From: Bradyrhizobium erythrophlei
Lineage (GTDB): Bacteria > Pseudomonadota > Alphaproteobacteria > Rhizobiales > Xanthobacteraceae
Direction of reading: 5' to 3'
Assembly (NCBI GenBank): GCA_900129675.1
Contig: FSRD01000001.1
Coordinates: forward strand, 423,501 to 487,500
DNA: 64,000 nt
Within the stretch, counting starts at the first letter, position 1; the number at the start of each line of letters is the position of its first letter. The notes below the pieces were generated by a model. The model saw only the letters and a program-made list of their open reading frames with translations. It was not told the DNA's origin and searched no databases. The position numbers were made by a program, and so were the translations under genes. Of the stretch, positions 1-64,000 are shown piece after piece.

Positions 1-1
1 G

Positions 2-541
2 ATCGCCTCCAGTCTGGTCACGAGCTTCATGGACAAGATCCGCAAGCATCCGACCTACCGGAACGCGACGCACACCCAGAGCGTGCTGACGATCACCTCC
101 AATGTCGTCTACGGCAAGGCCACCGGAAATACGCCGGACGGTCGGCGCAAGGGCGAGCCGTTCGGGCCCGGCGCCAACCCGATGCATGGGCGCGACAGCC
201 ATGGCTGGCTGGCCTCCTGTCTTTCAGTCGCGAAGCTTCCTTACAAGGATTCGCTGGACGGCATCAGCTACACCGTGTCCGTCGCGCCGCAAAAGACCCA
301 CCTGTCGGACACCCAGTTGCTGGATGAGGCGGTCAAGGCCTTCGACGTCTATTTCGATCGCGGTGGGTTCCACATGAACCTGAACGTGATCGACAAGGAG
401 ACGCTCGAGGACGCGATCAAGAACCCGGACAAATACCCGCAGCTCACGATCCGGGTCTCGGGCTATGCGGTGAACTTCGTCCGCCTGACGCCCGAGCAGC
501 AGCGAGACGTGATCAGCCGTACCTTCCACGGCCAGATTTGA
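2..541 (+). CDS. pflB: Pyruvate formate-lyase, C-terminal part (5' end outside window)
   Basis: The reading frame is open from base 2, so the gene begins before the window; about 179 C-terminal residues are seen. The glycyl-radical motif RVSGYAV is present, with the radical glycine codon at 461-463, 26 codons before the stop, as in known PFL enzymes. The family cleaves pyruvate with CoA to acetyl-CoA and formate in the cytoplasm without oxygen. The matching activase starts 12 bases after the stop, and a formate channel follows two genes later, so this is a fermentation or formate-producing operon. The active-site cysteine pair lies outside the window. A related glycyl-radical enzyme cannot be fully excluded from this part alone, but the sequence around [20 protein letters not shown] is typical of PflB. 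Confidence 0.95.
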
Positions 542-553
542 TCGAGGTACGCC

Positions 554-1381
554 ATGTCGACCGTGCAGCCATTGGAACCCGGAAGTCGTTACGACCTCCG
601 GGTCGGGATTTCGCCCGACGCGCCCGATGAGAGCGCGGTCAAGGACGAGGTCGGTTCGTTCGGTTATTGCCATTCCTACGAAACGTCGTCGCGCTACGAC
701 GGCCCCGGCCTGCGCGTCGTGCTGTTTCTCTCGGGCTGCCTGCTGCGCTGTAGCTATTGCCACAACCCTGACACCTGGCACCTCAAGGACGGCACCTATG
801 TCTCGGTCGACCATGTGCTTCGGCGCATTGCCGATTTCGCGCCGTCCATCCAGGCGCTCGGCGGCGGGCTGACGATCTCGGGCGGCGAGCCTATGGTGCA
901 GCTGGCTTTCACCAAGCGGATCCTCGCCGGCGCCAGGCGCATGGGCCTGCACACGGCGATACAGACGTCCGGATTTCTGGGCGACCGCGCCGACGAAAGC
1001 TTCCTGTCCGAGGTCGACCTCGTCCTGCTCGATATCAAGAGTTCGGATCCGGAAACATACCGGCGAACGACCGAACGCGATCTGGCGCCCACCCTTCGCT
1101 TCGCCGAGCGTCTGGCCGCGTTGTCGAAGCCGGTCTGGGTTCGCTTCACGCTGGTGCCCGGCGAGACCGACGACCCCACGAATGTCGACGGCATTGCACG
1201 ATTTGTCGCGCCGATGAAGAACGTCCAATGGGTGGAGGTTCAGCCATTCCACCAGATGGGTTCGTTCAAGTGGAAGGCGATGGGCCTTGAATACAAGCTC
1301 GAGAACACCCAGCCGCCGAGCCGCGATCTGGTGAACCGGGTGATCGAACAATTTCGTGCCGCAGGGTGCCAGGCACGCTGA
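554..1381 (+). CDS. pflA: Pyruvate formate-lyase activating enzyme (radical SAM)
   Basis: A 275-residue radical SAM protein. The cluster-binding motif CLLRCSYC gives Cys62, Cys66 and Cys69 in CxxxCxxC spacing, followed by HNPDTW, the PflA signature. A glycine-rich SAM-binding segment (SGGEPM) follows near residue 110. It reductively cleaves S-adenosylmethionine and abstracts hydrogen from the PflB glycine to make the active radical enzyme. It follows pflB by 12 bases and is surely co-transcribed. The protein is about 30 residues longer at the N-terminus than the E. coli enzyme; those residues are charged and have no recognised motif. Confidence 0.95.
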   Translation: MSTVQPLEPGSRYDLRVGISPDAPDESAVKDEVGSFGYCHSYETSSRYDGPGLRVVLFLSGCLLRCSYCHNPDTWHLKDGTYVSVDHVLRRIADFAPSIQALGGGLTISGGEPMVQLAFTKRILAGARRMGLHTAIQTSGFLGDRADESFLSEVDLVLLDIKSSDPETYRRTTERDLAPTLRFAERLAALSKPVWVRFTLVPGETDDPTNVDGIARFVAPMKNVQWVEVQPFHQMGSFKWKAMGLEYKLENTQPPSRDLVNRVIEQFRAAGCQAR

Positions 1382-1421
1382 TTCAAACAGATGTCCGGCC
1401 AATCCGGGGGAGTTAAGACAC

Positions 1422-3023
1422 ATGTTGGATCTTGCACGCGACATCATCGGCAGCCAGCCGATCCTGACGGCGTTTCTCGCGATCGGACTGGGCTACCTGG
1501 TCGGCCAGATCAGCGTAGCCGGGTTTTCGCTCGGGGTCGGCGCGGTACTGTTCGTCGCCCTTGCGATCGGCGCATTCGCGCCGAAGGCCCAGATCATCGG
1601 ACCCATCGGCCTGACCGGGCTGATCATGTTCCTGTACGGCATCGGCATCCTGTATGGCCGCCAATTTTTTGAAGGCATCCTTGGCAGCGGCCAGAAATAC
1701 AATCTGCTGGCGCTGGTCGCCTGTCTCGCCGGCCTGCTGGTTGCGCTCGGACTGGGACACGTCTTCGGCATCAAGATCGGCCACACGCTTGGTCTCTACG
1801 CGGGATCGATGACGAGCACGGCGTCGCTGCAAGCGGCGCTTGAAGTCATGAAGAACAAGGATCCGTCGATCGGCTATTCCATCGCCTACCCGTTTGGGGT
1901 TCTCGGCCCGATCCTCTGCATCTATTTCATGACACGCATCGTGAAGCCCAAATTCCCCGCGAAAGCGCAGCGCTTCCACATGGGCGAAATCTCAATCGGC
2001 GAAGGCTTTTCCGGCCGGAAACTCGACGATCTAACCGGGGGAGTGCTGAGCGACGTCCAGGTGACCATGATTCGCAAGGGCGGGAAAAATTTCGTTCCGA
2101 CAGGCGATACGGTCGTGTCCGTCGGCGACGCGTTGCTGGTCATCTCCGAGCGCGAAGAAGCGATCGCCGAGGCGGCCGCACAACTCGGGAAACTGGAGCC
2201 GGGCAGGCTGGCGAGCGATCGCGCCGATCTCGACTACATCCGCGTCTTTGTCGGAAAGGCCAGCGTGGTCGGCATACCGCTTGCCAGTCTTCCGATGCCA
2301 TCGGGTTATCCGACACATCTGCTGCACGTTCGCCGTTACGATGCCGACCTGGTGCCGTCACCCGACCTGATGCTGGAGTTCGGAGACAGGGTCGGCGTGT
2401 TGACGCCACCTGACCGAAAGGAAGAGATCCGACGCCACTTCGGCGACACGGTGAAGGCGGCAGCCGAGTTCAGCTATGTATCGCTCGGGCTCGGGATGGT
2501 GCTGGGCGTCCTGCTCGGGCTTATTCCGATCCCAATCCCGGGCGTTGGAATCGTCACCCTCGGCATCGGCGGAGGGCCGCTGATCGTGGCGCTCATTTGC
2601 GGCAGGCTTCGCCGTACAGGGCCTCTGCTCTGGACGATGCCGTTGCCGGCGAACATCGTGCTCCGGAACTTCGGCCTGGCATTGTTCCTGGCCACCGTCG
2701 GCGTCAACGCCGGGCAGCCCTTCGTCCGCACCGTGGCCGAATCGGGTTTCACGATGCTGTTCATCGGCGTGGCCGTGCTGCTGACGACCGTGTTCGTCGT
2801 TCTCGTGGTCGGCCACTATGTCATGAAAATTCCCTATGACGACCTGGTCGGCGTCGCGTCCGGGGCCACCGGGAATCCCGCCATCCTGGTTTATTCGACC
2901 AAGATGGCGCCGACCGAGCGGCCCGATATCGGCTACGCCATGATTTTCCCGTCGATGACGCTGGTGAAGGTGATAGCCGCGCAGATCGTCGGTCTTCTGG
3001 CCACTGGCGGCGCGGGCGGGTAG
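1422..3023 (+). CDS. AspT/YidE-type antiporter with two RCK_C domains
   Basis: About 534 residues, starting at the ATG at 1422, which has a GGGGGAG ribosome site ten bases upstream; a longer frame from 1356 overlaps pflA and is less likely. The layout is of the aspartate-alanine exchanger (AAE) family: about five hydrophobic segments in residues 10-180, two cytoplasmic TrkA-C/RCK_C domains (about 190-270 and 285-365), then another block of membrane segments to the end. In the family the best-known member swaps aspartate for alanine; the substrate here cannot be read from sequence. Its place between pflA and the formate channel suggests export of a small carboxylate under anaerobic conditions (inference). 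Confidence 0.85.
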   Translation: MLDLARDIIGSQPILTAFLAIGLGYLVGQISVAGFSLGVGAVLFVALAIGAFAPKAQIIGPIGLTGLIMFLYGIGILYGRQFFEGILGSGQKYNLLALVACLAGLLVALGLGHVFGIKIGHTLGLYAGSMTSTASLQAALEVMKNKDPSIGYSIAYPFGVLGPILCIYFMTRIVKPKFPAKAQRFHMGEISIGEGFSGRKLDDLTGGVLSDVQVTMIRKGGKNFVPTGDTVVSVGDALLVISEREEAIAEAAAQLGKLEPGRLASDRADLDYIRVFVGKASVVGIPLASLPMPSGYPTHLLHVRRYDADLVPSPDLMLEFGDRVGVLTPPDRKEEIRRHFGDTVKAAAEFSYVSLGLGMVLGVLLGLIPIPIPGVGIVTLGIGGGPLIVALICGRLRRTGPLLWTMPLPANIVLRNFGLALFLATVGVNAGQPFVRTVAESGFTMLFIGVAVLLTTVFVVLVVGHYVMKIPYDDLVGVASGATGNPAILVYSTKMAPTERPDIGYAMIFPSMTLVKVIAAQIVGLLATGGAGG

Positions 3024-3058
3024 CGACGTCGAACCGGCCGTGAGCGAGGGCAACAGGA

Positions 3059-3928
3059 ATGGCTGAACCGGCACCCGCGCCACAACCGCCGATCTTCAAT
3101 CTACAGGCTTACAGTCCTGCCGAGATCAAGGAGGCTGTCGAAAAGGTTGGGGTGAAGAAGGCCAATCTGCCCTTGCTGGCCTCCTTCATGCTGGCGATCG
3201 TGGCAGGCGGCGGCGTCGGCTTCGGCGCGCTCTATTATACCATCGTTGCCAGTGACGCGGCGCTCAGCTTCGCCACCGCACGGGTCGTCGGCGGATTGGT
3301 TTTCACTCTCGGACTGGCACTCGTCCTTGTTGGAGGCGCCGAACTGTTTACGGGCAACAATCTGATCGTGATGGCCTGGGCAAGCGGAAAGGTGTCAACG
3401 CGCACGATGCTGCGCAACTGGACCATCGTCTGGTTCGGCAACTTGTTTGGATCGCTTGGGCTCGTTGTTCTGGTCTTGCTTTCGCATCATCTCGATATGA
3501 ATGATGGCCGTATCGGATTGTCTGTATTGAATACGGCAGCTGGCAAGATCCGCCCCGACATGGTGACGCTGTTCTTCAAGGGCATTCTGTGCAACATGCT
3601 CGTGTGCGCGGCGGTCTGGCTTGCCTATGCAGGCCGCTCGGTCACCGACAAGATGATTGCTGTTATCCTGCCGGTCTCAGCCTTCATAGCGGCCGGATTC
3701 GAGCACTGCGTCGCCAACATGTATTTCCTGCCGTTGGCATGGTTGCTGATCCAGACGGGCCACATTCCAGCGAATTTTGACGCCTCACCTATCACCCTTT
3801 CCGGGATCGTCCACAATCTCGTACCGGTAACGCTAGGCAACATCGTCGGGGGTGCCGGCTTTGTTGGCGCCTTCTACTGGGCGATTTATCGGGCAGCGTT
3901 CGGCGCGTCGTATCCGGACGAAAAATAA
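3059..3928 (+). CDS. focA: Formate/nitrite channel, FNT family
   Basis: 289 residues with six hydrophobic segments in the FNT fold. The signature GFEHCVANMYFLP at about residues 220-232 holds the conserved pore histidine, and the first half carries GGGVGFGALYY and GNNLIVMAW, as in FocA. FNT proteins are inner-membrane pentamers that pass formate, nitrite or similar anions with proton coupling. Position three genes after pflB makes formate the likely substrate and FocA the best name; a NirC-like nitrite role is less likely because no nitrite reductase genes are near. The N-terminal helix (about 25 residues, AEIKEAVEKVGVKKA) is the FNT gating helix region. Confidence 0.92.
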   Translation: MAEPAPAPQPPIFNLQAYSPAEIKEAVEKVGVKKANLPLLASFMLAIVAGGGVGFGALYYTIVASDAALSFATARVVGGLVFTLGLALVLVGGAELFTGNNLIVMAWASGKVSTRTMLRNWTIVWFGNLFGSLGLVVLVLLSHHLDMNDGRIGLSVLNTAAGKIRPDMVTLFFKGILCNMLVCAAVWLAYAGRSVTDKMIAVILPVSAFIAAGFEHCVANMYFLPLAWLLIQTGHIPANFDASPITLSGIVHNLVPVTLGNIVGGAGFVGAFYWAIYRAAFGASYPDEK

Positions 3929-3966
3929 TTCCTACAGGATTTAACAACCCGCACAGGACGATCGTC

Positions 3967-5022
3967 ATGCCGCTGCTGAAAGCCAACTGGGATTCCAACA
4001 AAGACCTGCCCGTCGGTAAGGGCGCGACGGTCCAGCAGTTCTTCACCACCCTTGGGAAGGACCGTTTCGAAATCAATGTCGCGCCTTGGGGCGAAGGACA
4101 GTTGAAGGTGAACGGTCTGGAAATAGCGAGGACCGCCGAGGCAAAGGATCGGCACCAGGCATTCACTCGCCTCAAGCAGGCCGCCGAAAGATACGCGCGC
4201 GGCGAGCCGCTTGAGATGCCAGGCAATGGCAAGGCCCGGCTGATTCCGACCGTCAAGGCCAAATTGCTGGAAGGCAAAAAAGGGCTCGTGGTGGGTATCG
4301 CAAACGAGCGATCGATAGCTTGGGGATGTGCCGCCGCTTTCCGCGCCTTCGGCGCCGATCTGGCAATTACCTATCTCAACGATAAAGCCAAAAAACACGT
4401 CGATCCGCTGGCGCGCGCGCTTGAGTCGCCGATCGTGATGCCGCTCGATGCTCGTGTCCCGGGGCAAATGGAAGCCGTGTTCGAGCGGGTTTCCAAGGAG
4501 TGGGGCAAGCTGGACTTCGTCGTCCACTCGATCGCGTTCGCGCCACAGGACGCGCTGCACGGGCGGGTAGTTGACGTGTCATTGGAAGGCTTTCTGACCA
4601 CCATGCAGGTCTCTTGCTGGACATTCCTTCGGATGGCCAAGCTTGCCGAGCCTTTGATGAAGAAGGGCGGCACCCTGTTCACCATGACTTATTATGGAAG
4701 CCAAACGGTGGTGAAAAATTACAATATCATGGGAGTGGCGAAAGCGGCTCTCGAAAGTGCCGTCAGGTACGCATCCGCCGAGCTTGGCCCAAAGGGAATT
4801 CGCGTACACGCGATCTCACCCGGACCGCTTGCGACACGAGCTGCATCCGGCATTCCCGAGTTTGACAAATTGCTGGAAAAGGCCAAAGCCAAGGCTCCCA
4901 CGCGCAGCCTCGTGACCATTGAAGACGTCGGTGCGGCAACGGCGTTCTTGGCTCATGACGCGGCCCGGCTAATTACTGGTGATACGATTTACATTGATGG
5001 CGGATATCACGTTGTCGACTAG
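3967..5022 (+). CDS. fabI: Enoyl-ACP reductase (FabI type) with extra N-terminal domain
   Basis: 351 residues. Residues from about 100 onward are a complete FabI of the short-chain dehydrogenase fold: cofactor loop GLVVGIANERSIAWG, the segment VHSIAFAP, catalytic Tyr and Lys in NYNIMGVAK, and the C-terminal TGDTIYIDGGYHVVD. FabI reduces trans-2-enoyl-ACP with NADH in fatty-acid synthesis. The first ~95 residues are extra; ordinary FabI is about 260-275 residues. The extension has no motif I recognise; it looks like a small alpha/beta domain ending in a charged helix (RHQAFTRLKQAAERYARGEP). The gene follows focA by 38 bases on the same strand, which suggests anaerobic co-expression. The chromosome probably carries a normal fabI elsewhere (inference). 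Confidence 0.88.
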   Translation: MPLLKANWDSNKDLPVGKGATVQQFFTTLGKDRFEINVAPWGEGQLKVNGLEIARTAEAKDRHQAFTRLKQAAERYARGEPLEMPGNGKARLIPTVKAKLLEGKKGLVVGIANERSIAWGCAAAFRAFGADLAITYLNDKAKKHVDPLARALESPIVMPLDARVPGQMEAVFERVSKEWGKLDFVVHSIAFAPQDALHGRVVDVSLEGFLTTMQVSCWTFLRMAKLAEPLMKKGGTLFTMTYYGSQTVVKNYNIMGVAKAALESAVRYASAELGPKGIRVHAISPGPLATRAASGIPEFDKLLEKAKAKAPTRSLVTIEDVGAATAFLAHDAARLITGDTIYIDGGYHVVD

Positions 5023-5364
5023 CGCCTTCAACAATCTGGAGGGTGTTGGACCCAACGTGCGCGGAGTCGTCTGGAGGTGCGACCTCATCGAGCCCCTACT
5101 TCCGATCGTCTTGCGCTGCAACCGAGCCAACGCGATCGAGCAAGAAAAACACGTCGCCTTGACCCCTGCCCCCTTCGAGTTGACAAATCGGTCGATTTGC
5201 ATCGACACGGAAAGGCGATGACCTAATAAGGTGATGTGTGGGCGTTCGTTGAAATTTCGCTGCACCGCTGTGCGGAATTGGTTTGGAGCTGCGAAGAGGA
5301 AGTTGTTTGTTGTTTTCACCTTCGTTCCCGCTACACGCTGTTCTGAAGAGAGAGCACCAAATCG
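5023..5364. other. Intergenic region, nothing recognised
   Basis: 342 bases between fabI and the DUF808 gene. I see no convincing gene, clear FixK box or strong hairpin. A short frame running from the end of fabI to 5221 has no family character. Confidence 0.5.
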
Positions 5365-6354
5365 TTGAGCATTGGACTGATCGCTCTTCTCGACGATATG
5401 GCGGCTATCGCAAAGCTTGCGGCTGCCTCTCTTGACGATGCAGCGGCCCTGGCCGCCAAAGCGGGGATCAAGGCAGCGGGCGTCGTCGTCGATGACGCAG
5501 CAATCACTCCGCGCTATGTGCTCGGGTTCGATGCCAAGCGCGAATTGCCAATCGTGGGTAAGATCGCGGTCGGATCGCTTCGAAACAAGCTTATTCTCCT
5601 GCTTCCCGCTATCTTGGCTCTGAGTTATTTTTTCTCCTGGATGATCACGCCGCTTCTCATGTTTGGCGGCGCCTACCTCTGCTACGAAGGGACGGAAAAG
5701 ATCCTCGAAGCCATCATCCGCCGTCAAGCGCACTCCCACGAAAGCCAGCCAGACACGGTGGCGCTGAGCCAGCATGCGCTTGAGGTCGAGAAGGTCACCG
5801 GCGCAATCAAGACTGACTTCATTCTCTCAGCAGAGATCATGGCGATAACGCTGGGGACCGTCTCCGATGAGAGCATCGTGATGCAGGCACTCGTGTTGGC
5901 GCTCGTGGGAATTGGGATCACCGTTGCAGTTTATGGCGTGGTCGCGCTGAGCGTGAAGGCCGACGACGTTGGTGTGGCTCTTACGAAGAGCAACGACGGT
6001 TCAATTGTTGGCCGTATAAGTCGTACATTCGGACGCGCCCTTGTTCTCGGTATGCCCGGCTTTCTGACGTTTCTTGGCGCGGCCGGAACTGCAGCTATGG
6101 TATGGGTTGGGGGCGACATCACTTTACATGGTCTCGAGGCATACGGGGTGCATTCCGTCAGCCAAGCCATCAACTCCGGCGCCGATGCGGCTGCTCGCGC
6201 GCTGCCATCCATCACCGGTCCGGTGAAATGGACGGCCATGGCCCTCCTATCGGGGATAATTGGACTGCTTATCGGCGCGGTGTCGAACCCGGTAATTGGA
6301 TTTGTTTTCACGCCCGCTTGGAAGCTTTTGACGGAAAATTTTTGGAAGCGATAA
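5365..6354 (+). CDS. DUF808 (YedI-type) inner-membrane protein
   Basis: 329 residues starting at a TTG with a purine-rich site (GAAGAGAGAG) 10-20 bases upstream. The N-terminus (IALLDDMAAIAKLAAASLDD, then VVVDDAAITPRYV) is diagnostic for DUF808/YedI. At least five hydrophobic segments follow, at about residues 75-95, 170-190, 220-245 and 285-305. The family is widespread in the inner membrane and its function is unknown. It is separated from fabI by 342 bases and is probably its own unit. Confidence 0.88.
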   Translation: MSIGLIALLDDMAAIAKLAAASLDDAAALAAKAGIKAAGVVVDDAAITPRYVLGFDAKRELPIVGKIAVGSLRNKLILLLPAILALSYFFSWMITPLLMFGGAYLCYEGTEKILEAIIRRQAHSHESQPDTVALSQHALEVEKVTGAIKTDFILSAEIMAITLGTVSDESIVMQALVLALVGIGITVAVYGVVALSVKADDVGVALTKSNDGSIVGRISRTFGRALVLGMPGFLTFLGAAGTAAMVWVGGDITLHGLEAYGVHSVSQAINSGADAAARALPSITGPVKWTAMALLSGIIGLLIGAVSNPVIGFVFTPAWKLLTENFWKR

Positions 6355-6495
6355 GGTTGGGATCGTTCTTGGAGAGCCCAGTAGAACTCCGACGCGCCGC
6401 AATCGCTCATCGACCCTAAAATGCGAATTCCCCTCTTCTCCCGACAGCGGACATCACGCATTAGGGCTGCCACCACCGAAAAGTGCCAGAAGCAA

Positions 6496-8343
6496 TCAAT
6501 CTGGAAGCGTCGCAAGGGGGAGCCTGATATGAAACACCGCGCCGCCCCTGGCCTGGTTCTCCGCCCATATCTGCCCATTGTGAGCTTCAATGATCGTGCG
6601 CGCAATGGACAGCCCCATGCCCATGCCTTCCGCCTTGCTGGTGAAGAACGGTTCGAAGACTTCTTTAAGTTTGTCCTCGGGAATGCCCGACCCGAGATCC
6701 GACACGGATAACTCGGCAAACTTTTCGACGCGCGAAGTCCGCATACTGACGATGCGGTTTTCGGTAGACGTATCCTTCATCGCGTCGATCCCGTTCGCGA
6801 CAAGGTTCAGAATGACTTGTTGAAGTTGAATGCGGTCGCCGATGATCGGAAGCGCGTCGGGCGTGATCACGCTCACTAGTCCAACTTGTCGTCCGATGGC
6901 CGAAAGAAATTCGATGGTTTCCCTCGCGACCTCGTTGAGGTCGAGACTTTTCAGTTCGAAGGGCGCCTTTGTCAGGAGGCTCCTCATCCTCCGGATGACT
7001 TCGTTGGCGCGTCGGTCATCCCGCAGGATATCGACAACGATCTCGTTCAGTTCCGCGATGTCAGGGCTCGGAGATTTCAGAATTGCCTGTGCGGTTTCGG
7101 CGTTGGTCAGAATAGCGCCGAGCGGCTGGTTAATTTCGTGTGCGATTAAGGCGGTCAGTTCGCCAGCGGTCGAGAAGCGCATGACACGGGCTAGCTCTGC
7201 CATGCGCTGCCGTGACTGCACTTCGGCAAGTTGACGCCGACGACGCTCACTTAGCATGGCCGAGATAAGCCCGGTTTGCGCGAGAATAACGGCGAGCGTG
7301 AGTGCGATTTGCCAGGAATACCGTTCCCACACAGTCGGCTCGCGAAAGAAGATTTCGCTGCCAGGCGGAAGCAAGCTGTCCTTGATTCCCCACTTCTGCA
7401 GTTGCCGCCAATCATACCGGGGCGCGGCCAATCCCACCGGCACTATCTTGATATCGCCGGGAGTCTCGCCATTGAGGAGTCGCACCGCGACCTTTGCGCA
7501 GGCGTCAGCCATCTCGTGGCTGGAAAACATGGGGCCGCCGACAATGCCGTGACCAAAAAGGCTGTCGGTATGGGTGAAGATCGGCGCGCGGTCCTCCTCG
7601 ATGAACCGAAGCAGGAGAGCATCTCCCTCCTGCGGTACACCGCGGCCGTCCACGCGGATGGTCGGGTAAAAGATCGCGGAGTGCGCGGGCAGCGCGGCGA
7701 CACGCTTCACCATGTCGTCGGCCGCCAGGTGGGTGAACCATTCGAGCGTCACACGGCGGGAAGAGCGCTGAAGCGCGCGCTGGAACAGGTCATTCCAGAA
7801 CTGCTCAGTCGCGGAGGCGCCGGTCATCGCCACGACGATATGGTCGGTGTCGGGAAGCAGACGCAGGAGATGATCGATATGGACCGTGGGATCGTAGATC
7901 GTAGGGCAAGCGGTGTCATTGGCAGTGAGCGCAAGATCCTCGTAGGTGCGCACATCGGAGGTTGCGATCAGCAGCGGCGACGACGGAAACAGTCGCGCCC
8001 TGTTCCGCAGCACGAAGCGGGTCACCGGTGCGCCCATCGCCACAATGAGCCTGGGTTTACGGTCAGGCATAAGCGCGTTCAGATAATCGATGAATGGACC
8101 TTCCTCCCGGGCCGGGCTCTTGCCAAACCGTTCCGCCTGAAGCGAGGCTTCGTAAAGGTCGATCGGATTCGGAGCGAGCTTTCTCAGCGCTTCGCGAAAC
8201 GGCGGCGTGATGGTGTTCCATGGTGAGAAGTCCGGACCAAATGAATGCAACAGGAGAACGCGATCCGGGTCCGCCGCATCAGCAGACTTGGCAAGCATGA
8301 GCAGGCACATCCCTCCAAAGCAGACACGACGTATCCACTTCAT
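6496..8343 (-). CDS. Sensor histidine kinase with exported ABC-substrate-binding-like sensor
   Basis: About 615 residues from the ATG at 8343 (a GTG at 8355 is in frame). A signal peptide or anchor at residues 5-24 leads into a ~290-residue periplasmic domain of the ABC-type substrate-binding sensor kind (starts RVLLLHSFGPDFSPW). One membrane helix follows at about 335-355, then a HisKA domain with phospho-acceptor His in LIAHEINQPLG and a HATPase_c domain with N box NLVANGIDAM and G boxes DLGSGIP and GMGMGLSI. It would sense a periplasmic small molecule and phosphorylate a response regulator. None is adjacent; the nearest is the receiver protein at 11.7-12.1 kb. Its terminal bases lie 142 past the DUF808 gene, converging. 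Confidence 0.9.
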   Translation of the reverse strand: MKWIRRVCFGGMCLLMLAKSADAADPDRVLLLHSFGPDFSPWNTITPPFREALRKLAPNPIDLYEASLQAERFGKSPAREEGPFIDYLNALMPDRKPRLIVAMGAPVTRFVLRNRARLFPSSPLLIATSDVRTYEDLALTANDTACPTIYDPTVHIDHLLRLLPDTDHIVVAMTGASATEQFWNDLFQRALQRSSRRVTLEWFTHLAADDMVKRVAALPAHSAIFYPTIRVDGRGVPQEGDALLLRFIEEDRAPIFTHTDSLFGHGIVGGPMFSSHEMADACAKVAVRLLNGETPGDIKIVPVGLAAPRYDWRQLQKWGIKDSLLPPGSEIFFREPTVWERYSWQIALTLAVILAQTGLISAMLSERRRRQLAEVQSRQRMAELARVMRFSTAGELTALIAHEINQPLGAILTNAETAQAILKSPSPDIAELNEIVVDILRDDRRANEVIRRMRSLLTKAPFELKSLDLNEVARETIEFLSAIGRQVGLVSVITPDALPIIGDRIQLQQVILNLVANGIDAMKDTSTENRIVSMRTSRVEKFAELSVSDLGSGIPEDKLKEVFEPFFTSKAEGMGMGLSIARTIIEAHNGQIWAENQARGGAVFHIRLPLATLPD

Positions 8344-8639
8344 CGTTGATTCCACCAGCTAGTGTTCGCAAAACGGCGCGAGCCTGTTTTCGCACATGCA
8401 CCCGCGAAATTGTACCGAAATTGCACTCGGATGTCATGAGTCGTTGCCCAACGGATGTTGGGGTCAAATTCGGCCCTCGGATCGCAACAGAGCTAGGTCC
8501 GTTCACCCCCTCATAGCGGACTTACGGTGAAAGCACCGGCATGACCGTTTCGTGCCATTAAGAGCATCGTGCGCACAAATCTCCTGAAGGAGATCGGCGT
8601 CCCTGAGGCTAGTCACCTAATGGCGCCAATAGAGGCGGC
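8344..8639. other. Intergenic region between kinase and PilZ genes
   Basis: About 300 bases holding the kinase promoter region. I see no gene, no FixK box and no obvious terminator. Confidence 0.4.
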
Positions 8640-8879
8640 CTAATCGAAAGCGACGCCGATCCGGAAATCTCTGCGCCAGACCACATGGCAAGGAAGTTTC
8701 AAGCCGTGATCCGGCATTGCTAATGTAAATGTCGCCGGGATCTCCCTTTGATCCGAGACCTCGATTGCCGCGCCAGTGATCGATAGGTCGCGGACCGTAC
8801 AAGGAATTTTGTAGCCGCCGTACTCGATCTTGGCAGGCTTCATCGCACGGTGACGGGGTGCACTCCTGGTTTCGGCCAT
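8640..8879 (-). CDS. Single-domain PilZ protein
   Basis: 79 residues from the ATG at 8879, with a GAGAG site upstream; a longer frame from 9002 would add residues without character and overlap the next gene. The PilZ c-di-GMP-binding elements are visible: arginines at the N-terminal switch (RSAPRHRAMKP) and the loop DLSITGAAIEV matching [D/N]xSxxG. Such proteins bind cyclic di-GMP and alter partner proteins in motility or polysaccharide production. No partner gene lies next to it. Confidence 0.8.
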   Translation of the reverse strand: MAETRSAPRHRAMKPAKIEYGGYKIPCTVRDLSITGAAIEVSDQREIPATFTLAMPDHGLKLPCHVVWRRDFRIGVAFD

Positions 8880-8988
8880 TCGAATAGCTCTCAAAGAGTA
8901 CGAGAATTGTTGTTCGAAATAGCAGTCCTTGAATGGGTCGAAGATTTCGCGAGGGATTGATGAACTGATCAGCTCAAGGCCCCAGCAA

Positions 8989-9210
8989 TCACTCCCAATC
9001 ACTCCCGTATTCTTCGGTCTCTTGACTGATCCAAAGCAAAGCAGCCCTGCAATCGAACCAAACCAACCGCTCTTCTTCGGCGCCGCCGTCAGAAGTCATG
9101 TGCAGAAGAAACTCCTTCTCGCCGATCCTTAAAAGGGTATCGCGCGCCTGTCGTTCTACAAGCGTTTTGGTGTCAAGAAATGGATAGGTGCGAGAAGAAA
9201 TAAGTTGCAT
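8989..9210 (-). CDS. Small hypothetical protein
   Basis: 73 residues with balanced composition and an acidic tail (ETEEYGSDWE). No signal peptide or membrane segment and no recognised family. No clear ribosome site precedes the ATG at 9210, so start and reality are uncertain. It lies just upstream of the PilZ gene on the same strand. Confidence 0.4.
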   Translation of the reverse strand: MQLISSRTYPFLDTKTLVERQARDTLLRIGEKEFLLHMTSDGGAEEERLVWFDCRAALLWISQETEEYGSDWE

Positions 9211-9366
9211 GACGAATTGATGCTGTCAAAAAATGACTTCTTCCACTATGTAGGCGAACGGTTAAGAAGCCCTGAAGGTAACCAGTTTGCACGGGGGAAA
9301 GCGCTCCTCGCCAACAAGGAACGGCTGACCGTTCTGGCTCAATTGCGCATCCGGCACCGGCGGGTC

Positions 9367-9472
9367 GATGTCCGATCAGGGTCAAAAGCTGCCCTGATGG
9401 TCCCAAAGTCCAACTTCCGCTTTACACCCGAAAGCGGACTCAGCTTGGACATCGCGAAATGTTCGAAAAGGT
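9367..9472. repeat. Dispersed ~105-bp repeat, copy 1
   Basis: Shares its layout with 15313-15421: GATGTCCG... then CCAACTTCCGCTTTACACCC / CCGACTTCCGCTCTTCCCCC, AAAGCGGACTCA, and a GTCCGAAAAG-type end. The word CGAAAAGTGCCA also appears at 6478-6490 and 12494-12505, probably partial copies. This is a family seen many times in Bradyrhizobium genomes, where it creates spurious small translations. It is non-coding. Confidence 0.6.
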
Positions 9473-9581
9473 CGTTATCGTGGGTTATCATTCTGAATCG
9501 GTACGTAAGTATTTGATGTTCCTATTGGTGTTTTTGTCCTAAAATTCAGAATATGCATTGATACTGCTGGGGACCCTGCCT

Positions 9582-9838
9582 GATTTTGATTCCGCCATTC
9601 GGAGGTTCGATCCCTCCCGCCCCAGCCAGGCATTCATGCGTTCGGCCGGGCTCCCCCGAGAAACGCGAGAACGGCCCGGAAATCCGGGCTTTTCGCGCAT
9701 TCGATTTCGTCTTCAGACTTCCGGTTCGCCCACCTTGAGGTGGAAATCGCCGAAAGTCTCCGGCCTTGTCCGCGAATATTCCCGTTTTGCGGAGACTATC
9801 GGCGGAGACTGGTTCGATCACGACTGCCGCCCGAGCCA
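9582..9838 (+). repeat. tRNA-3'-end-linked repeat, copy A
   Basis: Bases 9582-9628 equal the 3' half of a tRNA-Gln(UUG): anticodon loop ATTTTGATT, T arm GGAGGTTCGATCCCTCC and acceptor end CGCCCCAGCCA. About 200 bases follow with the words AAAGTCTCCGGCC, CGCGAATATTCCCGTTTTGC and GGAGACTATCGGCGGAGACT, ending in GGTTCGATC again. The same ~200 bases occur in reverse at 32772-33011 (nearly identical) and, more diverged, at 29465-29720 and 36643-36880. It resembles the scar of an element integrated at a tRNA 3' end. No complete tRNA is present. The stretch 9211-10138 holds this copy, the 9367-9472 repeat and a partial copy at 9957, but no gene. Confidence 0.75.
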
Positions 9839-9956
9839 CCCAGTCCGAGCGCCGGAGAAACTACCCTCGTGACTAGCAGGAACGCCCACAATTGGCGGGC
9901 TTGTGCGATTTAGTGGACTGTCCTCAGACTCCCGAGTTCACCAAATCCGAGGGCAA

Positions 9957-10045
9957 TTTGCCGAAAGTCCTGGTTGCCACCGTGAATATTCGCGTTTTCA
10001 GGAGAGCGGCGCCGGAGACTGGGTTCGAATCGCCACTGCGTGGCG
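9957..10045 (+). repeat. Partial copy of the tRNA-linked repeat (F)
   Basis: Matches the distal part of copy A with several changes: GCCGAAAGTCC, GTGAATATTCGCGTTTTC, GCCGGAGACTGGGTTCGAATC. It lies 120 bases after copy A in the same orientation and ends in a T-loop-like GGGTTCGAATC. Confidence 0.55.
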
Positions 10046-10138
10046 CGATGGGGACCTGTGCACCGCTTCCACGAAACGTTTTAAGCGAGGGGGGTCGGCG
10101 AGCGCTCGCAGGTCGGAGCCGAGCCGGATCGACCGCCG

Positions 10139-10426
10139 CTACTTGATTTTAGCCAAGCACTCCTTCAGCCGCTCAAGCTCCAAACGAACTTGCGACTCCA
10201 TGGCGCTTTGCAATGCTACCATACCTTTGCTCAACAATTCCCCTGAGGACTTTCTGTCCAAATTCTCCTTCCAATCCCGGATGGCCTGCTTGACTTCCCG
10301 TTGGGCCTGCGACGTGGCCTTAGTGTACGTCTGTATGCAGGCGTCGGCCGACGAACACGTCTGGCACTCTTGAGCGACGGCCGGACTCGATACGAGCAGG
10401 GCGAGTGTCGCGGTAAGGACCTTCAT
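10139..10426 (-). CDS. Small exported helical protein
   Basis: 95 residues from the ATG at 10426. A clear signal peptide (KVLTATLALLVSSPAVAQ) is cleaved near residue 18. The mature part has two cysteine pairs (CQTC near the start, a CLA near the end) and is strongly helical and charged (QAQREVKQAIRDWKENLDRK). No family recognised. It lies 67 bases downstream of the membrane protein at 10493-11038 on the same strand and may be co-transcribed. Confidence 0.65.
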   Translation of the reverse strand: MKVLTATLALLVSSPAVAQECQTCSSADACIQTYTKATSQAQREVKQAIRDWKENLDRKSSGELLSKGMVALQSAMESQVRLELERLKECLAKIK

Positions 10427-10492
10427 CGCTTTTACTCCCCCGGCAATACAGTGCACTGTGGGCGCAAATCACGGTAACGCGCGACTTGACAG

Positions 10493-11038
10493 TCAATTTT
10501 CATGGACTTCCTGAAAAGGCTCCGTCGTTTCGACCGTCTTGTTTCTGAGGGTGCGTTTCAGTGCCGCTTGGCGAGCGCTGGAGGAGCAATCCCTCAGCCT
10601 CGTCACAGCGTCGGTGACCGTCCGGCCTAATTGCCCAATCGCTTCGTCGGTGAGGATCGATCTCGCGTTTCCGAGCCGATTGACGCTGACATTCAGGACG
10701 GTCAACGCCTCCTTGAGTTGCGCCAACTCGGGTTGAAGGGCCGGGTGTTCTCCCGTCTTGATCTCCCGAAGGGTGTTGCCAAGCGTGCGGACTTCCGCCG
10801 TCAGGTTTCGGATATTCACCAGCACGTCCTTCTGCGGCAGATCGACTTTCGACAGCACGGCCTCGGTCATCGTTGCAACGATGTTTTCGGCGAAGTGGTT
10901 GATGCGCGCAATCGTGACGAGCGCAACAATCGCGGCGACGATCACTAGGAGCGCCGTCGCATTGATCAGCGCCAGCAGCAACTGCCCAGGGAGCCTCCAC
11001 AACCGCGCGGAAATCCCACTGCCATCGGGCTCGGCCAT
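10493..11038 (-). CDS. Membrane-anchored coiled-coil protein, unknown function
   Basis: 181 residues; the ATG at 11038 has a perfect AGGAGG six bases upstream. A long membrane segment at about residues 20-45 is followed by a heptad-rich region (about 75-130) predicted to form a coiled coil. The tail is basic. No family recognised. A scaffold or envelope-spacer role would fit, but that is a guess. Confidence 0.7.
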   Translation of the reverse strand: MAEPDGSGISARLWRLPGQLLLALINATALLVIVAAIVALVTIARINHFAENIVATMTEAVLSKVDLPQKDVLVNIRNLTAEVRTLGNTLREIKTGEHPALQPELAQLKEALTVLNVSVNRLGNARSILTDEAIGQLGRTVTDAVTRLRDCSSSARQAALKRTLRNKTVETTEPFQEVHEN

Positions 11039-11136
11039 AGTTGCCTCCTGTCATCTCTGGTGCGGGGCTCGTCCTTGATCGCTCGGCGCGGCGGTGGCCG
11101 TGATCACAACACCGACGCGCCGCTTGCGCAGGTTCT

Positions 11137-11150
11137 TTGATCTAAATCAA
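11137..11150. promoter_or_regulatory. FixK/FNR-type box TTGATCTAAATCAA
   Basis: A perfect palindrome TTGAT-CTAA-ATCAA, 61 bases before the ATG at 11211. In Bradyrhizobium, FixK2 binds TTGA-N6-TCAA sites to switch on genes under low oxygen. The same 14-mer occurs at 13346. Confidence 0.8.
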
Positions 11151-11210
11151 TACAGGCATTTGGAATTGGCAACCGCATGGGCATTCAACAGCCTCCGTGG
11201 AGTCTTGACC

Positions 11211-11495
11211 ATGAACGAAATCATCAAATCGCAAGCGATCTCCCGTCGAAGGGCTCTTTCCCTTTTCGGAAAAGTTGCCGCCTTCGCCGTCGCAGCATCC
11301 ACCACAGCACTGACGGGTTCCGATGCCGAGGCCCAGACCGTTGGCATGGAGCGGCGTCAAGAGCGGCGTTCTGGACGGCACGAGCGACGTGACGAGCGGC
11401 GCACGGGGCGCACAGAACGACGTGAGGAGCGGCGCACGGGTACAGCTGCCGGTGCAACTACAAGCCCGGGTACAACTACCGGCGCAGCTAAGTAA
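11211..11495 (+). CDS. Small Tat-type exported protein with arginine-rich ERR repeats
   Basis: 94 residues. A twin-arginine signal (SRRRALSLFG, then FAVAASTTALTGSDAEA) precedes a mature part made almost wholly of ERR/DERR units (MERRQERRSGRHERRDERR and on), ending in a Thr/Gly/Ala tail. The start at 11211 is chosen over 11094 because the signal peptide begins there. A FixK box lies 61 bases upstream, so low-oxygen induction is likely. Function unknown; the repeat would bind acidic polymers or form a single charged helix. Confidence 0.7.
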   Translation: MNEIIKSQAISRRRALSLFGKVAAFAVAASTTALTGSDAEAQTVGMERRQERRSGRHERRDERRTGRTERREERRTGTAAGATTSPGTTTGAAK

Positions 11496-11678
11496 TTCCA
11501 CTGGCCCGGCGACGTCACTAACCGAACCCGTTGCGCAGCCACCGCGCGAACTGAAACCGGTGAACGTCGCCGCTCGCCCGTTTGCGGTGCTGCTGAATTT
11601 CCTAACAGCGCGATCCGCAAATGGGGCCGGTTGAGGAACACAATAGGCCCGCAGAGCGCGCGGCAGTCTCACTGTGCG

Positions 11679-12068
11679 TTAGAGTGCGTTTCCGCTTTTC
11701 GGATGCCCGACAACTCTCTTGAGCGGCTCGATCAGCTCCTGAACTGAAAATGGCTTGGTTAGAAACGCGATACATCCAGAGGCCAGCGCAGCCTCGCGAA
11801 CGGCAGGGTTGACGCTCGCAGTCATGTAGATGACCGGCACAGAATGCCCATCAGCCTTGAGACGATGAATCAGCTCGATCCCTGATCCGTCCTTCAGGTT
11901 AATGTCGAGGATGACGCAACCCGCCTCTTCGATGTCGGCGTGGTTTTTGAAGGCCTCGGCAGACGAAAACAGGATGGGATCGTACGCGTGCTGCCGGAGC
12001 AGGCGCTGTACCCCCTTCAGCATCCCCGGGTCATCATCAACGACTAAAACGAGGTTCCGACTTTGCAC
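11679..12068 (-). CDS. Receiver-only response regulator (FixJ-type receiver)
   Basis: About 129 residues using a GTG at 12068 with AGGATATCCTGC upstream; a frame from 12206 exists but its first 45 residues lack character. The receiver domain is complete: acid pair DDD near residues 9-11, phospho-acceptor Asp in VILDINLKDGSG, Thr in YMTAS and Lys in FLTKPFSVQEL. There is no output domain, as in single-domain regulators of the CheY kind. It follows the HTH remnant at 12136 on the same strand. Confidence 0.85.
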   Translation of the reverse strand: MQSRNLVLVVDDDPGMLKGVQRLLRQHAYDPILFSSAEAFKNHADIEEAGCVILDINLKDGSGIELIHRLKADGHSVPVIYMTASVNPAVREAALASGCIAFLTKPFSVQELIEPLKRVVGHPKSGNAL

Positions 12069-12135
12069 GCAGGATATCCTGTCCGCCGACAGCCCTGTGC
12101 TGCTAAGCCAATCGCATCCGGTTGGTTCCTTTAAA

Positions 12136-12462
12136 CTATGCGGTACGAGACGGTCTGCCCGTCTCGTTGGGCGCAAGAACTCCGACCCGCTCGGCAAGGG
12201 ATACAAGTTCCGCCAAGGATTGGACCTGCATTCTCTCCATTACCCTGTGGCGATGGGCCTTGATGGTACGTTCGGTACAGCCTAACGCGCGGGCGACCTG
12301 CTTGTTGGTGTTGCCGCGAACGATAAGTTCAAAGACTTGCCGCTCGCGCGGCGTCAGTGCTGCGATATGAGCGCGAACGATGCCCAGCTTGCTCTTCAGG
12401 CCCCGAGCCGTTTCGTAATGTGCAAAGGCCCCCGCTCCGGCCATGTCCGCTCTAAAGCGCAT
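12136..12462 (-). pseudogene. FixJ-type response regulator, receiver domain lost
   Basis: The C-terminal ~90 residues match the linker and LuxR-type HTH of FixJ/NodW-like regulators (HYETARGLKSKLGIVRAHIA, then LTPRERQVFELIVRGNTNKQ and ERTIKAHRHRVMERMQ). A whole regulator would have a ~120-residue receiver before it; here the sequence upstream is unrelated and contains part of a dispersed repeat (CGAAAAGTGCCA at 12494-12505). Alternative view: a short HTH-only protein starting at 12462 or 12444 is still made and works beside the receiver-only protein downstream. Confidence 0.6.
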
Positions 12463-12518
12463 CTCGGACTCAGGCTGGAAACTCCGCGACGACCGAAAAG
12501 TGCCAATTCCTGGATTGC

Positions 12519-12705
12519 ATGAACCGTCGTCGCGCATTGAAAGCCTTGACCGGGCTCGCACTGTGCCCGCTCTGCGCGCCCACCGGCTTTGCCGCCGAAG
12601 GGACGCATTGGACCTACGGAGGCACTAGTGGCCCCGATAAGTGGGGGCGATGTCGATGCCGAGAGCAAAGTTTGCTCGGTTGGTAGCCAGCAAAGCGCGG
12701 GGAAC
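12519..12705 (+). pseudogene. Alpha-carbonic anhydrase remnant, frameshifted and truncated
   Basis: From the ATG at 12519 the frame gives a Tat signal (NRRRALKALTGLALCPLCA) and then EGTHWTYGGTSGPDKWG, the N-terminus of alpha-type carbonic anhydrases. At the five-G run 12643-12647 the frame breaks; moving one base restores DVDAESKVCSVGSQQS, which is where the family continues. Similarity ends near 12705, so about 60 of ~245 residues remain and none of the zinc histidines. The enzyme would convert CO2 and bicarbonate in the periplasm. Confidence 0.75.
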
Positions 12706-13485
12706 GCGAGACGTGGAACTTAAATATGTTTGCAATTTATCATATCGCCCTAAATTTTATGCCGGTCGGTACACAAAGGGCGGTGCGCGATGTGGCACAG
12801 GCCGAATACAGAAGCCGTGATCTTCATGGGGTTGGAACGCCGGGCCTGGCACGAGGTTAGATAGATCGCGCACCATCGCGGCAGCGCTGACCGGCGCGTT
12901 GGATTGGAGGCGGCCCATGAAAACCATCGTGGACGAAGCCGGTGAGATCATCGCCAAAGCAACGGATGACCATATTCTAATCGGCGGCCACCACCGCCTC
13001 GCGGTGGCGGCCAGCCTCGGTAAAAGACTGTTCTGGCGAGATACCGGCGAACCTGTGAAGCTTGATCTCTTCTTCAAGCATTATGGAAGTTCTCTTCGAC
13101 ATACAGCCTGAGCCGCTCGTCGAGACGGCGATGACAGATCGGGAGAATTCACCGGCCTATCAGGTGCTGCCCCGTGCCGAACCTCCGGCAGGCCGTCGCA
13201 GCCGAAGCCGGTGATGGCACCGAAGCCGAAGCCCATGACGGTCGAGCGACCGCGCGTCATGCAGCGGCGGGTGCCGTCACTGCCACCGATGCCGTGGCAG
13301 GACGACGGTCGCCGATCTGATGCACGCGGTTCCAAGGTGCCTGGGTTGATCTAAATCAACGAAGCAAATGACGCAGGGCGCAACGCTGCTGCGGCAGGTT
13401 GCGGCTCTCTGGCGCAACCTGTCCCACAATCGTCTGGTCGGCGGGCTGGAGGAACGGCGCTTTTAACCGTGGAAGGACAAGTAAC
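12706..13485. other. Decayed sequence with fragments, no intact gene
   Basis: About 780 bases. A frame at 12917-13111 (64 residues) contains HILIGGHHRLAVAASLGKRL, faintly like the ParB-nuclease motif, with no clear upstream part. A proline-rich frame at about 13180-13355 (KPVMAPKPKPMTVERPRVMQ) may be the end of another lost gene. The FixK box at 13346 belongs to the next gene. Confidence 0.35.
13346..13359. promoter_or_regulatory. FixK/FNR-type box TTGATCTAAATCAA, second copy
   Basis: Identical to the 14-mer at 11137-11150. It lies 127 bases before the ATG at 13486, leaving room for a promoter with the box near -40. Confidence 0.8.
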
Positions 13486-13767
13486 ATGTCACGTCGAGCG
13501 ATCTTCTCGTTGGCCGCGTCGGTCATCATCGGCATCGGGTGCGTTGCTATGATTTCAACTGATGCGTTCGCATATCGCGGTGGGCGCGCTGGTGTTGGCC
13601 GCGCTGGCGTCTATCACGGCGGCGCTTATCGCGGCGGTGTTTACCGTGGCGCAGCGGTACGCCGTGGAGTGGCGGTAGGCGTCGGTGCTGCTGCCGTCGG
13701 TGCCGCTGCGTACGGAGCTTACGGAACGCAACGCTGCGGATACTATCCCTACGGACCTTGCTACTAG
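13486..13767 (+). CDS. Small exported glycine/tyrosine-rich protein
   Basis: 93 residues; the ATG at 13486 has GGAAGGAC upstream. Signal peptide at 1-25 (IFSLAASVIIGIGCVAM, then STDAFA). The mature part repeats YRGG/YHGG units, then an Ala/Gly/Val stretch, ending in QRCGYYPYGPCY with two cysteines. Proteins of this type are common in Bradyrhizobium and probably sit in the cell envelope. The FixK box upstream suggests low-oxygen expression. Confidence 0.7.
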   Translation: MSRRAIFSLAASVIIGIGCVAMISTDAFAYRGGRAGVGRAGVYHGGAYRGGVYRGAAVRRGVAVGVGAAAVGAAAYGAYGTQRCGYYPYGPCY

Positions 13768-14320
13768 AAACTGTCGGAGAGCCTGCTCTCGCCGAATGCA
13801 GATCAGGGACGTACGCGTGTGACGTTCGGCCGAGCGCTCATTGGCGTCATCTTTGCGTGCCCGAAATGCAGGGCGCTTTTCGGACGCCGGTCGTCGGAGC
13901 GCGTGGATAGCCTCGTCAAGCCGGCATCCGAAAACCTGCACACAAGCAGTCATCACATAGCGCAACTTTTGCGGATACCGCGTCTTGCAGGCGACCGGCG
14001 CGACGACAACCGCAGCGGCGACAGCCGGACTATGCAACGCAGCAAACAAGCAGCATCTCCGATCGACCATTTCACAAACGCGCACGAGCTGCGTGACAGG
14101 TGTGCCTGCTTTGGAAGGTCAACAGGATTGACCCATTAATGAATGCGATCAATCAATGATATAAATTGCCGTTTTCTCGCCGTGTTTGAAAAACTGGGTG
14201 TTGTCTTTATGGCACAGCATTTCAACGTTTACTCGCCTACAATGCCTTCAAGACTCCTACAATGCCTTCAAGACTAGTGTCGCTTGTCGCATCAGATCAG
14301 AAGCAGTTGGAGAAATTTCC
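13768..14320. other. Intergenic region with a 20-bp tandem repeat
   Basis: 550 bases with no gene I can support on either strand. A 20-base unit, CCTACAATGCCTTCAAGACT, occurs twice in tandem at 14236-14255 and 14256-14275, in the leader of the outer-membrane protein gene. Confidence 0.5.
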
Positions 14321-15067
14321 ATGAAGAAGTTTTTGCTGGCTACCGTTGGTCTGGTAGCATTGTTCGGCATGGCCGCCCCCGCATCCGCTGCGGATATGCC
14401 TGTCAAGGCGCCACCACCCCCGCCGGTTCCGATCTTCAGCTGGACCGGCTTTTACATCGGCGGCAACGGTGGCTGGGCGCAGAGCCGCAATTGTGTGGAT
14501 TTCATTCTCGTAACAGACTTCGCTGACGGCTGCCGCGATCGGTCTGGAGGCGTCGTCGGCGGACAGCTCGGCTACCGTTGGCAGGCCAATCAGTTTGTTT
14601 TCGGCCTGGAAGGTCAGGGCGATTGGGCGGATCTCAGCAACCAGCGCGTCAGCCTGATCAATCCGGCGTTCTCCACACGCACCAAAACTGACGCCATCGG
14701 CCTTTTCACCGGCCAGATCGGCTACGCCTGGAACCAGGCGCTGTTCTACGTGAAGGGCGGCGGGGCGGTGACGAGCAATCGTTTTAGCGTACTTGACACA
14801 CTTACCGGCTTTGAATTCGCCTCGGCAAGCAACACCCGCTGGGGCGGCACCGTGGGTGTCGGATTCGAGTATGGCTTCGCTCAGAATTGGTCTGTCGGTG
14901 TCGAATACGACCACCTGTTTATGGGCAACGCAAACAATTCGTTCTCGGTCGCGAACCCCATCCTTGCCGGTGCGCTCAATCGGATCAGCCAGGACGTGGA
15001 TATGGTCACACTGCGCGTGAACTACCGCTTCGGCTGGGGCACCAGCCCGGTCGGGCCGACATATTGA
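14321..15067 (+). CDS. Outer-membrane beta-barrel protein (Omp25/RopB-like)
   Basis: 248 residues from the ATG at 14321, with GGAGA eight bases upstream. Signal peptide at 1-22 (ends PASAADM), then the proline linker VKAPPPPPVP and the start motif SWTGFYIGGNGGWA, which marks this barrel family in Rhizobiales. Alternating strands run to a C-terminal aromatic-rich strand (VDMVTLRVNYRFGW). Such proteins are 8-stranded surface barrels. A strong terminator follows 26 bases after the stop, so the gene is probably transcribed alone. Confidence 0.92.
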   Translation: MKKFLLATVGLVALFGMAAPASAADMPVKAPPPPPVPIFSWTGFYIGGNGGWAQSRNCVDFILVTDFADGCRDRSGGVVGGQLGYRWQANQFVFGLEGQGDWADLSNQRVSLINPAFSTRTKTDAIGLFTGQIGYAWNQALFYVKGGGAVTSNRFSVLDTLTGFEFASASNTRWGGTVGVGFEYGFAQNWSVGVEYDHLFMGNANNSFSVANPILAGALNRISQDVDMVTLRVNYRFGWGTSPVGPTY

Positions 15068-15093
15068 TTTCCGAAATCTCCAGCCGAGCCTAA

Positions 15094-15121
15094 GCCCCGG
15101 CATCGCCCGGGGCTTTTTTTG
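15094..15121 (+). terminator. Rho-independent terminator of the barrel-protein gene
   Basis: Perfect 7-bp stem GCCCCGG / CCGGGGC with a six-base loop (CATCGC), followed by eight T residues. Confidence 0.93.
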
Positions 15122-15312
15122 CTGAGTACATTCTTCCGAGAGACCGGACAGATTAACGATAGGTCCGCTGCTCGTAGGGAGATTGCGGGTCATTTCAATA
15201 AAGCACTCAAGTCGTCGGACATCGTCACTATTTATCATGCCGTCGGCGAGACCACTCGGCTGCACAATGTTTCCGACATCGGCTTTTCACGACGAACGCC
15301 TGTAGGACGAGC

Positions 15313-15421
15313 GATGTCCGCTCGGGGTCATCAACGGACCTGGCGGCCCCGAAATCCGACTTCCGCTCTTCCCCCCAAAGCGGACTCAAGTCGGATATCG
15401 CGTCATGTCCGAAAAGTGCCA
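15313..15421. repeat. Dispersed ~105-bp repeat, copy 2
   Basis: Second copy of the family described at 9367-9472, ending in GTCCGAAAAGTGCCAAC. The stretch 15122-15678 between the terminator and the hemerythrin remnant holds this repeat and the FixK-like site at 15599, and no gene. Confidence 0.6.
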
Positions 15422-15598
15422 ACGGGAGACTCATGCACGCAGCAATTTAACAGCTCATTCGATCACCTCGTCGGCGATGGCGAGCAGTGAAGGCGGCACC
15501 TCGATGCCAGGGCGCGCGCTATTTTCCGATTTTTGACGAACTCGAATTTGGTTGCCTGTACCACCGGCAAGTCGTCCGGCTTTGTGCCCGCCCGAACT

Positions 15599-15612
15599 TG
15601 ATTTAGCTCAAA
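15599..15612. promoter_or_regulatory. Near-perfect FixK-type box TTGATTTAGCTCAA
   Basis: One mismatch in the right half-site (CTCAA for ATCAA) but the core TTGA-N6-TCAA is kept. It lies 67 bases before the remnant hemerythrin ATG at 15679, a usual distance. Confidence 0.5.
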
Positions 15613-15678
15613 AAGCTGAGGCGACTTTGGGGTAAGTTATTAAAGTCTCTCAATCGGTCACCTTGTGGATCGCAGCAA

Positions 15679-15868
15679 TGATTATTGAGCGCTTATCCCA
15701 GAGCATCGCAATATTGAGAGGCTGCTCGCCATCCTCGAGCGGGAACTTCAGGTTTTCGACCGCGGCGACCGCCCCGACTATAAGGTTATTAGCGCGGTTA
15801 TTAGCTACTTCGAACTTTACCCGGAGGTTCCGGCGACTTGCTCGGATGATGCGAATGCGCATCCGTGA
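15679..15868 (+). pseudogene. Hemerythrin-domain protein remnant
   Basis: The ATG at 15679 gives MIIERLS; after a one-base shift at about 15700 the frame continues EHRNIERLLAILERELQVFD and YKVISAVISYFELYPEV, the first two helices of an HHE (hemerythrin) domain. The text then leaves the family just where the conserved His-His pair should follow, and stops at 15868. An intact protein would be ~150 residues and bind a di-iron centre for oxygen or NO. A FixK-type box upstream agrees with a former low-oxygen gene. Confidence 0.7.
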
Positions 15869-16082
15869 TGGGCGGGGCAAGACAGAAAAGGCAGTCTGTT
15901 GAGGTTGGGTTTACCCCTTAGCAGTCGCCCGATCGGCCGTCAGTACTGCACACTACACAGAACCCGCTCGGAATGGCAGGCCGCGACAAAAACGCTGTCG
16001 CCGGTCGCCGAGCGCGCTGGCCGGATCATGTTCGCGAGGACACGCATCATGCCGGACACCGAACGCGGGGAGGTAAAAGACA

Positions 16083-16394
16083 ATGGCCAACGATCACCTC
16101 TTGCAGCCACCGCACATCCTTCAGCAGGGCAACAACAACCGCAAAATCGGCATCCGGGCCGCAGTCCTTCTGCTGGCGCCAATCGCCGCGGCGATCGTTC
16201 TTGGCGGTGGAACGCGCATCTCTGAAGGCTTCGAACCGTTTACGAAATCGGCGAATGTGCGCGTCTCCGAAAGTTTCGAAGACGTTAAGGGCATCGCACC
16301 CGTCTCCGACGAGCTGCGAAACGTCCTAGCGTCGCTGAGCCAGACTGTGCAGGGCACGCAGAAGCCACCGGTTCAGGCCGAAGGCAATGAATGA
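16083..16394 (+). CDS. Small single-pass membrane protein, unknown
   Basis: 103 residues; GGGAGG nine bases before the ATG supports the start. The N-terminus is polar (rich in His, Gln, Asn), a hydrophobic helix lies at about 24-43, and the rest is soluble and helical (SDELRNVLASLSQTVQ). No family recognised. Confidence 0.6.
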   Translation: MANDHLLQPPHILQQGNNNRKIGIRAAVLLLAPIAAAIVLGGGTRISEGFEPFTKSANVRVSESFEDVKGIAPVSDELRNVLASLSQTVQGTQKPPVQAEGNE

Positions 16395-16873
16395 CCCGGG
16401 CGATCAATTTTAGCCTTCCCAGTATCTCCTGGAAGCATAGCCCCAGGTGAAGCGCGGCCACGCAACTTTGCGTGGCTCGGAGGCTACTAAGATCATCGTG
16501 ATGCCGGTCGCGCACCATTTCACGACCGTTTCATACGATGTGGAAGGTTGTTCATGGTGCGCGGCAGCGCCTTGCGAACTGCCGCCCCGGTGCATGGCTA
16601 ATCAGTCCCTACACCGGGTGGAAGTGGGCGAAATGGCCTGATGGGGAAGTTGGTTCGCCTTCGGCCGATGTGGCATTGCCGGATTTGCTTCGAGTGCGAT
16701 CGCGCAACGATATTCAGCAGCTCCTGCTTGGGAGGATTAGATCAATGAACTCTGCTGATCTTATTCGCTGGAATGCGGGATATGCAGAACAGCGATCTGA
16801 GGCACAGACCGTCGTGGCCCTTGCGCGCGGCTGTCAGGTTGCGCGGTTTTGATTTCTTCCATCCTATGCACCC
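16395..16873. other. Intergenic region, no gene recognised
   Basis: About 480 bases. A 35-residue frame at 16745-16852 (MNSADLIRWNAGYAEQ...) has GGGAGG upstream but matches nothing I know. The rest shows no signal. Confidence 0.35.
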
Positions 16874-17215
16874 TCAGTCACTGCGGTATATGCAAATGTA
16901 CGGCGGCAGGAATCCATGCGCCTGCGCAAACGCTACCTGCCGGCGGGCGTCGTGCACAGCCATCAAACGGTGATTGAAATATGTACTCGTTTGGTCCGCT
17001 CTCAGATTTCTCACATGGCTTTCAAGCGAATGAAGATAAAGGCGCTCGACGAACCCCGCATACTGCGGTCCAAACGGAAATGGCAGGCGCCGCACCGGCA
17101 TCAGACTGGTGGCCCGCACAATGGCGGGAGCGCACAGCAGCGAGGCTAGCGCACCGACAAGGATACTTCTGCGTGTGATGAGGTTGTGGTCGGGGACCGC
17201 AATTGGTGCCGTCAA
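16874..17215 (-). CDS. Small Tat-type exported protein, TTG start
   Basis: 113 residues. The TTG at 17215 is chosen because AAGGAGG lies six bases upstream; a frame from 17281 would bury that site. The N-terminus has a twin-arginine signal (LITRRSILVGALASLLCAPA, then IVRA), and the end (RRQVAFAQAHGFLPPYICIY) is a conserved-looking C-terminal motif. I have an impression of similar short proteins in Bradyrhizobium but no named family. Confidence 0.7.
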   Translation of the reverse strand: MTAPIAVPDHNLITRRSILVGALASLLCAPAIVRATSLMPVRRLPFPFGPQYAGFVERLYLHSLESHVRNLRADQTSTYFNHRLMAVHDARRQVAFAQAHGFLPPYICIYRSD

Positions 17216-17426
17216 ATAGCCCTCCTTTAACAACGAGGGCTGGCACCGCTCTGCCAAGTTTGCCACTAACAACGGCCACATCCCACTTTTGTGGAACCAC
17301 CTTGCCGCAGTGGGGCAGGTTGGTGAAGGTGCCAGCCTTCGTCGAGATGCATTTCTGATCTAGGGTCGCCCTCGGCGATTGCAAGCCGGAGCTTAAGCAA
17401 GGCCGGCTGGGAGCATGATTCCGCGA

Positions 17427-17639
17427 TCAGTCTTCATAACTGAAGTGATGGCATCCAGTTAACCCGGTCGCGCCGCCGAGTCTTCCTCCTCGCTGAAGGT
17501 GGAGAGCCCTCCTCATTTGTGCGGGAGCCTCTTGGGATGAATGCTCGCCATTGGCGGCTTTTTTGCCGTGCCCCGGCGTTGCCGCGTGCGCGGCGCCCGC
17601 CCAGAAGCTCGACGCGACGAAGAACAGGAGTTCACGCAT
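17427..17639 (-). CDS. Possible small exported protein
   Basis: 70 residues with a plausible signal peptide (MRELLFFVASSFWAGAAHAA) and a short polar mature part. No ribosome site is seen and the C-terminal half has little character, so it may be a decayed gene. Confidence 0.35.
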   Translation of the reverse strand: MRELLFFVASSFWAGAAHAATPGHGKKAANGEHSSQEAPAQMRRALHLQRGGRLGGATGLTGCHHFSYED

Positions 17640-17877
17640 TCAGGCAACCGTCAGTTGGCCAGCCAAGGCCGTTGCGAGGCGTGGATAAGTAGCATACCGC
17701 GTGCAGACGTCGCGAATTCATAAACCATCAGCTTCGGTCAGGTTTGGTTTACCAGGCCCCTTAAGGTTTCACGGCCGGACCCATGACATGGTGGCTCCCA
17801 GATCGGGGACAAACCTCGACAGGGAAAGCGTCAGGGTCAGGCTGCCAAGCGGCCTGACCCGCCACCTTGAGGAAGCA

Positions 17878-18057
17878 ATGTCGGCAACGATAAAGCGGCA
17901 AAGGCCGAAGCAAAAGAGGTCCAATCCGACTTCGTCACCGAGCTATGCCACCACAGTTTCTATCGCCGTGGAAAACCTAATCAACATGATCGCGATATTT
18001 GCCGTGTCAGGCACCGTCCTGCTGGGCTTACTAGTCGCCAAGTATTTTTCAGTTTAG
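17878..18057 (+). CDS. 59-residue membrane protein
   Basis: GAGGAAG lies seven bases before the ATG at 17878. A basic N-terminal half (KRQRPKQKRS) is followed by one membrane helix at about 31-56. It lies 45 bases before the left end of the 2283-bp element. Function unknown. Confidence 0.5.
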   Translation: MSATIKRQRPKQKRSNPTSSPSYATTVSIAVENLINMIAIFAVSGTVLLGLLVAKYFSV

Positions 18058-18130
18058 AAATCGACTGGTCCAGCAGCGCAACCGACCAGTCCAACTGAAT
18101 CCTAACCAAAAATATTTGAAATTTTTAGCG

Positions 18131-18514
18131 TCAACCGATGTTCGTCAATTGATGCGTCGGATATCCGAGGATGGTGCTTGTTCGGCCTGTGTCGCGATCA
18201 ACGTAGATGAATGCCGGTCCGTCGATGCGATAGTGGCCCTTCCAACCGATCGCGAAGGTGGTATCAGTCTCGTCGATGTGGATCGGTTCGGGGTCTCCAT
18301 CCCGGGCCAGTCGTGCAGCGAGTTGGTCGGAAGGGTCAAGCAGCCACGCATCGCCAGATTTGCTCGAGAACAGGATGAGCTGACCGATGCTGATCACGCG
18401 TCCGGTGTGGTCGGCTGCCCGACGCTGAATGTAACGGACCTCATCGGTGAGACGAAAGCTCTTGCCGTCCACCATGCGCTTGCCCGGTCCACGCTTGATG
18501 CCGGTGTTAGCCAT
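18131..18514 (-). CDS. Small conserved protein of the 2283-bp element
   Basis: 127 residues from the ATG at 18514 (a start at 18529 is also in frame). Composition and hydrophobic pattern look like a real folded domain: DGKSFRLTDEVRYIQRRAAD, then ISIGQLILFSSKSGDAWLLD and FAIGWKGHYRIDGPAFIYVD. No family recognised. Its start codon overlaps that of the divergent large gene within CCATGG, so both cannot be translated from one transcript and their promoters must lie inside each other's coding sequence. The stop lies 29 bases from the left end of the element. An identical copy is at 55787-56170. Confidence 0.6.
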   Translation of the reverse strand: MANTGIKRGPGKRMVDGKSFRLTDEVRYIQRRAADHTGRVISIGQLILFSSKSGDAWLLDPSDQLAARLARDGDPEPIHIDETDTTFAIGWKGHYRIDGPAFIYVDRDTGRTSTILGYPTHQLTNIG

Positions 18515-20132
18515 GGAACTTTTCACCAAATTGTTCGGCGACTTGCTGCTGTTCGTTTACCATTGCTTCGACCGCATTGTCATTCACGGCTACCTCAGTG
18601 GGCTGTCACGGCCCGAACAGGTAGTGCACTTTTTCCGAAAGGTCGTTGGCATTCCTGTGGTCAGCAAAGAGATCTTGAGCCAGCGAACGGCCGACTACCA
18701 GAACTGGGTCGAGGCCTTCGCCCGCAATCATAATATCCCGATCGAGTGGGCCGAAAAGGGGGTGCGCAAGGAAGACTATGTGCTCCCCTGGCTACGCCGA
18801 ATGACAAAGAGGAACGCCTATGGCGTTTATTTCATCTTCAAGAGTATGGAACAGGGCCCGACCTTCCGGGTCAGCGTGCCGAAGTATCCCACCAAGGATC
18901 CAAACCACCGCATCCTCGCCCGCCAGCGCAGCCGCTTCACACACGACTACTTCTATATCCGCGATGAAGTTCTCGGCCCCATGGTGATGCGTGTCGCAAC
19001 CTTCTTCCCCTTCCAAACGACATATTACCTCAACGGCCACAACTTCATCGAGCAGGAGCTCAATCGTGAGCAGGTCGGCTTCCGCAAGAATGACAATGCC
19101 TTCCTGGCGATTGACGACATCGCTGCACTCCAGGCCGCTGCCGACAGACTGAGCCCCGACATCATTCGCAAACGGCTCGACTATTGGACCCTGATCCTCG
19201 GGCCCAAGTTCTCCGTCAAGGAGCGTAAGCGGGTAAAGCTGTCGCGCTTCTATGCCATCTCGCAAATCGAATATTGCCGCAACTTCATCTTCAAACGGAA
19301 CTTTCCCATCCACAAACTGTTCGAACGCGGCTGCGAGCTCGGACTGTGGCGGCTGACAGCCCACAAGATTGCCGAGATCTTCGGCGCCCGCCTACACCGC
19401 AGGCTGCCCGGCAAGCTCGCCACCGTCATCGATCAGATCGAGCATGGCCATCACGTCTTCCGCGCCTACTTCAAGCACGCCTTCCTGAAGCAGTACGAAA
19501 AGTTCGCAACGTTCTTGCGCAATGAGCTCTGCTCCAACAACCTCAACGACTTCGGCCTCAAAAAGGGATTGGACAATCTCGACGCCGTCCGCCAGACCTT
19601 CCAAGTCATCACCAGCCGCTTCGCTGGCTTCCAGGCCCAGTGGCTCAACGTTCACGTCGACTTCCCGCTTTTGCAGCGGATTGCGCTGCCGATCACCATC
19701 GGTTCGGTCCGCTATCCCGGCATCAAAATCCACGACAGACGAGTCATTCGGCTTCTCGAGGTTCTCTTGCATGGCGCCACTCACGTCGGCGGCTGGACCG
19801 CGAAGGAAATCCACCAATCCGTCCTCACGACCTTCAGTCTCTCCGAACCATCTTATGGTCTGAACCAACTGCGCTACGATCTGCGCAAGCTCAAAGGTCA
19901 CGGACTGCTTGAACGCGACGGATCCCGCTACGCTTACCGCCTCACCTCAAAGGGTGTTCAAGTCGCCTTGCTATTTCTGTTCTTCCACAAACGGCTGTGC
20001 GGACCACTTGCCAACAGCCGCTTCCACCGCCGTCCGGACCCTCAAAATCGCCCAGACAGCCGACTCGAAGCCGCCTACCACCGCGCCGACAAGGCCATCC
20101 AGAATATCGTCGATTTGCTCGCTACCGCGTGA
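18513..20132 (+). CDS. Large protein of the 2283-bp element, possible new transposase type
   Basis: 539 residues from the ATG at 18513; a frame from 18447 would run across the divergent gene. The N-terminal half is rich in aromatic and basic residues (FVYHCFDRIVIHGYLSGLSR, HDYFYIRDEVLGPMVMRV, FFPFQTTYYLNGHNF). The C-terminal part (about 440-500, LRYDLRKLKGHGLLERDG) resembles a winged helix. No DDE triad, HUH motif or recombinase signature is evident. Being the main gene of a duplicated unit, it is the best candidate for the mobility enzyme (inference). Its last ~48 codons lie in a 195-bp unit that is repeated directly after the stop. Identical copy at 56169-57788. Confidence 0.75.
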   Translation: MELFTKLFGDLLLFVYHCFDRIVIHGYLSGLSRPEQVVHFFRKVVGIPVVSKEILSQRTADYQNWVEAFARNHNIPIEWAEKGVRKEDYVLPWLRRMTKRNAYGVYFIFKSMEQGPTFRVSVPKYPTKDPNHRILARQRSRFTHDYFYIRDEVLGPMVMRVATFFPFQTTYYLNGHNFIEQELNREQVGFRKNDNAFLAIDDIAALQAAADRLSPDIIRKRLDYWTLILGPKFSVKERKRVKLSRFYAISQIEYCRNFIFKRNFPIHKLFERGCELGLWRLTAHKIAEIFGARLHRRLPGKLATVIDQIEHGHHVFRAYFKHAFLKQYEKFATFLRNELCSNNLNDFGLKKGLDNLDAVRQTFQVITSRFAGFQAQWLNVHVDFPLLQRIALPITIGSVRYPGIKIHDRRVIRLLEVLLHGATHVGGWTAKEIHQSVLTTFSLSEPSYGLNQLRYDLRKLKGHGLLERDGSRYAYRLTSKGVQVALLFLFFHKRLCGPLANSRFHRRPDPQNRPDSRLEAAYHRADKAIQNIVDLLATA

Positions 20133-20377
20133 CGGAGCCACTCCATTGTTGGAGTCGTCTTATTTAACATCCCGCAGGCTAAACAAACGGCTGTGCGGAC
20201 CACTTGCCAACAGCCGCTTCCACCGCCGTCCGGACCCTCAAAATCGCCCAGACAGCCGACTCGAAGCCGCCTACCACCGCGCCGACAAGGCCATCCAGAA
20301 TATCGTCGATTTGCTCGCTACCGCGTGACGGAGCCACTTCATTGTTGGAGTCGTCTTATTTAACATCCCGCAGGCTA
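19988..20377. repeat. 195-bp tandem duplication at the right end of the element
   Basis: Units 19988-20182 and 20183-20377 are almost identical, each starting ACAAACGGCTGTGCGG and ending CCCGCAGGCTA. Unit 1 holds the last codons and stop of the large gene; unit 2 repeats them without a start. The same arrangement is in copy 2 (57644-57838 and 57839-58033). Confidence 0.9.
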
Positions 20378-20428
20378 GAATCTAGCATCTCCCAGCCGGG
20401 TTTGCGGTTCCTAGTGGCGCCGCCAAAT

Positions 20429-20653
20429 CTATGACACGACCTCCAACTCTCGCACTTCACGCTGCGCCTTGAACGCAGCGACAAATACCTCGAGGCCGGC
20501 TGAGGTCAAGCCGTTCTCAGTGATGAGACCCAGCCGCATGAGGTTGACCGTCTCGATGAGGCTGTCGCCATGCGAGGACCCGCCGCCGAACAGCTTGATG
20601 ATAATTCGCTGCTCCCTGCGCGTTAGCCGAGTCCAGAGCGTCAAGTCAGGCAC
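20429..20653 (-). CDS. Small hypothetical protein
   Basis: 74 residues (LTRREQRIIIKLFGGG, then LMRLGLITENGLTSAGLEVF). The middle looks like a small winged-helix or HTH-like fold, with the usual L..GLI...LT..G pattern. No family name can be given. It lies 45 bases past the right end of the element. Confidence 0.55.
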   Translation of the reverse strand: MPDLTLWTRLTRREQRIIIKLFGGGSSHGDSLIETVNLMRLGLITENGLTSAGLEVFVAAFKAQREVRELEVVS

Positions 20654-21278
20654 CCAATACCTCGCGCGAATCGCTGCATGACACGGGGAATTAGCCGATC
20701 GTTCGGAGGCGAAATCGTGGCAGAGGCCGCGGCGCTCTGGGTAGGGTCCACATTTTCAACAGAACACTTGGCCGCTACGTCGGCAATCAATCACCCATTC
20801 TCGATCGAGACCGATGGCCGCACCCTGAGCATAGCATGCGAAACCACGTCAGAAAGATCGAGATTGCTCGTCAGCAGGAGCAATCGATCACGCTTGCAGT
20901 AATGATGATAGTGCCCGATGCCGGCTATGCCAGCACATGCGCGAGGATCGCGTATCTCACGGCTGAGACGACAAAGCAGAATTCGGCAATGGAGCGAACT
21001 GCATCTCTGCAACAGCAGAGCCGGCGTATGCACTCGCGATCACGATCATGATCCGAATAGCGACGAACATGGTGCCCCCCTTTTGTCTTTGCCACTAAAT
21101 GGCAGAGACTCGTTGCCAACCGATGAGGGAAGTTGGTTGTCAGCGTCTTTAGAGCATTGGTGAGCGAAAGGTTTACGTATCAGGGCTTTACGAAGCAGGA
21201 ACCGTCCTGACCGATCGATCTGAGAACTAACGCGCTCCCTAGGGCATCGTCGCCTCCAATTGAGAAGGCGAGACTAAG
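20654..21278. other. Intergenic region, nothing recognised
   Basis: About 625 bases with only short frames lacking family character. No repeat or RNA seen. Confidence 0.4.
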
Positions 21279-21578
21279 ATGCCAATTTCCAGATATCCTC
21301 TTGTTATCGTATCGGTGCTTCTTGTCCTTTTGTTCGCCTACGATGCCTGTATTTGTGTGGGCAAAGACTTAGCGCCAGCAGTTAGCGACGTCGTTGCTCG
21401 TCGGTGGCCAGGAACGGACGATTTTCGTCTGACCGCGGATGTTACTCCTGCAGCCTCGGTTGACGTTACGCCCGCGGCGCGCGTTAGGGAAACATTCCCG
21501 ATGTTTCTGCCCGGCGATTATAAGCGCATGCGCGACACAGCTCGATCCCTCGCAGGTTCAGCAAGGCCGCAGGGATGA
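21279..21578 (+). CDS. Small exported or anchored hypothetical protein
   Basis: 99 residues; GAGAAGG lies upstream of the ATG. A hydrophobic N-terminus (VIVSVLLVLLFAYDACICVG) is a signal peptide or anchor. The mature part has a short internal repeat (ADVTPAAS / VDVTPAAR) and ends near FLPGDYKRMRDTARS. No family recognised. Confidence 0.5.
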   Translation: MPISRYPLVIVSVLLVLLFAYDACICVGKDLAPAVSDVVARRWPGTDDFRLTADVTPAASVDVTPAARVRETFPMFLPGDYKRMRDTARSLAGSARPQG

Positions 21579-21683
21579 CTGCCATGAACCTGTGGCGCAA
21601 CTGGCACAGTGGACCGCTCTGGATCGCCGCCGGGCGAGATTCCGGCACGGGAGTGACGCCGCGGGTCGTCTCCGTGTCGAAAA

Positions 21684-23230
21684 TGTTGCAACCAAGTTGA
21701 GATGTCTCGATTTCTGCAAAGTTAAGATGTCACTCGGCAGCTTCTGACGTAGCCGGGGCCGTCGCTGCGTAGACGCCGGTATCGCAGCTGCGGCGGCCCC
21801 GGCGGGCGGGGCGTCTGCCTGGTTTTTTCCCTTGAACGAGACGATCAACGCGGTCCTTCATCAGGCCGGCTTTCTGATTTGACCGCCTGGGGCCGGCTAA
21901 GTTGTCACGATAATGGGGGTGCTTGTCCTGCTGCTGCTTGATCCAGGCCAGCACTTCGCCGAGACGCTTGTTCTCGATGATGGCCGCGTGGCTGACGCGC
22001 TGCAAATGGTCGAAGACGGAGTAGGACAAGGGCAGTCCCCTCCAGCGGATCTCCAGCCGGCCATCGGGAAAGTCATAGATGTCGACCAGCTTGCCTGCCA
22101 GTGCCGCCGGGGTCTTGTCGGGCCTCAGCATGAACTTCATGCGGTTATAATTGACCACCAGCTGTCGCGAGACCGAGCGCTGTTCGCGCCAGCACAGGAT
22201 GCCGTCGAGATCGTTGGTGTCCGCGATCGGCCGATGCAGGTCCCGCTTGCTCGCCGGAGGCTTGGCGAAACGGTTATTGTAGGTCTGAACGAATCCCAGA
22301 AGAAATGCGTTCGCAGCCTCCATGGTGCTGATGCCTGCCAGCCGAAGCTCCTTCACCAACCGGTCCTGCAGCGTGTGATGGGCCCGTTCCACGCGGCCCT
22401 TGGCCTGGCTGGTATTGGCGCACAGAATCTCGATGTTGAGTTCCGACAAAGCGCGGCCGAACTGGGTCATGCCGTCACCGCTGGCGGCATCCGCCTTCGA
22501 TACCCGAAAGATCGAATGCTTGTCGGAATAGAACGCAACCGGCTTGCCATGGTGCTGCAGATAGCTCTTCAACGCATCAAAATAGGCAAACGTGCTCTCG
22601 GATGGGACAAAGCGAAGCTCCATCAATCGGCTGGTGGCGTCATCGATGAACACCAGAAGCGTGCAGGGTGGCGCCCGGTCCTCGAACCAGCGATGGTCCG
22701 AGCCATCGATCTGGATCAGCTCGCCTAAATGCTCACGGCGATGACGCGGCTGCTGGATGCGCTTCCGCTCGGCCCGGGGCAGCCAAATCCCGGCTTGCCG
22801 CATCCAGCCGCGCAACGTCTCCCGCGACACCCGCAGATCATGGCGTTCGGCCAGCTTCTCGGCCGCCAACGTTGGACCAAAATCTGCGTAGTGCTCTCGA
22901 ACCAGCGCAACCGCATGATCACGCACAACGTCGGGCAGGCGGTTGTTCGATGGCCGGCCACGCCGCCGGTTGGCAATCGCAGATGCACCACCATCCCGGT
23001 AGCGCTTTAACAGCCGGTGGGTCTGCCGCCTCGTGAGGCGCATCAGATCGGCCGCCGCCGAAGTCGTCAGCCGGCCACCATCAAGCCGCGCCAGAACATC
23101 AATCCGATTCAGCTCTCGCTTGCTCATCAGCACCACACCCATCGGATCCCCAGCCTCCAAACCCCGTAAAGAGGTCGAAGACTGACATTCCAACTTTGCT
23201 CAGTGCTGACATTTTAGCTTTGCGCCTACA
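21684..23230. mobile_element. ISNCY-like insertion sequence
   Basis: The 1547-bp unit begins TGTTGCAACCAAGTTGAGAT and, read from the other end, TGTAGGCGCAAAGCTAAAAT: imperfect 23-bp inverted ends sharing TGT and AGATGTC/AAATGTC. Each end holds a second copy of the same motif inside (GCAAAGTTAAGATGTC at 21716-21731 and its partner GCAAAGTTGGAATGTC near 23185-23200), so there are two transposase sites per end. No target duplication is visible. Confidence 0.8.
21730..23142 (-). CDS. ISNCY-family transposase (integrase-core type)
   Basis: About 470 residues from the ATG at 23142 (23127 and 23193 are also possible). An N-terminal HTH of helix-pair type (TTSAAADLMRLTRRQTHRLL) is followed by an rve-like catalytic domain with candidate acids in IDGSDHRWFED, YSDKHSIFRV and KGRVERAHHTLQDRL, giving a DDE set. 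The basic tail is GKKPGRRPARRGRRS. The frame is intact and the ends are present, so the IS may be active. Confidence 0.88.
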   Translation of the reverse strand: MGVVLMSKRELNRIDVLARLDGGRLTTSAAADLMRLTRRQTHRLLKRYRDGGASAIANRRRGRPSNNRLPDVVRDHAVALVREHYADFGPTLAAEKLAERHDLRVSRETLRGWMRQAGIWLPRAERKRIQQPRHRREHLGELIQIDGSDHRWFEDRAPPCTLLVFIDDATSRLMELRFVPSESTFAYFDALKSYLQHHGKPVAFYSDKHSIFRVSKADAASGDGMTQFGRALSELNIEILCANTSQAKGRVERAHHTLQDRLVKELRLAGISTMEAANAFLLGFVQTYNNRFAKPPASKRDLHRPIADTNDLDGILCWREQRSVSRQLVVNYNRMKFMLRPDKTPAALAGKLVDIYDFPDGRLEIRWRGLPLSYSVFDHLQRVSHAAIIENKRLGEVLAWIKQQQDKHPHYRDNLAGPRRSNQKAGLMKDRVDRLVQGKKPGRRPARRGRRSCDTGVYAATAPATSEAAE

Positions 23231-23267
23231 GCGGCTATTCGTCCATCGGATGTTATGGAACACGCCG

Positions 23268-23380
23268 CTTAACTGATAAGTTAGCCGACTGACTCCATTT
23301 TTGCCATTTACTTATAAGTTGGCCAACTGACTCCATTTGCGACCAACGCTAATCGGTCAACGAATTGACTCCGTTGCAGC
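23268..23380. repeat. Three degenerate ~38-bp tandem repeats
   Basis: Units at 23268-23305, 23306-23344 and 23345-23380 share the pattern TAAGTTAGCCGACTGACTCC / TAAGTTGGCCAACTGACTCC / CGGTCAACGAATTGACTCCG. Unit two contains the perfect palindrome AGTTGGCCAACT. They lie between the IS and the end of the 337-residue gene; 23231-23605 holds no gene. Confidence 0.6.
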
Positions 23381-23605
23381 TATTCGTTGCAAGTGACCAG
23401 TCTGCGCAAAAGCGCCCTTGGGCGAGCGCCCCCAAGGAGACCGCTCCGCAGGAGCACCTTAGCCGGTCAGTGGGACGGTCAGACTTCTCAATGGAGCGGG
23501 GCCGCATATTAATTTGCTCGCGCAGTCGCACTTCGACAAGGAACTTTGCTTTTAACAAGCACCGCCACATGCGCGCGCATGATACCGCGCAATTCACACC
23601 GTCTG

Positions 23606-24619
23606 TCAGTGCGTCTTCCTGATTGCGTTAAACTTTCCTCGCTCAATGTCCGTGCAGCACGCGAACAGGATGTTCGAGAGATAAACCAAGTCGTAGTACT
23701 TCGTGGTCAATTCGATTATCAATCTTGCGAGTGCCTCAGCAACATAGACAGGATGGACGTCGGCCGATTCCACCATTGAATCTGCGAACTGCTGAAGCGC
23801 GCCTTCGAACTTGGACATGTTTTCAATATGCAGCGGCGTAAGCGAAAGATCTTGTGGCGGATTCTTGGGACACTGTGCAAGCAGGGGCATGAGACGCTGG
23901 ACCTGGTCGCGGAATAGAACAAGCGCTCCGTCGCGGCCACGGTATCTGATGCAACACACGGCGCATACCTTCTGCATGCCTGGCAAGAGACGCTGCCACT
24001 CTAGCCCCGAGTGTTCTTGGAACATATATGCGATGTCCCGCATCTTGATGAAGAGAACCTTGGTCGCCTCGTCCGCATCGGCGGGAGGCTCCGGGCGCAC
24101 CTCCGGAGCGGGCGAATAAACGCCTGCGCGAAGCTCCTTTAGAATGGTGATGAGGAATCCGGCCGAAAGCAGACCATCCATCCTTGCCGAGCTCTGGAGC
24201 GCGACATTCACCAGCGCATTCGCGATCGATTCTTTCAGGAAGCCTTGACCGATAAGTTCGCGCGTCAGCCTCCTCAAATCTGCATCGAACTCCTGGACAT
24301 GCGTCGCCGCATCAGCAGGAATCTCTGGCCATCCGAAGCTTTTGAACTGGTCCTCCCGAATGGTCCCGTCGGAGGTCAACGAGTTTACAAGGCTCTGATA
24401 GGTTCGAAGCGCCACGTCGGGGCCAAAATCATCGACGTATAGCTTTGCCGCGACCTTATGCATCACCGGAAAGATCAGGATGTAGCGCAGCTTTGTCCGA
24501 TCTTGAAAGCTGACGATACGGCTCTTAAGTCTTTCTTCTACCTGCGAAATCTGTGACTTTACGGTCGACTGCCCCGAACCCGCAGCCTTATTTCCAAACA
24601 AGCTTCCGAAGAAAGACAT
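23606..24619 (-). CDS. Unknown 337-residue protein divergent from the HNH-NACHT gene
   Basis: A soluble, mostly helical protein without signal peptide. The N-terminus is glycine-rich (MSFFGSLFGNKAAGSGQS), followed by a long helical region; a cysteine-rich patch (VCAVCCIRYRGRDGA) lies near residues 218-232 and another Cys pair (FACCTDIERG) near the end. No family recognised. It is divergent from the 1469-residue defence-like gene, with 213 bases between start codons, so the two may share regulation. It could be a partner, a regulator or simply cargo. Confidence 0.7.
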   Translation of the reverse strand: MSFFGSLFGNKAAGSGQSTVKSQISQVEERLKSRIVSFQDRTKLRYILIFPVMHKVAAKLYVDDFGPDVALRTYQSLVNSLTSDGTIREDQFKSFGWPEIPADAATHVQEFDADLRRLTRELIGQGFLKESIANALVNVALQSSARMDGLLSAGFLITILKELRAGVYSPAPEVRPEPPADADEATKVLFIKMRDIAYMFQEHSGLEWQRLLPGMQKVCAVCCIRYRGRDGALVLFRDQVQRLMPLLAQCPKNPPQDLSLTPLHIENMSKFEGALQQFADSMVESADVHPVYVAEALARLIIELTTKYYDLVYLSNILFACCTDIERGKFNAIRKTH

Positions 24620-24832
24620 GGGTCATACCCTGCTTGAGCAGGCCTACCCTAAGTTGCCCGCCGCCGCCAATCAATCTCCGAGAAATAAACAGATAAGGCG
24701 CTAGGGCGCCAGCTTTGCAATAGTGTCCGTTCATGCCCAATTGGACGACGCTCTATGCTATTGGTTTTATGAGGATTCGCGTTTTCTTGGCGCCGGGATG
24801 CCCGCAGCGGCTCCTAGTTTATCGGATAGCAA

Positions 24833-27800
24833 GTGCGCGACGATTTCACCAAACGAACCGTTACGGAAATCGCCAAGGGCGTCGGCTACCGTTGCTCGAA
24901 TCCTGAATGCCGTCGGCCGACCGTCGGTGCCAATGCAGAGCAGGACGGGACTATCATCATCGGTGTGGCGGCCCATATTTGCGCAGCATCTCCCGGTGGC
25001 CCTCGTTACAACGCCGCCCAAACGCCGGAAGCGCGACGTAGCAAAGAAAACGGTTTATGGCTTTGCCAAAATTGCGGACGGTTGGTCGATGCCGACCCAA
25101 AACAGTTCACGGTCGAGCAACTGACAGGATGGAAGCGCGAGGCACAAACACGCGCCTTTCGTGACCTTGTCGCGTTCGGCCCAGCACTCGCGGAAGAGCC
25201 TGCGCGCGTCGAAGCGTCGATCACGGCAGACGATCGACCTGTTGATGCCGAATTTGACGCCGTTTTCCAGAAGATTCACGCGGCTGCTACCGCAGATCTT
25301 GGAACGTACACGCGCGGACCGATGTGGTCCGGCGATTCAATCGAGCTCACGCTCAGAATAGACGGCGACAAAAATTCGCCTTCGTTCAGCATCGGCAAAT
25401 TGCCGCTGGCCGTCGAAGTTGCGCCCGAAGTGACAATCGTAGCGCCGCCAGGAACTGGCAAGACGACGACACTCCTACAGCTGGCAAGCCACGCGCTAAC
25501 TTCAAATTCGATCCTACCATTGTATTTTAGGTTGGGTGATTGGTCTGCAGGGTCAACGGGCCTTCTGGCAAGTCTATATCAACGTTCGGCCTTCAAGGCG
25601 ATTAGCACGGGCGAGATAAGCGCGCTCGCCGAGCGCGGACGGCTGCTGCTCTTGCTTGATGGCTGGAATGAACTAACTCCTGAGGCACACAAGCGTTTGC
25701 GTGTCGAAGTCGGACAAATCCGCCGTGATTGGCCCGACGTTCGCATCGTTGCTACAACACGGCGGCAAGCGCTCGACGTGCCTATATCGGGACCGCGCGT
25801 CCATATCGAGCCACTCTCCGAAGATCAGCAGATGGCGATTGCGGATGAGTTCTACGGTGCGCCGGGCAAGAAAATAGTTGACGATGCTTGGCGGACGCCC
25901 GGCGTACGGGCACTGATTGCCACGCCACTGTACCTTTCGGCACTGCTCGCGGGCGGGTCACAAGGCGTAGTCTCTGATACGAAGGAAGCAGTACTCCGCT
26001 TGCTCGTCGAGCAGCACGAGCGGGCAGTCGAACATGTTGAAGTGCTGCAATCGGTGCTACTCGGATGCCACGCGGAACTCTTGACCGAGTTGGCGAGCCA
26101 TCTGAACGCGCTTGGTTCGACCACAATGACGGAGGCCGATGCGCGCCGGATCGTGACGACGACAGCCGTGACGCTACGCGAGCAGGGGCAAATTGCCAGA
26201 CCGCTGGAGCCGATCAGCGTTCTGGAAGCGTTAACTAGCCATCACACCCTGATTCGTTCTGGGGACGGTGTCGCGTTCCAGCATCAGCAGTTCCAAGAAT
26301 GGTACGGTAGTCACAAGGTCTCCGAGTTGATACGGCTGAGCGCCGGAGGCGACACGAGCGCTCGTGTGCAGTTGCGTGCCGCGATATTCGACCAGCCCAT
26401 GTGGGAGGAATCGGTCTTATTCGCAACGGAGCGGCTTTCACGCGAGAGTAACGGAGCGGAGCTCGTTGCGCATGCGATCCGGCTCGCCTTGCCAATTGAT
26501 CCTATGTTGGCCGCTGAGATAATTTATCGCGCGGCGCCCGTGGTTTGGAAAATTGTGACGGTTGACATTGCCGCGTTTGTGGAGCGCTGGCACAGGCCGG
26601 GGGCCGTTGACCGTGCGGTGCGTTTCATGATCATCACCGGCCGCCCCGAATTTGCCCAGCAAATTTGGCCACTGGCATCTAGCAGTGACACGCAGATACA
26701 GATACCGACCCTGCGCATCGCGCCGCGTTTTCGCCCGCGGGTTCTCGGTCACGGTCTCCCGGAAAAGATTGCAAAGCTTCCTGAGGACACGCGGGAGCAC
26801 TTACTCTCATTAATCGCCAGCGAAAGTGGTGTGGATGGTATGGATTTGGCGGTAGAACTCGCCAAGGCTGATCCGAGCCCGAAGATCCAGTCCGAAGTTG
26901 TTCAGAGCCTACAGTTTCGGCGGGCCGATCGTCATGTCGCCGATCTTCTTTCGCACTCGCACGAGCGGACATGGGAGCTGATCGCGGCACGCGGCTATGC
27001 GGATGAAATCCGGGACTTGGCTGTCGCGTCGAAGTTGCGCGCCTTGCGGTTAGAGGCCTTGGAGCAAGCAACTGAGCCGTCGCAACGACTTCGCCTCCTT
27101 CTTGAGCAGCCGACGGATTATCTCGGACGGGATGCCGCAATCGCCGCGACGATTGCCGACCCGCGGTTTCCGATCAGAGATCAGCAAGGCGGTACACTCT
27201 ATTTTGCCCAGCAACACGCGCCGAACGCAGTATCGCTTGGACTGCGTCGGCGCCTCGAGGCGGGTCTCGAACTGCCCTTCCGCGTAAACGAGCTTCTTGC
27301 GAAGCAAGAAGTGATCGATGAGGGGCCGATTGCAAAGGCCATTCTCGATGTCAGCCATGAGAAACGCGATATCAACGTTGCAGCGATCATGGCAGGCCCG
27401 AAAACGGTGGATGCGCTGATCGACATGTTTCTTAAGTGTGCCCAGGCTTTGCAGGCTACACGGAATGATCGCTCGTTAAGCGATGAATACCATCGTATCA
27501 AGGATCGAATTCGCGGCACTCGCCCGGCCATTTTCGCGGCGGCCATAGCGCGGAGAGCAGATTCAGACGACCCCCGCGTCATAGGGTCCCTAGCGTCGCT
27601 TCTATCCCAGCACGGGACCGAGGATGAGGACCGCAAACGGCCTCTCGCGATCGATCCTGTGACAAAGCCAGCTTGGATCGGTCTCTTGCGCCGCTGGACT
27701 GAGGCGGTGATCACGGCGTCAGCCGGAAGAAGATATGACATTAACGAAGTTTCGAACGCCATTGGTCGTCTGGGATTTCGAGAACTCATCCCGGAACTGA

Positions 27801-29242
27801 AGCGACTGCTTGATGAAGACCTTTCGCGCCTTAAGAGGGCGCGTGAAGCATTCATGGATGCGCAAAAACGCGGCGACATCAACGCGACGTCGGATGCGCG
27901 CATGCGTTACGACAATCAGTACCGAGAAGCCTTCATGCGAATCGGCGGTGATGACGTGGCGGTAGTTGCCGCACAGTATCTAGAAGATAGCGATTTTGGC
28001 GTTTCCGCTTCGCTTATACTGAAGTCTGTATCCGATAAAGAGCTGAATTTTCCTGCGCCCGACCTCTTCCGCCAGTGGCCGTGGTTCGATGACGTCGCAG
28101 CTGCACGCAACAACCGCGCAGCGTCACCGCAGCCCGAGCCATTGAATAAGCGCGCGGTGCCAATATTCACCGCCATTGAGCGGCTCGCGAGGCCAGAAGC
28201 GGATAAGGACATTCAGATGCTTGCGATCGCGTTGGCGCGCATTGCCCTCAGCATGCCGCACGCCGATCATGATAGCCTTATCGTCCGCGTTATGAACTTA
28301 CCGCAACCGTTAGCAGCAAAACAGACGCTGCTTGCCGCCATGGTGCTTGATGGTCAAATCGTCGATTCCGATCTTATCATGCGCGCGATCGATGAATGGC
28401 TGGCAGACGCAAACGATCCACAAAAAGCGTGGCACAAGCGGCAGAACGCCTGGGAAATTGAGCCTTGGTTGGAGCTGTTGCCGTTCTCGACGCGGCCAGA
28501 ATCCTTGCTGGAGGGCTTGACTAAGGTGAAGGCGTTCTACGGAAGCGGTTGGGCGAAGCGATGGGAGCGCGTACTCGGCGCGGTCGCTGCTGTGCCAGGC
28601 ACGCAAGGAAACACGTTGTTGGAGAGCCTAGCGCGTGCGCATAGGGACATAGCTCATGACTACACGTGGATGCAGGCGATCCTGAATCGAGGCAACATTG
28701 AATCCGTGCTCTTGTACGTTGATCTATTCATCGAGCGGGTTTTGGGGACTGAACCGCATGGTGTCGATGCGTGGCATGTCGGTCGGCAGCTCGCGGGATT
28801 TGTGGAGAGATTTCCTGAGCTGAAACCCGAACTGAAGAAGAGGTACGAGACGGTAGGTAACGGTCCGGGCCGTAGAATGCTCGAACATTTCTTTGGAGAG
28901 GCGGCAAGCTACGATGATCTCATCGCTATGGTGAGGAAATACGCGGCGAGTGGTCAAGCTTATGATGGTCAGATGGCGTCAGTTATAGAGGCTGTGGCCC
29001 TTGACAAGGTACCTGATGCAGAAGGCTCGAATCTTTATCACATCTATCCGGCCCCGGTGAGGGACTTACGAAAAGCGCTTTTCGATCTGCTCAGCGCGTC
29101 AGCCGCGGAGGCGGCTCTTGCAAAAAAATGCCTGGAAGCCATTGATGAGCTCCGAGATGAACATGGCATCGCAGCGGATGATACTCGGCATCCAGATGTT
29201 TTGTCGGGGCGACCGTGGCCACCCGAAGCGGCTCCGACCTAA
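24833..29242 (+). CDS. HNH nuclease-NACHT STAND NTPase, probable anti-phage defence protein
   Basis: 1469 residues from a GTG at 24833 (an in-frame TAG lies two codons before it). Residues 1-100: HNH nuclease with zinc cysteines Cys21, Cys26, Cys78 and Cys81, base His48 and Asn73. Residues ~195-360: NACHT-type NTPase with Walker A APPGTGKTTT (Lys210), Walker B LLLLLDGWNEL (Asp276) and sensor RIVATTRR. A winged-helix part ends near FQHQQFQEWYGSHKV. The remaining ~950 residues are helical repeats, probably the sensor. The HNH domain resembles that of Cap5 effectors. STAND proteins of this kind detect phage proteins, oligomerise and fire the N-terminal effector; here that would be DNA cutting. 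The fold assignment is firm, the defence role is inferred. No accessory gene is on the same strand. Confidence 0.85.
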   Translation: MRDDFTKRTVTEIAKGVGYRCSNPECRRPTVGANAEQDGTIIIGVAAHICAASPGGPRYNAAQTPEARRSKENGLWLCQNCGRLVDADPKQFTVEQLTGWKREAQTRAFRDLVAFGPALAEEPARVEASITADDRPVDAEFDAVFQKIHAAATADLGTYTRGPMWSGDSIELTLRIDGDKNSPSFSIGKLPLAVEVAPEVTIVAPPGTGKTTTLLQLASHALTSNSILPLYFRLGDWSAGSTGLLASLYQRSAFKAISTGEISALAERGRLLLLLDGWNELTPEAHKRLRVEVGQIRRDWPDVRIVATTRRQALDVPISGPRVHIEPLSEDQQMAIADEFYGAPGKKIVDDAWRTPGVRALIATPLYLSALLAGGSQGVVSDTKEAVLRLLVEQHERAVEHVEVLQSVLLGCHAELLTELASHLNALGSTTMTEADARRIVTTTAVTLREQGQIARPLEPISVLEALTSHHTLIRSGDGVAFQHQQFQEWYGSHKVSELIRLSAGGDTSARVQLRAAIFDQPMWEESVLFATERLSRESNGAELVAHAIRLALPIDPMLAAEIIYRAAPVVWKIVTVDIAAFVERWHRPGAVDRAVRFMIITGRPEFAQQIWPLASSSDTQIQIPTLRIAPRFRPRVLGHGLPEKIAKLPEDTREHLLSLIASESGVDGMDLAVELAKADPSPKIQSEVVQSLQFRRADRHVADLLSHSHERTWELIAARGYADEIRDLAVASKLRALRLEALEQATEPSQRLRLLLEQPTDYLGRDAAIAATIADPRFPIRDQQGGTLYFAQQHAPNAVSLGLRRRLEAGLELPFRVNELLAKQEVIDEGPIAKAILDVSHEKRDINVAAIMAGPKTVDALIDMFLKCAQALQATRNDRSLSDEYHRIKDRIRGTRPAIFAAAIARRADSDDPRVIGSLASLLSQHGTEDEDRKRPLAIDPVTKPAWIGLLRRWTEAVITASAGRRYDINEVSNAIGRLGFRELIPELKRLLDEDLSRLKRAREAFMDAQKRGDINATSDARMRYDNQYREAFMRIGGDDVAVVAAQYLEDSDFGVSASLILKSVSDKELNFPAPDLFRQWPWFDDVAAARNNRAASPQPEPLNKRAVPIFTAIERLARPEADKDIQMLAIALARIALSMPHADHDSLIVRVMNLPQPLAAKQTLLAAMVLDGQIVDSDLIMRAIDEWLADANDPQKAWHKRQNAWEIEPWLELLPFSTRPESLLEGLTKVKAFYGSGWAKRWERVLGAVAAVPGTQGNTLLESLARAHRDIAHDYTWMQAILNRGNIESVLLYVDLFIERVLGTEPHGVDAWHVGRQLAGFVERFPELKPELKKRYETVGNGPGRRMLEHFFGEAASYDDLIAMVRKYAASGQAYDGQMASVIEAVALDKVPDAEGSNLYHIYPAPVRDLRKALFDLLSASAAEAALAKKCLEAIDELRDEHGIAADDTRHPDVLSGRPWPPEAAPT

Positions 29243-29464
29243 TTTTCTGTATCGGTGCTTAGTCGCTTTCCAAAGGCCCGGCTGGTCTCAAACGATAGAA
29301 AGGTCTACTTTCTTGAGTAGCTAATTTCCCAGCTTGATAGCCGGCGAAATCATCGTGAACGTGAGCGGCAACGCTCTTTTCAACACGGGGGCTACAGTCC
29401 AGGCGACCGATTCTCAATTTCGTGCAATCGGGCTCGAGAACTGACCTCAGCAGAGTGCCATCAC

Positions 29465-29720
29465 GGTCGGGCGGCAGTGGTGCGCGAACTCGTCTCCGCG
29501 AATATTCTCCCCAAACGGGAATATTTGCGGAAATGGCCGGAGACTATTTGCGATTTCGGTCTCGGTTTTGCGGACTTGCGTCTCTGGAGACAAAACGAAT
29601 GCGCGGAAAGCCGGGATTTCCGGCCCATTGTCGCGTCTTTTGGGAAGCTTGGCCGAAAGCGGCACTGGGTGGCTGGGTTGGAAGGTATCGAACCTCGATA
29701 TGGCGATTTGGAACTCGGTT
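29465..29720 (-). repeat. tRNA-3'-end-linked repeat, copy B
   Basis: Diverged copy of the 9582-9838 repeat in reverse: CGGGCGGCAGT, GTCTCCGCGAATATTC, AACGGGAATATTTGCGG, GGCCGGAGACT, ending in TGGCTGGGTTGG and a T-arm-like TATCGAACCTCGATA. It lies 220 bases after the HNH-NACHT gene and 640 before the CBASS-like operon. The stretch 29243-30353 holds this repeat and a tRNA-Ser-like scrap, but no gene. Confidence 0.7.
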
Positions 29721-29968
29721 GATCTCGCCTGTTCGAGAGGAGCTACAAAACCCAATTTCGTTAGCGTTCGTAAGCGTCTCGAAACACTCGGATTTGGAAA
29801 ACCGTACCGAATCCGCAGAGTCCAGAGCTCCGGAGAGAAATGGGCCATTTGGAGAAGAACGAGCTGACTTTGCCAATTAGCAGTCCGGAGCTCAAATCAG
29901 ATATCGCTGCTAATAATGGGCTTAATTGCCGATAACGTTGCGCAGAGAATAGACGACTGCGGCCAAGC

Positions 29969-29994
29969 TGGCGGAGGGAGAGGGATTCGAACTG
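29969..29994 (-). repeat. tRNA-Ser 3'-end fragment
   Basis: Read in reverse, the sequence GTTCGAATCCCTCTCCCTCC plus GCCA equals the T loop and acceptor end of a tRNA-Ser. The rest of the tRNA is missing. Such fragments mark integrase attachment sites. Confidence 0.6.
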
Positions 29995-30353
29995 GCGGTA
30001 CGCCAGCCCAAGGCGGCGCTAAAGTGCCGACCGATCCTCGCGTTCACGCGGGCGTCAGCAAAGTCACAAACGCGCGGGAGCCTGCTTGGAAATCCGCGGC
30101 CGTTGCAGCCTTGAGCCTAATTCCACACATTCACATGGTTCGTTGCGGTAAGATGCAGCAGGGCGCGTTGCATTAGCTCGAGACCGGTGTCGGACCCTCC
30201 ACAGCATAGATTCCGATGTTTGGCCGGAAGGGCCCGGCAACAGATTTAACTGGGACGGTTTTTATTCGCCTTTCACACCCGCTCAGGTTGCGTTACGCTG
30301 GCAATGGGGGAATCTAAACGAGCGCGTCCAAAAATCCCCGACGGGAGGGGGAT

Positions 30354-31346
30354 TTGTCATTTCAAATATTGTCACTTTCAGGCGGGGGATTCCTCGGCCT
30401 CTACACGGCATGCGTCCTCGCCGAATTGGAAGCACAGGCTCGCAAGCCGATCGCGGAGTGCTTTGATCTCCTCGCGGGAACCTCTATTGGCGGTATTATC
30501 GCGCTTGGGCTTGCAAAGGGTTCATCGGCTGAATCGATCCGAGATGCATTCATCAACGACGGGCCTAGCATCTTCTCCACAAAGCGGCCGCCACAGAGCA
30601 CTTTGGGAAAGCGGCTCGCGTTACTCGATAACGCGACATCGGCAAAATATTGTTCTTGTGTTCTTAGAAGCACAATTGAAGCGATCGTGGGTAAGGATTC
30701 TAAGATCGGAGACCTTGCTCACCGGGTTGTGATCCCAACAGTCAATCTAACTAAGGGCTCGCCGCAGGTTTTCAAAACAGACCATCACCCGACCTTTCAG
30801 CGAGACTGGAAAGTGCCGATCGTGGACGTTGCACTTGCAACGTCCGCCGCCCCTACATTCTTTCCGCTTCACCGGATTGGTGGAGAGCTTTTCGCTGACG
30901 GCGGCCTTTACGCAAACTCACCCGATGATCTCGCTCTCCACGAAGCGGAGCATTTTCTAGACCAAGCCCGCTCAGAAATTTCCATGCTGAGCGTCGGGAC
31001 GACGACGGCCAAATTTTCGTTTTCCAACTCTGGCGACACCGATCTGGGATGGATGGGATGGATGGACAATCAGCGCCTTCCCCGAGTCATGATCTCATCG
31101 CAACAGCTTAACGCTGAATATATGATGCGGCACCGTCTGAAAGACAATTATCTCCGAATAGATCATCAACAGTCGCCTGAGCAAGAACGTTTTCTTGCTC
31201 TGGACGTCGCAAGCCCCGGTGCCATTTCAGACATGAAAGCGCTAGCCGAGTCCTCCGTGCGCGATGCTCTCGGCAAGACCAACCTACCCGCCCTGCTTAA
31301 GCATGTTGCCGCACCCCCAGCCTTCTACAACAGGAGCGGCACCTAA
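30354..31346 (+). CDS. capV: Patatin-like phospholipase, CBASS effector (CapV type)
   Basis: 330 residues from a TTG at 30354 with GGGAGGGGGA just upstream. The patatin dyad and oxyanion loop are present: SGGGFLGLY at 9-17, GTSIGG with nucleophile Ser44, and DGG with Asp182. The family hydrolyses membrane phospholipids. The stop codon directly abuts the ATG of a CD-NTase gene, the usual arrangement of phospholipase CBASS systems, in which the cyclic nucleotide switches the lipase on and the infected cell dies. Residues after about 200 (helical) would bind the nucleotide. Activity is inferred from motifs and context. Confidence 0.88.
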   Translation: MSFQILSLSGGGFLGLYTACVLAELEAQARKPIAECFDLLAGTSIGGIIALGLAKGSSAESIRDAFINDGPSIFSTKRPPQSTLGKRLALLDNATSAKYCSCVLRSTIEAIVGKDSKIGDLAHRVVIPTVNLTKGSPQVFKTDHHPTFQRDWKVPIVDVALATSAAPTFFPLHRIGGELFADGGLYANSPDDLALHEAEHFLDQARSEISMLSVGTTTAKFSFSNSGDTDLGWMGWMDNQRLPRVMISSQQLNAEYMMRHRLKDNYLRIDHQQSPEQERFLALDVASPGAISDMKALAESSVRDALGKTNLPALLKHVAAPPAFYNRSGT

Positions 31347-32738
31347 ATGGGAATCGCTGCGAGCTTGTTTTATTCGACGTCGGACACTGAAAACTGTTTG
31401 GACTGGCGCGTTCGCCCGTCCGACGAACAGTATGACGCGCAAAAAGAGCGCTGGAACGATCTGGCGGACTATCTCCGCGACGATCTCGCGGAACGGTCTG
31501 ATTGCTCGATCGCGTCGTGGCTTCAGGGGTCATACAAATTTGGCACACAAGTGAGGCCGGCCGGGCCAGAACAGGAATTCGATATTGACCTCGGCGTGTA
31601 CTTCAGGTGGTCCGGTGAGCCGGAAGATAGCGACCACGATGCGAGCGATCTCAAAAAGATGGTGCAGGCAAGTTTAAAGGATTATTCCAGCAATGACGAC
31701 AACGATGCTGCCAGCGTTGGTGAACCGAGGGCGAAATGCAGCAGGGTTCATTTCGATGATGGATTCCACATCGACGTTCCCGCCTACCATCTCGATGGCA
31801 CCCGGGATGCCCGTGCGCTCGCAACCGCGGAAAACAAATGGGAAGATAGCGACCCTAAGGCGATCTATAATTGGTGGAAGGACACCACGGGTGACGCCGA
31901 TCGGGCCCGCTGTCGACGCCTGGTCCGTTATTTCAAGATGTGGACAGCGCTTCGTTTCGAAGAAGAGGCTAGACCATCGTCAATTCTGCTGACGATCTTG
32001 GTGGCCGAAGCGTTTCAACAACTCGACAAAGGCAATTTTACTGGCGACGATGAATTTTTGCGAGAAATTACCCAAGAGATCGTGAACCGTCTAAACGGCT
32101 CTTACCGGGTTCCAAATCCTGCAAACACCGAGGAAAATCTTAACCGGCTTTCCAGCGACAACTGTTCCGCATTCGTAGGCAAGCTGGAAGATTTGCTCGC
32201 TATAGCCGATCGTGCATTGGCCGCTCAAACAAAAACAGCGAGCGCGGAGGTATGGTCAGAGGCCTTCGACCATTTCTTTCCAGTGCCGGCGGCGGGCGAT
32301 GAAGAAGAAGCCGTCCTCAAAATTGCCGAAAGCCGATCGCTCGCCACACTCAAATTTGACCCCATTGTCAATGTGCGAGCGACCAATCGCGGCAGAGTAT
32401 TTACCGGACTTGACGGGATTGGACCAATTCCAAAAGGTTGCGAGATCAAGTTCACGTTAGCCAATTACCAAGCGCTTCCGGCGGGAGCGACCGTTAGCTG
32501 GATGGTCCGCAACTCGGGCAAAGAGGCCGAGGACATTAACGACTTAGGTCACCGCGCCGGCGAGGGAATTTCGGTCGCGAGGGATTCAGCTTACCGTGGG
32601 ACGCACTTCATGGATGTCGCGATCAAATTGAATGGATTGCTGATTGGGAGCAAGCGAATCCCAGTGACGGTGACGGGCCTGGGTATGCCCCCCAGGAATC
32701 TGCCTCGTCCAGCCTGGACGAAATTGAGGCGCCAATAG
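31347..32738 (+). CDS. CD-NTase (DncV-like cyclic-nucleotide synthase) with C-terminal sensor domain
   Basis: 463 residues, starting right after the lipase stop. The nucleotidyltransferase core has the GS motif at Gly61-Ser62 (WLQGSYKFGTQ), metal acids Asp79 and Asp81 in FDIDLG, and Asp143 in FHIDVPAYH. An OAS-like helical domain follows (SSILLTILVAEAFQQL). Residues ~335-455 form a beta-rich domain (WMVRNSGKEAEDIN, GTHFMDVAIKLNG) that fits the SMODS-associated AGS-C sensor. It should make a cyclic di- or trinucleotide on phage infection. No Cap2/Cap3 genes follow, so this is the minimal type. The product nucleotide cannot be read from sequence. Confidence 0.9.
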   Translation: MGIAASLFYSTSDTENCLDWRVRPSDEQYDAQKERWNDLADYLRDDLAERSDCSIASWLQGSYKFGTQVRPAGPEQEFDIDLGVYFRWSGEPEDSDHDASDLKKMVQASLKDYSSNDDNDAASVGEPRAKCSRVHFDDGFHIDVPAYHLDGTRDARALATAENKWEDSDPKAIYNWWKDTTGDADRARCRRLVRYFKMWTALRFEEEARPSSILLTILVAEAFQQLDKGNFTGDDEFLREITQEIVNRLNGSYRVPNPANTEENLNRLSSDNCSAFVGKLEDLLAIADRALAAQTKTASAEVWSEAFDHFFPVPAAGDEEEAVLKIAESRSLATLKFDPIVNVRATNRGRVFTGLDGIGPIPKGCEIKFTLANYQALPAGATVSWMVRNSGKEAEDINDLGHRAGEGISVARDSAYRGTHFMDVAIKLNGLLIGSKRIPVTVTGLGMPPRNLPRPAWTKLRRQ

Positions 32739-32771
32739 TCTGGCTTCCGGCCCCTCTCTCGGACGCCGCCC

Positions 32772-33011
32772 TCGGGCGGCAGTCGTGATCGAACCAGTCT
32801 CCGCCGATAGTCTCCGCAAAACGGGAATATTCGCGGACAAGGCCGGAGACTTTCGGCGATTTCCACCTCAAGGTGGGCGAACCGGAAGTCTGAAGACGAA
32901 ATCGAATGCGCGAAAAGCGGGGATTTGCGGCCCATTCTCCCGCTTCTCGGGAAGCCTGGCCGAGCGCCGGACTGGCTGGCTGACCATCCAGGGATCGAAC
33001 TCCCACATTCC
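32772..33011 (-). repeat. tRNA-3'-end-linked repeat, copy C
   Basis: Nearly the exact reverse of copy A over about 165 bases (GATCGAACCAGTCTCCGCCG, AACGGGAATATTCGCGG, GGCCGGAGACTTTCGGCG, CACCTCAAGGTGGGCGAACC). It ends in TGGCTGACCATCCAGGGATC and GAACTCCC, a tRNA T-arm and CCA-like end. It starts 34 bases after the CD-NTase stop and has the same orientation as copy B, so B and C flank the CBASS-like operon as direct repeats. Confidence 0.75.
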
Positions 33012-33227
33012 CGATTGAGATAAGCCCCTTTGAAATGTCGGGACAATTTCGCCTCATTCCCTCGAAATTCGGGGTGGAGACTTTTGCACCTGTCAGCTGC
33101 AAATTCTCGGTACACACCCGTCTCTGATGTCGGAGACCTAACCAATTGCGATACCCAGAATTCAGGCCTGTCGAGGACCGCCTGAAGTTCGACCCAACTG
33201 CATGGCGGCCACGCAGTGGCTTTATTC

Positions 33228-33285
33228 GCCGGTCTCCACAAAGGTCTCCGAAAAAACGGGAATATTCGAGATCGCGTGCTCCGAA
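33228..33285 (-). repeat. Short partial copy of the tRNA-linked repeat (E)
   Basis: Contains GGTCTCCACAAAGGTCTCCG and AACGGGAATATTCGAG, matching the core of copies B-D. 33012-33395 holds no gene. Confidence 0.5.
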
Positions 33286-33395
33286 ATGCGCAATTTAATG
33301 CCGCCAGGAATACCAGAGTTCCAGGGATCGGATCCATCGACGCAGACAATCAGCGGGCGGGAGCCACTGACCGCTTAGCGCGCTTGATCCGTCCG

Positions 33396-34010
33396 TTATG
33401 GACGGGTGATAACGGCCCACGCTGCTTCCCTGGTCACATCAGCGAGCGCCGGCTCGCGCAGGACGGCCTGCGGCTTCAGCAGCTGGGAGACCTCGGCGGT
33501 CAGCTGGCGCACCCCCGGATCCTGCGCGGTGAGCTTGGTCAAAGCCATCCCGTATTGCAGGCACTGCGCGAGGTCGGCCGGGCGAGTGCCACACGTGGCG
33601 GGGTACACGAAATCGGTGACGGCAATACCCCACGGCGTCTCGATGGTGCTTTGGATGGCAGCGAAGCCAGGCGCTTCATAGGGACATCTTCCGCCAACAG
33701 GCGGTCCAGGATCACGGCCTCCTGCGCCGCGACGCTCATACCCTTGCCGAAAACCGGGATGAAGTGGCATAGGGCATCGCCGATCGCGAGCACCCCTGCC
33801 GGGAACGGCTCCAGGCGCCCGAAATGTCGCCGTGTGCTACAGGGCAGCTGATAGCGGACGATCTCGGTCAGCGGCCCGCGCGTCCCTCACCGCGTCATAG
33901 ATCGTGGGGTGCAAAGCCTCTTGACGAAACCCATGAATGCCGCGCGATTGCCTGGAGGCGCATCGCCGTGATTGCCGCCGATGACAGCAGCCAGCGCCGC
34001 TTCTCGATCG
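33396..34010 (-). pseudogene. FAD-dependent monooxygenase remnant
   Basis: Three reading frames in turn give parts of one protein: AFMGFVKRL, then TIYDAVRDAR, then LTEIVRYQLP and FPAGVLAIGDALCHFIPVFG with KGMSVAAQEAVILDRLL, then FAAIQSTIETPWGIAVTDFV to the end at 33396. The GDALCHFIP..G.GM segment is the second FAD-binding motif (GDA) of aromatic-ring hydroxylase-like flavoproteins. The N-terminal Rossmann motif is gone and there are at least three frameshifts. Confidence 0.65.
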
Positions 34011-34027
34011 GAAGGCGCCGCGCCGCC

Positions 34028-36261
34028 TCAGACGGCATAACGCCGGTAGAGCACGACGATGACAGCGAGCACTGCTCCGGCATAGATGACCTGCGCCACA
34101 TGATCCAAGGCAACGGCGAGGCGCTTTCGGCCGGCGTTCCGAAGGTTCTCATGTCCGTAGCCCGCCAACATCGTCATCAGGCACAGTACAAAGAAAATGT
34201 AGAACATCTCTTCGACCACCACCGTGTATCCGACATCGCCGATCTGACTGTTCACCGCCACGAGCAGCACCGCGCTCGCCAGGATCGAGGTCACTGGAAT
34301 CGTCACGCGTTCACGGAACAAAGTTTCGGGAAAGAACAGCGTCGCGAATACGACGAGCACGAGCAGAAACAGCGGCAGCAGGTTCTTCAGCATGTAAATG
34401 GCGGAGCTGCGGCGCAGCATGATGGCCGCATCGAAACCTGCGAATTCCGTCCTTGCCTCGGCACCAAACAAAGACGCCTTTCCGAGCGTCGATCCGCTGG
34501 ACAGGGATTCGACGAAATAGTTCAGTCCGAGAAATCGCCAGAGCTGAAGTCCGGAATAGGCCCCGTCCTCGGCCCGCGAGCTTCCGTCGTCGGCGAGGCG
34601 CAAGCCGAACCGATCGATGACATAGGTGATGAGTTCCCGCCGCTGTTCCGTGTTCTGGAAATGTAGACGCAATTGCTGCGTGTCGAATGGATAATCATGG
34701 AGATCGAAACGGGCCTTGAAATCGCCGCTGATGCGATAGAGCCGATAGCTCAGGCCGTCTTCCTGTCCAGCCTGCATCGGCCGAGCTGGATCGAACGCCC
34801 CGCGATCCAGCAAGGCCGGGAATTCGACGTGCGTCTGCGCCTCATCGTCGCCAGCGAACCGCATCCAGAGATAGAAGTCGACGTTGAACGAATTTTGCTT
34901 CACGTCGATCTGGCTGACGCGAATGATGTCGATGCCGGTATAAACGACGCGCTGAATCCAGTAGCGCCGATCCTCGAACGCGATGACATGGCCCTTCTCC
35001 TGTTCCGCAGCGAGATCGATTCCATCAGGCTGATCGATGCGCACGAGTTGCAGCGGCGCCGTGACGAACCGACCGTAATGGAAGAAACCCATTCGGATCG
35101 GGCGCGGAATGTCGCGGTTCGCGTTGAAATAGAGCCGCCCCGTCAGCCCGACGACCGCCGATTTCGGACCGTCGATCGCGGCGAGCGCGACGCGCACCCG
35201 GTCGCGATCTGCAATCTTGCTGTCGGATCGATTCTTGACGTCAGCCCGTTTCAGCGCATCGATCATCAGGCGCGCGGCGTCATACGCGCCGCCGGCAACC
35301 CAGCTTGGCGAGGTTCCCGCTTTCGCTTTGTAGTCGGCGGCAAAGGCCTGCGCCGCCACGCCGGCGCTGTCGAACATCAGCGATGAAGCGGCATACAGAT
35401 TCTCGCTGAAGAAACCCGGATGCGCTTTTTCCTCGGGCTCGTTGGCGAAATTCTGCAAATAGCTTTCGCGGGCGGCGCCTTGGGATGCGATGATCGTTCC
35501 CTTGATGTCGCGGCGGCGCAGCGCCTTGACGATGTCTGCGCTAAAATCGGGTGCCGCGCCGACGACGATAACGCCGGGTCCGGGCTCCTGCGCGGCAGCG
35601 TCTAGCGCCCCATCCATCGATCCGATCTGACCGGCTGCGACGTCCAGTCCGAACACACGCAACTGCTCCGCCGGATAGGCCGCCGCAAATCCACGCTCAA
35701 AACTCTTGCCGTAGGAATCGCGCGTGTGAACGAGACGGACTTTTGGCTGCCCCATCACGGCGCGCAGATGTTCCGCGATCGAGCGCGCCTGTGCGGAGAC
35801 CGGCGCCAGCGCACGAAAATAGTAATCATTGGTGGATGTCAGATCGTCGGCAGCCGCGCTTCCCGTGAGCGCCGGGATCCGCGCATCCTTATATACCGGC
35901 CCTGCTGCGAGCGAGGTGGAGCTGAGATAATGACCGAGCACCGCGACGCACGGACTGTCGGCGATCGCCTGCGCATTCGCGCGCGCCACGGCTGGATTGC
36001 TTCGTCGAACGGAACGAGTTTGATCGGCCGTCCATTGACGCCGCCCTTGGCGTTCACCTCGTCGATTGCAAGCTGTGTCGCGACCAGACTTTCCGTCCCA
36101 GCGGGGTCGGACGCGCCAGAGAGCGAACTGGCGAACGCGATGCGAATAGGCTCCGGGCGGGTCCAGAGGATGGCGGCCCAGGCGGCGAGCAGCAGGGCGA
36201 CGCCCGCAACAACGGCAAGCCACAGTACAGGCCGCAAGTCTGCTTGCATCGATCGGTACAA
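34028..36261 (-). pseudogene. Periplasmic-binding domain fused to a pentameric ligand-gated ion channel (one frameshift)
   Basis: Reads through ~740 residues if one base is restored at about 35994-36006. A TTG at 36261 has GGAGA upstream (an ATG is at 36249). Order: membrane anchor (residues ~10-32), type-1 periplasmic-binding (Venus flytrap) domain, about 38-390 (PIRIAFASSLSGAS ... PALTGSAAADDLTSTNDYYF), then a Cys-loop-like extracellular domain (YPFDTQQLRLHF), then four membrane helices: M1 YMLKNLLPLFLLVLVVFATL, M2 RVTIPVTSILASAVLLVAVN, M3 VVEEMFYIFFVLCLM, M4 near the end. The whole 3' frame (34028-36223) is open and well kept, so the break may be recent or a sequence error. It would be a ligand-gated channel with a solute-binding sensor. 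Confidence 0.8.
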
Positions 36262-36642
36262 GCCGAGATTCTCCAGTTAGGCCTCGGTCAGGCTGAGATT
36301 GCCGGCGCTGAAAGCGTTTATCAAGCCCGACCCATCGCCACTATGTTCGGACGATAGTGGCTCTGACAGCATACCGGCTCATATAAAGCGAAATGCTGGA
36401 GTCCAAAGCGGCCTTCCACCAAGATATACATGGGCTTGGAAAACCGCAGGACTTGAATTTGCGACGTGATGAACATCGTTGCTCCGAGAGCAATCAAATC
36501 TGGCTCAGGGGTCTTCCCACCCGGCAGCCGGTGCGCTCTTTGCAGCCTCCTGCACACCCTATAGTGTGTTCGTAATCCCGATCGGTGGGGCTGGTTTCTG
36601 CGGCGTCACCTGCCGCCCCTACCAAGCATTGCAGATCGAAAA
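36262..36642. other. Intergenic region, nothing recognised
   Basis: About 380 bases upstream of the channel gene. No gene or clear site is visible; it presumably contains the channel promoter. Confidence 0.4.
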
Positions 36643-36880
36643 TCTGTCTCCGCCAAAAGTCTCTCGAAAACGGGAATATCTGGGAAATTGGCCGGAGACT
36701 TTTGGGAGATTCTCTCTAAAGTTGCCGCTTTTCGGAGCTTGGAGACTGCCACCGAAAGCGCTGAAAGCCCATAATTTGCAGGCTTTTCGCGCCAAACGCG
36801 CAAGCTATCTTAGGTTGATAGACTGCCTGGCTGCGGCGGGAGGGATCGAACCTCCGAATGGCGGAATCAAAATCCGCCGC
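36643..36880 (-). repeat. tRNA-3'-end-linked repeat, copy D
   Basis: On the minus strand 36880-36828 reads as the 3' half of tRNA-Gln(UUG): GCGGATTTTGATTCCGCC, GGAGGTTCGATCCCTCC, CGCCGCAGCCA. The following ~185 bases carry AGTCTCCGGCC, AGATATTCCCGTTTTCG and AGTCTCC words, like copy A. The 5' half of the tRNA cannot be formed from the bases beyond 36880 (no strand pairing with CGCCGCA), so it is a fragment. It lies just before the first gene of the satellite-like element. Confidence 0.75.
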
Positions 36881-36954
36881 GGTGCAACAGAGCCACCGGC
36901 ACCACGCTGTCGATGACCAAAAGCCCAATGACCTGTGGTGCGCCGACTACATGC

Positions 36955-37110
36955 TCAATGCACAGTTCGCCGACCGCCGAGCCCGCGGGCGACCGCCGCG
37001 TTGATGGCGCGGACGACGATGTCCCAAGTCTCGCGCTCCGAAAGCAATTCGATCTCGCCGTTCGGGTGGACGCGAAAGCCGGCGGGTTGGTCACTCTTCT
37101 GTTTCGACAT
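36955..37110 (-). CDS. Small phage-type protein overlapping the terminase gene
   Basis: 51 residues (MSKQKSDQPAGFRVHPNGEI, then ELLSERETWDIVVRAINAAV). The ATG at 37110 lies inside the end of the small terminase gene with a 20-base overlap, which suggests coupled translation. Composition is that of a genuine protein. No family recognised. Confidence 0.6.
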   Translation of the reverse strand: MSKQKSDQPAGFRVHPNGEIELLSERETWDIVVRAINAAVARGLGGRRTVH

Positions 37111-37621
37111 CTACATCTTCTCCGTGGTGAGGCTCAATGTTCGCAGCCGCAAGACCCGCCGCAGCAGCGCGCGCGGCGAATTCGGGGGAGGCGATTTCTT
37201 CGAGCGCCTCGCGGACTGCGCCGTCGAGGGTCTCGAAAACTTGCTCCTGCCGACACCCCGCCAGCAGGTAGGAAAGTTCCCCCGGCATACTTAAAAGCCG
37301 GTCACGCGTGACCCGAAGGCCGTTCTCGATGAAGCGCTGGATCGGCGCGATCGGCACCAATCTGCCGGCCTCCAGCGCGTCTTGGCGCTCCTCTCTGCGC
37401 CTTTTTGCTGCCACAAGGCGCGTGCGCTCTTCAACGAGCCGACTGCCGTTATCGGCGCGACCTGCAGCCATCTTGCTCAAGTGCCTGATGAACTGCTCGC
37501 GCACTTTGTCGAGATCGTATCGACCGCGCTCGGCCTTGGCGATGGCGCCACGCGCAAGCAATTCGCGAAACCGCTGCGAGCTGATGAAGCAATGGGCCGC
37601 TGCCTGATCAAGACTTGCCAT
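37091..37621 (-). CDS. Phage terminase small subunit (Nu1-like)
   Basis: 176 residues. The N-terminal winged helix (LDQAAAHCFISSQRFRELLA, then GAIAKAERGRYDLDKVREQF) is the Nu1/TerS DNA-recognition fold, followed by a coiled-coil segment (VEERTRLVAAKRRREERQDA) and an acidic tail. In phages it binds pac/cos DNA and hands it to the large subunit. No large subunit, portal or capsid gene is near, so in this element it would redirect a helper phage's packaging (inference). Confidence 0.82.
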   Translation of the reverse strand: MASLDQAAAHCFISSQRFRELLARGAIAKAERGRYDLDKVREQFIRHLSKMAAGRADNGSRLVEERTRLVAAKRRREERQDALEAGRLVPIAPIQRFIENGLRVTRDRLLSMPGELSYLLAGCRQEQVFETLDGAVREALEEIASPEFAARAAAAGLAAANIEPHHGEDVDVETEE

Positions 37622-37753
37622 TTTGTGATGCTCCGAACGTCAAGTTAAACCCCCTAACGAATTGCTATCCCTGCACAACCAGAGCGCGCACGCGGAACCC
37701 GCAGTGCACCGCCGCTGGGAAGGACCCAAGCAGAGACCTTCCCAATCATTTGG

Positions 37754-37972
37754 TTAGTGAACCTCGCTCCAGCGCCGGCGCAGGTAGTCCAGCGTTGCCG
37801 GATAACGGCTCACGAACTCGTCGATCATTTGTTCGAACGAGACGTGGTCCATTTCCCGATTGATCTTGACGACGGTGTCATCGTCACCAGGATCACCTGA
37901 CAACGTAACCTTTCCGTGCTCGGCCATGATGCGGACGGTTCGTTCCAAAACCGCATGCCATTTCTGTTTCAT
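37754..37972 (-). CDS. Small hypothetical protein of the integrated element
   Basis: 72 residues (KWHAVLERTVRIMAEHGKVT, then FVSRYPATLDYLRRRWSEVH). Acidic middle, helical ends, no signal peptide. It lies between TerS and the primase on the same strand. No family recognised. Confidence 0.6.
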   Translation of the reverse strand: MKQKWHAVLERTVRIMAEHGKVTLSGDPGDDDTVVKINREMDHVSFEQMIDEFVSRYPATLDYLRRRWSEVH

Positions 37973-38079
37973 AAGATGCTCCTTACAGTTGGATTTGTTG
38001 ATGACGCTTGGAAGCAGTAGTTGGCGCCGTGTCGGCGGATCGTCGGCCCGTCGGCGCGGACCAGCGTCTTGCCGTGAGC

Positions 38080-38357
38080 GTAACCAGTGTAACCACTGAA
38101 ACCAGTGTCACCACGAGTTGCCAAAACTCCTAGGCACTTCTTCATTGGGTCGTTGTTGTTCGTTTAGTCGTTTTGCTTCCTTTCTAGTTGTTACACTGGT
38201 TACACTAGTTACAGGCTTGCGCTGACGGCGCTTTGCGCGTCACCGGTTGCCCACGGCTAGCGGTGACACCCGGCTGCATACCGGTTACTTTGCCACTCGG
38301 CTTCGCTCTGCGGCTTGCTGCAAGTCGATGACGTCGGCATCTGAGTGGTTACACTGG
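38080..38357. repeat. Repeated GTTACACTGG motifs at the end of the primase gene
   Basis: GTAACCAGTGTAAC at 38080-38093 has its exact reverse complement GTTACACTGGTTAC at 38190-38203; CACTAGTTACAGG follows directly, ACCAGTGTCACC lies at 38101-38112, and GGTTACACTGG recurs at 38347-38357 inside the gene end. 37973-38284 holds no gene. Such clustered sites can be replication or regulator-binding sites. Confidence 0.55.
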
Positions 38358-40553
38358 TCCTCCTTCGGGTGGGCGGCGGCCTTCGCCGCTGCGACAGCAT
38401 CCTGCATCAATTCGTCATCGGTCGGCTCGCGCACATAGAACCAGCGCGGCTTGCTCACCGGCTTTCCCTGTATCGTAATCGTGACCCGGACCTGCTTCTT
38501 CTTCCAACCAAGGCGCTTCAGGCAGCGCGCGACGGTGTTCTTTGCCTTCTGGTCCCATCGGCTCTTGTCCGCGATGTCGAGTGCGTCCTTGAAGATCCGC
38601 TCGATCGTGCCTCGATAGGCAGGGTCGTTCGGCGGCCGGTGAAGCCGGCTTTCAAGGTAATCGCCGATCGGCTCTTCCCAGGCGTCCTCTTGATAGCGTG
38701 CTTCTTGCTCCTGCTTAGCTGTGGCAGCAGCATCGGCATGCTCCTCGGTGAACCACCACGGCACTCCCTTCTCGTACAGGATGCGCGCCTCGGCCCAGAG
38801 CAGGTCGCGGTCGCGCTGCAAACCAGCCAGATCGATCTTCGTGACGCTGGCTGGGAGAAAACGGCGCGCTCCGGTCGGATCCTTGAGATAGTCGTTGGTG
38901 TTGGTTGTCCCCCAGAAAGATGCATTCACGCGGACGTTCAATCACACGCCGGCCGTAGGGCGGCCGGAACCGGTCAACCCGACGGGTAACGAACGCCTTG
39001 ATGTTCGAAACCTCGATGCGGCTCATCGCGTCGAGCTCGCCAATCTCAATTCCCCAGACGCCAGCCACCTGCATTGAGGCATCCTTGGTGCCGAGCTGCT
39101 CGATGTCGTCCGTGAACCACGGGCTGAAGAGCGTCTTGATCGCGGTGGACTTCATCAGGCCCTGCTCACCTTCGAGGATGAGCATGGTGTCTACCTGGCA
39201 GCCAGGATCGAAAATCCGCGCGACGGCGCTGATCATCATCATACGGCCGATCGCTTCAGTGTAGGCCGACTGCCCAGCGCCGAAATAGTGGCTGAGCAGG
39301 GTGGCGAGGCGCTCCTGACCATCCCACTCACATCCGCTGAGAAAATTACGGACCGGATGATAGGTGCGATCTCGCGCGACCAACTCGACCGCTTGCGCAG
39401 TGACCGCCGGCGTGACGGTGATGCGTTCGATAGTCTGTAGCCAGTGCGTTGCCGCGAGATCGTCCTGCTCAGTCCAGGCGCGGCTGCGGAATTCGGCATT
39501 TTCGCCACATTGCTCCCAAGGCGGAACAGCGACAAGCATGATCCGATAGGCGAATTCATCGAACGCCAACACGCCCTGCCAGCAATCTGCGTTGCGCAGG
39601 ACCATGATCGCGTTTGCAAATAGCGGCCGCGGGTTACCCCACTTCGTACAGATCAAGTTGAACCGCCAGCTCGCGCTGCCGGTAGCCGTTTGACCTGCCT
39701 CTGACGCGGCTGCGCGGGTGCTTTCTTTGATGTTCTCTCGCTGTGTGCCTCCCGCGCCGAACACGCCGGCGTCCATCGGCTTGGCCTGACGCGCGAGATC
39801 GGTGAGTTGGTCGACGGTGCCGCCGGTCTTGAACCAGTCCGACACGTCACCTTTGGGCGGCAGCCCAGGCAATTCGACGAGGCGGACGGTTCGAGCAACA
39901 GGCAACAGCTGGGCGGCGACCATGCGCATGTGCTCAGCGCCCACATCGTCGTTGTCCGGCAAGAGGTAGATATCTTTGCTGGCCAAGTACTGGTTGAGAT
40001 CAGGCGACCACTTCTTTGCGCCGCCTGAATTCGTCGTTGCGGTGAAGCCGCGCTTCGTGAGGGCGTCCACGTCCTTCTCGCCCTCGACGATGAACACATC
40101 ATCATGCTCGGCGGCCAGCAATTCAGGCAGGCGATACGGGATCTTTGCCCCCTTCGGGGCACCGTTCACCCAACGTTTGCCGTCCCAGCTTTGCTGCCAG
40201 AAGCGCTTGTCGGCGGTGCGGCGGACCCGGAGGTACGGCGTGCCGTCGGCCTTCTTGTAGAGGTAGTCCGTCATACCGGCGTTCGGTCCGCTCGCCTTTT
40301 GGTCGGCCGGCGTCCACTGCGGCAAACCGAGCTTCTGCCGAATCCAGTCTTTGCATTCGATGCCAGCGTCGCCGGCGTGGCTGTACACCAGGAAGCCGTC
40401 CGGCGCCGTCGGGTCGATTTTGATGGAGAGCGACTTGTCCTTTGCGCTGTGGCCGGGACCGGGCACGTTACACGCGTCACGGCCGGTGACCTGGCCGCCG
40501 AGCGCGGCGACAATCTGCTCAACGCTGAACGGGAAGTGCGTGTGAACGTTCAC
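38285..40553 (-). pseudogene. VapE-type primase-helicase, one frameshift
   Basis: Starts at a GTG (40553) that overlaps the upstream stop as GTGA. Residues ~1-60 are a lead domain; a Toprim domain follows (VFIVEGEKDVDAL and IYLLPDNDDVGAEHM), giving primase character; then the VirE/VapE helicase with P-loop LILEGEQGLMKST and GIEIGELDAMSR. The frame breaks at the five-C run 38909-38913 (extra base) inside the family motif ECIFLGTTNTNDYLKD, and resumes in the frame that ends at 38285 with a basic DNA-binding-like tail. Without the extra base it is ~755 residues. Proteins of this kind replicate phage satellites and phage-plasmids. Confidence 0.8.
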
Positions 40554-40867
40554 GACTGCGTCCCCGATTGCTCGCGATCACGCATCAGGATCGCGTTGCG
40601 CTCGGCCCGGCCGCGGGCGCATTCCTCGCGACGCTTCGCTTCAGCCTCGACGGTGTAGGCCGACCGACGAAGCTCGACCGCGATCTGGCGGATGGCCGCG
40701 ATGCTCTGGGCGTCATCAGACCGCGTGCCCGACACCGCGTGCCGCACGACAAACCTGATCTGTCTCAGGATCAGAGAGACGTGGCGCGCAAGATCAATCG
40801 CGGGCGCGCTCCGATGAGCACCACCTTGCAGGCGATGGCCTTCGTAGATATTATTCTTGCTGTCCAT
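40550..40867 (-). CDS. Small hypothetical protein before the primase gene
   Basis: 105 residues from the ATG at 40867, which has GGAGG seven bases upstream; a frame from 40906 is less likely. Helical and basic (ARHVSLILRQIRFVVRHAVS, then EAEAKRREECARGRAERNAI). Stop and next start overlap by four bases, so it is translationally coupled to the primase. Confidence 0.65.
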   Translation of the reverse strand: MDSKNNIYEGHRLQGGAHRSAPAIDLARHVSLILRQIRFVVRHAVSGTRSDDAQSIAAIRQIAVELRRSAYTVEAEAKRREECARGRAERNAILMRDREQSGTQS

Positions 40868-40904
40868 GACGGCCTCCCACGCCGTTCTGGTAAGTGTTCG
40901 AATC

Positions 40905-40938
40905 AAAAGCCGCCCCGGCTAGTCACCGGGGCGGCTTT
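40905..40938 (-). terminator. Rho-independent terminator
   Basis: AAAGCCGCCCCGG and CCGGGGCGGCTTT form a 13-bp perfect stem around a seven-base loop (CTAGTCA). It ends transcription from the HTH gene at 40947-41156 on the minus strand, and is symmetrical enough to work both ways. Confidence 0.9.
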
Positions 40939-40946
40939 CACATGAC

Positions 40947-41156
40947 TCAGGGTTGAAAGAGGCGAGCGCGCTCGCTGTCGGGGATCATCTTGATCCCGCA
41001 ATAGTCGATGGCCTTGAGCTTGCCGCTCTTGATATTGCGCCAGGTCGTGACGCGGCTCGTGCCGGTCAGGCGCGACCATTCCGAAATCCGGTAACCAAGC
41101 CGGACGGGCTTGTTGGATTGTTCCGAGCGGCGCATGCGGTTGTTGATGCGCGTCAC
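40947..41156 (-). CDS. AlpA/excisionase-like HTH protein
   Basis: 69 residues. GYRISEWSRLTGTSRVTTWR and NIKSGKLKAIDYCGIKMIPD form a MerR/AlpA-type winged helix. In phages and satellites such proteins act as excisionase or activator of the integrase and replication genes. A strong terminator follows directly. Confidence 0.75.
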   Translation of the reverse strand: MTRINNRMRRSEQSNKPVRLGYRISEWSRLTGTSRVTTWRNIKSGKLKAIDYCGIKMIPDSERARLFQP

Positions 41157-41248
41157 AGCAACGTTTCCCTCCGTTTAGATCAATAACGGAGGGTGTCGCG
41201 GCTTGCCCTGCATTGGAAGGTTAAGTTGGTGCCGATCTCGGCCGCTAC

Positions 41249-41989
41249 TTAACGCTGGCGCTTTCGCCAATCGAAAACGGTTTGTCGAACAGCGCCGTCA
41301 TCAGGAGGCTCGATGCCACAGGCGAGGTGCAATGATCGGACCGTGTCGATCAGCGGCTGGTGTTCATCAAGGTTTTCAATCTTGAACTCAGTCAATAAGT
41401 CGAGCAGCGGCTCCCAAAGCGACGCCCGCGTCAGCGCCTTGTGACGCTGCTTCCCTGGAGGTTGCCAGAGTACCGCGCGATGAAGTTCCGGGTTGTTCAA
41501 CAGCTTTTCAGCGCCCGCGATGATGAGCATAAGGCTCACATCGAAGGTCGCGTCGTGGTTATACAGGGTCTCCGCAAACGCATCGCGATCTCCGATGGGC
41601 ACCTTCCAGTCGCGATCCTTGATTGGCAACTCCAAAAGGTTCGCCCAGAAAATCGCGAAACGCAGGTCGGCGTGCATGCTTTCTCGGATGCTTTTCCCTG
41701 ACTTGACGATGCGGTTAAGCCGCTTTTCCCTCTCCGTGTCAGTGAGAGTCGGCTCGTACTCCAAGGCTAACCGTAGGCTTTTCACCATATGGTCGACCGC
41801 GACGACGATCCGTCGCCGGTCAGCCGGGCGCTGCTCGCCAAATGCCTTGAGGACATCAGGGACGTGCTCGGGCGCGCGGATGAAAGACGACAGCTTCAGA
41901 TCGCCCAACGTCGGGTCGCGCAAGGCGGCAAGCCAGTCAGGGATTTCTTTGTTGGGCTGGTCGATCATCCCGCGATGATGCGTCTTCAT
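41249..41989 (-). CDS. Unknown 246-residue protein of the integrated element
   Basis: Soluble and mainly helical (PDWLAALRDPTLGDLKLSSF, then REKRLNRIVKSGKSIRESMH). No signal peptide or known motif. Its ATG lies next to the iteron block at 42045-42166, so it may be an initiator or regulator that binds there (guess). An alternative start is at 41968. Confidence 0.6.
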   Translation of the reverse strand: MKTHHRGMIDQPNKEIPDWLAALRDPTLGDLKLSSFIRAPEHVPDVLKAFGEQRPADRRRIVVAVDHMVKSLRLALEYEPTLTDTEREKRLNRIVKSGKSIRESMHADLRFAIFWANLLELPIKDRDWKVPIGDRDAFAETLYNHDATFDVSLMLIIAGAEKLLNNPELHRAVLWQPPGKQRHKALTRASLWEPLLDLLTEFKIENLDEHQPLIDTVRSLHLACGIEPPDDGAVRQTVFDWRKRQR

Positions 41990-42044
41990 GCGGCAAGACG
42001 CAACAGGGAGAAACGACTAGCGACGTTGGCTCGAAGCCAGCGAT

Positions 42045-42166
42045 ATTGGTTAGCCGCTAATAAAGTTGGTTAGTCGCTAACGTTAGGCGCTAACAACGTC
42101 GGTTGGTCGCTAACGTTACGCGCTGACAACGTTGGTTGGTCGCGAACAACGTGGTTAGGCGTTAAC
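42045..42166. repeat. Iteron block in a divergent intergenic region
   Basis: Two 33-base units, 42065-42097 and 42098-42130, both of the form GTTGGTTAGTCGCTAACGTT + AGGCGCTAACAAC with a few changes. Shorter units lie on either side at 42045-42064, 42131-42150 and 42151-42166. Each unit contains inverted half-sites (GGTTAG ... CTAAC). It sits between divergent genes and would suit an origin or an operator region. Confidence 0.75.
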
Positions 42167-42241
42167 CCGCCAGGTGATTTTCTAACCAACTTAACGTTCA
42201 GGCGGGCGCACCTCCCGGTCTACAACGATCCACAGCAATCC

Positions 42242-42511
42242 ATGCTGATTAAAGAGAGACGCAGTTTGGCGGACAAGCCCAAACGGACCACGAGCGACAA
42301 CACGAGCGCTGACCGGGAGCGGTCTGAAGTGCCTCGCGCTGCGTACTCGATCCCGGAATTCTGCGAGGCGCATCGCATCTGCGAAGCCTTCTATTACAAG
42401 CTTCGCGCCGCCGGGCTCGGCCCGCGCGAGATGCGCACGCTGCGCAAGGTCACGATCTCCATCGAAGCGGCGGAGGAGTGGCGGCGCGCGCGCGAGACTG
42501 CGGCGAGGTAA
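42242..42511 (+). CDS. Small HTH protein
   Basis: 89 residues; polar N-terminus, then a helix-turn-helix of AlpA/excisionase kind (YSIPEFCEAHRICEAFYYKL, then VTISIEAAEEWRRARETA). First gene of the rightward unit beyond the iterons. Probably a regulator of the element. Confidence 0.7.
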   Translation: MLIKERRSLADKPKRTTSDNTSADRERSEVPRAAYSIPEFCEAHRICEAFYYKLRAAGLGPREMRTLRKVTISIEAAEEWRRARETAAR

Positions 42512-42606
42512 GCAATATTTCCGCCGAATCGACGATGCGCTGCCCGGCGACAGGCCGAACCTGTTTCTGATCTGCCGCAAGATCATCACCACTGGAGTTT
42601 GAAAAG

Positions 42607-43305
42607 ATGCCCATCTCCAATGTTGTCGAGTTGAAACAAGTCGTTTCGCGATGCGAGACAGCGCCGCTCAGGGACGTTGCGAAGGCGATCCACATCAAGC
42701 TGAACCTTGCTGATCAGAATGACAACGAGGCGCGCAATCATCGCCGCGAGGCGGGCGAAATGCTCGTCACGTTGCGCAAGCGCGTCGAAGCTGATGGTCA
42801 GGATTGGTGGAAGTTCGCGAAGGACTATTTCGACCGCACGCGTAAAGAGCTTGAAAAGCTCATGTATGTGCCCGCGAGCAAGGTCGCGAAGGCGGCGATT
42901 GAAGCCAATCCGCAAAAGTCTAATCGCGCTATTGCGGCAGAGACTGGCGTCAGCAAGGACACCATTCGACGCGCTCGCGAAGCAACTGGCGCAAATGCGC
43001 CAGTTGAAAAGCGCGTCGGCAAAGACGGCAAGGCTCGCAAGATGCCCGAGCACGAACAACCCGCGAAGGCCGCGCAGCCTGTTGCCGAGCCGCGCGAGCC
43101 GCCGAAGATCGACATGAACGTCATCAAGCAGGCGGGCGCCTTCCACACTGAGCTGACGAAGTACACCCAAGAATTCTGCGCGCGCGTGAAGTCATGGCAC
43201 GCCACAAACAAGATCGATGAAGAGAGCCACTACTGCGTCGTGCAGGCGCTGGAGATGGCGTCGATGCGACTGCAGCAGGCGGCCCAGGACATCGATGATC
43301 GCTGA
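42607..43305 (+). CDS. Phage-type DNA-binding protein with HTH
   Basis: 232 residues; GGAG lies ten bases before the ATG. A helical N-terminus (LADQNDNEARNHRREAGEML) precedes an HTH at about 100-122 (SNRAIAAETGVSKDTIRRAR), then a Lys/Pro-rich linker and a helical C-terminal domain. Proteins of this layout occur in rhizobial prophages; function is unknown, possibly regulation or partition. Confidence 0.7.
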   Translation: MPISNVVELKQVVSRCETAPLRDVAKAIHIKLNLADQNDNEARNHRREAGEMLVTLRKRVEADGQDWWKFAKDYFDRTRKELEKLMYVPASKVAKAAIEANPQKSNRAIAAETGVSKDTIRRAREATGANAPVEKRVGKDGKARKMPEHEQPAKAAQPVAEPREPPKIDMNVIKQAGAFHTELTKYTQEFCARVKSWHATNKIDEESHYCVVQALEMASMRLQQAAQDIDDR

Positions 43306-43440
43306 GCAAATCGCAAATCACTCCGTAATCCGCTCCGAGCCACCGCTAGACTAGGAGCGGGTTTTGAATTTGATGTCAGACGATGAACCGAACGGATGAC
43401 AGCCCAACCGCGCGCAGCGCCTCGGTCAAAGCACTGAAGG

Positions 43441-44640
43441 TCACGACGCCAGCCGCGCAAGCGGAACGACCTCTGCCGAGGATGGCATCGCCCCAAAATC
43501 GAGCAACGTCGCGCGCGTCAGCGCCTCGCTCGGATCGCCTATAATAAACCGCGAGTAGTTTCGCTCAATCATTGCAACCGACGTGTCATGGTGCGCGGCG
43601 ACCACGCGCGTCGGCACCCCCTTGAGCAATTGGCGAACAATCGAGCTGTGGCGCAACCCGTAGGGCGTCACCTCCGGCCCCAGCTGGAGACGTTCGACCA
43701 CTGGGCTGAAGAGCGTGGCCAAATTCCACATCTTGTCGAACAGCGGCGCATGCGCAGCTCGGCCTTTCGCCTGTTGCCGCAGCGCCTTGGCCAAGCGCGG
43801 AGAGATCGGCAACGGGCGATATTCGACCTTCCGGTTCTTGCCTTTGCGGCTGGTCGGCATCATCAAGCGCGGGGCGGTCAGATGATCTTGCAGATCGTGC
43901 GGCGTCAGCTTGAACAGCTGGCTTTCGCGCGCGCCGGTCTCGGCTAACACATCGATCAGCAGGCCGAAGTCACGATCTTCATCATACGATCCGCTCACCA
44001 GAGCAGTCACCGTGTGATCGGGCAGGATGACGTTGCGCGCGACCTCGCTGTCGGGCAGTTTCTTCAATCCGTTCTTCCAGGCGGCCGTGTTGGTTACGCG
44101 CTTGTCGTTGCGGGCGGCGAGAGCGAGCGCCGCTTTGAGCGCGCGGCCAATGCGATCCGCAGACGACGGCTTTAGCCCCTTCTTGACCAGACCGGCGCGC
44201 CAGTCTCGCAGCTCACGCTCAGTGAGCAGCGCGACCGCCTTGCTCTGCAAGGTGTCGGTCAGATGCAGGCGGAGCTGGGTCGCATTATATTTGCGTCCAC
44301 CGCGTGTTTCGAGGTCGGTCTCATAGGCGTCCACGGTTTCGGCTACACTGATCGGCTGTTCGCTGTTGCCTTCGCCAGCACGCGCCAGCGTCTTGGCATG
44401 ATCCAATGCCTGCCAATACGTCATTACGCTTTCGCCGTTCGCGTCCTCGTGGTCGTCGGCGATACTGAATCTCTTGAGCCAACCATTGCACTTCACCGAC
44501 CACGTGCCGGGGCCAGCGTTGCGGCGATAGGCGAGAAAGATGCCGGGCGCGATCAGAACTGCGTAGGGCTTCTTACGTGTCGCGAGCTTCAAGCGTGCAG
44601 TACGGTTTTCCAGAAATGCAGAACGTGTTCGGCGGGCCAT
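43441..44640 (-). CDS. Tyrosine recombinase (phage-type integrase)
   Basis: 399 residues from the ATG at 44640 (GAGGGA upstream); a frame from 44691 adds residues without character. SAM-like core-binding part at about 100-185, catalytic domain after it with ETGARESQLFKL (first Arg), TPYGLRHSSIVRQLL (His-x-x-Arg), AAHHDTSVAMIERNYSRFI (His and nucleophile Tyr). The frame is intact. It marks the right end of the satellite-like element; no matching attachment repeat could be found by eye at both ends. Confidence 0.92.
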   Translation of the reverse strand: MARRTRSAFLENRTARLKLATRKKPYAVLIAPGIFLAYRRNAGPGTWSVKCNGWLKRFSIADDHEDANGESVMTYWQALDHAKTLARAGEGNSEQPISVAETVDAYETDLETRGGRKYNATQLRLHLTDTLQSKAVALLTERELRDWRAGLVKKGLKPSSADRIGRALKAALALAARNDKRVTNTAAWKNGLKKLPDSEVARNVILPDHTVTALVSGSYDEDRDFGLLIDVLAETGARESQLFKLTPHDLQDHLTAPRLMMPTSRKGKNRKVEYRPLPISPRLAKALRQQAKGRAAHAPLFDKMWNLATLFSPVVERLQLGPEVTPYGLRHSSIVRQLLKGVPTRVVAAHHDTSVAMIERNYSRFIIGDPSEALTRATLLDFGAMPSSAEVVPLARLAS

Positions 44641-44772
44641 AGTGTCCCTCAAAATGTCCCCAAAATGGGGGTGGAGGAGTATGGAGCCCACTGTAGCACG
44701 ATGGACATAAAATAAGCAATTACAATTACTTAGTGGAGTTGCATAGACCCCTATAGACCGCTATGGAGTGGA

Positions 44773-44904
44773 CCTTCTCCCCTTGTGGGAGAAGGTGATC
44801 CTCGCGAAGCGAGGATCGGATGAGGGGTCTCTATCCGCGGAGACAGACCCCTCACCCACGAGATGCTTCGTATCTCGCCACCCTCTCCCGCAAAGGGAGA
44901 GGGA
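44773..44904. repeat. Dispersed palindromic repeat (CTTCTCCCCTTGTGGGAGAAG family), copy 1
   Basis: A long imperfect palindrome with CTTCTCCCCTTGTGGGAGAA, GGATGAGGGGTCT, CAGACCCCTCACC and CCCTCTCCCGCAAAGGGAGA. A second copy is at 54664-54809. This is one of the commonest intergenic repeats in the Bradyrhizobium group. 44641-44912 contains no gene. Confidence 0.85.
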
Positions 44905-44912
44905 AGTAAGAC

Positions 44913-46106
44913 CTAAAACGCCGCCGCCAATTCCTTTGCGCCGGGCTTGTTGCTGTTGCTGTCCATCCGATCGTCGGTCACGGCCAACAGCTTCGCCACC
45001 GTGTTGTGGCGGATCGCGACCGGATTGCGTTCGTAGCCGCCGCGCTGGAAGAAATTCGAGGTCGGCACCTGTTCGCGCATCGCCTGCGGCATCGTCACCA
45101 TGTCGAGCCCGGTGCCGTCGCCGGTCAGGTTCATCATTTCTAGTTCGGCTGCCGTCAGCGGGCGATTGTACCCCTTGGCGCGGGCGAAGATCACCGAGGT
45201 CAAGAGCTTGTGGGTCTGCAGCAGCGGCCCGACGTCGATATCCAGCACCATGGCGTGCACCGCCCAGCCCTGCGGCGTATCGGCGAGTTTTTCGTGCGCC
45301 GACCAGTCGTCGGGCACTGTGCGCGTGAACGCCACCATCTTCTTCAGGACCGCGATCTTGTGCTCCAACGCCTTGCGCAGCGGACCGAGAAGCGTGGCGG
45401 CCTTCTCGGTCAGTTCCCTGACGAATTCGTGGCCCTGTTCGGCGACCAGTTCGATGCTGTTGGTGGTGAGCAACTGATTATAGCCGATCGCGCTCGAAAT
45501 CGCGCGCTTGCCGCCATGCTCGATTCCCGACTGCACGTCGTAATTGCCGGTGCCGCCGGTCTCGAACGAATAGACCCGCACCGCCTGCTCGCGGGTCAGG
45601 CCGGAGGCCAGCGCGTAGCGGGCATACGCGCGTTTGAATTCGGCTTCCGTCGCCGGCCGTTGCGGCGTGAACTGGAAATGCTCGGCGGCCGCCTTCATGA
45701 GATCCGCGACCACGGGAATAGCCTTGCGCTCGCGCGGCGGCTTTCCCTCCTCGGGCTCGGGATTTACCGGCCGTTTCGGGCCGGTATAGAACGGCGGCTG
45801 CGTCAGCACGTAATCGTCGAGCGTGATGGTCAGGTGCTCGCGCCGCTTGGCATTGCGGCCGCGGCGTTTTTCGGAGATCGACGCCCAATAGGCGCCGGCC
45901 TCTTCGTCGAACGCCGCGCGCGCTTCCTGATATTCCCTGAGCTTGCGGCGATATTCGGCGATCGCCTGCGGCGAAGCCGCCTGAGCCATCGCATTGGCGG
46001 TCGAAGCCGAAAGCGTGCCGAGCTTGACCGCCACGGCCGGCGGCGCACCCGCGAACCACGCGAGCGCGACCAACCCAAATCCAACGCGAATCAATTGCGG
46101 GCGCAT
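44913..46106 (-). CDS. Exported conserved hypothetical protein
   Basis: 397 residues with signal peptide (IRVGFGLVALAWFAGAPPAV, cleaved near AVA-VK). A coiled-coil region (about 45-75) is followed by a domain in which YSFETGGTGNYDVQSG and SSAIGYNQLL resemble the active-site region of lytic transglycosylase-like folds (Glu then QSG and a YNQ motif). Whether it cuts peptidoglycan is not certain. Typical of Bradyrhizobium; stands alone. Confidence 0.75.
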   Translation of the reverse strand: MRPQLIRVGFGLVALAWFAGAPPAVAVKLGTLSASTANAMAQAASPQAIAEYRRKLREYQEARAAFDEEAGAYWASISEKRRGRNAKRREHLTITLDDYVLTQPPFYTGPKRPVNPEPEEGKPPRERKAIPVVADLMKAAAEHFQFTPQRPATEAEFKRAYARYALASGLTREQAVRVYSFETGGTGNYDVQSGIEHGGKRAISSAIGYNQLLTTNSIELVAEQGHEFVRELTEKAATLLGPLRKALEHKIAVLKKMVAFTRTVPDDWSAHEKLADTPQGWAVHAMVLDIDVGPLLQTHKLLTSVIFARAKGYNRPLTAAELEMMNLTGDGTGLDMVTMPQAMREQVPTSNFFQRGGYERNPVAIRHNTVAKLLAVTDDRMDSNSNKPGAKELAAAF

Positions 46107-46213
46107 CGCCCTGTTGTAGCAAGCGTGCGGCTTAAGTCAGCCACGAAACTTTCCGTCACCTCTCCCGGTGGCCTTTCAGTCACTCCTGCCGAACACCGCG
46201 ATCTCAATCGATT

Positions 46214-46843
46214 TCACTTCCACGCGAACACCGGCTGTTCCAGCTCGGCGACGCGGGTAGCCCGGCCCGCCAGCACTTCGCGGAACTGATAGATCAGCGC
46301 CGCGGTCGGCGCGTGGATATGTTGACCGGCGAGGCGAAAGCGGATCACGCGCCGGGTGCTTTCGGGGATCGTGGTGAAACTGAAAGCGTCCTCCCGCTCG
46401 ATCTCCTCCAGTGCAATCCGATGCACGGACGCGACCTCCGCGGGATTGGGTAAAATCGCCGCCCTCCCCGTCACCCACACCACGACCGGCGTGATGAGGT
46501 AGCCGGACCGGGTCGGATAGTCGTCGAGCAGGCCGAGTACGTCACGCGCCCCAAGCTTGAGGCCGAGCTCCTCAAGCAGCTCGCGCAATGCCGCCTCGGC
46601 TTGCGTCTCGCCGGGGTCACAGCGCCCGCCCGGCAGCGCCCATTGGGCGCTGTGGGAACGCAGGCTCGCCGCACGCCGGGTCAACAGAAACGTCGTATCG
46701 CCGCCGGCGTCGCTTTCGGTGAGCGCGATGGCAACCGCGGCGCGCTTTAGCGCCGGCGCGGCTTGATCCGGCTGTTTGCGGGTGAATGCCGCGCAGAGCT
46801 CTGCGATATTCCGCCGGGTGGCATCATCAAATGAACGGGCCAT
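46214..46843 (-). CDS. Nudix hydrolase, CoA pyrophosphatase type
   Basis: 209 residues. The Nudix box spans residues 72-94 (GGRCDPGETQAEAAL then RELLEELG), with metal glutamates in REL-EE. The preceding LLTRRAASLRSHSAQWALPG is the mark of the CoA-pyrophosphatase subgroup, which splits CoA and acyl-CoA to phosphopantetheine and 3',5'-ADP. Cytoplasmic, no signal peptide. Confidence 0.9.
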   Translation of the reverse strand: MARSFDDATRRNIAELCAAFTRKQPDQAAPALKRAAVAIALTESDAGGDTTFLLTRRAASLRSHSAQWALPGGRCDPGETQAEAALRELLEELGLKLGARDVLGLLDDYPTRSGYLITPVVVWVTGRAAILPNPAEVASVHRIALEEIEREDAFSFTTIPESTRRVIRFRLAGQHIHAPTAALIYQFREVLAGRATRVAELEQPVFAWK

Positions 46844-46921
46844 TGCGCTTGACTACAACAGTCCTGCGACCGATGAAATGACCCGGAAAGCATGACCACC
46901 TGCCGGGAACGGAACGCAGAC

Positions 46922-47344
46922 ATGACGAGCAAGGCCGCGGACAAACTCAAATCCGACGGCTGGAAGATCGTCGAAACATCGGGGTTCCTGCACCTGATCG
47001 GACCGCTGTGGCAGCGGGTCGCGGACGGCCAGCATGAATATGCGCTTGTGACCGAGGACAAGCACCACAACCGCCGCGGCCTGGTGCAGGGCGGCGTCCT
47101 CATGACCTTCGCCGACCGCACCTGCGGCATGACCGCGCGCTACGTCTCGGGCAAGCCGACGCTCGCGACCGTGCAGATGGATACGCATTTCGTCGAGGCC
47201 GGCAAGATCGGCGAGGTGCTGGTGTCGCGTCCGCACGTGGTGCGCTCAACCCGCAGCCTGATCTTCATCACGACCGAGGTAACCGTCGACAAGCGCTGTA
47301 TCGCGATGGCGTCCGGCGTGTTTAAGATATTGAAGAGCGAGTGA
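46922..47344 (+). CDS. PaaI-type hotdog thioesterase
   Basis: 140 residues from the ATG at 46922 (46892 is also in frame). The hotdog motif NRRGLVQGGVLMTFADRTCG includes the His/Asn and Gly-Gly elements of the PaaI group, and strands VQMDTHFVEAG follow. Such enzymes hydrolyse acyl- or aryl-CoA esters. Substrate unknown. It diverges from the Nudix CoA pyrophosphatase by 78 bases. Confidence 0.87.
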   Translation: MTSKAADKLKSDGWKIVETSGFLHLIGPLWQRVADGQHEYALVTEDKHHNRRGLVQGGVLMTFADRTCGMTARYVSGKPTLATVQMDTHFVEAGKIGEVLVSRPHVVRSTRSLIFITTEVTVDKRCIAMASGVFKILKSE

Positions 47345-47364
47345 TGGAGCACCCCATCTCCCCG

Positions 47365-47483
47365 CGTCATTGCGAGGAGCGATAGCGACGAAGCAATTCA
47401 GACTTGCTTTGCTGCCCGATGGATTGCTTCGCGGAGCCCGTCATCGGGCGCGCATTCGCGCGACCCGGTGGCTCGCAATGACG
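47365..47483. repeat. Dispersed CGTCATTGCGAG palindromic repeat, copy 1
   Basis: Starts CGTCATTGCGAGGAGCGATA and ends GGCTCGCAATGACG, with GATGGATTGCTTCGCGGAGC inside. The second copy is at 50690-50802. Common intergenic repeat of the group; here it fills the space before the aldo/keto reductase gene. Confidence 0.85.
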
Positions 47484-47503
47484 ACCCAAAGAGTGAGGAC
47501 CAC

Positions 47504-48517
47504 ATGCAATACCGCCAACTCGGCCGCAGCGGCCTGAAGATCTCGCCGATCTGCCTCGGTACCATGATGTTCGGCGGGCCGACCGACGAGGCGACCTCGT
47601 CGCGGATCGTGGCGAAAGCGCGCGAGGCCGGCATCAATTTCATCGACTCGGCCGACGCCTATAATGGCGGCAAGTCCGAGCAGGTGGTCGGCCGCGCGAT
47701 TGCGAACGTCAGGCAGAACTGGGTGCTCGCGACCAAGCTCGCCAACCCGATCGGCGACGATCCCAATCACGGCGGGCTGTCGCGGCGCTGGGTGCTGCAG
47801 GCGGCGGACGAAAGCCTGAAGCGGCTCGGGACCGACTACATCGACATCTATTACCTGCACAAGGAGGACCATGCGACGCCGCTGGACGAGACCGTGCGCG
47901 CGATGGGCGATCTGATCCGCCAGGGCAAGGTGCGCTATTTCGGCGTCTCGAACTACCGCGCCTGGCGGGTCGCCGAGATCTGCAACATCTGCGACCGGCT
48001 CGGCATCGACCGCCCGATCGTCAGCCAGCCCTATTACAACGCGATGAACCGGATGCCGGAAGTCGAGCACTTTCCGGCCTGCGGCTATTACGGCCTCGGC
48101 ATCGTGCCCTATAGCCCCTTGGCGCGCGGCGTGCTGACCGGCAAATACCGCCCGGATGCCGCGCCCGACAAGGACACCCGCGCCGGGCGCAACGACAGGC
48201 GCATGATGCAGACCGAATGGCGGCCGGAATCCCTGGCTCTCGCGCAGCAGATCCGGCAGCACGCCGAGGCAAAGGGCATCACCGCCGGGCAATTCGCGGT
48301 GTCGTGGGTGCTGAACTCCTCGTTCGTCAATGCGGTGGTCGCCGGCCCCCGCACCGAGCAGCAATGGGACGATTACCTGAAGGCGCTCGACTATCGCTTC
48401 ACCGCGGAGGACGAGGCGCTGATCGACCGGCTGGTGACGAGCGGACATCCGTCGACGCCGGGGTTCAACGATCCGGCGTATCCGATCGAGGGGCGGCGCG
48501 CGAAAACGGCGAACTGA
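47504..48517 (+). CDS. Aldo/keto reductase
   Basis: 337 residues from the ATG at 47504 with GTGAGGA upstream. The catalytic tetrad is complete: Asp48, Tyr53 (DSADAYNGG), Lys78 (LATKL) and His119 (YYLHKED). The C-terminal NADPH-binding strand is AVVAGPRTEQQWDDYL. A cytoplasmic NADPH-dependent reductase of aldehydes or ketones, close to the YdjG/Tas-like group; substrate unknown. The next gene starts 24 bases on. Confidence 0.93.
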   Translation: MQYRQLGRSGLKISPICLGTMMFGGPTDEATSSRIVAKAREAGINFIDSADAYNGGKSEQVVGRAIANVRQNWVLATKLANPIGDDPNHGGLSRRWVLQAADESLKRLGTDYIDIYYLHKEDHATPLDETVRAMGDLIRQGKVRYFGVSNYRAWRVAEICNICDRLGIDRPIVSQPYYNAMNRMPEVEHFPACGYYGLGIVPYSPLARGVLTGKYRPDAAPDKDTRAGRNDRRMMQTEWRPESLALAQQIRQHAEAKGITAGQFAVSWVLNSSFVNAVVAGPRTEQQWDDYLKALDYRFTAEDEALIDRLVTSGHPSTPGFNDPAYPIEGRRAKTAN

Positions 48518-48541
48518 AACAAAATTCCGCGTGAGGCATCG

Positions 48542-49858
48542 ATGTCCCATCAGGATCGCTACGGCCTGACCCTGTCGACGACCTCCTCCGAGGCCGCAGC
48601 TGCCTATTGCGACGGCATCGACCTCTTGCTGTCGGCATGGACCGGTGCTGCGGAAGCGTTCGATCGCGCGGTCGCGGCCGATCCGGAGTTTGCGCTGGCG
48701 CAGATCGCCCGCGCCCGCATCCATACTTTCTATCAGCAGGGCGACGTGGCGCGGAAAAAGGCGGCGCTCGCGCGCGAGCTGGTCGCCCGCAACGGCACGG
48801 AGCGGGAGCGGAGCCATGTCGAGACGCTGGCGCAGGCCGTGGAGGGCCAGATCCCGGCGGCGCTGGCCGCGGCACTGGCGCATCTGGAAACTGCGCCGCG
48901 CGATGCGTTGGTGATGTCGCTGCCGCTCGGCGCGTTCGGGCTGTTCGCGTTTTCCGGCATGGCCGGTCACGACCAGGCGCGGGTGGATCTGTGCGAGCGT
49001 CATGCCCATCATTACGGCGACGACTGGTGGTTCCTCACCTATCACGGCTGGTCGCTGACCGAGAACGGCGAACTCGCCCGCGGCCGCGCGATGACGGAGC
49101 GCGCCTTCGGCCTGCGCCGCGCCAACGCCAATGCGGTGCACTCCCTGCTCCACGCGATGTTCGAGGACGGCTCGCTTACCGAGGCCGACGCGCTGGTGAC
49201 GGAGTGGATCCCGGGCTACGACCGCTCCGGCATTCTGCACGGCCATATAAGCTGGCATCAGGCGCTGGGTGCGCTCGAGCAAAGCGATGCGGCCAAGGCG
49301 CTGGCGATCTATGCGGATGTCCTGAAACCCGCGGTCACCTCGGCGCCGCCGATCAACGTCATCTCCGACGGCGCCTCGCTGCTGTGGCGGCTTTCGGCCT
49401 ACGGCCACGACGTGCCGCACGGGCTCTGGACCGAGGCGGACGCCTTTGCGCAGCGCGCCTTTCCGAAATCGAGCATTCCGTTCGCCGATGTCCATATGGC
49501 GCTGTTCGCGGCCGCAACCCACAACTCCGCCGCACTGGAGCAGCGCCTTGGCGTGATCGAGCAGCGTTTGTCCGAGGGCAAGCTGGCGGCCGGACCTGTG
49601 GTGCCGAAAATCTGCCGGGCGATGCACGCCTTTGCCGATGCGGACTATCAGGGCTGCATCCGCCATCTGGCGCCCGTGCTCGACGATGTCGTACGTATCG
49701 GCGGCAGCCACGCGCAGCGCGAGATCATCGAGGACACCTTCATCGTCGCGCTGATGCGCGGGGGCGAACTGGCCCGCGCCCGGGCGATGCTGGACCAGCG
49801 CCTACATCGCCGGCCCTCGCCGCGCGATGCGCGCTGGATGGCGGCGGCGGTGGGTTGA
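48542..49858 (+). CDS. TPR-repeat protein (TTC38-like)
   Basis: 438 residues, all-helical, with TPR-like pairs from about residue 30 (GAAEAFDRAVAADPEFALAQ) to the end (ELARARAMLDQRLHR). The segment WWFLTYHGWSLTENGELARG and the HSLLHAMFEDG region match the TTC38 subgroup. No signal peptide. Probably a scaffold; it may form an operon with the aldo/keto reductase 24 bases upstream. Confidence 0.85.
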   Translation: MSHQDRYGLTLSTTSSEAAAAYCDGIDLLLSAWTGAAEAFDRAVAADPEFALAQIARARIHTFYQQGDVARKKAALARELVARNGTERERSHVETLAQAVEGQIPAALAAALAHLETAPRDALVMSLPLGAFGLFAFSGMAGHDQARVDLCERHAHHYGDDWWFLTYHGWSLTENGELARGRAMTERAFGLRRANANAVHSLLHAMFEDGSLTEADALVTEWIPGYDRSGILHGHISWHQALGALEQSDAAKALAIYADVLKPAVTSAPPINVISDGASLLWRLSAYGHDVPHGLWTEADAFAQRAFPKSSIPFADVHMALFAAATHNSAALEQRLGVIEQRLSEGKLAAGPVVPKICRAMHAFADADYQGCIRHLAPVLDDVVRIGGSHAQREIIEDTFIVALMRGGELARARAMLDQRLHRRPSPRDARWMAAAVG

Positions 49859-49952
49859 GCCATTTTGGCGTCTCCTGGGAACAATAGCCCGAGCGCGTCG
49901 TTGAATCCGTTGGCGCGCGGCGAACACTTGTCGGCGTCGGCGGAAAATTCCG

Positions 49953-50036
49953 ATGGATTTGATCCCGATCGCCGTTGTCGTCGTGCTGTTGCTCGGCGGC
50001 GGCGGATATCGGGGTCGCCATCGTGATTACTGGTGA
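49953..50036 (+). CDS. 27-residue membrane peptide
   Basis: MDLIPIAVVVVLLLGGGGYR then GRHRDYW: one membrane helix and a short basic, aromatic tail. Similar very short proteins recur in Rhizobiales. The frame ends nine bases before the next ATG. Real translation is not proven. Confidence 0.45.
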   Translation: MDLIPIAVVVVLLLGGGGYRGRHRDYW

Positions 50037-50044
50037 GAATCACA

Positions 50045-50305
50045 ATGATCGACTTTCCAAACCATAGTCGCTCCTACGACGGGACGCGACACGCCGTGCG
50101 GTTTTGGGGATATGACAGCGCGATCGAGGCATCGTTTTTCATCGGCGAAGATGCGCTGGCACGAATCCAGCCGGGCGTGCAGCCCGATGAATCAGGCTTC
50201 CTGCATGCCTTCGACGCCAACCGCGATAAAATCTGCGCCGCGGCAGCCAGGGTTTACGTTCGCGGTAGCCGGGGATCTTACGATCTGGGCCCGTCCAACT
50301 TTTGA
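50045..50305 (+). CDS. DUF1488 family protein
   Basis: 86 residues. The pattern VRFWGYDSAIEASFFIGEDA, then FDANRDKICAAAARVY and a short final strand matches DUF1488, small soluble proteins of unknown role. A GTG at 50033 is in frame, but the ATG at 50045 fits the family start. Confidence 0.8.
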   Translation: MIDFPNHSRSYDGTRHAVRFWGYDSAIEASFFIGEDALARIQPGVQPDESGFLHAFDANRDKICAAAARVYVRGSRGSYDLGPSNF

Positions 50306-50316
50306 AACGGCCGGCC

Positions 50317-50544
50317 TCAATCCGCCGGGCATAGCCCTTCTTCAATCGCAACCGAGTGCAATGTGCCGGCATCGGTGACGCCTTCGGCAGCGGTTGCAAG
50401 GATCCGCGACGCCATCTTCGCCTTGGTCGCCGGCGTGGCGGGCTTGCCCGACGCGGTGTCGATATGGGCCGAGGCCTGTTCCAGCACGGATTTCATCATG
50501 GCGACGAGTTCCGGCTTGAAGTCGATGGGCGAAATCTTTGTCAT
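50317..50544 (-). CDS. Small conserved hypothetical protein
   Basis: 75 residues from the ATG at 50544 (50577 also in frame). Helical, beginning MTKISPIDFKPELVAMMKSV, with the segment KAKMASRILATAAEGVTDAG. No recognised family. It converges with the DUF1488 gene. Confidence 0.6.
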   Translation of the reverse strand: MTKISPIDFKPELVAMMKSVLEQASAHIDTASGKPATPATKAKMASRILATAAEGVTDAGTLHSVAIEEGLCPAD

Positions 50545-50689
50545 GCGTACTCCGTTGGCGCGGACATAGCGCGGCAACGTGACTCTAATGCGACTATCGT
50601 GTGGACGATGGCCTTAACAATTGCCTTGGAGGTTAATGACGAAGCCGTGACGTTGGATCGCTTCTGATTCAATTTTCAAACAGCGGCAT

Positions 50690-50802
50690 CGTCATTGCGA
50701 GCGCAGCGAAGCAATCCATGCTTCCGCGAGCCGAGAGATGGATTGCTTCGCGGAGCCTGTCATCGGGCGCGCATTCGCGCGACCCGTTGGCTCGCAATGA
50801 CG
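50690..50802. repeat. Dispersed CGTCATTGCGAG palindromic repeat, copy 2
   Basis: Same family as 47365-47483; the segment from GATGGATTGCTTCGCGGAGC to CTCGCAATGACG is almost identical. 50545-50863 otherwise holds no gene. Confidence 0.85.
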
Positions 50803-50863
50803 GCGAAACACGAACCCGCGTTCTCGCGGCGCGCTTGCGCTCTATCCATCCTACGAACTACTG

Positions 50864-51322
50864 CTAATCGGACGGGCCGATCCAGACCCCCTTGGACGGC
50901 CACGCCCCTTCCCTGACGTTCGAGACCCGGCACGTCGTCTCGTCGAGCATCTCGATGCAGGCGGTGCCGCGCAGGACGGCGCCGCCGCGCTTGACGACCA
51001 GCACCGGCGCTTCCGGGGAGTGCATCCGCGACGTGACGATGAGATCGCCGTTCGGCATGACGACCACGGGGCCGGCGCCCCAGCCCGGAGTGCTCTGCGC
51101 ATTGCAGGCGACCCGCGCGGCAGTGGCTTTGTCGGCCGGCGACATCGCGGTCTGCGCGTTCAAATCATCGATCAGCGGGCGCAGCACGCCCGCCCCGCTC
51201 ACCCCTCGCACGCCTGACGCCGCCACGAAGGCGGCGCCGTAGGCGACGCCGGGCCCGGTGTCGGGCGTCAGCGTCGAGGTCGGCGCACTCATCGCGAGAG
51301 GTGGCTCGGTCGTGGTCGGCAT
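50864..51322 (-). CDS. Conserved hypothetical protein
   Basis: 152 residues. The N-terminal third is Pro/Thr/Gly-rich and probably disordered; the C-terminal part is a compact beta domain (GPVVVMPNGDLIVTSRMHSP, then ETTCRVSNVREGAWPSKGVW) with two cysteines. No signal peptide and no known family. A start at 51292 is also possible. Confidence 0.6.
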   Translation of the reverse strand: MPTTTEPPLAMSAPTSTLTPDTGPGVAYGAAFVAASGVRGVSGAGVLRPLIDDLNAQTAMSPADKATAARVACNAQSTPGWGAGPVVVMPNGDLIVTSRMHSPEAPVLVVKRGGAVLRGTACIEMLDETTCRVSNVREGAWPSKGVWIGPSD

Positions 51323-51385
51323 GGCCAGTATTATCGCAAGGGCTCGACCTCAGGTCGAACCCAATTTTTCGGCGAACCGCGCGCC

Positions 51386-52651
51386 TCACTTCACCATGGC
51401 GCCGTAGATGATGTCCTGGACGTTCTCGCGATAATATTTCCGCAACTCGCCGGGCGCCGCGGTTCCGACCACCACGACGAGGCGCTCCTTCGGGTCGACG
51501 AAGAACTGCGTGCCGTAGGCGCCGTTCCAGGTGAACTCGCCGGGGTTGCCGGGGACCGAGGACAGGCCTTCGCTGGTGCGCACCGCGACGCCGAGGCCGA
51601 AACCAAAGCCGCCGCGATGCGGTTCGACGGTCGCGACGTTGTTCTTGATCTCGGGTCCAAGGTGGTTGGAGGTCATGAGATGCACGGTCTTCGGACCAAG
51701 GATGCGCTGACCGTCGAGCTCGCCGCCGTTGAGCAGCATTTGCCCGAAGCGGAGGTAGTCGCCGACGGTGGCAAACGAGCAGGCGCCGCCGCAGTCGAAT
51801 TTGGTCGGCGTGTCCAGGAGCTTGATGCTCTGCGGCTTGCCGGTGACGGGATCGTTGGGAAACGGATAAGCGAGACGGTCGCGCTGCGCCTCCGAAGGAT
51901 GGAACGTGGCATCCTTCATGCCGAGCGGCTGCCAGACATTTTTCGACAGATAATCGCCGAGCCGCTGCGAGCTGACTTTTTCGATCACCGCGCCCAGCAC
52001 GTCGATCGAAAAGCCATATTCGAATTCCGTCGACGGCTGGTGCACCAGCGGCAGCTTTGTGATGCGATCGATGAAGGCCTGGGTGTCGCCCGCGATCGCG
52101 GGGTCCGTGCCACCCGGGTACATCCGCGCCAGCGGGCTCGAAGAGTCCGGCCGTCCGCCATACATCAGGCCGGAGGTGTGGCGATACAAGTCGTGGATCG
52201 CGATCGGCGACGCCTGCGCTTCCATCTTCAACGAACCGTCGGCCTGCGGGACGCCCACCATCATGTCGGCGAACCCGGGATAGTAGTCGGCGAGCCTGGC
52301 CTGCAGCGGCAGGCGGCCCTGCTTCATCAGCGTCAGACCTGCGACCGCCACCATCGGCTTGGTCATCGACGCCAGCGCGAACACGGCATCGATCGGCATC
52401 GGCGTGCCCTTGGTCGCATCGAGCTGGCCATATGCCTTGTAATGGACCAGCTTGCCGTCGCGGGCGATGGCGACCACGGCGCCGGGCACGCGTTTGGCTG
52501 ATATCTCGCGGGCGAAGAAATCGTCGAGCCGGGCAAGTCCTGCCTGCGAGAATCCGACGTCGTCCGGCTTTGCCTTCGGCAACGGCCCGGCCTGTGCCGC
52601 ATGAGCAGCGAACCCGGCCACCACCGCCGCGGCCAAGATGAGTTTCTTCAT
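51386..52651 (-). CDS. Exported serine hydrolase, beta-lactamase family (class C-like)
   Basis: 421 residues; GGGAGGAAATC precedes the ATG. Signal peptide at 1-21 (LILAAAVVAGFAAHAAQA). The SxxK nucleophile motif is SMTK (Ser95, Lys98); the Tyr element lies in EFEYGFSIDVLG, and WNGAYGT replaces the KTG-like box. The family includes esterases, D-aminopeptidases and class C beta-lactamases; EstB-type esterase is the likeliest here. Periplasmic. Confidence 0.9.
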   Translation of the reverse strand: MKKLILAAAVVAGFAAHAAQAGPLPKAKPDDVGFSQAGLARLDDFFAREISAKRVPGAVVAIARDGKLVHYKAYGQLDATKGTPMPIDAVFALASMTKPMVAVAGLTLMKQGRLPLQARLADYYPGFADMMVGVPQADGSLKMEAQASPIAIHDLYRHTSGLMYGGRPDSSSPLARMYPGGTDPAIAGDTQAFIDRITKLPLVHQPSTEFEYGFSIDVLGAVIEKVSSQRLGDYLSKNVWQPLGMKDATFHPSEAQRDRLAYPFPNDPVTGKPQSIKLLDTPTKFDCGGACSFATVGDYLRFGQMLLNGGELDGQRILGPKTVHLMTSNHLGPEIKNNVATVEPHRGGFGFGLGVAVRTSEGLSSVPGNPGEFTWNGAYGTQFFVDPKERLVVVVGTAAPGELRKYYRENVQDIIYGAMVK

Positions 52652-52819
52652 GATTTCCTCCCAAGGCGGATTTTTTTACCCGCGATTGTCGCGGTTGTTA
52701 TGCCAATTCGGCTCCGCCGGCGAACATGCTAAAAGACCCCCGCCAGGGCAACAAGCCGCACGCGGTCGCGGCGGCTATGCGTCCGTGCGCAGCAATTCCA
52801 CCGTCGCGCCGGCATCGGT

Positions 52820-53983
52820 TCACTGAAAATAGGCCGCGTTGCCGAATCGGGTTTCAGTCGCTTTGACATAGTCCAGCACGAAGCCGAGATTCCTTGTCAG
52901 CCGCTGCACATATATGTCGGGCCCCATCAGCGAATAGAAACCGAGATCGACCACGAAAGCCTTGGGATCGGTGTATCCGAGATATCCCGTTGCCGGCGCG
53001 TCCAGGAATCGCTTGATATCGGCGAGCTTCTGGACGGCGGACCGGTCGAATCGGCTGAACCAGTTCAGGTTACGCGGGCTCCAGCTGCTGGCGATGTCCG
53101 CGCCGCCATTATCGGTCGCGTAGAAATGCGCATGACCCTGATCGTCCTTTCGAATGACGACGTTGCCGCCGCTGTAGCGATCCCATTGCTGGGTCACCGC
53201 GTCGATCAGCATGATCACGGAATATTCGCGCGCCAGTTCGAGTTCGTCTCCGACATAGCCGCTCTTCAGCGTGACGTTCCTGCCTTGCACCGGCTGCGGC
53301 GCGGACGCCTGCAGCAAACGAATGATCGGATGATTCTGGTTTGGCGCGCCATTCGGCGCGGCGTGGGTATTTGCGATTTCGTCCAGGGCGACGTTGGTAT
53401 CGTCCTTCTTGGCCTTGACGCACCCTTTCAGCGGCATGCCGCTCTGGATCGCCTTCAGAATGTTCGCCTTGTTTTCGAGCCGCTGCCGGTTGCTGATGTG
53501 AGCGCTTTCGATCAGCGACTTGAGCGCCTTGCTGCCCACGGGACCAAGCACATAGGGTGCGGCCGTACGATAGACGGAATCGAAACCCATCAGCGCGCCG
53601 AGCTGGAAGGCCCCGATCTCGACATCGGGATTGGCCGCCGAGTTGTGCGGAATAAAGGATCCGCGGGATTTGTAGCCTTTCGGGTCCGAGCTATCGATCT
53701 TCTCGATTTTCATGTTGATCGACGTCGACCCGGACAATTCCTTGAATTGATAGCTCGCGCTATCGTCGAGATTCATGCCCTTCCATTTTTTCATCCAGTC
53801 CGTGGTATCGGGCGCCAGCGTCTGGCCCTTGGCGGCAAGCGCCTCCAGGATCGGATAGCCCTGAATGTCGCTAACCGGCGCCGCAGATGCGGCGAATGCG
53901 GACGCGAGAGCGATTGAGAGAGCGGTTACAAGTGCCGCGGCATGCGTTGTGGCGCATCGGCCGATCCGCTTCGATGTGATCAT
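52820..53983 (-). CDS. Exported protein, possible kinase fold, function unknown
   Basis: 387 residues from the ATG at 53983, with GAGGAG upstream; a longer frame from 54220 runs into a dispersed repeat. Signal peptide to about residue 36 (SIALASAFAASAAP). The segments VEIGAFQLGALMGFDSVYRT, then IDAVTQQWDRYSGGNVVIRK and FYATDNGGADIASSW recall the catalytic core of HipA/Fam20-like kinases (an Asp-Arg-x-x-x-x-Asn loop and a later DNG metal site). This is a resemblance seen by eye. If correct it would phosphorylate exported proteins or sugars. Confidence 0.6.
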   Translation of the reverse strand: MITSKRIGRCATTHAAALVTALSIALASAFAASAAPVSDIQGYPILEALAAKGQTLAPDTTDWMKKWKGMNLDDSASYQFKELSGSTSINMKIEKIDSSDPKGYKSRGSFIPHNSAANPDVEIGAFQLGALMGFDSVYRTAAPYVLGPVGSKALKSLIESAHISNRQRLENKANILKAIQSGMPLKGCVKAKKDDTNVALDEIANTHAAPNGAPNQNHPIIRLLQASAPQPVQGRNVTLKSGYVGDELELAREYSVIMLIDAVTQQWDRYSGGNVVIRKDDQGHAHFYATDNGGADIASSWSPRNLNWFSRFDRSAVQKLADIKRFLDAPATGYLGYTDPKAFVVDLGFYSLMGPDIYVQRLTRNLGFVLDYVKATETRFGNAAYFQ

Positions 53984-54660
53984 CGCCGCTTCTCCTCGCA
54001 ATTGTATAATAACCTGCATCAATGTGGGGTAGCATAGCCGATTTTGGTCGAAGCTCGAAGCAGCTTTTTGCGTGCAAGGAACCGCGTTCTCGCGGCACGA
54101 TGTGCCCGAGTTTTGCGCAACTGTTGCCCCTCTTCGAGAACAGAGGGCGCAGGGAAAGCCGGATGCGCGCTGCACCCGCGGTCTCGCGTGCACTGTGCAC
54201 AAGAACACGCACACGAGCATACAGGTTCAGCGGAGAACATCCGGCCTTCCCTGCGCAATGGCTTTACGGCTTACTTCGTGCTCTCCCTGGTGAGGCGTGC
54301 TCTTTTGCCACCATCGCCCGCGAGAAGCCTGGCTCTCGCGAACTTGGCGCCAGCGTCGGGCGCCAGAACCACACGACTTCGCCGTCCGCGTCAGCCACGT
54401 TCGTCGTCGTGACTTCCGCGTCCACCGCATCCCACCGCACGTTCGTGACGATCGCGAGCCGCCCCTCTTGTCGGGTGAGACGCGCGGAGAGAAACCACTG
54501 ATTTGCCCGACGGCGGAAGCGAAATATTTTTTTGCTGAGGACTGGACAGATAGAATCACGTTGGAAGCTCAGGCGAATTTCGCTTTTTGCCGAAATCGTT
54601 GCCGGCGAACGCCGGGACGACCAGAAGGGTACGATGCGTCTAGCCGTGCGGCACGCTTCC
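53984..54660. repeat. Dispersed ~430-bp intergenic repeat (54063-54490) and flanks
   Basis: The stretch CGTTCTCGCGGCACGATGTG, GGGAAAGCCGGATGCGCGCT, GGTTCAGCGGAGAACATCCG and CTTTACGGCTTACTTCGTGC is a sequence I recognise as recurring across Bradyrhizobium and Rhodopseudomonas genomes, where it creates spurious translations on both strands. No second copy lies in this window. No gene supported here. Confidence 0.55.
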
Positions 54661-54663
54661 CTC

Positions 54664-54809
54664 CTTCTCCCCTTGTGGGAGAAGGAGGCGCGGACGCAGT
54701 CCGCGCCGGATGAGGGGTTCTCTCCGCGAACACTGAATTTGCGGAGACAGACCCCTCACCCGTCGCCTCACTTCGTGAGGCGCCACCCTCTCCCACAAGG
54801 GGAGAGGGA
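54664..54809. repeat. Dispersed palindromic repeat (CTTCTCCCCTTGTGGGAGAAG family), copy 2
   Basis: Begins CCTTCTCCCCTTGTGGGAGA and ends CCCTCTCCCACAAGGGGAGA, with GGATGAGGGGTTCTCT and CAGACCCCTCACCC inside; same family as 44773-44904. Confidence 0.85.
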
Positions 54810-54874
54810 AAAAGAGCAGCGAAAATGCTATAGTGATCGCCGAAGACCGCGTGTGCAAACAGGGGAGGCTTTCA

Positions 54875-55678
54875 ATGACCAGGGGCAGCAGGCTTGCGAC
54901 GGCTACTGTGATCGCGTTGGTGGCGCTGGCGTCTGTCGCCCCGCACGCGAAGGCGGCGCAATGCGGCAATGGTCCGGGTGGCTTCGAGACCTGGAAGCAG
55001 GAGTTCGCCCGCGAGGCCGGGGCTAAGGGCATCGGCGCCACCGGGGTCGCCGCCCTGATGCAGACGCATTATGCCAGCGCAACGATTGGCGCCGACCGCA
55101 GCCAGCGCAGTTTTGGTCTTTCGCTCGATCAGTTCCTCGCCAAACGCGGCGCCTCCACCATCGTCGCGCGCGGCCGCTCGCTGAAGCAATCGCAAGGCGC
55201 GCTGTTCGCGTCGATCCAGCAGCGCTACGGCGTCCCGCCGGGGCCGCTGATAGCGATCTGGGGCATGGAGACCGGCTTTGGCAGCCAGCGCGGCAACCAG
55301 AACATGCTGTCGTCGATCGCGACGCTGGCCTATGACTGCCGCCGCCCGGAATTCTTCACCGAGCAGCTCTATGCGGCGCTAAAACTCGTCGACCGCGGCG
55401 CGCTGTCGGCCGCCACGCGCGGCTCCATGCATGGCGAGGTCGGCCAGACCCAGTTCATGCCCAAGAACATTCTGGCCTATGGCACCGGCAATCTCGACGT
55501 CGCCGCCAACGCGCTGAACTCGACCGCCAACTTCCTCCGCGCCCACGGCTGGCGCGCCGGCGCGGGCTACCAGCCGGGCGAACCCAATTTTGCGGCGATC
55601 GAGGCGTGGAACGCGGCGGGGGTTTATCAGAAGGCGATCGCGATTATGGGAAGGCAGATTGATGGGGGGGATCGTTGA
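54875..55678 (+). CDS. Lytic murein transglycosylase (MltB-like)
   Basis: 267 residues from the ATG at 54875, which has GGGGAGG upstream. Signal peptide to about residue 28. Catalytic Glu132 lies in IWGMETGFG; GEVGQTQFMP and NFLRAHGW follow, all typical of family-3 (MltB/SltB) enzymes. It cuts the MurNAc-GlcNAc bond of peptidoglycan with formation of 1,6-anhydroMurNAc. No lipobox is seen, so it is soluble in the periplasm. The second copy of the 2283-bp element begins 80 bases past the stop. Confidence 0.92.
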   Translation: MTRGSRLATATVIALVALASVAPHAKAAQCGNGPGGFETWKQEFAREAGAKGIGATGVAALMQTHYASATIGADRSQRSFGLSLDQFLAKRGASTIVARGRSLKQSQGALFASIQQRYGVPPGPLIAIWGMETGFGSQRGNQNMLSSIATLAYDCRRPEFFTEQLYAALKLVDRGALSAATRGSMHGEVGQTQFMPKNILAYGTGNLDVAANALNSTANFLRAHGWRAGAGYQPGEPNFAAIEAWNAAGVYQKAIAIMGRQIDGGDR

Positions 55679-55786
55679 ACGAGGCCGGGCGGTGGAGCAA
55701 AAAGCTATGTCTGGTCGGGCGACCCTCCCACAGTGCACTCAATCGGTCGCCGTAATTCTAACCAAAAATATTTGAAATTTTTAGCG

Positions 55787-56170
55787 TCAACCGATGTTCG
55801 TCAATTGATGCGTCGGATATCCGAGGATGGTGCTTGTTCGGCCTGTGTCGCGATCAACGTAGATGAATGCCGGTCCGTCGATGCGATAGTGGCCCTTCCA
55901 ACCGATCGCGAAGGTGGTATCAGTCTCGTCGATGTGGATCGGTTCGGGGTCTCCATCCCGGGCCAGTCGTGCAGCGAGTTGGTCGGAAGGGTCAAGCAGC
56001 CACGCATCGCCAGATTTGCTCGAGAACAGGATGAGCTGACCGATGCTGATCACGCGTCCGGTGTGGTCGGCTGCCCGACGCTGAATGTAACGGACCTCAT
56101 CGGTGAGACGAAAGCTCTTGCCGTCCACCATGCGCTTGCCCGGTCCACGCTTGATGCCGGTGTTAGCCAT
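55787..56170 (-). CDS. Small conserved protein of the 2283-bp element, copy 2
   Basis: 127 residues, identical to the product of 18131-18514, again with its start codon overlapping that of the divergent large gene in CCATGG. Confidence 0.6.
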   Translation of the reverse strand: MANTGIKRGPGKRMVDGKSFRLTDEVRYIQRRAADHTGRVISIGQLILFSSKSGDAWLLDPSDQLAARLARDGDPEPIHIDETDTTFAIGWKGHYRIDGPAFIYVDRDTGRTSTILGYPTHQLTNIG

Positions 56171-57788
56171 GGAACTTTTCACCAAATTGTTCGGCGACTT
56201 GCTGCTGTTCGTTTACCATTGCTTCGACCGCATTGTCATTCACGGCTACCTCAGTGGGCTGTCACGGCCCGAACAGGTAGTGCACTTTTTCCGAAAGGTC
56301 GTTGGCATTCCTGTGGTCAGCAAAGAGATCTTGAGCCAGCGAACGGCCGACTACCAGAACTGGGTCGAGGCCTTCGCCCGCAATCATAATATCCCGATCG
56401 AGTGGGCCGAAAAGGGGGTGCGCAAGGAAGACTATGTGCTCCCCTGGCTACGCCGAATGACAAAGAGGAACGCCTATGGCGTTTATTTCATCTTCAAGAG
56501 TATGGAACAGGGCCCGACCTTCCGGGTCAGCGTGCCGAAGTATCCCACCAAGGATCCAAACCACCGCATCCTCGCCCGCCAGCGCAGCCGCTTCACACAC
56601 GACTACTTCTATATCCGCGATGAAGTTCTCGGCCCCATGGTGATGCGTGTCGCAACCTTCTTCCCCTTCCAAACGACATATTACCTCAACGGCCACAACT
56701 TCATCGAGCAGGAGCTCAATCGTGAGCAGGTCGGCTTCCGCAAGAATGACAATGCCTTCCTGGCGATTGACGACATCGCTGCACTCCAGGCCGCTGCCGA
56801 CAGACTGAGCCCCGACATCATTCGCAAACGGCTCGACTATTGGACCCTGATCCTCGGGCCCAAGTTCTCCGTCAAGGAGCGCAAGCGGGTAAAGCTGTCG
56901 CGCTTCTATGCCATCTCGCAAATCGAATATTGCCGCAACTTCATCTTCAAACGGAACTTTCCCATCCACAAACTGTTCGAACGCGGCTGCGAGCTCGGAC
57001 TGTGGCGGCTGACAGCCCACAAGATTGCCGAGATCTTCGGCGCCCGCCTACACCGCAGGCTGCCCGGCAAGCTCGCCACCGTCATCGATCAGATCGAGCA
57101 TGGCCATCACGTCTTCCGCGCCTACTTCAAGCACGCCTTCCTGAAGCAGTACGAAAAGTTCGCAACGTTCTTGCGCAATGAGCTCTGCTCCAACAACCTC
57201 AACGACTTCGGCCTCAAAAAGGGATTGGACAATCTCGACGCCGTCCGCCAGACCTTCCAAGTCATCACCAGCCGCTTCGCTGGCTTCCAGGCCCAGTGGC
57301 TCAACGTTCACGTCGACTTCCCGCTTTTGCAGCGGATTGCGCTGCCGATCACCATCGGTTCGGTCCGCTATCCCGGCATCAAAATCCACGACAGACGAGT
57401 CATTCGGCTTCTCGAGGTTCTCTTGCATGGCGCCACTCACGTCGGCGGCTGGACCGCGAAGGAAATCCACCAATCCGTCCTCACGACCTTCAGTCTCTCC
57501 GAACCATCTTATGGTCTGAACCAACTGCGCTACGATCTGCGCAAGCTCAAAGGTCACGGACTGCTTGAACGCGACGGATCCCGCTACGCTTACCGCCTCA
57601 CCTCAAAGGGTGTTCAAGTCGCCTTGCTATTTCTGTTCTTCCACAAACGGCTGTGCGGACCACTTGCCAACAGCCGCTTCCACCGCCGTCCGGACCCTCA
57701 AAATCGCCCAGACAGCCGACTCGAAGCCGCCTACCACCGCGCCGACAAGGCCATCCAGAATATCGTCGATTTGCTCGCTACCGCGTGA
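56169..57788 (+). CDS. Large protein of the 2283-bp element, copy 2
   Basis: 539 residues, identical in sequence to the product of 18513-20132; the one base difference inside the gene (56882 C for T) is silent. See the first copy for domains. Its last codons are again repeated after the stop. Confidence 0.75.
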   Translation: MELFTKLFGDLLLFVYHCFDRIVIHGYLSGLSRPEQVVHFFRKVVGIPVVSKEILSQRTADYQNWVEAFARNHNIPIEWAEKGVRKEDYVLPWLRRMTKRNAYGVYFIFKSMEQGPTFRVSVPKYPTKDPNHRILARQRSRFTHDYFYIRDEVLGPMVMRVATFFPFQTTYYLNGHNFIEQELNREQVGFRKNDNAFLAIDDIAALQAAADRLSPDIIRKRLDYWTLILGPKFSVKERKRVKLSRFYAISQIEYCRNFIFKRNFPIHKLFERGCELGLWRLTAHKIAEIFGARLHRRLPGKLATVIDQIEHGHHVFRAYFKHAFLKQYEKFATFLRNELCSNNLNDFGLKKGLDNLDAVRQTFQVITSRFAGFQAQWLNVHVDFPLLQRIALPITIGSVRYPGIKIHDRRVIRLLEVLLHGATHVGGWTAKEIHQSVLTTFSLSEPSYGLNQLRYDLRKLKGHGLLERDGSRYAYRLTSKGVQVALLFLFFHKRLCGPLANSRFHRRPDPQNRPDSRLEAAYHRADKAIQNIVDLLATA

Positions 57789-58033
57789 CGGAGCCACTTC
57801 ATTGTTGGAGTCGTCTTATTTAACATCCCGCAGGCTAAACAAACGGCTGTGCGGACCACTTGCCAACAGCCGCTTCCACCGCCGTCCGGACCCTCAAAAT
57901 CGCCCAGACAGCCGACTCGAAGCCGCCTACCACCGCGCCGACAAGGCCATCCAGAATATCGTCGATTTGCTCGCTACCGCGTGACGGAGCCACTTCATTG
58001 TTGGAGTCGTCTTATTTAACATCCCGCAGGCTA
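57644..58033. repeat. 195-bp tandem duplication, copy 2
   Basis: Units 57644-57838 and 57839-58033, matching 19988-20182 and 20183-20377. Confidence 0.9.
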
Positions 58034-58040
58034 GAATCTA

Positions 58041-58457
58041 AGGTAGCCGCTCACAACGAGGGCTATCGAATAGATGAAGGGTACACGTTAAGTGGCGCCG
58101 AATGGAGTCAGCGAATTTGCGAATGCCGAGAATGGCGCGCTACTCAGAATAAAAGTACGGCGAGCTCTTATATCCTTAAAATTACGATATAAATTCAAAC
58201 AGGCCTGCACGCCGGTAGTGCCAGTCCGCACATTTGCGTTGAGCAGCCCACATTAGGCACGAATATCAGCCGCATACCGCCGCCCGGCGTATTGCAGAGT
58301 CGGCTCACGCGGCAACGCGCCGCGGCCGTGGTCCGGGATATCGATCAGCGTGTGGCCGCAATGCAGAACTCAAGCGATCTGGGCAGGTTGAGTGCCGACG
58401 ACCGAGTGGCGCGTGCTGACGGAGCAGAGCGCGCCGCTTGCGGTGGTATCTCGTGGA
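58041..58457. other. Intergenic region upstream of higB
   Basis: About 420 bases. No gene recognised. The higBA promoter and operator lie at its right edge. Confidence 0.4.
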
Positions 58458-58497
58458 GATACGCAGGACTTGCAATACGTATCCTGATGAGATACGT
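58458..58497. promoter_or_regulatory. Probable higBA operator
   Basis: GATACG at 58458-58463 and CGTATC at 58478-58483 form an inverted pair; a further GATACGT lies at 58491-58497, eight bases before the higB start. Antitoxins of this family repress their own operon through such repeats. Confidence 0.6.
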
Positions 58498-58504
58498 TAC
58501 GCCC

Positions 58505-58789
58505 ATGATCAGGAGCTTCAGGGGGAAGTTTGCCGAGTCGATCCTTCAGGGCCGCATGGTCCCGAAGGGTTTCCCGGCAAATCTCGCCAGGGCGGCTCGC
58601 CGAAAACTGATCATGGTGGATGCCGCCACCTTTCTCGAGGCCTTGAACTCACCTCCCGGAAATCGCCTTGAAGCTCTCAAGGGCGATTTGGCCGGTAAGC
58701 ACTCGATCCGCATCAATGATCAATGGCGGGTCGTGTTCAGGTGGACCGATGCGGGTCCCGAAGACGTGGAGATCATCGACTATCACTAG
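58505..58789 (+). CDS. higB: HigB-type toxin (RelE/ParE superfamily)
   Basis: 94 residues from the ATG at 58505. The start MIRSFRGKFAESILQGRMVP and the segment NRLEALKGDLAGKHSIRIND with QWRVVFRW and the C-terminal DVEIIDYH are diagnostic for HigB of the Proteus/Vibrio type, a ribosome-dependent mRNA interferase. The antitoxin gene starts 40 bases after the stop, in the toxin-first order normal for higBA. Confidence 0.93.
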   Translation: MIRSFRGKFAESILQGRMVPKGFPANLARAARRKLIMVDAATFLEALNSPPGNRLEALKGDLAGKHSIRINDQWRVVFRWTDAGPEDVEIIDYH

Positions 58790-58829
58790 CCAAACCGGCC
58801 GAATGTGGCCCCCGAACAGGAGTTCGCAC

Positions 58830-59126
58830 ATGGCAAGGAAGCTTCCGCCCGTTCATCCCGGCGAAATCCTGCGGGAGGAATTTCTCGTTCCGCTCAAGCT
58901 GACGCCTTACGCGGTCGCGGCCGCGTTGAACGTGCCACGCACCCGGATCGAACGCATCGCGCGCGAGGAAAAGCCGGTGACGGCCGACACGGCGCTGCGG
59001 CTCGGCAAATTCTTCAGGACCGGTGCGGCGTTCTGGATGAACATTCAGGCGCGCTTCGATCTCGAAACGGCCGAAGGCGCGCTGGCGCCGCAGATCAGGA
59101 AGATCGCGCCTTACGAGGCGGCGTGA
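58830..59126 (+). CDS. higA: HigA-type antitoxin (HTH XRE)
   Basis: 98 residues; CAGGAG lies upstream of the ATG. The opening PPVHPGEILREEFLVPL is the HigA signature, followed by the HTH (YAVAAALNVPRTRIERIARE) and RTGAAFWMNIQARFDLETAE. It binds HigB and represses the operon. Confidence 0.94.
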   Translation: MARKLPPVHPGEILREEFLVPLKLTPYAVAAALNVPRTRIERIAREEKPVTADTALRLGKFFRTGAAFWMNIQARFDLETAEGALAPQIRKIAPYEAA

Positions 59127-59442
59127 AAGCGATGCGCTCGGCCGGCAGCACAAATGACGGTGGCCGGCGCCGCGGCGGGAGCCCCCCTGAATGAACATTC
59201 AATCGGACGGAATGTTTAGTGCACTGTCACCTTAATTCGAAAGTGCCCGCTTGCAGGCCGGATAGATCCGCCATGATCGACCTCATCGAGGTATCGAGGA
59301 ATGCGGCTGCGCAATTCTTCAAGGATGACGTGGGGTCCGAAGAACCCGCCAACGCGTCGTTTGTCGGCGGATTTCTCCGTCAACGGCTTTCTTGATTGCC
59401 ACCCGTCGAACAAGTGCCTTGCTCTCCGGCCAGGCGAGGAAA
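59127..59442. other. Intergenic region after higA
   Basis: About 315 bases with no gene I can support. The word CCCCCTGAATGAACATTCA at 59185-59203 recurs in similar form at 60534-60553 and is probably part of a dispersed repeat. Confidence 0.4.
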
Positions 59443-59565
59443 TCAGGAACAAACCCAGATAATCGCTACCGCCATCGGCAAGCCCAAGGCCAAGGCGACG
59501 GCAATCGTCGCTGTGAATGCGGAAAGCAAATTTGCCTCAGGCTGCACCTTGTCCAGTTCAGACAT
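59443..59565 (-). CDS. 40-residue membrane protein
   Basis: MSELDKVQPEANLLSAFTAT then IAVALALGLPMAVAIIWVCS: a polar start and one membrane helix. GGAG lies seven bases before the ATG at 59565. No family recognised. The following 59566-60009 holds no gene; an imperfect hairpin AAAAAGCCGTCACCG...CGGCGACGGCTT lies at about 59590-59626. Confidence 0.5.
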   Translation of the reverse strand: MSELDKVQPEANLLSAFTATIAVALALGLPMAVAIIWVCS

Positions 59566-60009
59566 CGCTCTACTCCACGGCTCGGCAAGGCAAAAAGCCG
59601 TCACCGGGACAAAGCGGCGACGGCTTCTCGCTCGCACACACGTTTCCAGAAGGGACGGACCAATGGTGCTCGGACATGGTTAATGGAGTATTAACGGCGC
59701 AGGATCGGCATCAAATATGCAGCCAATGCTGGACATTACCCATATGGCGGCCGCGACCTTTGATCGCCTGTCCATCGCCCCCTTGCGATCCTGACGCACT
59801 CTCGAACTGTCCGAACCATGACAGCGTGGAATAACAGAAAATAGCAATGACGAAGCATTTCAATGCGCGTCCTCTTCGCAAGGGGAAACGCTTCCGCATC
59901 GGTCAACTGCGCCATGCGCCGCCCGCTCGCCCAATTCGGGGGTATGATACGCCCCTCACCCGAGGAACCTGGTCAGTGCAGGTTTTGCACAAGAACGAGG
60001 ACGTCTACT

Positions 60010-60387
60010 ATGCGTTTGTCAAAAGTAGCCGCTTTGGCGCTTATCGTTGGAGCTACAAGCTTCATGTCCGTGTCTTTGGTGCTGGCCGCTTCTGACTGTC
60101 CAACATTGGCAGAACTGGCGGATTGGGGAGAGAATTCGACCGGCGACATTAGCGTCATGTCCGGGGGAAGTTGCCAATTCCCGATCAAGATGCGCGGCAC
60201 GGTCAGTGGTTCGGACATTTTACAAAAGCCGGTGCACGGCAAGTTGAAAAAGCTCAACATAGCTACTTACGAATACAAGGCGAAGGCCAGATATAAGGGA
60301 AGCGATACTTTTGCCATCAAGGCAACGGGTCAGGGGCCGACGACTTCCGGCACGTCGATAATTACTGTGCACGCGACGATCAAATAG
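60010..60387 (+). CDS. Small exported protein with Ig-like/cadherin-type fold
   Basis: 125 residues from the ATG at 60010 (CGAGGACG upstream). Signal peptide to about residue 27 (VGATSFMSVSLVLA). The mature part is beta-rich with repeated strands (QKPVHGKLKKLNIATYEYKA, then YKGSDTFAIKATGQGPTTSG), like bacterial Ig/cadherin-type modules, and two cysteines that could pair. Function unknown. Confidence 0.65.
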   Translation: MRLSKVAALALIVGATSFMSVSLVLAASDCPTLAELADWGENSTGDISVMSGGSCQFPIKMRGTVSGSDILQKPVHGKLKKLNIATYEYKAKARYKGSDTFAIKATGQGPTTSGTSIITVHATIK

Positions 60388-60597
60388 CGGTCCTCCATGG
60401 CGGACGCGCGCAACACACCAACGCAAAGCGCGTGCGATAGCTCGAAAGAGAAAGCTGGGGCGCGTAGCCCTGTGCCCCTCATGAAACTAATTCGTTTAAT
60501 TCAGGAAAATGGTGCCCAGGGGCGGGAGCGAACCGCCCCTGAATGAACATTCAGCCGCCCCGGCGCGACCAAGGATCGAGCCGTTGGAGCCTGCCCG

Positions 60598-61128
60598 ATG
60601 CGTCATTCGACTTTTGCCGCCGTCGCGACAAGGAATTCGCTGCCCGGTCGCAAAATCCTGTGCGTCCTGACCGCCCTTGCCTTGATGGCAGCCGCCTCAC
60701 CGGCTGCCGCCAGCGAGTGGCGTTACGGTTGCAGAGGCGTGCTCCCGAGCGGGGACGCGCCGATCATCATCTTCAACCGCGCCTCGCTCGTCATGCTGCC
60801 GAAGGCCTGGGTCAAGGGATCGCTGTTTGCCTCGGTGTACGACGAGCTTCTGCGCTCGAGCTTTCGAGCGACCAACAACAATTCGGGGCTGGTTCCGACC
60901 ATGGTGTTTACGCGCGATGACCATCCCGACGAAAAGCTGACGCTGACCGAGAAGTCGTCAAAGACGATTTCGGACGTTCAACGTCCGGCCGGGCGCCAGC
61001 CGCGCTCCGAGCAGACAACCATTTACACGAAGGTCTATCGATGGGTCAGCGACGGCATCTATGCGGGTCCATACGATATCAAAATGGACTGCATCAATTA
61101 TGAGCTCTCGGCGCCGTTACACCGATAG
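60598..61128 (+). CDS. Exported hypothetical protein
   Basis: 176 residues with a long-n-region signal peptide cleaved after PAAAS (about residue 39). The mature protein is beta-rich (EWRYGCRGVLPSGDAPIIIF, then YAGPYDIKMDCINYELSAPL) with two cysteines. Its last ~40 codons and the following bases are duplicated at 62651-62888. No family recognised. Confidence 0.65.
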   Translation: MRHSTFAAVATRNSLPGRKILCVLTALALMAAASPAAASEWRYGCRGVLPSGDAPIIIFNRASLVMLPKAWVKGSLFASVYDELLRSSFRATNNNSGLVPTMVFTRDDHPDEKLTLTEKSSKTISDVQRPAGRQPRSEQTTIYTKVYRWVSDGIYAGPYDIKMDCINYELSAPLHR

Positions 61129-61239
61129 GCCTCTGTGCGGGTCGTCGCTAATTGCGGTGACACTGTCACCGTAATTCCCCCGGCAAACGGAAATAGTCGG
61201 TCCAGCCCCCTACTCGATCACCTCGTCGGCGCGCAGAAC
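61008..61239 (+). repeat. Direct repeat flanking the acyltransferase gene, left copy
   Basis: Matches 62651-62888 at roughly 90 percent or better: ACACGAAGGTCTATCGATGG, GACGGCATCTATGCGGGTCC, CAAAATGGACTGCATCAATT, GACACTGTCACCGTAATTCC, ACTCGATCACCTCGTCGGC. It includes the end of the upstream gene. Confidence 0.88.
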
Positions 61240-61420
61240 GAGTATTCGGGGCGAACCAGTGCTGGTTCTGCCGGAGAAACGGGCGATCTCCATAGAGCTG
61301 GCCCTGGTTGCAGGCACAATGCGTTGAGCGCACAGGTAGCAGCAACTAAAACCGGTGGACGCTCATCTCGAACTACTTTAGCTTGCGGCCGCACATGTAG
61401 TTGTTTGATTCGGGCGAGTA

Positions 61421-62521
61421 GTGCGGACTTATATTCCAAAGTTGGACGGGTTGCGAGCTGTGGCGGTGGGGCTGGTTCTCATCGAGCATTTCGTTCATGG
61501 CTCAAATGTCGAAAGGCTCGCCCTCGGCGGCTTTGGCGTAAAATTATTCTTCGCGCTGAGCGGGTATCTGATCACGGGAGTTCTGCTCGATGCGCGGGCC
61601 AACCCGATCAAGATGGCCGCGCGGAACTTTTACTGGCGCCGATTCTTGAGACTGGCTCCAGCTCTATATATCGCGATCATTGGGTGCGCAGCGCTCAACA
61701 TCGCTGATATGCGTCAGGACTGGTGGATTCACGGTCTGTATTTGACCAACGTCAAGGTGGCGATCGATAACCATTGGGGGCCTGCAACGCACTTTTGGTC
61801 CTTGGCCGTCGAAGAACAGTTCTATTTCGTCTGGTTCGCGGTGGTTATTTTGTTGCCGCAGCGCGCCTTGCTACCATCAATCCTTGTCGGCATTTTTCTT
61901 CCAAATGCATATCAAGTCGCTCTTCACATGGCGGGAGCCGAGCCAGCTTTCGCCAGGGTTCTGCTGCTCGAATGTACTGACTATTTGTGTATGGGAGCTT
62001 TGCTGGTTTACCTGGAGCGCACCAGCCCCAAGAGATTCTGCTTCATCATGGATGTTCTTCGCGGCCCCTGGTGTTTAGCACTAGCGGCCTCAGTGGCGCT
62101 GATCGCTGTTCTTGCTTCGGTAAACGGGGATCCCGGCGGCACCTCCGCATCGCTCATTCGATTTGTTCGAATGCTTCTAACGGCGTTTTTGGTTTCGCAT
62201 GGTTTGAGCGCCAGCTCCTCGGGATTGTTTAACAAGGTTCTGTTATTTCCTTGGGTCAGGCACATGGGGAAAATTAGCTACGGAATTTATGTCTATCACC
62301 TATTTACACTTCCGTTGTTGGCTGACGTCTTGCACATCGACGCTCACTTCGGCCTGAGCGGAAAAACCGGAACACTGATAGCCGCGACGATAGAAGCCAT
62401 CATTAGCGTATCGCTGGCTCAACTGTCTTGGTCTCTCGTGGAGCTTCCGCTTTCGAGGTTTAAGAACTTGTTCGCCGGCGATTCCGTGCGAGAAACAGGG
62501 CCGGTCGTCCAAACTGTATAG
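61421..62521 (+). CDS. Membrane acyltransferase (acyltransferase-3 / OafA family)
   Basis: 366 residues from a GTG at 61421. About ten membrane helices. Family motifs: LDGLRAVAVGLVLIEHF with the catalytic His22, GVKLFFALSGYLIT, FYWRRFLRLAP and HFWSLAVEEQFYFVW. Such inner-membrane enzymes acetylate or succinylate sugars of lipopolysaccharide, exopolysaccharide or Nod factors. No polysaccharide genes are next to it. It lies between two ~235-bp direct repeats, and its AT-richer text suggests acquisition. Confidence 0.92.
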   Translation: MRTYIPKLDGLRAVAVGLVLIEHFVHGSNVERLALGGFGVKLFFALSGYLITGVLLDARANPIKMAARNFYWRRFLRLAPALYIAIIGCAALNIADMRQDWWIHGLYLTNVKVAIDNHWGPATHFWSLAVEEQFYFVWFAVVILLPQRALLPSILVGIFLPNAYQVALHMAGAEPAFARVLLLECTDYLCMGALLVYLERTSPKRFCFIMDVLRGPWCLALAASVALIAVLASVNGDPGGTSASLIRFVRMLLTAFLVSHGLSASSSGLFNKVLLFPWVRHMGKISYGIYVYHLFTLPLLADVLHIDAHFGLSGKTGTLIAATIEAIISVSLAQLSWSLVELPLSRFKNLFAGDSVRETGPVVQTV

Positions 62522-62650
62522 CCGTTGCCCCCTGCAATGCGAATAGCTTCATTCCCTCGAGCGGCCGGTCGTCGCCTCAATTTCTGAATGACGCTGCGAC
62601 CGAGGCTGCGCCCAGGGGCCTCGATGACGTTGAGCGACAGCCATGATATC

Positions 62651-62888
62651 GGAGCAAACGACCACGTACACGAAGGTCTATCGATGGATCAGCGACGGCA
62701 TCTATGCGGGTCCATACGATATCAAAATGGACTGCATCAATTATGAGCTCTCGGCGCCGTTACACCGATAGGCCTCTTTGCGGGTCGTCGCATCGAATTG
62801 CGGTGACACTGTCACCGTAATTCCCCCGGCAAACGGAAATAGTCGGTCCAGCCTCTCCCTACTCGATCACCTCGTCGGCACGCAGAAC
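62651..62888 (+). repeat. Direct repeat flanking the acyltransferase gene, right copy
   Basis: Repeats 61008-61239, including the last ~40 codons and stop of the 60598 gene without its start, so it is a gene fragment. 62522-63161 contains no intact gene. Confidence 0.88.
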
Positions 62889-63161
62889 CAGAGCGGACGG
62901 GATGATGACACCGAGCGTCCTGGCAGATGCACAAATGAGCATTGCTGACCGCTATCGGACTAATGACGGTTGACCGTGGTCTGGATTTGGCTCAGCCGGA
63001 CGATTTGCAACAGTCGAGGAATGGCCCAAAGGGCAATATCGCACTGACGGCGCGTTGTGGTGTCCTTTCCCCGGTTGATCTTGCTCGTGCTGGCATCCCG
63101 GATGCATCCAATGACCATTGATCCTCACCTCGCCTGTGGGCCGGAACGAACCGATCATCGC

Positions 63162-63545
63162 ATGAGCGAGTTCCATCGCGATCTCGTGCGGCGGGCCGAA
63201 GCGCTCGCCCTTGCCGAGTTCGACGGCATTTTTCGGATTTCAGGCCTTTGCCGCGCCCTTGGGGTGAGCGATCGAACGCTTCGCAAGGCCTTCAACAAGG
63301 CGTACGGCGAGCCCCCTTCTCGCCATTTACGCTTGTTGCGCCTGTCGCTGGCAAGAGGCGCCCTGCTGTCGACGCGCGGAAAGGCCGTTACCGTAACAGA
63401 GGTTGCCACAGGCTTCGGCTTTGTCGAACTAGGCCGCTTTTCGGTGGAGTATCGCAAGATTTTCGGCGAAAGCCCTTCGTCGACGCGGTTGCGCGGCTCT
63501 CGTTCCAACTTAAGTCAGCAACCTTGTCAGGTTCGAGCCGAATAG
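63162..63545 (+). CDS. AraC-type regulator, HTH domain only
   Basis: 127 residues from the ATG at 63162 (63057 also in frame). Both HTH units of AraC are present: ISGLCRALGVSDRTLRKAFN and TVTEVATGFGFVELGRFSVE with YRKIFGESPSSTR. A full member would have ~150-200 more N-terminal residues; here only the DNA-binding part remains, as in SoxS/MarA or in a truncated gene. It lies 133 bases before the LssY-C gene. Confidence 0.8.
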   Translation: MSEFHRDLVRRAEALALAEFDGIFRISGLCRALGVSDRTLRKAFNKAYGEPPSRHLRLLRLSLARGALLSTRGKAVTVTEVATGFGFVELGRFSVEYRKIFGESPSSTRLRGSRSNLSQQPCQVRAE

Positions 63546-63678
63546 CTGTTGCATCGCCTGTCCTGGCTGCAAAGCCATTCTATAGCGACATCCAATCGAA
63601 CCGCTGGGATGCTGCCGACCAGCACATCGCCCCCAAAGCATCGCGTCGCGGCAGCCAACTTCATGGAAGGGTCATCCA

Positions 63679-64000
63679 ATGAAGGGATTATTTGCGGCAT
63701 CCCGTCACCGCTATCTTGGGATTCCGGCAGCGATCATTTCGATCTACGTACTGGTCAGCTATCTGGTTTTGCCGGCAACCTGGACCCGGGTCGAACATGA
63801 GCCCGGTCTGTCAAAGCGGGCGATGGTGACGTCGACGGCGCAGGGAATACCCGGGGGACCCATCAACGTCGGCCTGATCGGGAGCCGAGAGGATGTGGTT
63901 TCGGCGTTTCATGCCGCCGGGTGGTATCCGGCCGATCCCGTTACGTTGCGGAGCAGCGTGGAAATCATTGGAAGCGTGCTACTCGATCGCGCATACAACG
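63679..64000 (+). CDS. LssY C-terminal domain protein, start only
   Basis: 107 residues seen; the gene runs out of the window. GGAAGG lies ten bases before the ATG. A membrane helix at about 15-35 (IPAAIISIYVLVSYLVL) is followed by GGPINVGLIGSREDVVSAFH and AAGWYPADPVTLRSSVEI, the LssY_C domain start. The family is linked to type I secretion loci in Legionella, but its role is unclear. Confidence 0.85.
   Translation, partial: MKGLFAASRHRYLGIPAAIISIYVLVSYLVLPATWTRVEHEPGLSKRAMVTSTAQGIPGGPINVGLIGSREDVVSAFHAAGWYPADPVTLRSSVEIIGSVLLDRAYN

Follow-up and report, generated by a model that had tools for sequence, protein, structure and literature searches.

A small insertion element of Bradyrhizobium erythrophlei with a CTA target and a candidate Rep_trans-like tyrosine transposase

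Two nearly identical copies of a small element lie in a 64,000-bp stretch of the Bradyrhizobium erythrophlei genome (contig FSRD01000001.1, positions 423,501–487,500). This whole stretch is called the window here; coordinates count from its first base, and features are on the forward strand unless stated. What kind of enzyme moves these copies? The first-pass annotation suggested an undescribed class of mobile element. The results support that suggestion: the copies are discrete insertions at CTA, and their larger protein, P1, matches no transposase or recombinase profile.

Copies, size and distribution of the element

Copy A (18102–20384) and copy B (55758–58040) are each 2283 bp long and differ at two bases, which confirms the earlier description. 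When the window was compared with itself by BLAST, 18098–20384 gave an ungapped 2287-bp alignment to 55754–58040 with 3 mismatches; one of the three mismatches (18101) is in the flank, outside the 2283-bp element. BLAST similarity stops at the element limits and the flanks are unrelated, as first reported, which excludes a segmental duplication of the pair. The flanks of the other six copies in the genome are unrelated by eye.

The genome has 8 copies in total on three contigs, plus a remnant, a 111-bp match to the right end. The left-end pattern occurs 8 times (7 forward, 1 reverse), and the reversed control pattern does not occur. Five of the 8 copies are 2281–2283 bp long because the last ca. 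195 bp are repeated in tandem; the remaining three, with a single right end, are 2070–2087 bp. In copy A the tandem units are 19987–20181 and 20183–20377, with one mismatch between them (BLAST of the window against itself). Copy orientation relative to GC skew was the same in 5 of 8 copies, showing no clear bias (40 stretches of 20 kb, assigned by eye; copy C4:3931091 adjoins a sample with skew near zero). The element is a discrete, multi-copy insertion with fixed, non-inverted ends, and the family is small mobile DNA, mainly of soil bacteria.

Ends, insertion site and target

The first-pass annotation saw no clear inverted ends or target duplications. The ends are indeed not inverted, but both the ends and a target rule can be defined. 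The left end is CTA[A/G][C/T]C and the right end GAATCTA. At the left junction of copy A (18098–18105) the target AATC is followed by CTA (18102–18104), and this CTA recurs at the right end (20378–20384), where cleavage would fall after it. Copy B has the target AATT before CTA at the left (55754–55760) and GAATCTA at the right (58034–58040). The reverse strand of the element's own right end contains CTAGCC, which resembles the left end, but this sequence is absent from most Acidobacteria right ends.

Unoccupied sites in relatives were found for two of the 8 copies, and these fix the boundary at one CTA. For one copy (L004), CTA is kept exactly in 6 of 28 aligned relatives (e.g. L140 and L141), and no row has two CTAs; for the other (L006), 2 of 6 relatives have CCTAG. 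The unoccupied site has one CTA, an occupied site has CTA at each boundary of the inserted DNA, and the copies are discrete insertions at this trinucleotide. Copy B of the window had no empty site in 70 genomes of the genus; homology ends ca. 85 bp before the insertion.

A match to the left-end pattern was present in 24 of 41 loci; L041 among them had no flank, so that 23 left flanks remained, and two near-matches by eye (L037, L059) were excluded from the count. Among these readable flanks, A is at position -4 in 22 of 23, and position -3 is always a purine (19 A, 4 G). The sole exception at -4 is L040, where the right-end motif AGAATCTA directly precedes the left end. In samples of the element's own genome, ARNN is upstream of 868 of 7361 CTA sites (11.8%), compared to 8 of 8 copies of the element. 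On the right, the first base is a purine in 16 of 19 flanks, compared to 27% of background CTA sites; right-end motif matches in L040, L056, L063 and L068 were not used. There is no strong preference on the 3' side beyond +1. These frequencies give a target of about ARNN-CTA-R, which is not strictly one-sided, as a purine is preferred at +1 besides the 5' ARNN.

The right ends of type I (AGAATCTA) and type III (GGAATCTA) agree. In type II, CTAA precedes the CTA, and there is no CTA at the right end. Right ends directly abutting left ends are present at two loci (L040, L045).

Hairpins at the ends

In copy A the left CTA is followed by a 2-nt spacer (AC), a CAAA stem, an AATA loop and a TTTG stem (18105–18118, read from the sequence). 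A perfect hairpin two bases inside the left CTA is found in five subfamilies, and its sequence differs among them. The stems are 4 bp in type I, 7 in type II, 5 in types III and IV, and 11 in type V (two loci). The spacer is exactly 2 nt throughout, though the CTA taken as cleaved in types II, IV and V was the one adjoining the hairpin, not fixed independently. Among 7344 background CTA sites, a stem of at least 4 bp occurs at 253, of at least 5 bp at 74 and of at least 8 bp at 3. A scan for CTA with a hairpin (stem of at least 5 bp) in the upstream DNA of 10 members was negative for three (L087a, L159, L069).

Hairpins at the right end are less general. The type III hairpin was beaten by only 2 and 3 of 500 shuffled sequences, and one of 12 type I ends (L058) also beat shuffles (11 of 500). 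At right ends of the element's own type, the hairpin was no better than shuffles (335 and 358 of 500).

Proteins encoded by the element

The element has the two genes originally described, for a 539-aa protein (P1; 18513–20132 in copy A, 56169–57788 in copy B) and a divergent 127-aa protein (P2). P2 is encoded on the reverse strand (18131–18514 in copy A; 55787–56170 in copy B, the copy A coordinates shifted by 37656), and the ATG codons of the two genes overlap in one CATG. P2 was found in 8 of 33 loci fetched from genome contigs, and its profile matched nothing in the PDB by sequence. P2, unlike P1, is missing from elements that have both ends. P2 is an optional accessory.

P1 has a putative catalytic domain at about residues 1–385 and a winged helix at about residues 405–492; the latter, thought possible at first, is clear. 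Pfam and PHROGs matches to the winged helix were weak, as was the match to one PHROGs family of unknown function, and PADLOC matches were mainly on the winged helix. Members of the P1 family are found in Acidobacteria, Proteobacteria, Actinobacteria and others, with relatives that have the same ends in different phyla. They are labelled hypothetical proteins or ArsR regulators in databases; one member that carries an ArsR-family regulator annotation scores above the Pfam cut-off for HTH_5.

The first-pass annotation recognised no transposase in the element, and profile searches agree: no Pfam, NCBIfam (20.0) or PHROGs transposase or recombinase profile matches P1, including those for serine and tyrosine recombinases, DEDD, DDE, HUH Y1 and HUH Y2. 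The Rep_trans profile PF02486 matched neither P1 nor the 12 aligned members nor 5 further members, no helicase profile matched P1 or P2, and no H-x-H is among the columns listed as conserved in 21 P1 members. P1 and its family profile matched nothing in the PDB by sequence. A tblastn search of phages and scans of viral contigs with family members found nothing, and searches of both with Rep_trans comparators also found nothing.

Five residues, D20, E253, Y328, R336 and E338, are invariant in 12 of 12 members. Among 21 members, Q251, E253, Y328, R336 and E338 are conserved in 100%, K330 in 95%, and D20 in 90% of 20. Copies with stop codons were left out of alignments or used only as uninterrupted pieces.

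Predicted fold of P1

P1 was first described as a protein of unknown fold. It is not entirely isolated: its catalytic domain is predicted to have a TBP/Rep_trans-like fold, that of Rep_trans rolling-circle initiators, with most of their active-site residues. The domain model has a pLDDT of 82 and a pTM of 0.84. VIA-align rows with Z from 8.6 to 6.2 are, by title, TBPs or TBP-complex chains, 4cij, 4cwe and one vaccinia RNA polymerase chain (Z 6.3). The domain model aligned to RepSTK1 (4cij) with Z 7.6 (188 residues, 4.6 Å) and to RepD (4cwe) with Z 6.2 (179 residues, 5.3 Å); Z under 8 may reflect merely a common arrangement, and TBPs score at least as high as Rep_trans proteins. The best Foldseek PDB match of the full P1 model was also 4cij, a weak match (E 0.013), and for the domain model the best 4cij chain was similarly weak (E 0.40, rank 23).

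The strand order of the P1 model fits the Rep_trans layout as outlined in the available text of PMC4797284. In the model, D20, E253 and E338 are on the strands expected from the Rep_trans metal ligands, which are D in motif N', D in motif I (RxD) and E in motif IV. The D20 codon (18570–18572) is in the motif N'-like HCFDR on the first strand, and the E253 codon (19269–19271) is in a motif I-like sequence on the first strand of the second half, which reads QxE. By residue pattern and strand order, motif III would correspond to Y328-x-K330 (Y328-E-K330, 19494–19502), with Y328 as the proposed nucleophile, and motif IV to L335-R336-x-E338 (R336-N-E338, 19518–19526). Motif II was not recognised. 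The spacing from Y to E is 10 residues in P1 versus 17 in RepSTK1.

Comparison of the whole P1 profile with 12 Rep_trans-type proteins (hhalign) was not significant (probability 0.9%); 4 of 7 comparators scanned pass the Pfam cut-off. In a scan by segment, the top three of 23 segments were those with Y328 (P 0.007, 0.007 and 0.022, uncorrected; the rest at least 0.22), but the alignment placed the Rep_trans YxK on a neighbouring strand.

Rep_trans proteins and MOBT relaxases (PF02486; RepD, RepSTK1, NicK, Orf20) have the TBP-like fold that is predicted for P1 and, in the descriptions available, the same D / D-or-E / YxK / RxE layout, whereas there is no detectable sequence similarity. Some have a DNA-binding HTH domain, and the roles named for the group in the available text are in conjugation and in the replication of plasmids and phages, rather than in insertion sequences (PMC4797284, PMC5714925 for the former; PMC13107129, PMC5714925 for the latter). 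Rep-Arvir (DUF7845) has, as described in the available part of PMC13107129, a TBP-like catalytic domain followed by a winged helix, the order predicted for P1, and is related to Rep_trans at the structure level only. The proteins by which it was recognised as Rep_trans-like, A0A2N9QVX7 and A0A345MNV4, are among the Foldseek viral matches to P1; the comparison is otherwise by description. Unlike P1, Rep-Arvir is described there as serving archaeal virus and plasmid replication and as having a different motif (KHYYM). Taken with the conserved residues, the predicted fold suggests that P1 is a Rep_trans-like tyrosine transposase that has a winged helix at its C-terminus.

Proposed mechanism

We consider it probable that the element is an insertion sequence that moves through single-stranded DNA by means of P1, a TBP-fold (Rep_trans-like) tyrosine endonuclease with a C-terminal winged helix. 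P1 would bind one strand of the element, at the hairpin of the left end and at the right end. Y328, with a metal held by D20, E253 and E338, would cleave this strand 3' of the CTA on either side (left, ARNNCTA^; right, GAATCTA^) and remain linked to the 5' phosphate. Joining of the ends could then give a single-stranded circle, or they could be transferred directly. Insertion would follow 3' of a new ARNNCTA, where the template is probably single-stranded for a short time, and replication would convert the strand to double-stranded DNA. The winged helix probably aids end binding or autoregulation.

The nearest behaviour is that of the IS200/IS605 family (TnpA Y1, HUH; IS608, ISDra2), which has a subterminal hairpin close to the left cleavage site. 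Like that family, the element has non-inverted ends, a left hairpin and insertion 3' of a short fixed target (ARNNCTA in the element). An IS200/IS605-like enzyme reading purely 5' would not need a purine at +1, whereas the element prefers one 3' of the target. Its hairpin at the right end is limited to type III and L058, and the transposase would be a 539-aa protein with a predicted TBP-like fold, a winged helix and no HUH motif, instead of a small HUH protein. Subterminal structures at IS200/IS605 ends are described in the available text of PMC6006769.

Alternative explanations

The element could instead be a rolling-circle replicative transposon of the IS91 or Helitron kind, or an integrated minimal rolling-circle replicon, with P1 initiating leading-strand synthesis; we regard this as unlikely but credible. 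Rep_trans relatives work in rolling-circle replication (PMC4797284 and PMC5714925, as available), the ends are not inverted, and misread termination could account for the tandemly repeated right end of 5 of 8 copies. As far as the available text of PMC5714925 describes them, IS91/ISCR elements and Helitrons also share with the element an initiator-related tyrosine nuclease (predicted in P1), the lack of inverted repeats and the lack of duplication beyond the core. However, they use HUH enzymes and a different target, and the element has no helicase profile in P1 or P2. Flanks showed no shared captured DNA by eye, and the placement of the left hairpin, 2 nt away from the presumed cut, is more like IS200/IS605.

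Double-strand site-specific recombination, in which a circle with a CTA core recombines with a genomic CTA in the manner of IS110 or a recombinase, seems rather improbable. A 3-bp core of which the empty site has one copy and the insertion one at each boundary would fit it, as would the abutting ends at L040 and L045. The purine after CTA in 16 of 19 flanks, together with the purine after the type I left-end CTA, also indicates some 3' reading. Against it, this reading does not extend strongly beyond +1, the left hairpin has a constant spacing, the predicted fold is TBP-like, and P1 matches no serine or tyrosine-recombinase profile and neither the DEDD nor the Tnp_20 domain of IS110/IS1111. 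The short form has ca. 26 nt of non-coding DNA at the left and ca. 56 nt at the right, leaving scant space for a guide RNA that does not overlap the genes, and an IS110-like guide RNA was rejected on these grounds.

It is very unlikely that P1 is a passively carried winged-helix regulator, mobilised by a transposase elsewhere in the genome. The clear winged helix and the member annotated as ArsR, with its HTH_5 match, would suit such a role, but P2 and not P1 is lost from elements with both ends, the same ends accompany P1 relatives across phyla, and the N-terminal 385 residues carry conserved nuclease-like residues.

A DDE transposon that strictly duplicates a 3-bp CTA target, its RNase H-like transposase (triad D20/E253/E338) having escaped recognition, was rejected as scarcely plausible: CTA at both ends could be such a duplication and three acidic residues are conserved, but inverted repeats are not conserved across copies (CTAGCC is missing from most Acidobacteria right ends), no DDE profile matches, the predicted fold is not RNase H, and the asymmetric target rule and hairpin would be left unexplained.

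Significance

The transposons known so far rely on a small number of enzyme classes: DDE, HUH, serine, tyrosine, DEDD and a few more. A limited literature search found no insertion sequence with a Rep_trans-like tyrosine transposase. On balance, we lean toward P1 and its relatives being a categorically new transposase class, TBP-fold Rep_trans-like tyrosine endonucleases with a single-stranded intermediate, hairpin ends and an ARNN-CTA-R target. Its small size, short target rule and defined hairpin at the left end make the element suited to a direct test of this view. If this view is true, a TBP-fold initiator-type transposase would add one enzyme class to known transposons, and replication-initiator nucleases would have been recruited to transposition independently a further time, beside HUH Y1 and Y2. 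A second, unrelated family of rolling-circle nucleases would then also be a source of transposons, which would account for a family of genes that lack annotation and are often broken or present in several copies.

Copies and ends of the element

Comparison of the window with itself gave two copies of the element, at 18102–20384 and 55758–58040, which differ at two bases and have unrelated flanks, as the first-pass annotation had described. The whole genome (11.7 Mb, four contigs) contains eight copies and a 111-bp match to the right end. Five copies are 2281–2283 bp long, with the last ca. 195 bp tandemly repeated, and three are 2070–2087 bp long without this repeat. The tandem duplication common to the five suggests one recently expanded lineage. 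The gene for P1, the 539-aa putative transposase, is split over three overlapping frames in L007 (minus strand of contig C4), so this copy is broken. The solitary right-end remnant (L017, C4 4592824–4592934) terminates in GAATCTA and is possibly a one-ended or deleted product.

In the window, the start codons of P1 and of the divergent P2 gene (127-aa accessory protein) overlap in CATG at 18512–18515, and the usual ribosome site upstream of P1 would have to fall within P2; in the family loci L036 and L038, a gap of ca. 40–75 bp replaces the overlap. The window also holds other repeats – a dispersed family (9593–9834, 29467–29705, 32771–33000 and 36634–36705; up to ca. 240 bp, about 75–90% identity, some copies inverted), a 243-bp direct repeat (61006–61242 and 62649–62891; 93%) and an imperfect palindrome of ca. 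150 bp (54662–54809).

Mapping of all genomic copies, proposed earlier as the way to the exact ends and target rule, did yield the ends; the target rule came from the flanks of a wider set of loci (below). In the alignment of copies the left end is CTA[A/G][C/T]CAAAAATATTTG and the right end is AGGCTAGAATCTA. The left-end pattern occurs eight times in the genome, and the reversed control not at all. Empty sites for two copies, L004 and L006, are present in relatives within the genus. Among 28 aligned relatives, the L004 site has exactly one CTA in six (e.g. L140 and L141), an altered triplet in 15 and no alignment across the junction in seven; two CTAs were seen in none. The L006 site reads CCTAG in two of six relatives. 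Insertion thus turns one CTA into two, without further duplication. Judging from sequence, either one CTA of the pair may be a target duplication or both may be cleavage sites.

Target preference

41 loci were examined for left flanks; 24 had the left-end pattern, and the flank was readable in 23. Position −4 was A in 22 and G in one, and position −3 was A in 19 and G in four. The exception at −4, L040, has the right-end motif AGAATCTA upstream of its left end. In L045, a tandem pair of family members (3550–5432), the right end of the first adjoins what is presumed to be the left end of the second member, as if right ends served as targets. L087 likewise has two members in tandem, with no right end found for the first. 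ARNN precedes all eight copies in the genome, compared to 11.8% of 7361 CTA sites in samples of the same genome. The first base of the right flank was a purine in 16 of 19 (10 A, 6 G), compared to 27% of CTA sites of this genome, a background that does not cover the foreign loci; no strong rule was found at +2 to +6 (n=19). Together, the flanks give a target of about ARNN-CTA-R.

Hairpins in five subfamilies

A perfect stem lies two nucleotides 3’ of a CTA in each of five subfamilies: type I, the window element (CAAA/TTTG); type II, L026/L027 (CAAGGGC/GCCCTTG); type III, L088/L161 of Caballeronia/Paraburkholderia (GAGGC/GCCTC); type IV, L157/L158 of Rhodococcus (GGGGC/GCCCC); and type V, L045b and L087b (CTTTTTCGCAG/CTGCGAAAAAG and CCGCCGCCGGG/CCCGGCGGCGG). 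The stem sequence varies between subfamilies and the spacing is constant, with the left boundary fixed independently of the hairpin only in type I (empty sites, many copies) and type III (two copies diverge immediately before the CTA); copy pairs of types II and IV also agree at a few bases 5’ of the CTA, and the type V boundary is placed from the hairpin itself. Stems of at least 4, 5 and 8 bp at this spacing occur at 253, 74 and 3 of 7344 CTA sites in the genome. A scan for such hairpins (stem at least 5 bp, spacer 1–4) found them in seven of ten members and none in L087a, L159 and L069; L087b has an additional candidate at spacer 1.

Type II is a second family member in the same genome (C4 3873815–3875377 and 7275264–7276826), 32% identical. 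Its two copies, of 1781 bp and 99.7% identical, have a 7-bp left-end hairpin and are too short to fit a P2 gene. They depart from the pattern – CTAA precedes the CTA in both, and neither has a right-end CTA. Type III right ends terminate in GGAATCTA, and those of type IV in TCTA (L157, L158) or CTTA (L160). Right-end hairpins of type III outdid their shuffles (2 and 3 of 500); one of 12 type I ends did so too (L058, 11 of 500), and those of the window's own type did not.

The P1 protein

P1 has no recognisable transposase signature, as first reported: its profile matches are weak, chiefly to winged helices at 448–483. Among five distant members scanned, none matched a transposase or nuclease profile; one, L159, is above the Pfam HTH_5 cut-off. 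The suspected C-terminal winged helix is borne out by prediction, MarR/PadR-like in the full-length model (pLDDT 73). The fold, earlier called unknown, does find likenesses once structures are compared: the predicted catalytic domain (pLDDT 82, pTM 0.84) aligns to TBPs with Z up to 8.6. It aligns to the Rep_trans proteins RepSTK1 (4cij; Z 7.6, 188 residues, 4.6 Å) and RepD (4cwe; Z 6.2, 179 residues, 5.3 Å), where Z below 8 may reflect merely a common arrangement; other kinds of protein reach at most 6.1, except a vaccinia RNA polymerase chain (6.3). Foldseek ranked 4cij first for the full model (weak E, 0.013) and 23rd for the domain (weak E, 0.40).

D20, E253, Y328, R336 and E338 are invariant in 12 members. 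Among 21, Y328, R336, E338, Q251 and E253 are conserved in all and K330 and K326 in 95%; D20 is conserved in 90% of 20. Rep_trans enzymes are described as two five-strand modules with TBP-like curvature, in which Y191 on strand 10, between R189 and K193, is the nucleophile, D46, D142 and E214 bind the metal, and the motif residues lie on strands 6, 9, 10 and 11 (PMC4797284); their motifs are N’ (D), I (RxD), II (T/SxY/ExG), III (YxKxxE) and IV (W/LxRxE) (PMC5714925). The P1 model has a strand at 12–26 (D20), more strands and helices, a strand at 248–260 (E253), helices, and final strands at 314–320, 323–330 (Y328) and 334–341 (E338). By strand order, D20, E253, Y328 and E338 would occupy places corresponding to the Rep_trans active site. 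P1 differs in having QxE for RxD, no recognisable motif II, and a Y-to-E spacing of 10 rather than 17. Alignment by hhalign to 12 Rep_trans-type proteins (four of the seven scanned pass the Pfam cut-off) was not significant. Among 23 windows scanned for the motif III–IV segment, the three with Y328 ranked first (P 0.007–0.022, uncorrected), with YxK out of register. The archaeal Rep-Arvir is a parallel case: its Rep_trans kinship is described as detectable only by structure, through two viral models (PMC13107129), and P1 matches both of these.

Possible mechanism

The non-inverted ends, the CTA at both boundaries, a target specified chiefly by its 5’ flank and the left hairpin at locked spacing are consistent with single-strand cleavage. 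One strand would be cut 3’ of CTA by a Rep_trans-type tyrosine nuclease, with covalent linkage of enzyme to DNA; the element might then form a circle, and replication might play a part. This would resemble IS200/IS605 in cleaving a single strand 3’ of a target motif. Given the purine preference at +1, a core-exchange mechanism keeps some plausibility. Under single-strand cleavage, the element may move by peel-and-paste or by rolling-circle replication.

Distribution and novelty

Of the genome contigs scanned, 68 stretches matched, and 33 encode a P1 relative (46–82% identity over the best segment). By their titles, 24 of the 33 loci are Acidobacteria; the remainder comprise Proteobacteria, two loci of one Fischerbacteria bin, and single loci of a Thaumarchaeota bin and of others, with the caution that contigs in bins may be misassigned. 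Many loci are broken. P2 is present in eight (L036–L039, L048, L049, L053, L059), and in at least eight others the left end lies directly upstream of P1 (L040, L041, L043, L046, L047, L055, L058, L060). Matches were found in two of 60 related genomes and 12 of 349 genomes of the phylum, this genome counted in each. Plasmid records gave 12 matches to P1 and 24 to the Caballeronia member, annotated, if at all, mostly as hypothetical and once as ArsR family.

Where PMC13107129 and PMC5714925 list roles of Rep_trans, these belong to plasmids, phages and conjugative elements. Among the titles and abstract openings of the top-listed matches in limited searches of freely accessible journal papers, none concerned an insertion sequence whose transposase is of the Rep_trans or TBP-fold kind. 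The element would be new by its enzyme class, with a proposed mechanism of a known kind.
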